Assembly: GCA_028293625.1 (NCBI GenBank)
Contig: JAQGOL010000023.1
Span: 1-32,757 of the forward strand
Origin: Chthoniobacteraceae bacterium
GTDB taxonomy: Bacteria; Verrucomicrobiota; Verrucomicrobiia; Chthoniobacterales; Chthoniobacteraceae
Direction of reading: 5' to 3'
Length of the DNA: 32,757 nucleotides
Position numbers and translations under genes: made by a program. Position 1 is the first letter of the stretch, and each line of letters begins with the position of its first letter. The notes under the pieces are model-generated. The model did no database searches. It was given only the letters and a program-made list of their open reading frames with translations, and was not told where the DNA came from. Of the stretch, positions 1-32,757 are shown one piece after another.

Positions 1-1
1 G

Positions 2-421
2 GCCGATGCGAGTGATCTTTTTTCCGGGGAAAGCACCGCGGTGCGCGCGCTGGTGAATGAGCTGAAGAGCAATCCCAATTTTACCGACGGCATGGGCGAG
101 GCGATGCGGGTTTTTTCAGCGAGCTCCCGGCCGGGCCGAAGCGAGATCAAGCCGGAGATCACCGCCACGGCTGAGCGGGGTGGCGTGAGGATTGATGGTT
201 CAAAGAACTACGCCGAGACGGTTAATCTCTATATGCGGCGCAAAGGGGAGTTTGCGTGGGGGCAGATTGCGATCAAACGCAAGCGGCTGCCTTTTGAGGA
301 TCAGGCGCCGTTGCTGAAACCCGGCGTGCCTGAGGAGCGCGAATACATGGCGCGCGGAGTGGTTGGTGATGATGAGGTAGGCGCCGACAGCGATATTGTC
401 GGGGCGGTGTTCGCGGGATAA
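2..421 (+). CDS. C-terminal part of an unrecognised protein (5' end outside window)
   Basis: The reading frame is open from the left edge to a TAA at 419-421, giving about 139 residues. The true start lies upstream of the window, and the in-frame GTG at 41 is probably internal. The visible part is hydrophilic with no membrane segment or signal peptide and no cysteine. It has a short serine/arginine-rich stretch followed by a segment alternating charged and hydrophobic residues (including YAETVNLYMRRKG), then an acidic glycine/valine-rich end. I do not recognise a family and assign no function. About 200 bases separate it from the convergent ExoD-type gene. Coding is supported by the uninterrupted frame and reasonable composition, but length and role cannot be judged. 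Confidence 0.6.
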   Translation, partial: ADASDLFSGESTAVRALVNELKSNPNFTDGMGEAMRVFSASSRPGRSEIKPEITATAERGGVRIDGSKNYAETVNLYMRRKGEFAWGQIAIKRKRLPFEDQAPLLKPGVPEEREYMARGVVGDDEVGADSDIVGAVFAG

Positions 422-617
422 ACGGTTATACCCGCCAACTTCTTAATTCGAAGACGCTGAATGCCCTTCCATAGCCTCTTTGCCACGGTTTTTCAGTGAA
501 ATCGCGAACTCATCCAACAGTGCTTATCTCTGCGGGGCAAAGCCTTCGATTTGCCGCGAATTGCTTTGACGGCATCGCAACCAGTACCGTGAAAGTTGTA
601 TCATTCATTGTGGCAGA

Positions 618-1292
618 CTAAGCGCCCATGATTGCCTGGCGCAGGTAATCCCAGGTCTGGGCGCCGCCGACGGCAAGCAGGACAAAGAAGGCGGTGGCGA
701 CCAGGAACATTGCGCAGCCGGCAATAAAACAGAGACCGTCGCGCTCAAGCGCCGCGGCTGATAAGAGGAGAACCGTCCATGCCGGAAGACCGTTGCTGAA
801 CGGCACCGGCAAAGGGAGTACAAGGTAGAGGCCCGAGAGGGCGATGAGTGCGCCGGCCAGACGGCGATAAAGAACCTGCTCGTGCAGGAACAGAAGACGC
901 GGACGAAGGAAACGTTCCAGGATTTTTAAAACGCGGCCCGTGGCGGCCAGCACTTTTAAAAGGAACCCGGGAGGCAGTTCACGCGACAGCAGTTTTTTTG
1001 GCAGCCAAGGCCTTTGGCCGAGCGCCATTCGCGCCCCGATCACCGCCACCACCAATCCAAACGGGACGGAAAATCCGGGAAGCGGGATCGGTGTCAGGAA
1101 AGGCAGCGCGATCAGCACAAGCAGCAGGTGAAATCCACGGCCTTTGGTTGCGTCGAGAATTTCACCAACTCGGACGGGGCGCTCTGCGAACTCCGCAGCC
1201 AGATCGCGCAGTTCCTGTGAAAAGGTCACGCGCGGCGAAGCCGGACTACCTGCCGCTGACGCCGCGGTCGCTCTGTTTTTTGAGTCAATCAT
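618..1292 (-). CDS. ExoD-family exopolysaccharide-synthesis membrane protein
   Basis: The product has 224 residues. After a hydrophilic N-terminus, a segment around residues 25-50 (RDLAAEF, VRVGEILDATKGRG) is followed by LLLVLIALPFLTPIPLPG, the signature of the ExoD family (PF06055). Further hydrophobic segments lie near 75-90, 140-165 and 185-210, so it is an inner-membrane protein. ExoD was named for exopolysaccharide and symbiosis phenotypes in rhizobia; its biochemical activity is unknown. The ATG overlaps the stop of the upstream P-type ATPase gene in an ATGA junction, so the two are almost certainly one transcript and translationally coupled. A functional link to ion transport is inference from that coupling only. 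Confidence 0.85.
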   Translation of the reverse strand: MIDSKNRATAASAAGSPASPRVTFSQELRDLAAEFAERPVRVGEILDATKGRGFHLLLVLIALPFLTPIPLPGFSVPFGLVVAVIGARMALGQRPWLPKKLLSRELPPGFLLKVLAATGRVLKILERFLRPRLLFLHEQVLYRRLAGALIALSGLYLVLPLPVPFSNGLPAWTVLLLSAAALERDGLCFIAGCAMFLVATAFFVLLAVGGAQTWDYLRQAIMGA

Positions 1293-4015
1293 TCTGGTAT
1301 TGCGAGATTGTTAGGTTGCCGGGCAAACCGCACCCATTTTTCCAACTCCACCGTGATGAAGACAACGGCTGCGATGCCGAAGATGCGCAGCCAGCAACCA
1401 CCGCTGATGGGGGCGCTATGGAAAAGTTTGTTCATTAATGGAGTGCAGGTAAAGAGCAGCTGCACGGCGACCATCGTCAATGATCCAGCCACAGCCCAGC
1501 GGTTACTAAACAGGCCAAGGGAGAATACCGAGTGATTTAGCGAGCGGCAGTTAAAGAGATAAACCGCCTCGATGATGACAATGACGTTGACGAGCGCCGT
1601 GCGCGCGGCTGTCAGTCCGGCCTGCTCGACGCGCAGTTCCCAAAGAAACAAACCGAGGCCGCCTCCCAGCATGATGAGGGATACCAGGCCGGTGCGCATC
1701 ACCAGCGCCAGCGTCAAAAGCGGCTGCGCGGGATCACGCGGAGGACGGCCCATCAGGTCGGCCTCCTTGGACTCGAGCGTCAGCGGCAGACCGAGGATCG
1801 TATCGGTGAGGTTGATCCAGAGCAGTTGCAGCGGCAATGCCGGCAGCGGCAATCCAAATGCAATGGCGGTGATGAGCAAAAGCGCCTCTCCCAAATTTGT
1901 CGGCAGGATCCAGACAATAAATTTGGTCAGATTATCGAATACTCCCCTTCCCTCTTCGACCGCGGCTTCAATGCTCGCGAAATTGTCGTCCATGAGCACC
2001 ATGGCCGCCGCGCCCTTGGCCACATCCGTACCGCTGATGCCCATCGCGACGCCGATATCGGCCTGCTTGAGCGCCGGGGCGTCATTTACGCCGTCCCCGG
2101 TCATCGCCACGATATGTCCCCGCGACTGAAGCGCCCGCACAAGCCTTAGTTTTTGTTCCGGGGCGACGCGGGCGAACACAGCGGTGCGCTCGGCTATCGC
2201 GGGCAGTTCCGTGTCGGAAATTTTTTCCAACTCGCCGCCGGAAAGCGCGGCAAGCTCCCCTTCTTTTTCATCTCCAATGATTCCGATCTGGGTGGCAATG
2301 GCACGCGCCGTGATGAGGTGATCGCCGGTGATCATTTTTACAGCGATGCCGGCCTGCTGGCATCTGCGGACCGCGACGATCGCTTCGGGGCGCGGCGGAT
2401 CGATCATTCCCTGCAGGCCAAGAAAGGTGAGGCCCGCCGCGACGTCGCCTGGATTGAGCTTCGCGTGGTGCGAATCGACATGCAGCCGGACAAACGCCAG
2501 GACGCGCAGACCGCGTGCCGCCATCTGCGCAACGGCGTCATGCACGGCTTTTTTATTCAGCGGAGTAATTTCGCCGTGTTCATCGAGTGTATCGGCGCAG
2601 CGATCCAGAAGCCGTTCCACCGCGCCCACTTTGTAAATTACACGGCCCGTCGGAGCATCATGAAGCGTGGCACGGAACATCTGCTCGGATTCGAAGGGGA
2701 TGACGTCCATGCGCGGCGATTCTTTATGCAAGACGGCAGCCAGCAGACCGCCCTTTTCTGCGGCGACAAGCATCGCGGCTTCCGTCGGATCGCCCTGCAC
2801 TTTCAAGCGCCCATCGTCGCCGCGCACAATTTGGGCATCGTTGCAAAGCACGCCCGCGCGCAGCGCCTCAGCAAGCGACGGATGGTTTGTGATCTCCTGT
2901 GGCGCTCCGGCGATCCGGATTTCCCCGCCCCCCGCGTATCCGCTTCCGGTCACTTCAAAGAATCGTCCACCGGCGAAAATTTCGTGCACGGTCATCTGGT
3001 TTTCGGTCAGCGTGCCCGTTTTGTCCGAGCAGATGATCGTGGTGCTCCCGAGTGTTTCCACGACGGGGAGTTTGCGGATTATCGCTTTTTGCTTTGCCAT
3101 CCGGGACACGCCGATGGCAAGCACGACCGTTACGGCGGCGGGCAACCCTTCGGGAATCGCACCGACGGCCAACGCGACGGCAGCCATGAACATTTCGACC
3201 GCCCGTTCCCCGCGAATGACACCGATGAGAAAAGTCGCGGCCGCTAGTCCGAGGATGACCCAAAGAATCAGCTCACTGAACTGCTTGATTTTTTTTGTGA
3301 GCGGAGTGGAGGTCTCGGTCGCCGAAGAGATGAGCCGCGCGATATTTCCTGCTTCGGTGCGATCGCCTGTGGCCCGGACAATTGCCTCGCCCTGGCCCGC
3401 GGTCACGAGCGTGCCGGCAAATGCCAGGTTGCGGCGATCCGCAAGGATTGTATCCGGGGGGAGCGCCTCGCAGTGCTTGAAGACGGGAAGCGATTCGCCT
3501 GTGAGCGCGGATTCATCCACTTGCAAACTTTTCATCCGCACGAGCCGCAGATCGGCAGGGACACAATCGCCTGCCTGAAGCAGCACGACATCGCCTGGCA
3601 CCAAAGCCTCGGAATGGACGCGCTGCGGGCGGCCATCCCGGCGCACGGTGATTTCGGTGACAATCATCCCGGCCAGCGCTTCGATCGCCTTCTCGGCTTT
3701 GGCTTCCTGGAGAAATCCAAAAATGGCGTTCACCAATACAACACCGGAGATTACCGCCGAATCGACCCATTCGCCAAGAAATGCCGTCACGCCAATCGCG
3801 ACGATAAGAATGTAAATGAGCGGCTGATTAAACTGGCGAAGAAATTTAAGCCATGCGGGAACTCCGGGTCGCGCGCTGACAACATTGGGGCCGTATTGGT
3901 TTCGCCGACTTTTGATCTCCTCGGCGGATAAACCCGTTTCCACCTGCACACCAGCCCATTGCAAAACCTCTTCGACGGACGCCTGATGCCAGCTTGATTT
4001 GTCTCGACTCATCAT
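1289..4015 (-). CDS. P-type (P2-like) cation-translocating ATPase
   Basis: An ATP-driven cation pump of the inner membrane, about 908 residues. Numbering from the upstream TTG at 4027, the order is: N-terminal cation-ATPase domain (8-75), two membrane helices (68-110), actuator domain with TGES at 176-179, helices around 252-310 with the ion-site motif PEGLP (292-296), the phosphorylated aspartate in DKTGT (D335), nucleotide-binding domain, hinge TGDGVNDAPA (643-652), and six C-terminal helices (700-895). All catalytic motifs are intact. The M6 motif reads WINLTDT rather than the SERCA-type NLVTDG, so the transported ion (Ca, Mg, Na or other) should not be assumed. I chose the ATG at 4015 (next ATG 4012) over the TTG at 4027; no clear ribosome site decides. 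It overlaps the downstream ExoD-like gene by 4 bases. Confidence 0.93.
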   Translation of the reverse strand: MMSRDKSSWHQASVEEVLQWAGVQVETGLSAEEIKSRRNQYGPNVVSARPGVPAWLKFLRQFNQPLIYILIVAIGVTAFLGEWVDSAVISGVVLVNAIFGFLQEAKAEKAIEALAGMIVTEITVRRDGRPQRVHSEALVPGDVVLLQAGDCVPADLRLVRMKSLQVDESALTGESLPVFKHCEALPPDTILADRRNLAFAGTLVTAGQGEAIVRATGDRTEAGNIARLISSATETSTPLTKKIKQFSELILWVILGLAAATFLIGVIRGERAVEMFMAAVALAVGAIPEGLPAAVTVVLAIGVSRMAKQKAIIRKLPVVETLGSTTIICSDKTGTLTENQMTVHEIFAGGRFFEVTGSGYAGGGEIRIAGAPQEITNHPSLAEALRAGVLCNDAQIVRGDDGRLKVQGDPTEAAMLVAAEKGGLLAAVLHKESPRMDVIPFESEQMFRATLHDAPTGRVIYKVGAVERLLDRCADTLDEHGEITPLNKKAVHDAVAQMAARGLRVLAFVRLHVDSHHAKLNPGDVAAGLTFLGLQGMIDPPRPEAIVAVRRCQQAGIAVKMITGDHLITARAIATQIGIIGDEKEGELAALSGGELEKISDTELPAIAERTAVFARVAPEQKLRLVRALQSRGHIVAMTGDGVNDAPALKQADIGVAMGISGTDVAKGAAAMVLMDDNFASIEAAVEEGRGVFDNLTKFIVWILPTNLGEALLLITAIAFGLPLPALPLQLLWINLTDTILGLPLTLESKEADLMGRPPRDPAQPLLTLALVMRTGLVSLIMLGGGLGLFLWELRVEQAGLTAARTALVNVIVIIEAVYLFNCRSLNHSVFSLGLFSNRWAVAGSLTMVAVQLLFTCTPLMNKLFHSAPISGGCWLRIFGIAAVVFITVELEKWVRFARQPNNLAIPE

Positions 4016-4311
4016 TTGTAACTTCAACGAAGCTGACCGCGGTTTTAGCCCCTAAAGATCGCACCGGCGGGTTGGCCGCGCCTGAGCCGGCGTCTCCTTG
4101 ACGAATGCCGTACTCTGCGAGGGCATACAAGCCAGGCTCATCATAGCGCCGGGAGAGTAAGGTGTGGCGAGCGGTAACGAGTGCTCGGATTCCGCGATTT
4201 AAAGATTACTGCCTAATTGTTCAAGCTAGCATCGATCAATGTTCCTATCTGGCATGCGCCAGTTAAGCGTGTTTGCAATCATTCCGTGCTTTACATACCG
4301 CTAGTTATTAG

Positions 4312-5255
4312 CCAAGCCTTGGAAGCTTTCGCGTCCCCCCGCACCCTCTCCCGTCCGGCGCCCTGACTATAACGGGTGCCGTGACTGGAACCGGCGGTCT
4401 TACTAAAGACGGCAACGGCACTCTTACCCTGGCGAGTGCTGGTAAAACTTACACTGGCCCAACTCTTGTACAAGGAGGCAGGCTTCGCCTATCAGTCATT
4501 TGAGCGCCAACGATGAGTTCAAGCGTGACAGTCGCTTCGGGAGGTCAAATCACTTTCACGGGAACCGAAAGACCATTTATTATGGGGGCGGGAGTTTTAA
4601 ACCTGAACGGCACGGGGCTGGCCGCTTTTCCCGGTGCGATCCGCGTCGATCTAGCCGGCGTCATTATTCCCAAGCCGGTTGTTCTGGAGAGCTTTTCCTC
4701 GATCAACCTTCCTGGCAGTGCCAACTCGCTAACGCTGCAGGGAGCTATCAGCGGGCCAGGCGGACTGAGGGAACACTCTTTCTTAGCGGCAATAACAGCT
4801 ATGTTGGCGGGACCAAAGTCACGCAGGGGACACTCTCCCTTGGCGCGCCTGCCGCGCATCTTGGAACCGGGACGGTTACGGTTGACGGAGTGACGCTAGG
4901 CACGGGTGGCAGCAAAGCAAGCGGCAAGCTCGACATTCAAACCGGTGTCCTTGATGCCATTGATAACTTTGCCTTGTTGAACCTTACTGGCGGTGACGTC
5001 GTCGGGACCGCGGACGGCGGCTCAATCAATCTTGGCGATGGAGTTTCCGAAATTGTAGGGAGACTAATGCTGGGAGGGGTGATGCAGTCCACCGGGACTT
5101 ACAGCAGCTCAATAAGTAACGCGACATTTAAGAACGACGAATACTTTGCCGGCAGCGGTGTCGTGGCAGTCATCCCGGAGCCAGGCGCAATGGGAATGCT
5201 CGCCGATGGTCTCAGCGCGTTACTTGGGTTGGGACGGATACGGCGCCGGGGCTGA
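4312..5255 (+). pseudogene. Broken autotransporter-repeat / PEP-CTERM surface protein
   Basis: Remnant of a cell-surface beta-helix protein. From 4363 the frame encodes a typical autotransporter-associated beta-strand repeat (TGTGGLTKDGNGTLTL, then TYTGPTLVQGG). An in-frame TGA at 4501-4503 breaks it, the same frame continues from about 4513 to about 4770 (ISGPGGL), then the homologous reading moves to the third frame (GTLFLSGNNSYVGGTKVTQG). It ends with a PEP-CTERM sorting signal: VIPEPG, a hydrophobic stretch and RIRRRG. So there is no start codon, one nonsense codon and at least one frameshift/deletion. Intact relatives are exported and processed by an exosortase. The presence of a PEP-CTERM tail implies this lineage has or had an exosortase system. 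A sequencing error could mimic one lesion but hardly all of them. Confidence 0.8.
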
Positions 5256-5289
5256 AATGCGGGGTTACGAACTTTTTGCTTACTATTTC

Positions 5290-5309
5290 CCACGCCAGAG
5301 GTGGCGTGG
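5290..5309 (+). terminator. Hairpin after the PEP-CTERM remnant, terminator-like
   Basis: A perfect 8-bp stem (ccacgcca with tggcgtgg, loop gagg) starts 34 bases after the stop of the PEP-CTERM remnant. It is followed directly by TTT and, 13 bases further, by a run of six T. The T-tract is not immediately adjacent, so efficiency is uncertain. It also sits between this gene and the convergent GNAT gene. Confidence 0.4.
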
Positions 5310-5434
5310 TTTGCGGCGCTGCTTTTTTCTGCGCGCCTATCCCTTGCATAAAGTTCGCGCAGAGCAGGCCGTCAATTTTAACGGGCGACTGCGGCCTCTC
5401 CCGATTAAGATTAAGAGGGAGGAGGAGAGAAGTT

Positions 5435-5890
5435 CTATGGGGTCCAGCGATAGCGGCGCTTGCGGCGGGAGCCGGCGAGGTATTGGGAGTCGCGGGGGGG
5501 GACGGATACTTCCTCAAGAAAGACGGCGCCGAGCCGTTCGATAGTGGATAAGGAGGCGTAGTTGTCCGGGTCGGAAGTAATGATCACTGAGCGATAGATT
5601 AAACGGACAAGCGGGGCTGCCGCGCGGCAAGCCTGCTCCGCATATCCATGTCCGCGAAATGGCTCGAGGACTTCGTAACCAATGTGCCCGACATACAGAC
5701 GCACATGCTCGGTGCCTCCGACCCTGAAATTAAGTTTCCCCACGTCAAACATGCCGCCCACCTGGATGCGGAACTGGTAGAACGGCACAAGACCAACCAA
5801 AGGATTTCCAGGGTCAATTCCTTGAAAACAAAGCGAGACGGCATCGAAGGAGAGGTTCTCGGGAGGCGGCGGGAGTAGGGATGCTAACAT
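5435..5890 (-). CDS. GNAT-family N-acetyltransferase
   Basis: About 151 residues from the ATG at 5890. The core shows the acetyl-CoA-binding pattern of GNAT enzymes: a beta strand HIGYEVLEPFRGHGYA containing the R-G-H-G-Y/A pyrophosphate-binding turn, a helix (QACRAAAPLVR), then the SDPDNYASLSTIERLGA segment typical of the C-terminal half (an asparagine followed by a helix and 'GA'). It is predicted to transfer an acetyl group from acetyl-CoA to an amine; the substrate cannot be told. A TTG at 5944 would add 18 residues rich in proline and basic residues that do not look like family sequence, so the ATG is preferred, though neither has a good ribosome site. It is a single gene, convergent with the PEP-CTERM remnant. 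Confidence 0.8.
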   Translation of the reverse strand: MLASLLPPPPENLSFDAVSLCFQGIDPGNPLVGLVPFYQFRIQVGGMFDVGKLNFRVGGTEHVRLYVGHIGYEVLEPFRGHGYAEQACRAAAPLVRLIYRSVIITSDPDNYASLSTIERLGAVFLEEVSVPPRDSQYLAGSRRKRRYRWTP

Positions 5891-6087
5891 CTTGAATGGC
5901 GGCAAGCCGGTCGCGGGGTGACGGCACGGCGCAGTGTTTCGCAATCGCCGATAAAATCAAGCGCGGGACTCCTTCCCCTATCGGCTCTTCCCAAGCATGA
6001 CAGCTGCTTTTTGTGCAAAAAGCGCCGGGTTGCTTTGAGGAGCGATTGCCATATGACTCAACGGCATCAGTATCCCCTTCCATCCCC

Positions 6088-6555
6088 ATGTCTTCTCCTA
6101 CCCATTCCAGAAAAGGTCTGCTGCTGATCGGCATATTCAAGCTCATCAAAGGCACGCTCCTCGTCGCGGCGGCCATCGGTTTGATCAAGCTTCTCCATAG
6201 CAACCTGCAGGAAATTGCCGCGCACTGGATTGATCTTGTCCGTGTCGACCCCAACAATGAATATGTGGCGCCGCTGCTTGCAAAACTTGGGCTGGTCGAC
6301 TCCAGCAAACTGGGACAACTCAGCGCATTGACCGGCGCCTATGGCTGCCTCTTTCTTACTGAGGGCGTTGGATTGGTTCTGGCCAAACGATGGGCGGAGT
6401 ATCTGAGTGTCATTGCGACCGCCTCGTTCATCCCTTTTGAAATCTACGAGATTGTCAGGCACCGCACGATTCTCCGGATCGTGCTTCTGATCGCAAATAT
6501 CGCGATCGTCTGTTACCTGATCGCCGTTCTGCGGAAATCGAAAAAAGAGGCGTGA
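6088..6555 (+). CDS. DUF2127-type integral membrane protein
   Basis: 155 residues from the ATG at 6088. Four hydrophobic segments are seen at about 11-36, 78-98, 103-121 and 130-148, with a positively charged C-terminus (RKSKKEA). The start RKGLLLIGIFKLIKG, and later EGVGLVLAKRWAEYLSVIATA followed by PFEIYEI, match the DUF2127 family of small membrane proteins, whose function is unknown. A GTG at 6013 would add 25 residues of unlikely composition. The stop overlaps the GTG of the next gene (GTGA), so both are probably co-translated in one operon. Confidence 0.78.
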   Translation: MSSPTHSRKGLLLIGIFKLIKGTLLVAAAIGLIKLLHSNLQEIAAHWIDLVRVDPNNEYVAPLLAKLGLVDSSKLGQLSALTGAYGCLFLTEGVGLVLAKRWAEYLSVIATASFIPFEIYEIVRHRTILRIVLLIANIAIVCYLIAVLRKSKKEA

Positions 6556-7241
6556 AGACTGCCCGGAATCTTTCGATGCTCAGAACCTTCGCGCGGCGGC
6601 TCAGTTATTTGGAAGAACACCATCGCCTGGTGATTTGTATTGGATGCGCACTGCTCGCATTCATTTGCGCAATGCGGCTCGGCCTCCCAATGCGGATGAT
6701 CATCGGGTGGAACGGGTATGCCGTGGCATTTCTGCTTCTCGCCTGGACGCGGATCATCACGGCGCTGCCCTCGACGGTAATCCGCGTGGCGACTCTTGAG
6801 CATTCCAGCCGCAAGCTGGTTTTTACATTTGTCCTCACTGCGGCTTGCGCAAGCCTGGGAGCCGTCGCGTTCCTTCTTGGCTCAGCCAAGGATCTGCCCG
6901 CGGCGGGACGCACAGGCCATGTGATTCTGGCAGTCTCCACCGTCGTATTGTCGTGGAGCGTCGTGCATACGTTGTTCACGCTGCAGTACGCTTATCTTTT
7001 CTATCGGCGGGTTGGCGGCAAATCGTCCTTGGGCCTCCAATTTCCCGAGGAACCGAAACCGGATTACCTCGATTTTGCTTACTTTTCGTTCGTCATCGGG
7101 ATGACCTCGCAGGTCTCCGACGTGCAGATTTCCTCGCGGCAGATCCGGCGCTGGGCGTTGTTGCACGGGGTGGTCTCCTTTGGGTTCAACCTTGCCATTG
7201 TCGGTTTGAGCATCAACGTCATATCCGGGCTTTTTTCGTGA
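6552..7241 (+). CDS. DUF1345 membrane protein
   Basis: 229 residues. The GTG start overlaps the stop of the preceding DUF2127 gene by 4 bases, suggesting translational coupling. Five membrane segments can be drawn at about 27-45, 49-70, 83-108, 120-140 and 200-227. The segment YLDFAYFSFVIGMTSQVSDVQ, followed a few residues later by RRWALLHGVVSFGFN, is the hallmark of DUF1345 (PF07077). The family has no established biochemical role. Two uncharacterised membrane families fused in one transcription unit suggest a joint role in the envelope, which is inference. Confidence 0.85.
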   Translation: MKTARNLSMLRTFARRLSYLEEHHRLVICIGCALLAFICAMRLGLPMRMIIGWNGYAVAFLLLAWTRIITALPSTVIRVATLEHSSRKLVFTFVLTAACASLGAVAFLLGSAKDLPAAGRTGHVILAVSTVVLSWSVVHTLFTLQYAYLFYRRVGGKSSLGLQFPEEPKPDYLDFAYFSFVIGMTSQVSDVQISSRQIRRWALLHGVVSFGFNLAIVGLSINVISGLFS

Positions 7242-7422
7242 CGGATCCGTGTCATTGATTGGGGCGGCCTCAAACGCGCCGTTGAAAGAAGGCCTGCTGT
7301 TTCCGTTAGCCGCACGTTTTTTTAGTGCCTGTTTTTGCCCGACAAGTCCGGCTTTTGAAACCGGTGCTGTGCGCGGACGAAAACGGCCATCGTTCATTTC
7401 TCAAAGCAAGAACCTACACACT

Positions 7423-7923
7423 ATGAACCCCGCTCTTTACGAAGTCAGATGGCAGCTCAGCGCGGCGGAAGGCTATTTGATGCTTGGAATGGCGTCTGAA
7501 GCTTTGGAGCAGCTCGAGGAAATCGGGGCGGAACTCAATGAGATGCCCGAGATTCTCCTTCTTCGGCTGCACGTGCTTAACAAGCTTGAGAAGTGGGAGG
7601 CGGCAACCGCGCTGGGACAATCGGCCATCCAACGGCATCCGGAGGAAGGCGACCTCTATATCCTGACGGCGTACGCAAAGCGGCGTTTTATCGATATCGC
7701 CCATGCCAAGCCGATCCTGCTTGCCGGCGAAGCGGTGCTTAAGAATGAGCCGGCTTTCCATTACAACCTGGCTTGTTACGAATGCCAGCTTGCGGACTTA
7801 TACGCGGCAAAGAGCCGGCTCCAGCGCGCGTTTGAGCTCGATAAAAGCTATCAGAGCGCCGCGTTGGAGGATGAGGATCTTGTGCCGCTGCACGAATGGA
7901 TCGCTTCCTGGTTCAGCGTCTGA
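7423..7923 (+). CDS. Small TPR-like helical repeat protein
   Basis: 166 residues from the ATG at 7423 (MNPALYEVRW). The frame is open upstream to 7249, but that extension lacks repeat character. The protein is a run of amphipathic helix pairs with tetratricopeptide spacing: EGYLMLGMASEALEQLEEI, then LLLRLHVLNKLEKWEAATALG, then a helix pair around LAGEAVLKNEPAFHYNLACYE, then AAKSRLQRAFELD. There is no signal peptide, so it is probably cytoplasmic and a protein-binding scaffold. The partner is unknown. It lies between the DUF1345 gene and the DEAD-box helicase on the same strand, with gaps of about 180 and 114 bases, so an operon is possible but not shown. Confidence 0.75.
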   Translation: MNPALYEVRWQLSAAEGYLMLGMASEALEQLEEIGAELNEMPEILLLRLHVLNKLEKWEAATALGQSAIQRHPEEGDLYILTAYAKRRFIDIAHAKPILLAGEAVLKNEPAFHYNLACYECQLADLYAAKSRLQRAFELDKSYQSAALEDEDLVPLHEWIASWFSV

Positions 7924-8037
7924 CGGGAAGCTTTTCCGGGAATCTGGCGCTGAAACCCGCGCCACGGAATCGTGCATGCGGCTGCGCGGATCTAAAATGC
8001 GTGCTATCGGGCGATTAAGCCTCATATTGGACGACTT

Positions 8038-9360
8038 ATGCCTTTTAGCGCGCTTGGCCTTGGAGCCAATATTTTTAAAGCAGTCCAGGAAGCTGGTTAC
8101 ACCGAACCGACCCCAATCCAGGCCGAAGCCATCCCCTTGATTCTAGCGAATCACGATCTGATTGGCATCGCGCAAACCGGCACCGGCAAGACCGCTGCCT
8201 TCGTCCTCCCGATCCTCGCGAAGATTTCCGAGATGATCGCCACACCCGGAAACCGGCGCGGCACCAGGGCATTGATCGTCGCACCGACCCGCGAGCTCGT
8301 CGTGCAGATCGAGGAAAACGTGCGCGCTTACGCCAAACATCTTCCAATCAAGATGGCGACTGTCTTCGGCGGCGTCGGCGAGCGGCCACAAATCGAGGCG
8401 CTCAGATCAGGCGCGGATATTATTGTCGCCACACCGGGCCGCCTGCTTGACCTGATTCGGCACGCTGACTTTCGCGGGCTCTCATTCCTTGTGCTCGATG
8501 AAGCGGACCGGATGCTCGACATGGGGTTTCTTCCCGCGATCCGGCAAATCGTCAAAGCGGTGCCGATCAAACGCCAGACGCTGCTTTTCTCGGCCACGCT
8601 TTCCAAGGAGATCGAGGGGCTTACCCACGAGTTTTTGCGGTCGCCTAAAAAGGTGGAGATTGGACGGCGTTCAAATCCGGCTGAAACGGTCACGCAATTT
8701 GTCTATGAAGTGCCCAAGCACTTAAAACCGGCGCTTCTGGTCCATTTGCTTGAGGATGCGAGTTACAACACGGTGCTTATCTTCTCGCGAACCAAACACG
8801 GAGCGGATCGGATCGCGCGCAAGCTGGACAGCTGCAAGATTACCAACGCGACGCTGCATTCCAACCGTTCACAAAACCAGCGGTTGCGCGCGTTGAAAGA
8901 CTTCAAGTCGGGCGCAGTCCGTGTGCTGGTCGCCACCGACATCGCGGCGCGCGGCATTGACGTTGACGGCATTTCGCATGTGGTTAATTACGATTTCCCG
9001 ATGCATTGCGAAGATTACGTGCATCGGATCGGCCGCACCGGCCGCGCCAAGGCAGTCGGCGATGCAGTCAGCTTTATCACCACGGAGGATTATTCCGCGC
9101 TACGCACCCTCGAACGTTTTATCGGCCGTGGTATCGTTCGCAAAAAGGCCGAGGGGTTTGATTACACTTCCGCGGCTCCGCCAATGGAGCCTCAGGGCGA
9201 GCGCCGGTTTATTCCCGGCCGCACTGGCCGGAGCGATTCCACGCGAAGTGGTGATTCCCGCGGAGGCGAACAGCGCCGCGGCGGAGGCGGAGGAGGACAA
9301 AGGCAAACTCCGGGTGGAGGACGCCGCAGCAGCAGCCCCGGTGATAGCCGCCGCCGGTAA
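8038..9360 (+). CDS. rhlE: DEAD-box ATP-dependent RNA helicase, RhlE-type
   Basis: 440 residues. All helicase motifs are present in order: Q motif with F3 and TPIQ (25-28), motif I AQTGTGKT (45-52), PTREL (83-87), TPGR (132-135), motif II DEAD (154-157), SAT (185-187), and in the second RecA domain RGID and HRIGRTGRA. The start FSALGLGANIFKAV is typical of RhlE. Residues from about 385 form a basic, glycine- and arginine-rich tail (RGG-like, with a run of glycines) thought in the family to bind RNA. It unwinds short RNA duplexes in ribosome assembly or RNA decay and is cytoplasmic. No partner gene is adjacent. Assignment to RhlE rather than another DEAD-box subgroup is by overall resemblance. 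Confidence 0.93.
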   Translation: MPFSALGLGANIFKAVQEAGYTEPTPIQAEAIPLILANHDLIGIAQTGTGKTAAFVLPILAKISEMIATPGNRRGTRALIVAPTRELVVQIEENVRAYAKHLPIKMATVFGGVGERPQIEALRSGADIIVATPGRLLDLIRHADFRGLSFLVLDEADRMLDMGFLPAIRQIVKAVPIKRQTLLFSATLSKEIEGLTHEFLRSPKKVEIGRRSNPAETVTQFVYEVPKHLKPALLVHLLEDASYNTVLIFSRTKHGADRIARKLDSCKITNATLHSNRSQNQRLRALKDFKSGAVRVLVATDIAARGIDVDGISHVVNYDFPMHCEDYVHRIGRTGRAKAVGDAVSFITTEDYSALRTLERFIGRGIVRKKAEGFDYTSAAPPMEPQGERRFIPGRTGRSDSTRSGDSRGGEQRRGGGGGGQRQTPGGGRRSSSPGDSRRR

Positions 9361-9391
9361 AAAAGAGTGTGCCTAAAGAAGGCTCCGGGGC

Positions 9392-9408
9392 CCGCCCTTA
9401 ATGGGCGG
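9392..9408. terminator. Short GC hairpin between helicase and cytochrome genes
   Basis: Perfect 6-bp stem ccgccc/gggcgg with loop ttaat lies 31 bases after the helicase stop and just before the stop of the convergent cytochrome gene. There is no T-run directly after it on the plus strand (a run of five T begins 13 bases later), so this is only a weak candidate for a shared terminator. Confidence 0.3.
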
Positions 9409-9416
9409 ATCCCGCC

Positions 9417-11174
9417 CTACTTTTTGGCCTGCTGCTGGTGAATGAGGATGGTGGCGGCAGGCGGGGCGTGGAAGATATGACAGCTTTGGCAGTCATATTT
9501 CACACCGCCGGTGCGGCGCTGGGCATCGGCCATTTCGTGGCTGCCGGGCCTTAGTTCAGAGCGCAGCTTGAGGGTATCCTGCGAGAGTTCGAATTTCGCC
9601 TTATCGAGCGGGCGATGGCATTCCGCGCAAAGCTTTTGCGTGGGCATCAGGATGTCGCTGGTAAGTTTGCTGGTCTTGGCCGCCCCATGGCAGGAAAGAC
9701 AGTCCATGTGCGCATGCGGAACATGGGTGAACGGACCGCGGTTAACCCAACGTTCCGCCATGTTGGTCGGCCGCACTTTCGGGGCGCCGGCACCGGCGGG
9801 CTCCATCTCATGGCACTTGGCGCATGCCGGGAAGAACGGCGTCATGTTGCTCTTTGAAGTGTTGCGCCCTTCCTTATCCGCGGGTGGATCGCCTGCAAAA
9901 AAGACACGGCGTTCGATTTCCTCGGACGTCGTCATACCACGGGACTCCATGTTATCGAGTTGCTCTTTTACCTTCTTGAGGACCTCGAGGTTGTCGCTGA
10001 TACCGCGCGCCAGGAAAGCGGCGGCGTAATGGAACCGAAGCGAATTGGGGCGGACATAGTCGCGGACCTTCTCGGTGTCGCCGTGCGGGATCTTAATCTC
10101 GGGCATATCAGGATTGATATGCAGCGAATGGCAAACCGAGCAGTGTTCCTCATACTTAACCTTCTGATAGTAGACACCGTTGCCGCCCGGTTTGTGGCAA
10201 TCGACACAGTTTAGCTTATGGCCATTGAGCGCGGGAATGTCGCCCTGCTCATGGCGCGCGTGATTGTATTTGATTTTAGCCGGATCGCGCAGGCCTGGCG
10301 CCTCATAATCAAAGGGCGGATGACCTTCCGCGTAAGTCTTGAACGGGTTGGCGTGGATCGGTTTGGGCGAAGTAATAAAACGGATCAGGCCGTCGCCAAT
10401 GTTCCGGTTCTCTGCAAGCCCGGCTGGAACAGGGCGCGGGTTGCCGGCCTGGAACGATTTGCGAGTGGCAGCCAGCTGGGTTGCGTCGTTATGACAGGAG
10501 GCGCACGTCTCGCTGCCTGGCAATTTCATCCGCTCATGGCCGACATGTTCGCGGTGGCAGCTTGTGCAGGAAGTCGCATGCACAAGCGGGATGTCATTGA
10601 GCACTCCGCGCAAGGCGATCGGCCCGGATTGCGGCTGATGCAGTCCCATCGGCTGATGACATTTCAGGCATGCCTTATCCATCAGGGAAAGGGACGAGTA
10701 AGAAATCCCTGTTTTAGCCAGCGCAAGGAGGTTATCCGAATTGAGAGTATCCTGCACCCCCTTGGCGATATTCTCCGACATCGCCCCGCCTGAAGCCGTC
10801 AGCGAATCGAGGGAAGGCAAAGTAATATCGTTGGCAGCCGCGGAGACTTTGTCTATCGAGAATCCTTTGGCATCGGTAATCAGATTACTCGCCTTATGAA
10901 ATGGGAGCACGGCGAGCAGATCGGTTTGAGCGCCTTCATGGCAAACCTGGCAATCATGCGCAAACCGGGCGTGATTTTCTGAAATCGGCCCGGTGCTTAA
11001 GTATTCCTCCTTACCCCAATAACGAAAAGTCAACGCGCCGCCGATACTTATAATGACGGCAAGGAGAAAAATGATAGCGCGCCATCGGCGCAGGTAATGC
11101 CCCTTATTGAAGTAAGTCAGGTTCCCCTTGTACTTCGCGGCGGTTTGTTTCTGGGTTGGGTCTCTACCGGGCAT
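9417..11174 (-). CDS. Membrane-anchored ten-haem cytochrome c (c3/c7-like)
   Basis: 585 residues. A basic N-terminus is followed by one membrane helix (about 32-50, AIIFLLAVIISIGGALTF) that works as an uncleaved anchor; the rest would be periplasmic. Ten CXXCH haem c sites start at 75, 169, 203, 224, 323, 345, 451, 492, 516 and 562. Additional histidines (for example HREHVGHE after the third site, NHARH, HVPHAH) can supply distal ligands, as in cytochrome c3/c7-like proteins. It should move electrons between membrane carriers and periplasmic or outer-membrane partners. It starts 12 bases after the stop of the cytochrome b-like gene, so both form one operon. The terminal donor or acceptor is not evident. 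Haem attachment would need a Ccm-type maturation system, which is not in the window. Confidence 0.9.
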   Translation of the reverse strand: MPGRDPTQKQTAAKYKGNLTYFNKGHYLRRWRAIIFLLAVIISIGGALTFRYWGKEEYLSTGPISENHARFAHDCQVCHEGAQTDLLAVLPFHKASNLITDAKGFSIDKVSAAANDITLPSLDSLTASGGAMSENIAKGVQDTLNSDNLLALAKTGISYSSLSLMDKACLKCHQPMGLHQPQSGPIALRGVLNDIPLVHATSCTSCHREHVGHERMKLPGSETCASCHNDATQLAATRKSFQAGNPRPVPAGLAENRNIGDGLIRFITSPKPIHANPFKTYAEGHPPFDYEAPGLRDPAKIKYNHARHEQGDIPALNGHKLNCVDCHKPGGNGVYYQKVKYEEHCSVCHSLHINPDMPEIKIPHGDTEKVRDYVRPNSLRFHYAAAFLARGISDNLEVLKKVKEQLDNMESRGMTTSEEIERRVFFAGDPPADKEGRNTSKSNMTPFFPACAKCHEMEPAGAGAPKVRPTNMAERWVNRGPFTHVPHAHMDCLSCHGAAKTSKLTSDILMPTQKLCAECHRPLDKAKFELSQDTLKLRSELRPGSHEMADAQRRTGGVKYDCQSCHIFHAPPAATILIHQQQAKK

Positions 11175-11186
11175 GGCGCAAAAAGT

Positions 11187-12167
11187 CTAGTGAGGAAGAA
11201 TGACAAGGTAACGCACGGCAACCCAGGCATGCCATGCGGTGTAAATCAAAAGGGCGAATGAAGTGGGCACATGGATGAATAACCAGCCGTGCAGCCAATG
11301 ATGCATGGTTGATTGGAGATCCATCAACCGGCGGTCTTCGCACCACACTTCCATATCGTTCACCTGAGACTGCCAGCGTTCGGTCACGCTTAACCGTAGT
11401 AATCTAAATGAGTCGGTCGCTTTCTTCTGGTCCGCGAGCTGGGAGCCTTTGCCGTTGGCGCTGCGCAAATAAGGAAGACATTCCCGGTCAAGAAAATCGG
11501 TAAGCATCACAATGGAAGGATCTTCATCAAGCACCACCGCCACCCCTTGCGGTTCAGCACCGGGATGCGCAACTGCCGCGCCCGCCAGCAGCGGCTTTTC
11601 GAGTTCGCTTCGGGAAGCCGCGCGCACATCGCGCAAAAGCTCAAGCGCCGATTCAAAAATCCTGGCGCGGACAAAAGGAATTTGTTCAAAAACGACTTCG
11701 CGGGCGAGACGCTCTTTCATCAGGCGCGGCATGAACTGCTGCAAAGCGAGTCCAAAGAAGCCGCTGCCCATGACAAAGCTATACAAGATAAAAAGCACAC
11801 TGCTGTGGATGCCGCCGAGATGAAAACCGCAATGGTAAAGCACGAGCGGAATGGTAAGGACTGTCAGCCAGATATGCGCCTTCAGCCAAAGCTGGACGTT
11901 GCCTAGCTTCCAACTCCGTTTTTTCTTTCGAATGCCGAGAGCTGACGCGAATAGAAAAATCAGAAAGGCGATGGTCCCAAAAACAAGTCCCAGCGGGGTT
12001 CCCCCAAATGTACGCCTCGCGGGAGGAACTTCGCCAAAGATAGCTGGAAGCTGGAATTTAAACGGCAGGCTTTGCGGATAAAAATTCGCCATGAAAAGGA
12101 GTGTGGCTCCCGCTGTCGCGGCAGCTACAAACAAAATCCAGGGAGTATGCGATCGATCAATTCTCAT
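11187..12167 (-). CDS. Cytochrome b-like multi-pass membrane protein
   Basis: 326 residues. Hydrophobic segments lie at about 10-29, 58-76, 96-113, 124-146 and 291-319. Histidines sit in or beside them in positions suited to binding b-type haem: H98, H112 and H116 in the third segment, H289/H290, H293, H299 and H313 in the last. A soluble, variable loop of roughly 140 residues separates the fourth and fifth helices. I do not recognise a named family. By architecture and by the 12-base spacing to the ten-haem cytochrome gene it is probably the membrane electron-transfer subunit (quinol side) of that complex; this is inference. The upstream region is shared with the divergent c554-like gene. 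Confidence 0.8.
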   Translation of the reverse strand: MRIDRSHTPWILFVAAATAGATLLFMANFYPQSLPFKFQLPAIFGEVPPARRTFGGTPLGLVFGTIAFLIFLFASALGIRKKKRSWKLGNVQLWLKAHIWLTVLTIPLVLYHCGFHLGGIHSSVLFILYSFVMGSGFFGLALQQFMPRLMKERLAREVVFEQIPFVRARIFESALELLRDVRAASRSELEKPLLAGAAVAHPGAEPQGVAVVLDEDPSIVMLTDFLDRECLPYLRSANGKGSQLADQKKATDSFRLLRLSVTERWQSQVNDMEVWCEDRRLMDLQSTMHHWLHGWLFIHVPTSFALLIYTAWHAWVAVRYLVILPH

Positions 12168-12465
12168 GCGGATGGATAGGCCAGGGCATTACCGAGCGGA
12201 GGGATGAACCCTCCGGCACCTTATATTTTCGACGCGGCAGGATTGGCCGTCATGAACAGAGGTTTTAGCACCGCATTCTGAGATAAGCTTATCCGGGATG
12301 ATGTCCATGAGGCGGTGTGAGCAGTATCTATGCAATTTTCTCCAGCTTCGCCAAGCGGGACTTTTCAATCCCGGGACGAAAAGAGCGGTCTCTGGCGCAA
12401 TGAGTTTCCACTTCCTGAATTTCGCGCTTCCGCCTCGGCATAAAATGTCCGTATAAACATCCGCC
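12168..12465. promoter_or_regulatory. Shared divergent control region of the cytochrome locus, with hairpin
   Basis: The 298 bases between the minus-strand cytochrome b/ten-haem operon and the plus-strand c554-like gene must hold both promoters. The one clear structure is a perfect 7-bp hairpin at 12197-12215 (cggaggg/ccctccg, loop atgaa), about 30 bases upstream of the cytochrome b-like start and therefore likely in its leader RNA. No Shine-Dalgarno sequence is obvious before that ATG. I could not assign promoter elements with confidence. Confidence 0.4.
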
Positions 12466-13599
12466 GTGGACACTTTGCTCCGATCCTTCGTTTTCCCCCT
12501 TTGTTTGCTGGTCTGCACGCTGATCGCGGCGCGTGGCGAGGAGCAGACCGCGTTTACGGTCCCGAAGTTTACCGCGTCACAAACGTGCCAATCGGCAAGC
12601 TGCCACGGTGGCGGCGTGGGCAAGGATCAGTCGGTGACGTGGGAGAAGAAGGATGTGCATTCGCGCTCGTTTGCAACGCTTTCAACCAACCGCTCGGTCC
12701 GTATCGCTGAAGCGCTTAAAATTGACGACCAGACCAAGTCGGCGCGCTGCACGGTTTGTCATTCGCCACTTTCGGCGGTCACACCCGATAAGTTTGTCAA
12801 AGGCGCCGTGCCTGATAAAGCCGTGAGTTGCGAGAGCTGCCATGGAGCGGCGGAACCGTGGCTGCGTTTTCATACCCGCACCGATGTCACCCATGAGCAA
12901 CGTGTCTCGGCGGGCTTGCGCGAGCTCGAAGAGCTATATGGCCGCGCCAATACTTGCGTCGCTTGTCATTTGAATATCGATGCGGCGCTTGTCAGTGTCG
13001 GGCATCATCCCGAGATGTTCTTCGAGCTCGATGGCCAGATGAACGCCGAGCCGCCCCATTACAAAGACAAAGGAACCTGGATCGGGCCGCGCGCCTGGTT
13101 GACAGGCCAGGCCGTCGCACTGCGGGAAATTAGTTGGAAGCTTTCCAAAAATCGTGACGACGATCTTGTCCCACGCTGGAAAGCGCTTACCTGGTTGTTA
13201 CGCAAAACCGAGTTTTCCACGCCGGCCCTTGCCGACACAGCCGAGTTCTCGGCCATCCAGTTTGCCGCGGATCGCGTTGCGCGCAACGCTTCAAAGTCTA
13301 CCTGGAGCAAGGAGAAGACCGCCAAGCAACTCCGCGATTATGTTACGCTTTCCGCTGCTTTCCGTGAAATCGACATTGCTCCGGTTGAACAACAACGCCG
13401 CGGTGAAGTAATTCTGCTGGCAATCGACCGGCTCTGGGTGGCGTTGAAAAAGGAAGGCGCCGCCAAGTCCGACAATTTCGATGCCTCCTTAAAAGTGCTC
13501 GGCGAATTATCCCGCGGCCAGGCGCAGTTTGATTCGATCAAGTTCGCCGCCGCGCTCGAGCAGCTTGAAGTTGCCCTCGAACTGATGGGCAAGCCGTAA
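12466..13599 (+). CDS. Secreted cytochrome c554-like multihaem protein
   Basis: 377 residues from a GTG start. A signal peptide (about 1-24, hydrophobic FVFPLCLLVCTLIAA then RGEE) sends it to the periplasm. Haem c sites: an unusual C-x4-CH site (C41-QSAS-C46-H47) and three standard CXXCH sites starting at C95, C122 and C164. The order and the GKPDQ-like spacing resemble the cytochrome c554/c-prime domain (PF13435). The C-terminal half (about 190-377) has no haem motif and is helical and charged, typical of relatives in planctomycetes and verrucomicrobia. It is divergent from the cytochrome b/ten-haem operon, so it may be its periplasmic redox partner. The substrate is unknown; hydroxylamine or nitrogen-oxide chemistry should not be assumed from the c554 name. 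Confidence 0.85.
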   Translation: MDTLLRSFVFPLCLLVCTLIAARGEEQTAFTVPKFTASQTCQSASCHGGGVGKDQSVTWEKKDVHSRSFATLSTNRSVRIAEALKIDDQTKSARCTVCHSPLSAVTPDKFVKGAVPDKAVSCESCHGAAEPWLRFHTRTDVTHEQRVSAGLRELEELYGRANTCVACHLNIDAALVSVGHHPEMFFELDGQMNAEPPHYKDKGTWIGPRAWLTGQAVALREISWKLSKNRDDDLVPRWKALTWLLRKTEFSTPALADTAEFSAIQFAADRVARNASKSTWSKEKTAKQLRDYVTLSAAFREIDIAPVEQQRRGEVILLAIDRLWVALKKEGAAKSDNFDASLKVLGELSRGQAQFDSIKFAAALEQLEVALELMGKP

Positions 13600-13754
13600 G
13601 ACATTCAGCTCCCGCATCGACGTCGAAGAGCGGAGCCGGCCGCAATTACACCGGAAAGGCGGCCCCTCGGCGTCTTCATAATTTCCCTCCAGACTTTGGA
13701 CCGCTGCGCCCGATCGTGGAACTCGTGCCCAAATCTTAACCTCCCCTCCTCCGA

Positions 13755-16700
13755 ATGCACATCGCCCGAATTCTTGCCATCCCACTGCTTGCCACTGCTT
13801 CATTGGGAACCGCCGCCGCCCAGGGCACTTCCCAGACTCCGCTTAAAACCGAGGATTTTGACCGGGCCGCTTTCTCCGAATGGAACGGCGCCGACACGCT
13901 ATTTTCCAAAGTAGAACCGCAGCATGCAATTTGGACCCGCTCAACGCGGCCTGATTTCCGTGGAGTGACTTTCGGCGATTCCGCCAATCCCGGCACGAGG
14001 CATCTGCGAGTTGGATTGAATAGTCCCGTCGCGATCGGCTCGGTTCTTGTCCGGGGCGGCGGCCAGCTGAGCGTGCTCAAACCCGATGCTGTTTATCCCG
14101 GGGACCCGGCCCGTGAAAGCGACTGGCTTCCGGCGGAACGTATTCAAAAGGAGGCTATCACCCATGAGGAGGTGGCGCGCGAAGAGTTCGCCGTTTGGAC
14201 GTTGCCGCCGGATACCATCACGCGCGCCTTGCGATTTACCCATACGGCGCAACCTGCCGATCCAAAATACTCCGGCTGGCTGGGAGGCGCGCTGATTTTA
14301 AGCGAACGCGTTGTCAATATCGCCCCGCAAGCGATTGCGTCGGCCAATGCGCAGGATGAAGCGGCGTCAAAAATCATTAATTCAAAGGATGACCAATGGA
14401 GTCCTTGGGATAATGGCAAGGAGGGCGCCGCCCAAGCGGTGTCCGCGGAGCGGCCCGAGTCGATCATGCTGGTCTGGCCGAAAGCGGTTTTGCTGAGCGG
14501 TTTGGAGGCGATCTGGGCGGGGTTTTCAGCGGCGGATGTGCAGGTTTACACAGGCGAAAAACATCCGCGCGAGGCCGCCGAGTCCGACTGGAAAGCCATT
14601 AAAAGCTTTGGCAAACTGGAAAACGGCTATCCGCTGCCGCTCTTTCCAAACGCGCTCACATGGGAGCAGCCAGTGAAAGCGCGTGCGATCCGGCTCAGGC
14701 TCACCGCGGTGACGATGGAGGGGCACTCGCATCTGAAAGGAAATACCAAGGACGGCAGACGGGTCTGGCTTGGAGAACTGATGGCGTTTCAACCCCTGGG
14801 GAATGCGGAACTAAAAACCGCCCTGCCGCTGGTGGCCAAAACCGAGGAGAGCCATCCGCCAATCCCGATCCGGTTCAAATTGGCCGAAGCGGGATTTGTC
14901 ACACTCGTGGTGGAAGACAGCGCGGGGAAACGCGTTCGCAATCTCGTGTCGGAAACCCGGTTTCCAGCGGGCGATAATGTCGCATGGTGGGACGGTACCG
15001 ATGATCTGGGCCGCGACAATGACGCAGCCCGCCATGGCCTTTATCATATCCCTGAACAACCGGTCGCACCCGGGACCTACCAAGTCCGCGGCCTTTTCCA
15101 CAATGGATTCGACCTGCGTTACGAATTGTCCGTTTACAACGCCGGCAATCCCGCCTGGGAAACCGAGGACAAATCCGGGGGTTGGCTGACCAATCATACG
15201 CCACCGCAATCCGTCCTCTTTGTTCCTGACGCCAAAAAACCGATGGTTTACATCGGCAGCGCGGTGTCCGAAGGGGGCGCCGGCCTGGCGTGGATCGGGC
15301 TCGATGGGAAAAAAGTCGGCGGCCGCGGCTGGATTGGCGGCAATTGGACCGCCGCCCCGTATCTGGCACGCGACGCCGGGAAAAATGCGATTCCCGACAT
15401 TTACGCCTACGTCGGAGCGACATGGACCAGCAGTGACAAAAATGAGGATAAAACGCACGGCGAACTCCGGATCACCGGCCTGTCGGCCAAGGGCGATAAA
15501 CCGATCTTAAAATATCCGTTCACCCCGCCGGCAAAAGAGAAGAGCGAGGGTGATGCTGATTGGATCGGTCAGCTCGGCGGCATTGCCGTGCACGACGGAC
15601 TCCTGGCCGCGAGCTTTTCAAAACTTGGCACCGTGCTTTTTGTCGATGCGAAGAATGGGAAAGTGCTCGGCGAAACCGCATTGGAAAGTCCGCGCGGCCT
15701 TGTTTTTGATTCGCAAGGCCGCCTGCTGGTTCTCTCAGGAAACAAGCTCGTTCGGTTTAACTCGATCGATCCGGCGAATCTGCCGCCCACGCAAACCCTT
15801 GTATCCGCCGGTTTACAAGAGCCCCAGGGCATTACCCTCGATGCCGCCTCGCGGATCTACGTCAGTGACCGAGGCACATCCCATCGGGTCAGCGTCTTCT
15901 CGCCGGAAGGCGCGCCGATCTCAACAATTGGCCATGCGGGCGGACCGAAAGCCGGCCTCTACGATCCATTGCAGATGAGCAATCCGCACGGCCTTGCCAT
16001 TGATGAAAATCAACAGCTCTGGGTCGCCGAGAACGATTTCCAACCCAAACGGGTCAGCGTCTGGAGTCTCGATGGAAAGCTCATTCGCGCGGCGTATGGG
16101 CCGGGCCGCTACGGAGGCGGCGGCACGCTCGATCCTCGCGACAAGAACCGTTTTTACTACGACGGCATCGAATTCAAACTCGATTGGCAGGCAGGAACGA
16201 GTGTGCCAGCCGCCGTGTTTCATCGCTCCGACGCACTCAGCTCACAACTTCGGACCGGGCCGCCGGAGACACCGCTTTATTTCGAGAATCGTCAATACAT
16301 GACGAACTGCTTCAACAGCAGCCCTACCAACGGAACCGACATCGCCTCGATCTGGATATTAAAAGAGAATGTCGCCGTGCCCGCCGCCTCATTCGGACGC
16401 GCAAACGAGTGGCCGTTGCTAAAAGAGGACGCGTTTAAACCGCGCTGGCCGCAGGGTGTTGATCTCAAGGGTGATCACGGGAAAAACGCCGCGCTTTTTG
16501 CCTGGAGCGATCTCAATGGCGATGCGCAGGTTCAGCCGGACGAAGTGACGATGATAAAAGCCGTCCAGGGTGGCGTTACCGTGATGCCTGACCTCGCGTT
16601 TGTGGAATCCCGGGTCGATACCAAGGCGATGCGTTTTGCGCCGAAACGGTTCACCGAGCTTGGCGTTCCGGTCTACGATTTGGCGGCCGGCGAGACACTG

Positions 16701-18086
16701 GTGGATGGCGCGCAGTCGCCGGGCTCCTCCGGCGGGGATCAGGGACTCGTCGGTGCGGACGGCTGGAGCATTCTGACCGTTGCACCGAAGCCGTTTGCAA
16801 GGGAAGGAGTCGCGGGGATTAAAAATGGCGAACCGATCTGGAGTTATCCGAGTCCCTGGCCCGGACTCCATGCTTCCCATGAGGCGCCTGTCCCGAGTCA
16901 TCCCGGCGAAGTGATTGGAACCACGCGGCTGCTGGGCGGACTTGTGATGGCGCCAAAAAGCAGCGACGCCGGCCAGCTCTGGTGCGTTAACGGCAACATG
17001 GGCAACATGTACCTGTTTACGACGGATGGCCTTTTTGTTTCCCAACTCTTTCAGGATGCGCGTGTTGGCAAACCGTGGAGCATGCCAAAAGCCGAGCACG
17101 GGATGCGTCTTAATGAACTCACCCTTCACGACGAAAATTTCTTCCCGACCATTTCTCAAACCGCCGATGGCAGCGTCTATCTTGTCGATGGCGCGCGTAC
17201 CAGCCTGGTTCGGGTGGATGGGCTCGATGGCATCCATCGGCTTCCTAGCCAGGAATTGCGCGTCACGGCCAATGACTTAAAAAGCGCTGCGGAATGGCGG
17301 GTCCAGGCCGAAGCGCAACGGCAGCTCGCCCGCGGCACCGGAAAACTGACTGTCGCTTTAAAAACGGAGCCGATCGTCGTTGATGGCAAACTCGATGAAT
17401 GGACCGGCGCGGATTGGGCGGTGATCGACCGGCGCGGCACGGCGGCCAATTTTAACAGCGACAGCAAACCGTATGATGTCACCGCAGCGGTTTCCATTGC
17501 AGGCGATCGTCTCTACGCCGCGTTCCGCACCCAGGATTCCGAGTTGCTCAAAAACTCGGGCGAAACCGCGAATGCGCCGTTTAAAACCGGCGGCTGCCTT
17601 GACCTGATGATTGGCACGGTGGATAACGCCGCCGATTCAAAGCGGACCCGGCCGGTTGCCGGCGATCAACGGCTGCTGATCACCCAGATAAAAGGCAAAA
17701 CCCTGGCCCTGTTATACCGGGCCGTGGTGCCCGGAACGCGCGAGCCCGTCCCATTCTCTTCGCCATGGCGGACTGTTTCCATCGACCAGGTGGAAGATAT
17801 CAGCGTCGACGTGCAACTCGCCATGGGAACCGAGCGGGATGAAAAGGGGAAAACCAAATCCGCGAATTATGAAATCTCGATTCCATTGGCGCGCCTCGGG
17901 CTTAAACCGCCAACGGACGGACTTTCAATCCAGGGCGACCTCGGCATCCTGCGCGGCAACGGCTTCCAGACCCTTCAACGTGTCTATTGGAACAACAAAG
18001 CGACCGCGATAACAGCCGACGTTCCAAGCGAAGCGGAGCTGACTCCCGCGCTCTGGGGAAAATGGTTCTTTAAGAAGAGTGAGTAG
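13755..18086 (+). CDS. Large secreted beta-propeller protein with CBM9-like C-terminus
   Basis: 1443 residues with a cleavable signal peptide (hydrophobic IPLLATASLGTAAAQG). Regions seen: an N-terminal beta-rich part (25-350) repeating discoidin-like strands, a FlgD-like Ig segment near 380-425 (FVTLVVEDSAGKRVRNLV, later WWDGTDDLGR), an NHL-type propeller around 590-790 with repeats of the form 'G-x-x-x-D-x-x-x-x-x-Y/WVAE', an EF-hand-like calcium loop near residue 920 (DLNGDAQVQPDE), and a final domain from about 1200 (PIVVDGKLDEWTGADW) resembling CBM9/DOMON-like sugar- or haem-binding modules. It probably binds or processes an extracellular carbohydrate; no catalytic residues are recognised. 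It sits upstream of the Tat oxidoreductase and DUF1080 fusion on the same strand, in a sugar-related cluster. Confidence 0.85.
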   Translation: MHIARILAIPLLATASLGTAAAQGTSQTPLKTEDFDRAAFSEWNGADTLFSKVEPQHAIWTRSTRPDFRGVTFGDSANPGTRHLRVGLNSPVAIGSVLVRGGGQLSVLKPDAVYPGDPARESDWLPAERIQKEAITHEEVAREEFAVWTLPPDTITRALRFTHTAQPADPKYSGWLGGALILSERVVNIAPQAIASANAQDEAASKIINSKDDQWSPWDNGKEGAAQAVSAERPESIMLVWPKAVLLSGLEAIWAGFSAADVQVYTGEKHPREAAESDWKAIKSFGKLENGYPLPLFPNALTWEQPVKARAIRLRLTAVTMEGHSHLKGNTKDGRRVWLGELMAFQPLGNAELKTALPLVAKTEESHPPIPIRFKLAEAGFVTLVVEDSAGKRVRNLVSETRFPAGDNVAWWDGTDDLGRDNDAARHGLYHIPEQPVAPGTYQVRGLFHNGFDLRYELSVYNAGNPAWETEDKSGGWLTNHTPPQSVLFVPDAKKPMVYIGSAVSEGGAGLAWIGLDGKKVGGRGWIGGNWTAAPYLARDAGKNAIPDIYAYVGATWTSSDKNEDKTHGELRITGLSAKGDKPILKYPFTPPAKEKSEGDADWIGQLGGIAVHDGLLAASFSKLGTVLFVDAKNGKVLGETALESPRGLVFDSQGRLLVLSGNKLVRFNSIDPANLPPTQTLVSAGLQEPQGITLDAASRIYVSDRGTSHRVSVFSPEGAPISTIGHAGGPKAGLYDPLQMSNPHGLAIDENQQLWVAENDFQPKRVSVWSLDGKLIRAAYGPGRYGGGGTLDPRDKNRFYYDGIEFKLDWQAGTSVPAAVFHRSDALSSQLRTGPPETPLYFENRQYMTNCFNSSPTNGTDIASIWILKENVAVPAASFGRANEWPLLKEDAFKPRWPQGVDLKGDHGKNAALFAWSDLNGDAQVQPDEVTMIKAVQGGVTVMPDLAFVESRVDTKAMRFAPKRFTELGVPVYDLAAGETLVDGAQSPGSSGGDQGLVGADGWSILTVAPKPFAREGVAGIKNGEPIWSYPSPWPGLHASHEAPVPSHPGEVIGTTRLLGGLVMAPKSSDAGQLWCVNGNMGNMYLFTTDGLFVSQLFQDARVGKPWSMPKAEHGMRLNELTLHDENFFPTISQTADGSVYLVDGARTSLVRVDGLDGIHRLPSQELRVTANDLKSAAEWRVQAEAQRQLARGTGKLTVALKTEPIVVDGKLDEWTGADWAVIDRRGTAANFNSDSKPYDVTAAVSIAGDRLYAAFRTQDSELLKNSGETANAPFKTGGCLDLMIGTVDNAADSKRTRPVAGDQRLLITQIKGKTLALLYRAVVPGTREPVPFSSPWRTVSIDQVEDISVDVQLAMGTERDEKGKTKSANYEISIPLARLGLKPPTDGLSIQGDLGILRGNGFQTLQRVYWNNKATAITADVPSEAELTPALWGKWFFKKSE

Positions 18087-18194
18087 CCGAAGGCGCGCCG
18101 AGAAGAGCGATCAATCCGCTGCGCGGCAAGAGCCTCAGCGACGTGCCGAGGGTTTCGATTTCAAAATCCGGAGGAGACATCTAAGCTAAAGCGG

Positions 18195-18220
18195 TGTGTT
18201 GATATTCACTGATCAACACA
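18195..18220. promoter_or_regulatory. 26-bp perfect inverted repeat before the Gfo/Idh gene
   Basis: Nine-base arms tgtgttgat and atcaacaca flank an 8-base centre, ending 21 bases before the ATG of the oxidoreductase gene. It could be an operator for a dimeric repressor or a leader hairpin hiding the ribosome site. No T-run follows. The arms are AT-richer than the surrounding GC-rich DNA, which favours an operator, but no regulator gene is adjacent. Confidence 0.45.
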
Positions 18221-18241
18221 AACCCCCTCCCCGCTCTCCCC

Positions 18242-19675
18242 ATGAATTCCCATCTCACGCGTCGTCGTTTTCTTACTCAATCCGCAGGGCTTGCCGCCGC
18301 CACCGTTCTCGGACCGAATCTTCTTCTACGTGGACAGGAGACGGCGGGCAGACGGCTCAATCTGGCGGTGATCGGCGCGTTTGGAAAAGGCGAGGTCGAT
18401 ACGGGCAAAGTCGCGCTTGCCCACAATATTGTCGCGCTGGTGGACGTGGACAGCAAAAGGCTCGAATCGGCGGGCAAAGCGCTTTCGAAAAAATACACCG
18501 ATGCCGGACGCGAAGTCCCGCAGGCGCCAAGGTTGTTTGCCGATTTTCGAAAGATGTTCGACCAGATGGCCGGCGGCATTGATGGCGTCATCGTCTCGAC
18601 TCCCGATCACACGCATTTCCCGGCGGCGATGTGGGCGATCAAAAACAAAAAGCACGTCTGCGTGCAAAAGCCGCTCTGCAATACGATCTGGGAAATCCGT
18701 GAACTGCATCAGGCGGCAAAGCAGGCTGGCGTTGTCACGCAGATGGGAAATCAGGGGCGCACCATGGAGGGGCAGCGAGTGGCAAAAGAATGGATCGACC
18801 AGGGCGCAATCGGCACTTTGCAGGAGATCCGGCTTTGGACCAACCGGCCAATCTGGCCGCAAGGCGCGCTGGTTAAATCCGCCGTGGAAAAACCGGCGAC
18901 CCTTGAATGGGATCTCTGGCTTGCGACCGAGGCGGAGGAACCGTATTTCGAATTCGATCTCCCGCCCGGCGCAGCAAAGGGCAAGCAGGTGCATCCATTC
19001 AATTGGCGCGGCTGGTGGCAGTTTGGCTCCGGCGCACTCGGCGATATGGGCTGCCATTTGATGGATGCCGCATTCAGCATCCTCGGGCAGCAGATTCCAG
19101 TTAAGATCGAGGTGGAGAGCTCCAAGGTGACCGATCTGACCGCGCCGGTCTGGACCCGGCTCACTTATCACTTCGCCGCCACCGACAAACACGGCCCGCT
19201 CAAAGTGACCTGGCACGATGGCGTCGGCGATGATGGCAAACCGAACAAGCCCGAGCGCGATGAACGCCTCCCAAAAGCGGCTTTCGACAAGTCGACCAGC
19301 GGCATGATGTTCATCGGCAGCGAAGGCGTGCTTTTTGACGAGGAATCGTATTGCGCGAATCCGGTCATCTACCCTGAGGAACGTTTTGCCGACGTGAAAA
19401 AGAGCGTGGCGGACGGCCGGATCAAAAAGACCGAGCCGCGCAGTTCCGCTCCCGATAATCCGCAGGGAGAATGGGCCAACTGCATTCTGAACGGAGGCAC
19501 GCCAAGTTCGAACTTTGATTACGCGGCGCCGCTCACTGAGTTTGTATCACTTGGCAATCTGGCGATTCGCTCCGGACAGACCATCCAATGGGATGCAAAG
19601 GCGATGCGCGTCACAAACAACGACGCCGCCAATCAATTCATCAAACGCGCCTCTTATCGGCCGGGCTGGCTCTGA
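18242..19675 (+). CDS. Tat-exported Gfo/Idh/MocA-family oxidoreductase
   Basis: 477 residues. The N-terminus TRRRFLTQ plus a hydrophobic alanine-rich stretch is a twin-arginine signal, so the enzyme is exported folded with its nucleotide cofactor. Residues 38-160 form a Rossmann domain (LNLAVIGAFGKGEVD, then IVALVDVDSKRL). VQKPL stands where family members have EKP, and QMGNQGR follows. A C-terminal substrate domain carries GDMGCHLMD with the conserved histidine. Such enzymes oxidise or reduce a sugar or inositol with tightly bound NAD(P). Members with Tat signals are common in Verrucomicrobiota and Planctomycetota and are often beside DUF1080 genes, as here (the DUF1080 fusion starts 65 bases downstream). 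Substrate unknown. Confidence 0.92.
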   Translation: MNSHLTRRRFLTQSAGLAAATVLGPNLLLRGQETAGRRLNLAVIGAFGKGEVDTGKVALAHNIVALVDVDSKRLESAGKALSKKYTDAGREVPQAPRLFADFRKMFDQMAGGIDGVIVSTPDHTHFPAAMWAIKNKKHVCVQKPLCNTIWEIRELHQAAKQAGVVTQMGNQGRTMEGQRVAKEWIDQGAIGTLQEIRLWTNRPIWPQGALVKSAVEKPATLEWDLWLATEAEEPYFEFDLPPGAAKGKQVHPFNWRGWWQFGSGALGDMGCHLMDAAFSILGQQIPVKIEVESSKVTDLTAPVWTRLTYHFAATDKHGPLKVTWHDGVGDDGKPNKPERDERLPKAAFDKSTSGMMFIGSEGVLFDEESYCANPVIYPEERFADVKKSVADGRIKKTEPRSSAPDNPQGEWANCILNGGTPSSNFDYAAPLTEFVSLGNLAIRSGQTIQWDAKAMRVTNNDAANQFIKRASYRPGWL

Positions 19676-19739
19676 TCAGCCTTCGTTAAACTCCATTGCC
19701 CGGAAGCAACTCGTTGCTTCCGGCCACCCCTCTTTGCCC

Positions 19740-22700
19740 ATGAAACTGCGCATCTTACTCTCTGCTTTTTTCCTCACGCTCTCCATCGCAGGCGCGGCTC
19801 CGCTCCGGCTTTTTGATGATGCATCGCTTGCCGGCTGGGAGGGCGACACGAAAGTCTGGCGCGTGCGCGACGGCACGATTGTAGGCGGCTCGATGGAAGG
19901 CAATCCACGCAACGAATTTCTTTCCACACGGAAAAGCTACCGGAATTTTTCGCTTCGCCTTGAATACAAACTGACCGGCACGGAGGGCTTCGTAAACAGC
20001 GGCGTCCAGTTTCGCAGCAGGCACGTTGTCCAGCCGCCCAATGAGATGTCCGGTTATCAGGCGGATATCGGGGCCGGTTTTTCCGGATGCCTCTACGACG
20101 AGTCGCGCCGCAATAAAGTGCTCGCTGCTGCCGATAAAGCGCTCATTGCGAGCGCCGAAAAGCCCGGAGAATGGAACAGTTACGAGATCCGCGCGGAAGG
20201 CGCCCGGATCCGGCTTTTCGTCAATGGCCAGCTCACGGTTGATTATAAAGAAACCGAGCCCGGCATTGAACAGGAAGGGCTGATCGCGCTGCAAATCCAC
20301 GGCAATAACAAAGCCGAAGTCGCGTTTCGGAACATCGTGCTCGACGATTTAAGCACCGACATCGTTCCCGGACAGGCTGAGATTCTAAGCCGGCTGGGCG
20401 AAATCAAGCCCGCTGCGGTCCCTCCCCCTTTTACCGCCGGCAAAGCGCGCTTCGAGGAAAACGAAATGGTGGTGCTGGCCGGACAGGCGAACTTTGTAAG
20501 GGAACAAAAAGCCGCGGAACTGGAGGCGCGCCTCGCAACAGGGTTCGCCTCCAAAAAGCCGCACTTTCGCTCGATGGCATGGGAAGGCGACACGGTTTAC
20601 GAGCAATGGCGCGATCTCAATTTCGGTTCATGGACCAGCCAGTTGGAAGCCACGGGCGCCACGATGATCATTGCCCAATTCGGGCAGATTGAGGCGCTTG
20701 ATGGGGTTGTCCGCCTGCCTGAGTTCATCGCCTCTTATCAACATCTGCTCGACCAGTTCGCCGCGCGCACCCAGCGCCTTGTTCTCGTCTCGCCGATGCC
20801 GTTTGAAAAATCGCCATTGCCGCATGCGCCCGACCTGACCTTGCGCAATGCCGAGGTCCGCACGTACGCCGAGGCGATTCGCGGTATTGCAAAACTGCGG
20901 GGTGCGGTTTACGTCGATCTTTTCACACCGCTGGCGGCCATGGAGAACTCAGGGCCATCGCGCCTGACTGACAACGGGATGCATCTCAATGCCGCCGGAT
21001 TGCGCGTCGTGGCGGAGATCATTGCCCAACAACTCGGGGCCGAGCCCAAACCGGCCATCGATCTCGAGGATTTAAAAACGGCCATTGCCGAAAAGAACCG
21101 GCTTTGGTTTGACTGCTGGCGGCCGGCGAACTGGTCATTTGTATATGGTGACCGCGTTTCGCAGTTGTTTGGGAAAGCAATCGGCGACGCGCCATCGTTG
21201 CGCGGCGCGTTTGAAGCACATCAACCGCTCATTGCCGCGCTCGACTCGCGCATCCACGCTCTCGCCTCGGGCCAAACCGTGGTGCCAATCCCGGCGCCGG
21301 AACCGCCCGTCCAGCCGGAAACCGAGCAACTGACACCGGAAGCCGAGCTTGCGAGCTTTACCGTTGCCGACGGTTATCAGGTCAACCTGTTTGCTTCAGA
21401 AAGGGACGGCATTGTAAAACCAACGCAGATTACCTGGGACGAAAAAGGGAGGCTTTATGTCGCCTGCTCGCCAACCTATCCGCACATGATTCCCGGCACC
21501 AAACCGGGCGATTTCATCCTGATCTGCGAAGACACCGATGGCGACGGGCGCGCCGATAAATTCCAGCGCTTTGCCGAAGGGCTCGGAATGGTCCAGGGTC
21601 TCGAAGTCGGCGATGGCGGACTTTATGTCTGCGATTTTGATCAATTGGTCCATCTGCGCGACACCAATGGCGACGGCAAATCGGATGAGCGCCGCGTGAT
21701 TTTTTCCGGGTTCGGCACCGGGGATACCCATCAGCTTATCAACTCAATCACGCACGGACCGGATGGCAGCCTCTGGTTTACCCAGGGCCTTCACGCATTC
21801 TCGCGGATCGAAACCCCGTGGGGACTCGCACGGCTCGACAAATCGGGTGTCTGGCGGATGCGTCCACGCACGCTGCGGCTCGACGGGTTTTTCAACGGGG
21901 CAAAAGCTGCCCACAACTGCTGGGGCGTCGCATTTGACGATTACAATCAGGTCTTCCACAAATCCGGTGACAGGCCCGATGGCTATTACACGGTGCCCGG
22001 GATGGTGCGCCTTTCCAATCCGGATGAATACCATCCGATCGGGTCGCTCTTTCAGACCAACCCGAAAACCACCTCGCTCGATATCATCGGCACGCGCGGG
22101 TTGCCGGAGGAAGCACAGGGATGCGCCGTAATCGCCGGATTCATGGGCAGCGTCATGGAGCTCCACCGCTTTAAAGACGATGGCGCGGGCTTTAAAACCG
22201 AGCAACTGCCCAAGCTTCTTAAGACGGCCGAGAGCGCGTTTCGTCCGGTTGATGTGAGTGTGGGGCCCGATGGCGCCATCTACGTGGCCGACTGGTTTAA
22301 CCGCGTCATCGGCCATTACCAGGCAAGCTATCGCGATCCGCAACGCGACAAATCCCATGGCCGCATCTGGCGGATCAGCGCGAAAGGGATCCCGCCGATC
22401 AAACAGCCCGATCTTGCCTCCATGAAACCGGGCGCGCTGCTTGATCAGCTTCGGTCTCCGGAACGCTGGACACGCTACCAGGCCAAGCGCCTCCTCTTTG
22501 ACGCGCCAACGCCGGAAGTTGAGAAGGCGGCCGACAGCTGGGTGGACGGACTCAAGCCGGCAGATCCTGAGTATGAACGGTTGCTGCTTGAAGTCATCGG
22601 CGTTTTTGAAGCGCACGAGATGACGCGGCCTGAGCTGCTTGTGAAGCTGCTTGCGGCCAAAGATCCGAGGGTTCGCGCTTACGGAACCCGGGTGACAGGC

Positions 22701-23384
22701 AACTGGGCCGATCAACTTCCCGACCCGCTGGCTTTGCTGAGTAAAAGCATCGCGGACGAAAATCCACGGGTGCGTTTGGAAGCAATCATCGCGTCGAGCT
22801 ATGTGCAGAAGCCCGAGGCCGCCGAAGTGGCTATCCAGGCCATTGATAAACCGCGCGACCGATTTATCGACTATGCATTGGCGCAAAGCCTGCGCGCGCT
22901 TCAGCCGCAATGGCAGCCCGCGCTCGCCACCGGCCGGTTGACCTTTGGAAACAATCCTGGCCGGCTTGCTTATGTCCGCAAGCTGGCCGATGCGGCTCCC
23001 GCGGCGCCGAGTCCCGGCAAAGTGATCTACGAAACCCTTTGTTTGAACTGCCATCAGCCTGATGGAAAAGGGCTTCCGGGAATCTATCCGCCATTGGTTG
23101 GCAGCGAATGGGTCGGTGGCGAAAAACCGGCATTGATCCGGATGTTACTCCACGGCCTGACCGGACCGATCACGGTCGCCGGCCAGCAGTATGGCGTCCA
23201 GAATCCGCCGCTTTCAATGCCGCCCAGCGGACTGACTGATCCCCAAATTGCCGCGGTCCTGAGCTATATTCGCGGCAACTTCGGTCATCAGGCCGCGCCG
23301 GTGAGTGTGGCTGAGGTGGAATCGATCCGCGGCCAGAATAAGGAACGCGCGACCCTTTGGAGCGTGGACGAAATCGGCAGGTAA
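19740..23384 (+). CDS. DUF1080-SGNH-propeller-HEAT-cytochrome c fusion (PVC type)
   Basis: 1214 residues from the ATG at 19740; the frame is open further upstream but overlaps the preceding gene. Signal peptide 1-19, then: a DUF1080/3-keto-disaccharide hydrolase-like jelly roll (about 22-205, LRLFDDASLAGWEG); an SGNH-like module (about 235-440); a PVC 'membrane-bound dehydrogenase' propeller (about 530-880, with DTDGDGRADKFQ and DTNGDGKSDERR calcium-like loops); HEAT-type helices (about 890-1070); and a class I cytochrome c with CLNCH at 1101-1105 and probable axial M1160. This joins sugar binding, glycoside or ester chemistry and an electron outlet in one periplasmic chain. In the SGNH module the usual serine is replaced by alanine (GQAN, A250), while D411 and H415 remain, so hydrolase activity there is doubtful. 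Exact substrate unknown. Confidence 0.9.
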   Translation: MKLRILLSAFFLTLSIAGAAPLRLFDDASLAGWEGDTKVWRVRDGTIVGGSMEGNPRNEFLSTRKSYRNFSLRLEYKLTGTEGFVNSGVQFRSRHVVQPPNEMSGYQADIGAGFSGCLYDESRRNKVLAAADKALIASAEKPGEWNSYEIRAEGARIRLFVNGQLTVDYKETEPGIEQEGLIALQIHGNNKAEVAFRNIVLDDLSTDIVPGQAEILSRLGEIKPAAVPPPFTAGKARFEENEMVVLAGQANFVREQKAAELEARLATGFASKKPHFRSMAWEGDTVYEQWRDLNFGSWTSQLEATGATMIIAQFGQIEALDGVVRLPEFIASYQHLLDQFAARTQRLVLVSPMPFEKSPLPHAPDLTLRNAEVRTYAEAIRGIAKLRGAVYVDLFTPLAAMENSGPSRLTDNGMHLNAAGLRVVAEIIAQQLGAEPKPAIDLEDLKTAIAEKNRLWFDCWRPANWSFVYGDRVSQLFGKAIGDAPSLRGAFEAHQPLIAALDSRIHALASGQTVVPIPAPEPPVQPETEQLTPEAELASFTVADGYQVNLFASERDGIVKPTQITWDEKGRLYVACSPTYPHMIPGTKPGDFILICEDTDGDGRADKFQRFAEGLGMVQGLEVGDGGLYVCDFDQLVHLRDTNGDGKSDERRVIFSGFGTGDTHQLINSITHGPDGSLWFTQGLHAFSRIETPWGLARLDKSGVWRMRPRTLRLDGFFNGAKAAHNCWGVAFDDYNQVFHKSGDRPDGYYTVPGMVRLSNPDEYHPIGSLFQTNPKTTSLDIIGTRGLPEEAQGCAVIAGFMGSVMELHRFKDDGAGFKTEQLPKLLKTAESAFRPVDVSVGPDGAIYVADWFNRVIGHYQASYRDPQRDKSHGRIWRISAKGIPPIKQPDLASMKPGALLDQLRSPERWTRYQAKRLLFDAPTPEVEKAADSWVDGLKPADPEYERLLLEVIGVFEAHEMTRPELLVKLLAAKDPRVRAYGTRVTGNWADQLPDPLALLSKSIADENPRVRLEAIIASSYVQKPEAAEVAIQAIDKPRDRFIDYALAQSLRALQPQWQPALATGRLTFGNNPGRLAYVRKLADAAPAAPSPGKVIYETLCLNCHQPDGKGLPGIYPPLVGSEWVGGEKPALIRMLLHGLTGPITVAGQQYGVQNPPLSMPPSGLTDPQIAAVLSYIRGNFGHQAAPVSVAEVESIRGQNKERATLWSVDEIGR

Positions 23385-23403
23385 CTTTCCCTCCTCCACT
23401 CCT

Positions 23404-24648
23404 ATGACAATGCTTGAAGCGGCGAGTCCGCAAACCGCGCAGGTATCGCCCGTGCAACCGCCACGGCGATTCACGGCTGTCGATGCATTGCGGGGCTTTG
23501 CCATGTTCTGGATTATCGGAGCGGACTCGCTGGCTCATTCATTCGCGAAAATGAGTGGGACTCCGTTTGCCCAGACTCTCGGGAACCAATTGGAGCATGT
23601 CGAGTGGCGCGGCTTTCGTTTCTACGACCTGATCTTCCCGCTCTTTGTATTTCTGGTAGGCGTTTCGATGGTCTTTTCACTTGATGGAATCATCGCCCGC
23701 TCCGGCCGCCGTGATGCAGCCAAACGGGTCGTAACGCGCGGGCTTTTATTGGTCGCAATCGGCATCCTTTATTACGGCGGATTCAGCAATCCATGGCCCG
23801 AAATGCGGCTTGCGGGCGTTCTTCAGCGCATTGGCATATGCTATCTTTTTGCCGGTCTCGCTTACATCTGCCTGCGCCCGCGCGGACTGGTGATCTTATG
23901 CAGTGCGCTGCTGGCAGGTTACTGGGGAATGATGACCTTTCTGCCGTTCCCGGATATCCACCTGGAAAACACGTCTATTGAAACCCTCGCACTCCAGGCT
24001 GGCAGCAGCGAACCGGAAGCGCTTGTGGCGGCCACAAGCCAGCGCGTCAGCGGGGTCTTTGAACCCGGCTATAACCTCGCCCACTACATTGACTGGCGCT
24101 ATCTGCCGGGCAAACGATTGAGCCGGTATTACGACCCGGAAGGAGTGCTAAGCAACCTGCCCGCGATCGCCACCTGCCTCCTTGGCGCTTTTGCCGGATT
24201 GCTGCTTAAAGAACCGCGCTTCTCGGGCAAACAGAAAGTCACCTTTCTTCTCATAGCGGGAACAGCATGCGTTCTGGGCGGTCTGCTATGGGGGCTTCAA
24301 TTTCCTGTCATTAAGAAGCTCTGGACTTCCTCCTATGTTCTCGTTGCCGGAGGATTCAGCGCGATCTTGCTTGGCCTCTTCAGCTTGATTATCGATGAGT
24401 GGAAGTATCAGCGCTGGTGCCGGCCTTTACTCTGGATGGGCATGAATTCCATCGCCATCTACCTTGCTTCAAACGTGATAGGTTTCGGCAAGCTCGCCAA
24501 CCGGTTTGTCGGTGGAAACATCAAGCAATGGCTCGATGCCAACATCACCGAAGGCTTTGGCGGATTGGTGGTGACGCTCGTTGGCATCGCGATCGCATTC
24601 TCGCTGGTGCGGTTTCTTTATCAGCGGAAAATCTTTCTACGAATTTAG
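23404..24648 (+). CDS. Heparan-alpha-glucosaminide N-acetyltransferase-like membrane protein
   Basis: About 414 residues from the ATG at 23404. It begins RFTAVDALRGFAMFWII, the signature of the COG4299/DUF5009 family related to lysosomal heparan-alpha-glucosaminide N-acetyltransferase, followed by about ten hydrophobic helices. A conserved histidine lies in ADSLAHSF near the first helix, the position of the acetyl-carrying histidine in the human enzyme. Relatives are predicted to pass acyl groups from cytoplasmic acyl-CoA across the membrane to glucosamine-type sugars. It follows the DUF1080 fusion by 19 bases, so it is likely in the same transcription unit, in keeping with sugar processing. 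The in-frame start further upstream (23305) overlaps the fusion gene and is rejected. Confidence 0.87.
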   Translation: MTMLEAASPQTAQVSPVQPPRRFTAVDALRGFAMFWIIGADSLAHSFAKMSGTPFAQTLGNQLEHVEWRGFRFYDLIFPLFVFLVGVSMVFSLDGIIARSGRRDAAKRVVTRGLLLVAIGILYYGGFSNPWPEMRLAGVLQRIGICYLFAGLAYICLRPRGLVILCSALLAGYWGMMTFLPFPDIHLENTSIETLALQAGSSEPEALVAATSQRVSGVFEPGYNLAHYIDWRYLPGKRLSRYYDPEGVLSNLPAIATCLLGAFAGLLLKEPRFSGKQKVTFLLIAGTACVLGGLLWGLQFPVIKKLWTSSYVLVAGGFSAILLGLFSLIIDEWKYQRWCRPLLWMGMNSIAIYLASNVIGFGKLANRFVGGNIKQWLDANITEGFGGLVVTLVGIAIAFSLVRFLYQRKIFLRI

Positions 24649-24684
24649 TGCTTTGAATCGCGCCCGGCTTGCACGGCGCAAGGT

Positions 24685-25938
24685 TCACGCTTTAATTTTT
24701 TCCCGATGCGCCCGGATCGCTGCCGCATCGCATTCGCCATTTAAAGCAAAGAGCGCGGCGCCCATGCCAGCGGCTTCCCCTGTGGCAAGACAGGTTCCAA
24801 TGACCCGTGTCGATGCCTGCGCCTCATGGCTTGACGCAATACAACGGCCTGCCGCGAACAGGTTGCCATGATCTCGCGCTCGCAGTGCCCGCAGCGGGAT
24901 CTCACACGGCCGGTTATTATCCGGATACCTCAGACGCGGGCCGCGATTGGTCTCGCGCAGTTCCATCGGCCAGGTTGCAAGCGCGATGGCATCGTCAAAT
25001 TGCGCGCCGGTTTCCAGGTCGTGCGTTTCGAGCCGATACTTCCCCACAATCCGGCGGCTTTCCCGGACGCCGATCCGGCTCGGAAGCGCGGAGATGAAGC
25101 TTTGCGAAAAACCGGTCACTTCACGTTGGAGAAAATCGGCAACGCATCCCGCCAGCTCGCGTCCGAGCATTTCCAATCTGGTCAGGCAATGGGCATCCAG
25201 GGGATCGTAGTCCGGTGCATCGAGATCGATGGTTACAAAAGCTTCCGTGCCGCGTCCGCTCCAGCGAAAGGCCGCGCCGAGCGCCCCTTTGGGCAACACC
25301 TGCGATTGGACCCCTGTGGCGATCCGGCGTGCGATTTTAAGCCTGCCGTCATCCTGAAGGACGGCGGGTTCGACTCCGTGCATGGCAAAGATAAAGGCGG
25401 GCCGCTGCAACCGTTCACTCGGCGCCATCTCAGACTCGCCGCCGCCAAGGACGGTTGCGGCGGCGTCACCACTTGCGTCAACGACGGTTCGTGTGCTGAG
25501 CGATTCCGTGCGTCCCCGGCAGGAGATTGTTGCGTTTAAGAAATCGCTGCTGACTTGCAATAACTCGGTGTGGAAACGTATTTCCAGGTTTGGCGTTTCT
25601 TTCACCACTGCATCCGCCGCGCGTGCAAACGCAGTTGGATGCTGAAGAAGCACATCCACACGTCCCATCCGGATCGGCCCCGCCGGACCGCCCAACGCCG
25701 TGAGCCGGCTCGCAAATTCAGCGGCAAAACCGGTATTGGCTAAAACCGGCGGATTTTCAGGCGAATCGGGCAACCGATAAAGCCCGCAAATGGAATGGAC
25801 AAGTGCCGCGGAAGCGGTGCCGCCAAGCGACCCGCCGCGTTCTATCAACAAAGTGCGTGCTCCAAGCCGGGCGGCACTGACCGCGGCCGCGAGCCCGGCG
25901 CTTCCCCCGCCCACAACGAGCACATCAAAAACGTGCAT
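24685..25938 (-). CDS. FAD-dependent oxidoreductase (FAD_oxidored family)
   Basis: 417 residues. The N-terminal dinucleotide-binding fold is clear: FDVLVVGGGSAGLAAAVSAARLG (GxGxxG at 10-15), then the ribose-binding acidic residue in LLIERG, and SLGGTAS. A middle 'DASGDAAAT' segment and a C-terminal LFAAGRCIASS...ATGEAAGMGAA segment complete FAD binding, as in the PF12831 family. The substrate is unknown; relatives dehydrogenate or hydrate small organic or sugar compounds. It lies downstream of the acyl carrier protein gene with a gap of 54 bases, last in a probable minus-strand operon with the deacetylase. It converges with the acetyltransferase-like gene, with 36 bases between stops. Confidence 0.9.
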   Translation of the reverse strand: MHVFDVLVVGGGSAGLAAAVSAARLGARTLLIERGGSLGGTASAALVHSICGLYRLPDSPENPPVLANTGFAAEFASRLTALGGPAGPIRMGRVDVLLQHPTAFARAADAVVKETPNLEIRFHTELLQVSSDFLNATISCRGRTESLSTRTVVDASGDAAATVLGGGESEMAPSERLQRPAFIFAMHGVEPAVLQDDGRLKIARRIATGVQSQVLPKGALGAAFRWSGRGTEAFVTIDLDAPDYDPLDAHCLTRLEMLGRELAGCVADFLQREVTGFSQSFISALPSRIGVRESRRIVGKYRLETHDLETGAQFDDAIALATWPMELRETNRGPRLRYPDNNRPCEIPLRALRARDHGNLFAAGRCIASSHEAQASTRVIGTCLATGEAAGMGAALFALNGECDAAAIRAHREKIKA

Positions 25939-25992
25939 AAAATGGGTTGGCGGGAAGAAGGGTCTCCAGCGCTTTTCGGAACAAAGGAGTGG

Positions 25993-26265
25993 CTACGCCG
26001 CGCGCGCGCTGCTTTCCCGGATCAATTCCGCGAGGTGGCGCGTGGTGCTGAAGTTCTGCCGTGTCAGATCGCCTTCGGGAATTGCGACCCGGTATTTTTC
26101 TTCCACCAACACCAGCAATTGCATGATCGCCATCGAGTCGAGCCCGTTGTCGTAAAGATTGGAATCGGCGTTGAAATCGGGCCGGGTTTCAAGCAAACGT
26201 TCGCTGATGAGGCTCACAAGCTGATGTTCAAGTGATTCGAATGCGGAGTTGGGTTGACTAGCCAT
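25993..26265 (-). CDS. Acyl carrier protein
   Basis: 90 residues from the ATG at 26265. It is acidic and helical with the phosphopantetheine site DSM (serine 44) in YDNGLDSMAIMQL, at the start of helix II as in all carrier proteins; LLVLVEEKYRVAIPE follows as helix II/III. It carries acyl chains as thioesters. The ATG overlaps the stop of a 33-codon ORF (ATGGCTAG), suggesting coupling. A second ACP beside a halogenase-like flavoprotein and an LpxL-type acyltransferase points to a dedicated lipid or polyketide-like pathway rather than general fatty-acid synthesis, though no ketosynthase is in the window. A longer frame up to 26340 exists but is not needed. Confidence 0.88.
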   Translation of the reverse strand: MASQPNSAFESLEHQLVSLISERLLETRPDFNADSNLYDNGLDSMAIMQLLVLVEEKYRVAIPEGDLTRQNFSTTRHLAELIRESSARAA

Positions 26266-26359
26266 CAAGGTGGAAAAACCCCGTGGTGTAACCCAGCGAA
26301 TTATTGCCGTCAAGAGACAGCCCTTCACTCGAGGCTTCATTTGCGACCGTATTGGCCAT
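26258..26359 (-). CDS. Possible 33-residue leader/small ORF overlapping ACP start
   Basis: A 33-codon frame starts with ATG at 26359, 22 bases after the deacetylase stop, and ends in TAG within the ACP start (ATGGCTAG, 8-base overlap). The peptide MANTVANEASSEGLSLDGNN, ending GFFHLDG, is polar, with no membrane segment and no cysteine. I recognise no family. It fills the otherwise unexplained gap between the deacetylase and the ACP. It could be a translated coupling leader for the ACP, or chance; a good Shine-Dalgarno sequence is not visible. Confidence 0.25.
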   Translation of the reverse strand: MANTVANEASSEGLSLDGNNSLGYTTGFFHLDG

Positions 26360-26381
26360 TTCGAGGCTATTCCATCCGATT

Positions 26382-27176
26382 TCAGATCAACTGCTCATCG
26401 CTGGGAATGACAAAAGCGTATCCAAGACTTTGCAATTCCTCGATGACGCGCAGGATGCCTTCGACACTGCGCTTTTTACCCTCATGCAGGACAACAATGG
26501 CACCCGGGCGCACCTGCCTGAGCACGCGTTTGACGACGGCCTCGGGATCGCTTGCGATTCCATCCCGGCCGCGCACGTTCCAACCGATCAGGCGCATGTC
26601 GCGGGCGGCAAGTTCGCGATGCAAAAAAACATGCTTGAGGCCGACCGGCGCGCGGAACCAGCGCCGCACCGCCACACCGGCCCCGAGGAGCGCCGCGTCG
26701 CAGGCATCGAGTTCCTCTCTTAAAGTGGAGGGGAAAAGCCACCAGAACATCGAGGCGGGATGCGTCTGCGTGTGATTGGCCAAGGTATGACCCGCGGCGT
26801 GAAGCTGATCGGCCTGCGCCCGTTGCGCTTCAAGCCGGTTGCCTTTGACAAAAAATGTCGCCCGCACACCCCGGCTTTGAAGTTCTTTTGCAAGATACTC
26901 GGTTTCCGCGCCGGCGGGACCGTCATCAATGGTGAGCCACACCTCCCTGCCGCGCGGATGAAACCGTGTGACCACAGGTCCCAACCAGGCGCATCCAGGC
27001 GCCACGATGGCGTAAATAAGAGACGCATGCGCAATCGCTGCCGCGGCGTTGATCCACGGCGATTCAAAATCACTCAGCAAAACGGATACGGGCGCGAAAA
27101 GATTGGCTGTCAGTAAAAACAGCCGCAACCAGGGGCGGTAAACATTGAACAACATTAAGCACGCGAGCTCTATCAC
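26382..27176 (-). CDS. Membrane-anchored polysaccharide deacetylase (NodB-type)
   Basis: 264 residues from a GTG; an internal ATG at 27155 is an alternative start. Two N-terminal hydrophobic segments (about 10-27 and 40-65) anchor it, followed by a NodB domain: motif 1 TIDDGP (metal and catalytic aspartates), motif 2 HTQTH (metal-binding histidines), RAPVG (motif 3), and a C-terminal GAIVVLHEG with the conserved leucine-histidine pair of motif 5. It should remove acetyl groups from N-acetyl sugars at the membrane, or from related amide substrates. It heads the minus-strand operon deacetylase-(small ORF)-ACP-FAD oxidoreductase, and is divergent from the halogenase-like gene. Confidence 0.88.
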   Translation of the reverse strand: MIELACLMLFNVYRPWLRLFLLTANLFAPVSVLLSDFESPWINAAAAIAHASLIYAIVAPGCAWLGPVVTRFHPRGREVWLTIDDGPAGAETEYLAKELQSRGVRATFFVKGNRLEAQRAQADQLHAAGHTLANHTQTHPASMFWWLFPSTLREELDACDAALLGAGVAVRRWFRAPVGLKHVFLHRELAARDMRLIGWNVRGRDGIASDPEAVVKRVLRQVRPGAIVVLHEGKKRSVEGILRVIEELQSLGYAFVIPSDEQLI

Positions 27177-27302
27177 CCCTCGATTTCAGGCAGAAGCGCG
27201 AACTCTCCATCCCACGTTTTTACCGCAGTGCCGCGGAAAATCGCGGCGTTCTTTCGCAATCCGGATTGTCCGCCCTTGACCGCCGTGTAATCTCAACCCG
27301 CT
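27177..27302. promoter_or_regulatory. Divergent promoter region
   Basis: 126 bases lie between the deacetylase (minus) and the halogenase-like gene (plus). Both transcription units must start here, suggesting joint expression. I could not identify -35/-10 boxes or a palindrome with confidence. Confidence 0.35.
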
Positions 27303-28592
27303 GTGGAGAATATTTACGACGTAGCCATTATTGGAGGCGGACCCGCTGGAAGCACCGCGGCGACATTGCTCGCCCGGGCCGGGCGCTCGGTTGTGCTTTT
27401 GGAACGGGAAAAATTCCCGCGTTTTCACATCGGCGAATCGCTTTTGCCTTACAGCATGTCGATCTTTGAGCGCCTCGGGATTCGCGATCGGCTCGACGCG
27501 CTTTTTCTAAAAAAACATGGCGCCGAATTGGCCACTGCGTGCGGTGAACGCAACGTGAAGTTTTTCTTTAAGAACGGGTTTCGCCTCGACCACGCCTCTT
27601 CGTACCAGGTTGAGCGCGCGACCTTCGACAAGCTCCTGCTTGATCACGCAAAAGAAAATGGCGTCGAGGTCCGCGAGGAAGTGACCGTCGCAAAAGTCCA
27701 TTTTGGGGAGCAAAACGTTTCGTTGTCGGTACGAAGCGCAGCCGGCGAGGGCGAAGTCAATGCCCGCTATCTCATCGATGCAAGCGGACGCAATACGATT
27801 GTCGGTTCGCAGCTCAAATTGAAGAAAAGTTACGCCACTCTTCAAAAATTTTCCGTCTTCGCCCATTACGAAAATGTGCTGCGTGACCCGGGCCCAGACG
27901 CCACCCTGACCCGGATGGTGCGTGGTCATGACCGCTGGTTTTGGATGATCCCCCTGGGCGCAACCCGGATGAGCATTGGGCTTGTGATGGATATCGAGGA
28001 CTTCAAGGCGCTTCGAAGCAGCCCCGAGAAGGCGCTCACAGAGGCCATTGCGGAACAGCCAATCATCCAATCCCGGATGGCGGCCGCCGAGCGCGTCTCG
28101 GAAGTCTATTCCACGGGCGATTATTCGTACCGCAACTCCCAATTCACCGGGGAACGCTGGCTGCTAGCCGGAGATGCGGCCGGTTTCATTGACCCGGTTT
28201 TCAGCACCGGCGTGCATCTTGCGCTCGTCTCGGGAGAACACGCCGCCGACGCGCTGAATGTCATTCTCGATCACCCAAGTCGGCGGGCAAAGCTCTTTAA
28301 GGCATACGAAAAAAGACTCAACCGGGTCATGGATCTTTATCTTCGGTTTGTGAACGCGTGGTATCGCCATGAGTTTGCCGAAGTGCTCTCTCAACCGACC
28401 GAACGCTTCAACCTGCCCGGCGCCATCAACGCGGTGCTCGCCGGGAATTTCGACGGCGGCTTTGCCATCTGGTGGCGGATGCAGCTCTTCTACCTGGTGG
28501 TTTACCTTCAAAAATTCTATCCGCTCTGCCCGCGGCTTGGATTGCGTCCGCAAGCCGCCAATCCCGTCCCGGAACCGACGTGCGTCCCCTGA
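27303..28592 (+). CDS. Halogenase-like FAD-dependent oxidoreductase
   Basis: 429 residues from a GTG start. FAD-binding GxGxxG motif at the N-terminus (DVAIIGGGPAGSTAATLLARAG), the segment FHIGESLLPYS typical of tryptophan/phenol halogenases and geranylgeranyl reductase relatives, and W-F-W-M-I-P at 212-217, which matches the WxWxIP motif used to recognise flavin-dependent halogenases. The C-terminal GDAAGFIDPVFSTGVHLA stretch is also typical. The motif supports halogenase fold, not proof of halogenation: non-halogenating relatives share it. It likely acts on an ACP-bound or lipid substrate given its neighbours (ACP, acyltransferase, deacetylase). The gene is 54 bases upstream of the acyltransferase. 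Confidence 0.85.
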   Translation: MENIYDVAIIGGGPAGSTAATLLARAGRSVVLLEREKFPRFHIGESLLPYSMSIFERLGIRDRLDALFLKKHGAELATACGERNVKFFFKNGFRLDHASSYQVERATFDKLLLDHAKENGVEVREEVTVAKVHFGEQNVSLSVRSAAGEGEVNARYLIDASGRNTIVGSQLKLKKSYATLQKFSVFAHYENVLRDPGPDATLTRMVRGHDRWFWMIPLGATRMSIGLVMDIEDFKALRSSPEKALTEAIAEQPIIQSRMAAAERVSEVYSTGDYSYRNSQFTGERWLLAGDAAGFIDPVFSTGVHLALVSGEHAADALNVILDHPSRRAKLFKAYEKRLNRVMDLYLRFVNAWYRHEFAEVLSQPTERFNLPGAINAVLAGNFDGGFAIWWRMQLFYLVVYLQKFYPLCPRLGLRPQAANPVPEPTCVP

Positions 28593-28646
28593 TTTCTCAG
28601 CGCTGCCGGCACTTGCACGGCCTCGGATTGCGATTCCTCGGCAATA

Positions 28647-29525
28647 ATGGGTAAGATGTTTTATAGTTTGGGCGCGTTCAAAGCCGGGCTTGCTCTTGCG
28701 CGCCTGCTTCCGCGTTCAATGGCACATGCAATCGCGCCGGTTCTTGGGCGAATCGGCTACTGGCATAACCACGCCGGGCGGAAGGCGCTGCGCACCAACC
28801 TGGCGCGTGTGACGGATCGAATCGGAGAAGAGTTTGACAAGCTCTGCGCCAGTAATGTCACGCACTTTAGCCGGATGATCGCCGACTATTTACTTTGCGC
28901 GGGCAAACACAACCTCGCCCTCGAACTGCTGGAGGAATGGCGCGGGATTGAAAACCTCGAAAGCGCCCTGGCTCTGGGCAAAGGCGTTATCCTGGTGACC
29001 GCGCACCTTGGCAATTGGGAACTGGGCGCCACGCTGCTCGCCTTGCGCGGATTGCCAATGAGCATCATCACGCTGGAGGAACCGACCAGCGAACTGACCC
29101 GCTGGCGCGAGGAACACCGCCGCCAGCTTGGAATCAAGACGATCACGGTTGGCCCGGGCCACGACTTTGCGTTCGTGGAGATGATCCAGGCTCTTCGCCG
29201 CAATGAAATTCTCGCCATGCTCGTCGACAGGCCGTACGCGGGCACCGGCATTCCCGTGACCCTTTTTGGAAACGCGACCGATTTCTCCACCGGCCCCGCG
29301 TTGCTCTGGCAACACACCGGCGCCGCGGTCGTGCCGGCGTTTGTGCTGCGCAATCCCCGGGGCCGCTACATCTCGTTTGCCGATCCGACCATCGAGCTTG
29401 TGGCAAACAGCGATCCCCGCATTGCGCTCCAGGAAAACACCCAGCGCGTCGCGACCTATTTTGAGTCAATTATCCGCGAGCACCCCGAGCAATGGTTTAA
29501 CTACGTGCCGATCTGGAATGCGTGA
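28647..29525 (+). CDS. LpxL/HtrB-type lipid acyltransferase
   Basis: 292 residues. It carries the LPLAT core: HLGNWE at 120-125 (catalytic HX4E), then DRPYAGTGIPVTLFG (substrate-binding block) and FSTGPALLWQHTGAAVVPAF, matching the Lip_A_acyltransferase family (PF03279). It would transfer a fatty acyl chain from an ACP to a lipid acceptor at the inner membrane; a short hydrophobic N-terminus may anchor it. In lipid A synthesis the acceptor is Kdo2-lipid IVA; here, next to a halogenase-like flavoprotein and an ACP, the acceptor could be another lipid, as in aryl-polyene or flexirubin-type clusters. It is co-directional with the gene before it (54-base gap). Confidence 0.88.
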   Translation: MGKMFYSLGAFKAGLALARLLPRSMAHAIAPVLGRIGYWHNHAGRKALRTNLARVTDRIGEEFDKLCASNVTHFSRMIADYLLCAGKHNLALELLEEWRGIENLESALALGKGVILVTAHLGNWELGATLLALRGLPMSIITLEEPTSELTRWREEHRRQLGIKTITVGPGHDFAFVEMIQALRRNEILAMLVDRPYAGTGIPVTLFGNATDFSTGPALLWQHTGAAVVPAFVLRNPRGRYISFADPTIELVANSDPRIALQENTQRVATYFESIIREHPEQWFNYVPIWNA

Positions 29526-29624
29526 TCCAAACGCCCCTCAGATCCTCCGAGCAGAAAAACCGTCCGCTCCCTGCAAAAAGTGATTTACATTGCGGCATCG
29601 CAAACTAGCTTCTGCGTCCCGCTT

Positions 29625-29698
29625 TGCCTCATAGTGTAACGGTAGCACAAGTGACTCTGAATCACTTTGTCTAGGTTCAAATCCTAGTGAGGCAGCCA
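29625..29698 (+). tRNA. tRNA-Gln (anticodon CTG)
   Basis: A full cloverleaf folds by eye: 7-bp acceptor tgcctca/tgaggca, D stem gtgt/gcac with a GG-containing loop, anticodon stem agtga/tcact with 7-base loop ctctgaa (anticodon CTG, decoding CAG), 4-base variable region, T stem ctagg/cctag with loop ttcaaat, discriminator G, and an encoded CCA at 29696-29698. It is immediately followed by the integrase gene, so its 3' half is the likely attachment site of the island. Confidence 0.93.
29671..29698 (+). other. Probable attachment site (attL) in tRNA 3' end
   Basis: The T arm, acceptor 3' strand and CCA of the tRNA lie 53 bases before an integrase reading away from it. Tyrosine integrases of tRNA-targeted islands recombine in this part of the gene and leave an intact tRNA. 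The exact core cannot be set because no second copy is visible inside the window. Confidence 0.45.
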
Positions 29699-29751
29699 TT
29701 TTTACAGAGAGGGCGCTTCCAGAGTGCCAAGAAAGTGCCAAAATAACCAAA

Positions 29752-30942
29752 ATGAGCACTCCACGCGCACAGGTCACCAAGACGGATGCCAAGCGGAACA
29801 AATGGCCCAAAGTGCGGCAAATTACCCGAGCAACCGGCGTAACCGCGTGGCGCGTTGACTCTCGAATCAACGGAATCGGCGAACGTTTGTTCTACAAATC
29901 TGCCGCCGAAGCGGACACCAAGGCGGAGCAGTTACGCGTTAAGCGGCTCAATGAGGGCAAAGCCAGCGTCGTTTTTTCCGAGTCGCATCGGATCATGGCT
30001 GAACGGTGCATCGCCAAACTTGCCGAAGTCGGCGCTGATCTGGATCAAGCTACCGATTTCTTTTTGAAACACACTCGCCCCAAGGCAGGCGCCCGGACTG
30101 TCAAAATCCTGGCTGCGGAGTTTTTGAAGGCCAAACAGTTGGCTGGCCGCCGCGCGAATTATCTGAGTGTCCAAAAATACGTTCTCGGAGTATTCGAGCG
30201 AACGTTTGGAGAACGGGAGGTTCACACGATCGGTCATCAAGAGATTTCGGATTGGATGCACGCAAAGGAATGGGGGCTCCGGACCCGTGACAATTACCGG
30301 CGCGACCTGGGCAACCTCTTCAACTTCGCGATCAAACATAATTACGCGACCGTGAACCCACTGGAGAAAATCGAGGTCGCCACCCTGGACGACGCGCCAC
30401 CTGGCATCCTCACCGTTGAGCAGTGCTCAACTCTACTCTTTACCGCAGCCGAGTTCGAGGAAGGCGTGATGCTCCCCTATGTGGCGATAGGTCTCTTCTG
30501 CGGGCTGCGAGCGTCCGAGCTGGCAGCGCTGGATTGGGCCGAGGTCTCGCTCCCGGAGCGAACCGTTGAAGTGACAGCCGCCAAAGCCAAGACTCGGACC
30601 CGGCGAAACGTGACGATCTCCGATAACTTGGCGGCGTGGTTGGCACCGCATAATCGTCTAAACGGCCCGATTGCTCCCCAGGACGATCTCGCATATACGT
30701 GGGAACGCTTACGCAAGGCAGCCGGTCTCCGGATAAAGAAAACCCCGAACGGTCAAACAGGCATCCCTTGGCCAAAGAACGCAATGCGCCACAGCTTCGC
30801 TTCGTATCACGTCGCCCACCATAAGAATGCTCCCCTCACCTCTCTCGAGATGGGCCACGACAATCCTAATCAGCTTTTTTCCGCTTACCGGGAGCTCGTG
30901 AAGCCGAAGGCTGCCGCGGCTTTTTGGGAGCTTGCCCCATAA
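29752..30942 (+). CDS. int: Tyrosine-recombinase integrase of a tRNA-targeted island
   Basis: 396 residues. An N-terminal arm-binding part (basic, about 1-100), a core SAM-like domain (about 112-205, including RDNYRRDLGNLFNFAI), and the C-terminal catalytic domain. Catalytic residues are R253 (GLRASEL), R346 in the RHS box, H369 (MGHDN) and the nucleophile Y379 (SAYREL). The box normally written HxLRH reads N343-AMRH, so the first histidine is replaced by asparagine, a substitution I believe occurs in relatives. It should integrate and excise the island at the tRNA-Gln. The last 77 bases overlap the convergent XRE gene on the other strand. The repeated 'agtgccaa' (29722-29750 region) just upstream may be arm-type sites; this is a guess. 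Confidence 0.92.
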   Translation: MSTPRAQVTKTDAKRNKWPKVRQITRATGVTAWRVDSRINGIGERLFYKSAAEADTKAEQLRVKRLNEGKASVVFSESHRIMAERCIAKLAEVGADLDQATDFFLKHTRPKAGARTVKILAAEFLKAKQLAGRRANYLSVQKYVLGVFERTFGEREVHTIGHQEISDWMHAKEWGLRTRDNYRRDLGNLFNFAIKHNYATVNPLEKIEVATLDDAPPGILTVEQCSTLLFTAAEFEEGVMLPYVAIGLFCGLRASELAALDWAEVSLPERTVEVTAAKAKTRTRRNVTISDNLAAWLAPHNRLNGPIAPQDDLAYTWERLRKAAGLRIKKTPNGQTGIPWPKNAMRHSFASYHVAHHKNAPLTSLEMGHDNPNQLFSAYRELVKPKAAAAFWELAP

Positions 30943-31498
30943 TATCTCCTGAAATCCCCATCGAAACGATTGGAGTTTCCCCTTCATAAGCTTGGTTTAT
31001 CGCAATGTAATTGTCATGCTCGATTGCATCGGCAGTCCCTAATCGCTTCATAGCTGCACGATGAAACGACCGTTCAAGGTTCATGTGTTGGGTCATTTCG
31101 TTCATCCAATCATCAAAGCTAGCCAGCAGTGCCACGGCTTTCTGCTCTGATTGCGCGGCTTCAACGAGCGCGCGGAATTTCTTAATCAGGTGTTCGCTGT
31201 CTTTGGTGGCGTTTCCGTTTAGGTACTTCGCGTAGCCTTGGTTGTTTTTCAAGCGCTCCGCAGTGAGCCCTTGAGGGCCGAATGAAGGCGGTTTATTTGG
31301 GTCAAGATGCCAGGGGCACAGTCCATAAGTTGCAAGCAGGGCAATCCGGATGCTTTTGCTAAGTTCGCGGGATCCGCTCTCGATGGCGTTGATCGCCGAT
31401 TGCGATACACCAATGGAAGCAGCCAGCTGCGCCTGGGATAAGCCAAGGAGTTCGCGGATCTTGGCAAGCGGATGATTCGAAAGAGAAGGGCGAGGCAT
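30866..31498 (-). CDS. XRE-family helix-turn-helix regulator of the island
   Basis: 210 residues. The N-terminal HTH_3 domain is clear (IRELLGLSQAQLAASIGVSQSAINAIESGSREL, residues 11-45 roughly), followed by a linker, a helical middle (about 85-140) and a basic tail (PKKPRQ, PGKRKKAD) that overlaps the end of the integrase gene on the opposite strand by 77 bases. It is probably a phage-repressor-like regulator of the divergent small gene. A 22-bp palindrome overlaps its start codon and a second copy lies upstream of the divergent gene, consistent with autoregulation. The C-terminal part has no family I recognise. Confidence 0.85.
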   Translation of the reverse strand: MPRPSLSNHPLAKIRELLGLSQAQLAASIGVSQSAINAIESGSRELSKSIRIALLATYGLCPWHLDPNKPPSFGPQGLTAERLKNNQGYAKYLNGNATKDSEHLIKKFRALVEAAQSEQKAVALLASFDDWMNEMTQHMNLERSFHRAAMKRLGTADAIEHDNYIAINQAYEGETPIVSMGISGDIMGQAPKKPRQPSASRAPGKRKKAD

Positions 31499-31518
31499 TA
31501 ACCACAGTAGTAGTTATT
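31497..31518. promoter_or_regulatory. Operator candidate 1 (22-bp palindrome)
   Basis: Half-sites attaaccac and its partner gtagttatt around a 4-base centre; the consensus half-site of both copies reads ATTAACYAC. It overlaps the ATG of the XRE gene, the expected position for autorepression. Confidence 0.6.
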
Positions 31519-31545
31519 TTTCCCGAATAGCAAGTTTTCGATTGG

Positions 31546-31567
31546 ATTAACCACTAATGTAGTAAAT
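31546..31567. promoter_or_regulatory. Operator candidate 2 (22-bp palindrome)
   Basis: Same architecture as the copy 49 bases to the left (attaaccac, 4 bases, gtagtaaat). It ends 11 bases before the ATG of the divergent AlpA/Xis-like gene, so a bound repressor would block its expression. Two identical left half-sites in so short a gap make chance unlikely. Confidence 0.6.
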
Positions 31568-31578
31568 CGTCCGAGCAA

Positions 31579-31764
31579 ATGAATCGGGAACTACTCAATG
31601 CCAAGGCGCTCGCAAAGGTCATACCCTTTTCGGGCGTCAATGCCGTCAATGACCTTCGCCGCGCGCGCAAAATTCCAGCAATCAAACTGGGATACCGCAC
31701 ATTTCTCTATTCAGAGGAAGAGGTTCGCAAGGCGCTCGCCAAGCTCGAAATTCGCGCAATCTAA
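31579..31764 (+). CDS. AlpA/Xis-like small helix-turn-helix protein
   Basis: 61 residues: start LLNAKALAKVIPFSGVNAV, then a basic turn (DLRRARKIPAIKLGYRTFLYS) and a helix (EEEVRKALAKL). The 'I-x-x-x-K-x-G-x-R-x-x-F/Y' wing is that of the HTH_17/AlpA-excisionase families. Such proteins bend DNA to direct excision or activate integrase. It is divergent from the XRE gene with 80 bases containing two operators. Function as excisionase or as activator of further island genes to the right cannot be told apart. Confidence 0.75.
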   Translation: MNRELLNAKALAKVIPFSGVNAVNDLRRARKIPAIKLGYRTFLYSEEEVRKALAKLEIRAI

Positions 31765-31773
31765 TCGGCGCCC

Positions 31774-31941
31774 ATGACCACCCCGCCAAAAGAAAAGGGC
31801 GGCATCCAGGTTGTGAAGCTGAAAGCCGCCCGAAGTGAAGGTTGGGACGGCACGAAGCTAACAGCGGAGCCGCTGAAATCAAGAGCTATCGCGGAGCCGT
31901 CGCTTTTAAGCGCGGTTTGTGATCGGAGGGGACAGCCTTGA
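31774..31941 (+). CDS. Possible 55-residue hypothetical protein
   Basis: A 55-codon frame (ATG 31774, TGA 31939-31941) starting 9 bases after the AlpA-like stop: MTTPPKEKGGIQVVKL then a lysine/glutamate-rich stretch. I see no family, membrane segment or signal. Position directly behind the AlpA-like gene supports it being the next gene of an island transcript; composition is only weakly protein-like. Reported because it is too short for most gene callers. Confidence 0.35.
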   Translation: MTTPPKEKGGIQVVKLKAARSEGWDGTKLTAEPLKSRAIAEPSLLSAVCDRRGQP

Positions 31942-32305
31942 CTATACACTATAAGGCCGGGGCGGAGAGGACGACAGGGACAGTGACTTTATTGTAGTGC
32001 CGTGCCCAGTCGGACAGATGCAGTTGCCTGAGCTTAATTTGCCGCGTGCGGCTACGAACGAAGGCGTTCTAGCCTTGGCAAACGTGTCGTTGTCGCACAC
32101 GGACTCCTCCCTTGGGACATCCCGGCGGCGGACTGCCAATGTTTCCGCCCATAATGGAAGGTTACTTAAGAAGAACGCTACTCATAAAATAGAGGCGCTC
32201 ATCTGGCGGGATCGATGCACCAAAGGGAACTTAACAAGCCGATCCCGTTTGCCGACCACGAAATCAACCACACGCCGGGGAAACACCCAGCTGTCACCCG
32301 TGGCA
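31942..32305. other. Intergenic/degenerate stretch with repeat element
   Basis: 364 bases without a convincing gene. The plus-strand frame 31997-32431 is not protein-like and runs antisense into the transposase remnant. The left part (31973-32113) is one copy of a diverged ~140-base repeat; the rest holds no structure I can name. Confidence 0.5.
31973..32113 (+). repeat. Diverged copy 1 of a ~140-bp repeat
   Basis: Begins cagggacagtgactttattg and then continues with blocks that align by eye with the copy starting at 32615 (cgtgccc/cgcgccc, gcagttgcctgagctta/gtagttgactgaacta, and the 'aacgtgtcg/agacgtgcc' block). Roughly two-thirds identity was judged by eye, not computed. Confidence 0.5.
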
Positions 32306-32548
32306 TCAGGCTTTGGAGGGCGTGATCACGCCGCTTCGCAAATCGCGGACTGTATAAAGGCCGGGCATATCAAGCCGCTTCAGGGGTCGCGCCCCGCTCT
32401 CACGCCGTGCACCAAATCGGGCGCGGTTTGATTTAAAGAATTCCTCCACAAACGCCTTGCTGCCCAAAACCATCCCGTCACAGAAATAGCGCACCCGGCA
32501 TCGCAACGCATCGTAAAGTCCAAGCTTGCCTCCCGCTTTGAGGGCAGA
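32306..32548 (-). pseudogene. C-terminal remnant of IS200/RAYT-like transposase
   Basis: Reading minus strand from about 32548: LKAGGKLGLYDALRCRVRYF, then DGMVLGSKAFVEEFFKSNRARFG, an arginine-rich stretch, GLYTVRDLRSGV and a stop at 32306-32308. This resembles the C-terminal end of REP-associated/IS200-like (Y1) transposases found in Verrucomicrobiota. About 80 residues remain; the catalytic HUH-tyrosine domain is absent because the frame runs upstream into tandem repeats. So it is a dead fragment. Recognition is from memory of family sequences, hence the moderate confidence. Confidence 0.6.
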
Positions 32549-32567
32549 CTTGCCGCGGTCGGGATCA

Positions 32568-32651
32568 GGATCAGGGACAGAGACTTTATTGCAACGACGC
32601 GCCCGGAAGTCTGCGGATCAGGGACAGAGACTTTATTGCAACGACGCGCCC
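32568..32651 (+). repeat. Tandem 37-bp direct repeat, two perfect copies
   Basis: Copies at 32568-32604 and 32615-32651 are identical (starting ggatcagggacag, ending cgacgcgccc), spaced by a 10-base insert, period 47. The diverged third copy is at 31973. All three lie in the same orientation around the transposase remnant, as repeats at the ends of a non-autonomous or decayed IS200-type element might. Confidence 0.8.
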
Positions 32652-32757
32652 AACCGGCCGGATTGTAGTTGACTGAACTAACCGGTCCAAGGGTGGCCGC
32701 CAAAGAAGCCCTTCCAACCTCGGCAGACGTGCCGCGGTCGTGCAGTAACTCTTCACT
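32615..32757 (+). repeat. Copy 2 of the ~140-bp repeat (cut by window end)
   Basis: Starts with the second 37-bp repeat and continues with sequence alignable to 31973-32113, reaching the right edge, so its end is not visible. Confidence 0.45.

Follow-up and report, generated by a model that had tools for sequence, protein, structure and literature searches.

A cytochrome trio of Chthoniobacteraceae as the probable inner section of a trans-envelope electron conduit

Genes and haem ligands of the trio

We analysed a stretch of 32,757 nucleotides from a Chthoniobacteraceae bacterium, hereafter called the window. A sequence-only reading had pointed to an electron-transfer locus at positions 9417-13599, and these coordinates proved correct. 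The locus consists of the following parts:

9417..11174, (-) strand: DECA, decahaem c-type cytochrome predicted to be periplasmic and anchored in the inner membrane (585 aa, 10 CXXCH, 10 invariant candidate distal His)
11187..12167, (-) strand: CYTB, putative membrane-spanning cytochrome binding two b haems (326 aa, H98-x13-H112 and H299-x13-H313)
12168..12465, no strand: region of 298 bp separating the divergent genes CYTB and TETRA, in which both promoters presumably lie
12466..13599, (+) strand: TETRA, exported c554-type tetrahaem cytochrome (377 aa, PF13435, haem site 1 = CX4CH)

The first gene calls were made by greedy selection of the longest open reading frames; they overlooked some of the CYTB and DECA genes and of the cNMP-FeS genes described below, which were recovered by a six-frame search. 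A chance origin of the CXXCH-rich frames was ruled out with control sequences: in 100 order-1 Markov sequences built from the window, open stretches of at least 60 codons contained at most one CXXCH each.

DECA has exactly ten CXXCH sites and a single N-terminal hydrophobic segment (residues 33-51 by hydropathy), which bears out the ten-haem anchored protein described before. All ten sites are invariant in the aligned DECA sequences (22/22), together with exactly ten further histidines. For this alignment (A4) 22 of 32 rows were used, and for that of CYTB (A1) 29 of 33, the omitted rows being near-identical, partial or divergent. Alignments A2 (13/13) and A5 (18/18) retained all rows, and A3 retained 13/16 after omission of one truncated and two short matches.

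For CYTB, which the sequence-only reading had taken for a histidine-rich multi-pass subunit, hydropathy gave three membrane segments at the chosen threshold and up to five in homologues, from which we infer five helices. The loop of about 140 residues ahead of the last helix would be cytoplasmic according to the positive-inside rule. Exactly four histidines are invariant (29/29 aligned CYTB), and the two HX13H pairs have the pattern expected for two stacked b haems. A Pfam search with the CYTB of the window returned no match.

TETRA combines three CXXCH sites with one CX4CH site (CQSASCH, residues 41-47), an uncommon but known form of haem site that had been noticed correctly in the divergent partner. 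All four sites including the CX4CH, as well as exactly four further histidines, are invariant (18/18 aligned TETRA); the C-terminal half is devoid of haem sites. The protein matched the cytochrome c554 domain PF13435 with 34.2 bits (gathering cut-off 20.8), which denotes a broad domain family and not the Nitrosomonas protein itself. Scores for NF043010 (28.6 bits, cut-off 400) and TIGR01904 (19.3 bits, cut-off 27) were below the thresholds. The matched TETRA stretch carries one in-frame TAA each in genomes G013 and G028. AlphaFold models of CYTB (pLDDT 52, from 3 sequences) and TETRA (pLDDT 42, from 2 sequences) were of poor quality.

Conserved partners across genomes

In some relatives the trio is clustered with genes for BARREL, GIANT, an HbpS-like protein and a cyclic-nucleotide-binding 4Fe-4S protein (cNMP-FeS). 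Versions of the system that form one cluster occur at loci L059, L062, L070, L072, L074, L076 and L077. In the window's own genome the outer and cytoplasmic parts are spread over three other contigs, with GIANT on C38, BARREL and HbpS on C24, and NuoEF and NuoG-cNMP-FeS on C9. The idea of one electron-transfer locus is supported, but its limits had been set too tight: the genes for the outer half are found elsewhere in this genome.

Among 57 genomes (the own genome and 56 relatives) the five genes agree almost perfectly in presence and absence: DECA was found in 24, CYTB in 23, TETRA in 24, GIANT in 22 and BARREL in 23, and every carrier is one of the same 24 genomes (Fisher p 1e-13 to 1e-16, with kinship ignored in the statistic). 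Within genus g4, six of nine genomes possess all five genes and three possess none. Across 288 genomes of the phylum, GIANT and BARREL of near full length were found in the same 9, all of them inside the 14 with strong CYTB matches; eight of these nine had supplied profile rows, G052 had not. In the other five of these 14, CYTB is present while GIANT and BARREL are missing. Weak CYTB profile matches in 8/288 genomes (E 4e-4 to 5e-9) were not scored as present, nor were GIANT matches confined to the LVIVD repeats or to one short stretch (28/288).

A survey of gene neighbourhoods confirmed that DECA and CYTB stay together, since they adjoin in all 23 CYTB-positive genomes (own and relatives) with gaps of 4-48 bp. 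For TETRA this was true in part: it is divergent and at most 2 kb away in 14/23 genomes, and lies farther away or on another contig in 9/23. The parts, their ligand patterns, co-occurrence and co-location are directly visible in the sequences.

BARREL is taken to be a barrel-like outer-membrane protein with a putative fold. Its C-terminal residue is Tyr in 13/13 rows, and neither a Pfam match nor a PDB match by profile was obtained. Its beta periodicity corresponds to 24 candidate strands vs 20.9 ± 3.3 in shuffles, and its lag-2 autocorrelation is -0.02 vs -0.08 ± 0.04 in shuffles. GIANT comprises about 1,300 residues with ten haem sites and LVIVD repeats, and has an N-terminal hydrophobic segment in 10/13 rows.

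GIANT or TETRA might belong to a specific enzyme system that reduces one substrate, e.g. an oxyanion or peroxide, either at the outer membrane or beyond it. The haem region of GIANT gave 71.8 and 72.8 bits with ExtM of a selenite/tellurite operon (cut-off 800) as well as weak profile matches to eight-haem nitrite reductases (E about 5e-4). TETRA is c554-like, and the HbpS-like protein is encoded close to BARREL or GIANT at many of the loci examined. However, all ten GIANT sites are CXXCH, and 12 further His of the haem region, conserved even with Sphingobium included, are enough for bis-His haems. Moreover, BARREL had no NCBIfam match at E <=10 (L070) or <=0.1 (L104), in a library that may hold no ExtI model. 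We regard a dedicated reductase as unlikely.

The constant companion of CYTB is the cNMP-FeS protein. It is of a long type in 12 and of a short type in 11 of the 23 CYTB-positive genomes (short, for instance, in G008), and no genome has both among the matches listed. The phosphate-binding-cassette pattern used was one of our own. In 10 of the 11 short-form genomes the gene lies 4-87 bp upstream of CYTB, and an Fe-S gene was also found directly upstream of CYTB in ten class and phylum loci. The Fe-S protein matched PF13247 with E 2.3e-10 in L070 and 2.9e-11 in L141, and stayed under the cut-off in L046. In many genomes its partners are NuoEF, or a flavin/NAD/2Fe-2S reductase, or a pyridine-nucleotide oxidoreductase to which it is fused. 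The window's own genome encodes a fused NuoEF, while its cNMP-FeS protein is fused to a NuoG-like front end and unlinked to CYTB. A search for FNR-type reductases yielded no orthologue at the loci of family and order relatives, and none was found in the 11 short-form genomes, apart from one 1e-40 match far from CYTB (G052).

The sequence-only reading had proposed quinol as electron source, which would make CYTB a dehydrogenase of quinol, akin to cytochrome b in bc1 or in hydrogenase-1. HX13H pairs are indeed common to CYTB and bc1-type cytochrome b according to PMC5566968, and two Sphingobium CYTB scored 22.1 and 24.7 bits with PF01292, under the cut-off of 30.1. Against this stands the constant 4Fe-4S companion, which is often encoded directly upstream of CYTB and is tied to NAD(P)H modules. 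Quinol as source is not supported, and we consider a quinol-driven conduit improbable, although CYTB may still react with quinone; NAD(P)H is the probable electron input.

Relation to known systems and plasmid carriage

MtrCAB/OmcA of Shewanella consists of a decahaem periplasmic cytochrome, a barrel and a decahaem surface cytochrome, an overall plan that DECA-BARREL-GIANT shares. Membership was rejected: DECA reached 29.0 bits vs a cut-off of 192.2 for the MtrA/DmsE-type model and 19.0 vs 209.3 for OmcA/MtrC.

As described by He et al. 2017 (PMC5566968), PCC4 comprises a porin and tetra-, penta- and decahaem periplasmic cytochromes with no extracellular cytochrome. Its membrane protein has five helices, of which the third and fifth bear WX3HX13H and the fourth SGXXG, and in subgroup II a PF13247 Fe-S protein is located upstream of it. 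PCC3 is described there as a porin with extracellular and periplasmic multihaem cytochromes (median 34 and 21 haem sites, low-complexity repeats) and a membrane protein of about 300 aa with the motifs of PCC4. Exactly two WX3HX13H motifs are present in 28/29 CYTB rows (three in the other), SGXXG in 27/29 and both in 26/29. Compared by this published description alone, CYTB shows the PCC3/PCC4 membrane-protein signature, and the system is therefore a variant of a kind already known, though from bioinformatics alone. The earlier statement that the combination is not a named complex stands insofar as the class is known from sequence alone, and fails in that the inner-membrane signature of CYTB had been published (PMC5566968).

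Taking the same description of PCC4 as reference, the Fe-S gene of PF13247 type upstream of CYTB in 10/11 short-form genomes resembles subgroup II, whereas in the own genome it is unlinked. The PCC4 haem counts of 4 and 10 recur in TETRA and DECA; a pentahaem cytochrome was not called in Verrucomicrobiota loci holding BARREL or GIANT. The present system differs from what is described of PCC4 by GIANT (10 haems, LVIVD), the NAD(P)H modules and the cyclic-nucleotide domains. The PCC4 decahaem cytochrome could nonetheless correspond to GIANT or DECA, and other PCC4 redox genes could be the modules found here. From PCC3, as far as described, it differs by haem sites of 10 and 10 vs medians of 34 and 21. 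New elements are the NAD(P)H input (probable) rather than quinol, the cyclic-nucleotide domains, the LVIVD decahaem protein and cross-phylum plasmid carriage.

According to He et al. 2017 (PMC5615132), freshwater Verrucomicrobial clusters contain a porin, periplasmic and sometimes extracellular multihaem cytochromes, and eight haem sites are conserved in the periplasmic one. A cyclic-nucleotide Fe-S or NADH module is not mentioned in the section that describes them; some of these clusters, set apart here by description only, may overlap with the present system. In the Ext cluster of Geobacter, ExtP and ExtO are called homologous to the bc-complex core of cytochrome b and Rieske protein (PMC5877670 and PMC6148476). 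Going by these descriptions, porin, multihaem cytochromes and a b-type cytochrome are shared and GIANT is distantly similar to ExtM, whereas CYTB and cNMP-FeS are not bc-core homologues by any match obtained. Ext membership was rejected, with ExtM far under its cut-off for GIANT and no Ext model over cut-off in the own genome. The ExtO and ExtN models touched DECA at E 3 and 3.7 only, and the CYTB of the window had no NCBIfam match.

CYTB resembles the FRD/NADPH oxidase family (PF01794) in bearing HX13H pairs on its third and fifth helices and in NAD(P)H-fed transmembrane electron flow, but the reductase here is a separate Fe-S or flavoprotein. PF01794 was not among the 18 families matched by the 29 CYTB at E up to 10; the commonest weak Pfam match was DUF4405 (15/29, best E 0.0096). 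PDB homology of CYTB by profile was dismissed as coiled-coil noise only. The best PDB match of the DECA profile was 6f0k_A (E 1.9e-5 over 60 positions). Alternative complex III was discarded as well, the ActA match (E 5e-4) being limited to a haem-motif stretch of DECA. A literature search, largely outside subscription journals and not extended to Sphingobium, found no description of this gene set in the texts consulted.

GIANT, BARREL and TETRA occur together on the same 13 of 72,556 plasmid records. CYTB and DECA accompany them on 12 of these, all from Sphingobium and all with the five genes; since some of the 12 are near-identical siblings, they do not count as 12 independent cases. On the remaining plasmid, of Sphingopyxis, GIANT, BARREL and TETRA are present but CYTB and DECA were not detected. 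On the two Sphingobium plasmids examined the genes lie beside a fusion of pyridine-nucleotide oxidoreductase, cNMP and 4Fe-4S domains. The ligands are largely retained in Sphingobium: 19-20/20 His in two DECA homologues, 8/8 in TETRA, 4/4 in CYTB, and 22/25 His with 20/20 Cys in GIANT. TETRA has 5 haem sites on the three sphingomonad plasmids examined. The sphingomonad megaplasmid cassette adjoins a calcineurin-like phosphoesterase, which one record names cAMP phosphodiesterase CpdA. That the genes turn up in two phyla, and on plasmids, points to a mobile trait.

Proposed electron path

In our preferred reading, which we consider probable, the trio makes up the section in the inner membrane and periplasm of a trans-envelope conduit that would carry electrons from cell NADH over both membranes to the outside. 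The topology, order, direction, acceptor and gating that we infer are as follows. NAD(P)H would be oxidized in the cytoplasm, in the own genome by the fused NuoEF protein, and the electrons would be passed to the protein with cNMP and 4Fe-4S ferredoxin domains, with its fused NuoG-like front end in this genome. The b haems of CYTB would relay them from the cytoplasmic to the periplasmic face and onward to the ten haems of membrane-anchored DECA. From there they would reach GIANT, with or without TETRA as shuttle, and leave the cell there, with GIANT seated in or upon BARREL in the outer membrane. Candidate acceptors are humic quinones and metal oxides. Outward electrons would go down the membrane potential, and therefore the chain would not conserve energy; its role may be that of an electron sink for excess NADH, possibly ligand-gated.

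The flow could also be reversed: a donor outside the cell, such as Fe(II) or reduced humics, would deliver electrons via GIANT, and these would be driven inward to reach NAD+ or the quinone pool. Such a route is near to the hypothesis published for PCC3/PCC4, which came from Fe(II)-oxidiser genomes and has the quinone pool receive the electrons of an extracellular donor (PMC5566968), and NAD(P)H modules alone do not fix the flow direction. Inward flow to NAD+ would, however, oppose the membrane potential, and no part known to supply the energy input was found. We give this direction little credence.

Going beyond the outward conduit favoured here, we tentatively raise a broader scheme that is possible but rather doubtful. 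A ligand-gated, NAD(P)H-fed conduit would bypass the quinone pool, its export being opened or closed by the cNMP domains. Three unrelated NAD(P)H modules (NuoEF, the FAD/NAD/2Fe-2S reductase and the fused pyridine-nucleotide oxidoreductase) would feed one common wire, and the cassette would have crossed between Verrucomicrobiota and sphingomonads, on megaplasmids in the latter.

Well-studied surface conduits are fed mostly from the quinone pool. If the proposed path is true, an NAD(P)H-fed wire would couple the redox balance of the cytoplasm with extracellular electron transfer, and export could be switched on and off through the cyclic-nucleotide domain of the entry protein. It would also offer an input mechanism for the uncharacterised PCC3/PCC4 predictions. 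The plasmid finding supplies a named cultivated host for genetics, Sphingobium herbicidovorans, in which the locus tags run from B6S01_RS18410 to RS18455. For soil and lake bacteria the conduit would constitute an electron sink.

Haem ligands of the cytochrome locus

Three neighbouring genes of the window encode a decahaem cytochrome (DECA), a membrane protein with two predicted b haems (CYTB) and a tetrahaem cytochrome (TETRA):

9417-11174, minus strand: DECA, with ten CXXCH sites and a single N-terminal hydrophobic segment
11187-12167, minus strand: CYTB, its stop 12 bp ahead of the DECA start (15 bp excluding the stop codon)
12466-13599, plus strand: TETRA, divergent from CYTB over 298 bp

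Pfam recognised multihaem domains in DECA and a c554-type domain in TETRA, while it returned no match for CYTB. As a control for chance, 100 order-1 Markov sequences derived from the window contained at most one CXXCH per open stretch of at least 60 codons. In 22 aligned DECA sequences all ten haem sites were invariant together with exactly ten further histidines, a number that would allow each haem a distal ligand of its own. TETRA (18 aligned) conserved the CX4CH site, three CXXCH sites and exactly four further histidines. CYTB (29 aligned) had exactly four invariant histidines, H98, H112, H299 and H313, arranged as two HX13H pairs. What the sequence-only reading had observed at 9417-13599 was borne out, with the ten CXXCH of DECA and the CX4CH plus three CXXCH of TETRA confirmed.

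The ligand counts were re-tested on Sphingobium plasmid sequences outside the set from which they had been derived. At 25-28% identity across the aligned parts of DECA and CYTB, two such plasmids retained 19 and 20 of the 20 DECA histidines and all four of CYTB. On three sphingomonad plasmids 8 of 8 TETRA ligands were kept, as were 22 of 25 histidines and 20 of 20 cysteines of GIANT, a large decahaem protein encoded elsewhere (see below). Hydropathy, at a threshold of our own, picked out three membrane segments in the CYTB of the window, against five in several of its homologues; five helices are accordingly a putative assignment for this protein. An AlphaFold model of CYTB (three sequences, pLDDT 52) placed helices near the expected positions, at a quality too low for fold comparison.

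Several variants were seen among the homologues. In two CYTB proteins (L065:9191-10567 and L066:8984-10297) the loop that precedes the last helix is extended by a Pro/Ala-rich insert longer than 100 residues. DECA proteins of the same class (L070, L072, L074, L076, L077) have a Cys-rich stretch of about 100 residues N-terminal of the membrane helix, presumably on the cytoplasmic side; at this place the S. herbicidovorans DECA gave sub-threshold FHA/YscD-like matches. Sphingomonad TETRA has five haem sites rather than four, i.e. four CXXCH plus CX4CH (L141:16036-17400, L142:20675-22114, L143:20373-21764). The TETRA stretches matched in G013:C59:27603-28622 and G028:C9:34375-35394 each include a single in-frame TAA.

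Gene neighbourhood and the outer part

The proposed grouping of the genes held up in a neighbourhood survey of our genome and 56 relatives: CYTB adjoined DECA in 23 of 23 CYTB-positive genomes, with gaps of 4-48 bp, and TETRA lay within 2 kb in 14 of these. In the other nine it was more distant or on another contig; in one of them, G001, CYTB sits on a contig of 5.5 kb. The RhlE-like RNA helicase downstream of DECA (8038-9360) has an 84% identical copy beside DECA in G001 (L045). Further window genes encode a 1289-aa frame combining 3-keto-disaccharide hydrolase, GDSL lipase, DUF7133, HEAT and one cytochrome c domain (19515-23384), a tryptophan-halogenase-like flavoprotein (27303-28592) and, near the contig end, a phage-integrase family recombinase (29752-30942).

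The system exceeds the trio. Single clusters in the same family (L059, L062) and class (L070, L072, L074, L076, L077) hold DECA, CYTB, GIANT, a further protein termed BARREL and cytoplasmic redox proteins. GIANT combines ten haem sites with LVIVD repeats (1299-1323 aa in five uncut copies). BARREL measured 736-816 aa in these seven clusters and had no Pfam match where scanned. An HbpS-like protein was present in six of the seven, as was TETRA. In our genome the partners are dispersed:

C38:278923-282939: GIANT
C24:29079-31385: BARREL, with HbpS adjacent
C9, about 170-175 kb: NuoG-cNMP (cyclic-nucleotide-binding, NuoG-like) and NuoEF (NuoE-NuoF fusion)

These sites lie at least 29 kb from both ends of contigs of 234-382 kb; the window is a complete contig of 32,757 bp.

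A C-terminal tyrosine with leucine or phenylalanine at -3 is the usual outer-membrane signal. BARREL ended in tyrosine, with leucine or phenylalanine at -3, in all 13 rows. In periodicity tests it did not stand out from shuffled sequences, and a search for a solved structural relative found none. GIANT contains an LVIVD domain and ten CXXCH, the latter invariant, and 10 of 13 rows had an N-terminal hydrophobic segment. The curated model closest to GIANT, that of ExtM from the selenite/tellurite cluster of Geobacter, scored 72 bits over short stretches, where the cut-off is 800.

Among the 57 genomes DECA was present in 24, CYTB in 23, TETRA in 24, GIANT in 22 and BARREL in 23 (Fisher p for co-occurrence 1e-13 to 1e-16, kinship ignored). 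The mismatches were G033 (76% complete, CYTB not found), G031 (86% complete, GIANT not found) and G029 (84% complete, 6% contamination, neither GIANT nor BARREL found). Within genus g4 six genomes had all five genes and three had none. In 288 genomes of the phylum, near-full-length GIANT and BARREL (the latter in one or two pieces) occurred in the same nine, eight of which had contributed rows to the search profiles. All nine belong to a group of fourteen in which CYTB matched strongly (E below 1e-50), so that among these genomes the inner part also occurs without the outer part. CYTB and the cNMP-FeS protein (see below) were present, with GIANT and BARREL not found, in G128, G174, G175, G178 and G207 (L067-L069, L071, L075), four of which also had DECA and a flavin/NAD/2Fe-2S reductase (FNR) at the locus. 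Apart from the incomplete genome G033, which does have DECA, and a single plasmid from outside the phylum, no case of the outer part without a complete inner part was seen.

Electron input

Every CYTB-positive genome encodes one kind of protein with cyclic-nucleotide-binding and 4Fe-4S parts: the long form NuoG-cNMP, with a NuoG-like front end, in 12 genomes and the short form cNMP-FeS in 11. Among the matches listed for these 23 genomes both forms never occurred together, and in the 34 CYTB-negative genomes the best match listed (E 1e-22) was to the NuoG-like part. A NuoEF fusion adjoins the long form in all nine loci examined. The short form lies immediately upstream of CYTB in 10 of 11 genomes; the G008 copy, of the short type, is on a contig other than that of CYTB. 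Of 20 short forms, 17 contained a phosphate-binding-cassette-like motif (our own pattern), as did 8 of the 9 long forms; the long-form copy of our genome (L105) missed the strict pattern.

FNR was encoded within 3 kb of CYTB in 9 of 10 class- and phylum-level short-form loci, and both Sphingobium plasmids examined encode the cNMP-FeS protein as a fusion with a pyridine-nucleotide oxidoreductase domain. Against this, the FNR search in the eleven short-form relatives gave a single match at E 1e-40, in G052 and distant from CYTB; no other hit was better than E 1e-5. Weighing these links against the FNR result, we favour with moderate confidence, from sequence, an input of NAD(P)H via 4Fe-4S clusters rather than quinol. 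Of the original interpretation as a quinol-to-periplasm conduit, the single electron-transfer locus and its b-type partner stand, while quinol input has become less likely and the outer half had been missed.

Plasmid copies and relation to described systems

A search of 72,556 plasmid records found GIANT with at least 80% coverage in 13 (12 Sphingobium, one Sphingopyxis; 40-44% identity), several of them near-identical siblings; two more records matched solely in its C-terminal, LVIVD-bearing third. BARREL and TETRA were found on the same 13 records, CYTB and DECA on the same 12 Sphingobium records; on the Sphingopyxis plasmid itself, only the four outer genes were found. The S. herbicidovorans plasmid pMSHV, which was typed as conjugative, carries in map order TETRA, HbpS, BARREL, GIANT and two small genes; the opposite strand then holds a phosphoesterase gene, DECA, CYTB and the gene for the oxidoreductase-cNMP-FeS fusion. 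Both plasmids examined encode a calcineurin-like phosphoesterase (CpdA, a cAMP phosphodiesterase, according to the annotation of one record), for which no relative turned up among the called genes of Verrucomicrobiota loci. From the patchy distribution we infer transfer between phyla.

Two putative porin-cytochrome complexes, PCC3 and PCC4, have been described from iron oxidisers (He et al. 2017, PMC5566968). According to this description, helices 3 and 5 of the five in their membrane protein each bear a WX3HX13H motif, and helix 4 bears SGXXG; CYTB contained exactly two WX3HX13H in 28 of 29 sequences and SGXXG in 27 of 29. PCC4 is further described as containing a porin, cytochromes with four, five and ten haems and other redox proteins; in one subgroup an Fe-S protein of the PF13247 family is encoded upstream of the membrane protein (PMC5566968). 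Compared with PCC4 as described there, the present system features GIANT with its LVIVD repeats, a ten-haem DECA, explicit NAD(P)H modules and cyclic-nucleotide domains, whereas no separate pentahaem cytochrome turned up among the genes called in Verrucomicrobiota clusters. A 668-aa protein carrying five CXXCH (L067:16858-18864), encoded close to a divergent form of the locus, might be kin to the PCC4 pentahaem protein.

Porin-cytochrome clusters of Verrucomicrobiota whose periplasmic protein has eight haems have also been reported (PMC5615132), and these, as far as described there, may overlap with the present system. A description of exactly these genes together was not found in the literature searched, the coverage of which was limited. 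Because motifs and parts fit closely, the system can be regarded, in a comparison with published descriptions rather than sequences, as a variant of the PCC3/PCC4 kind, a known but so far uncharacterised one.
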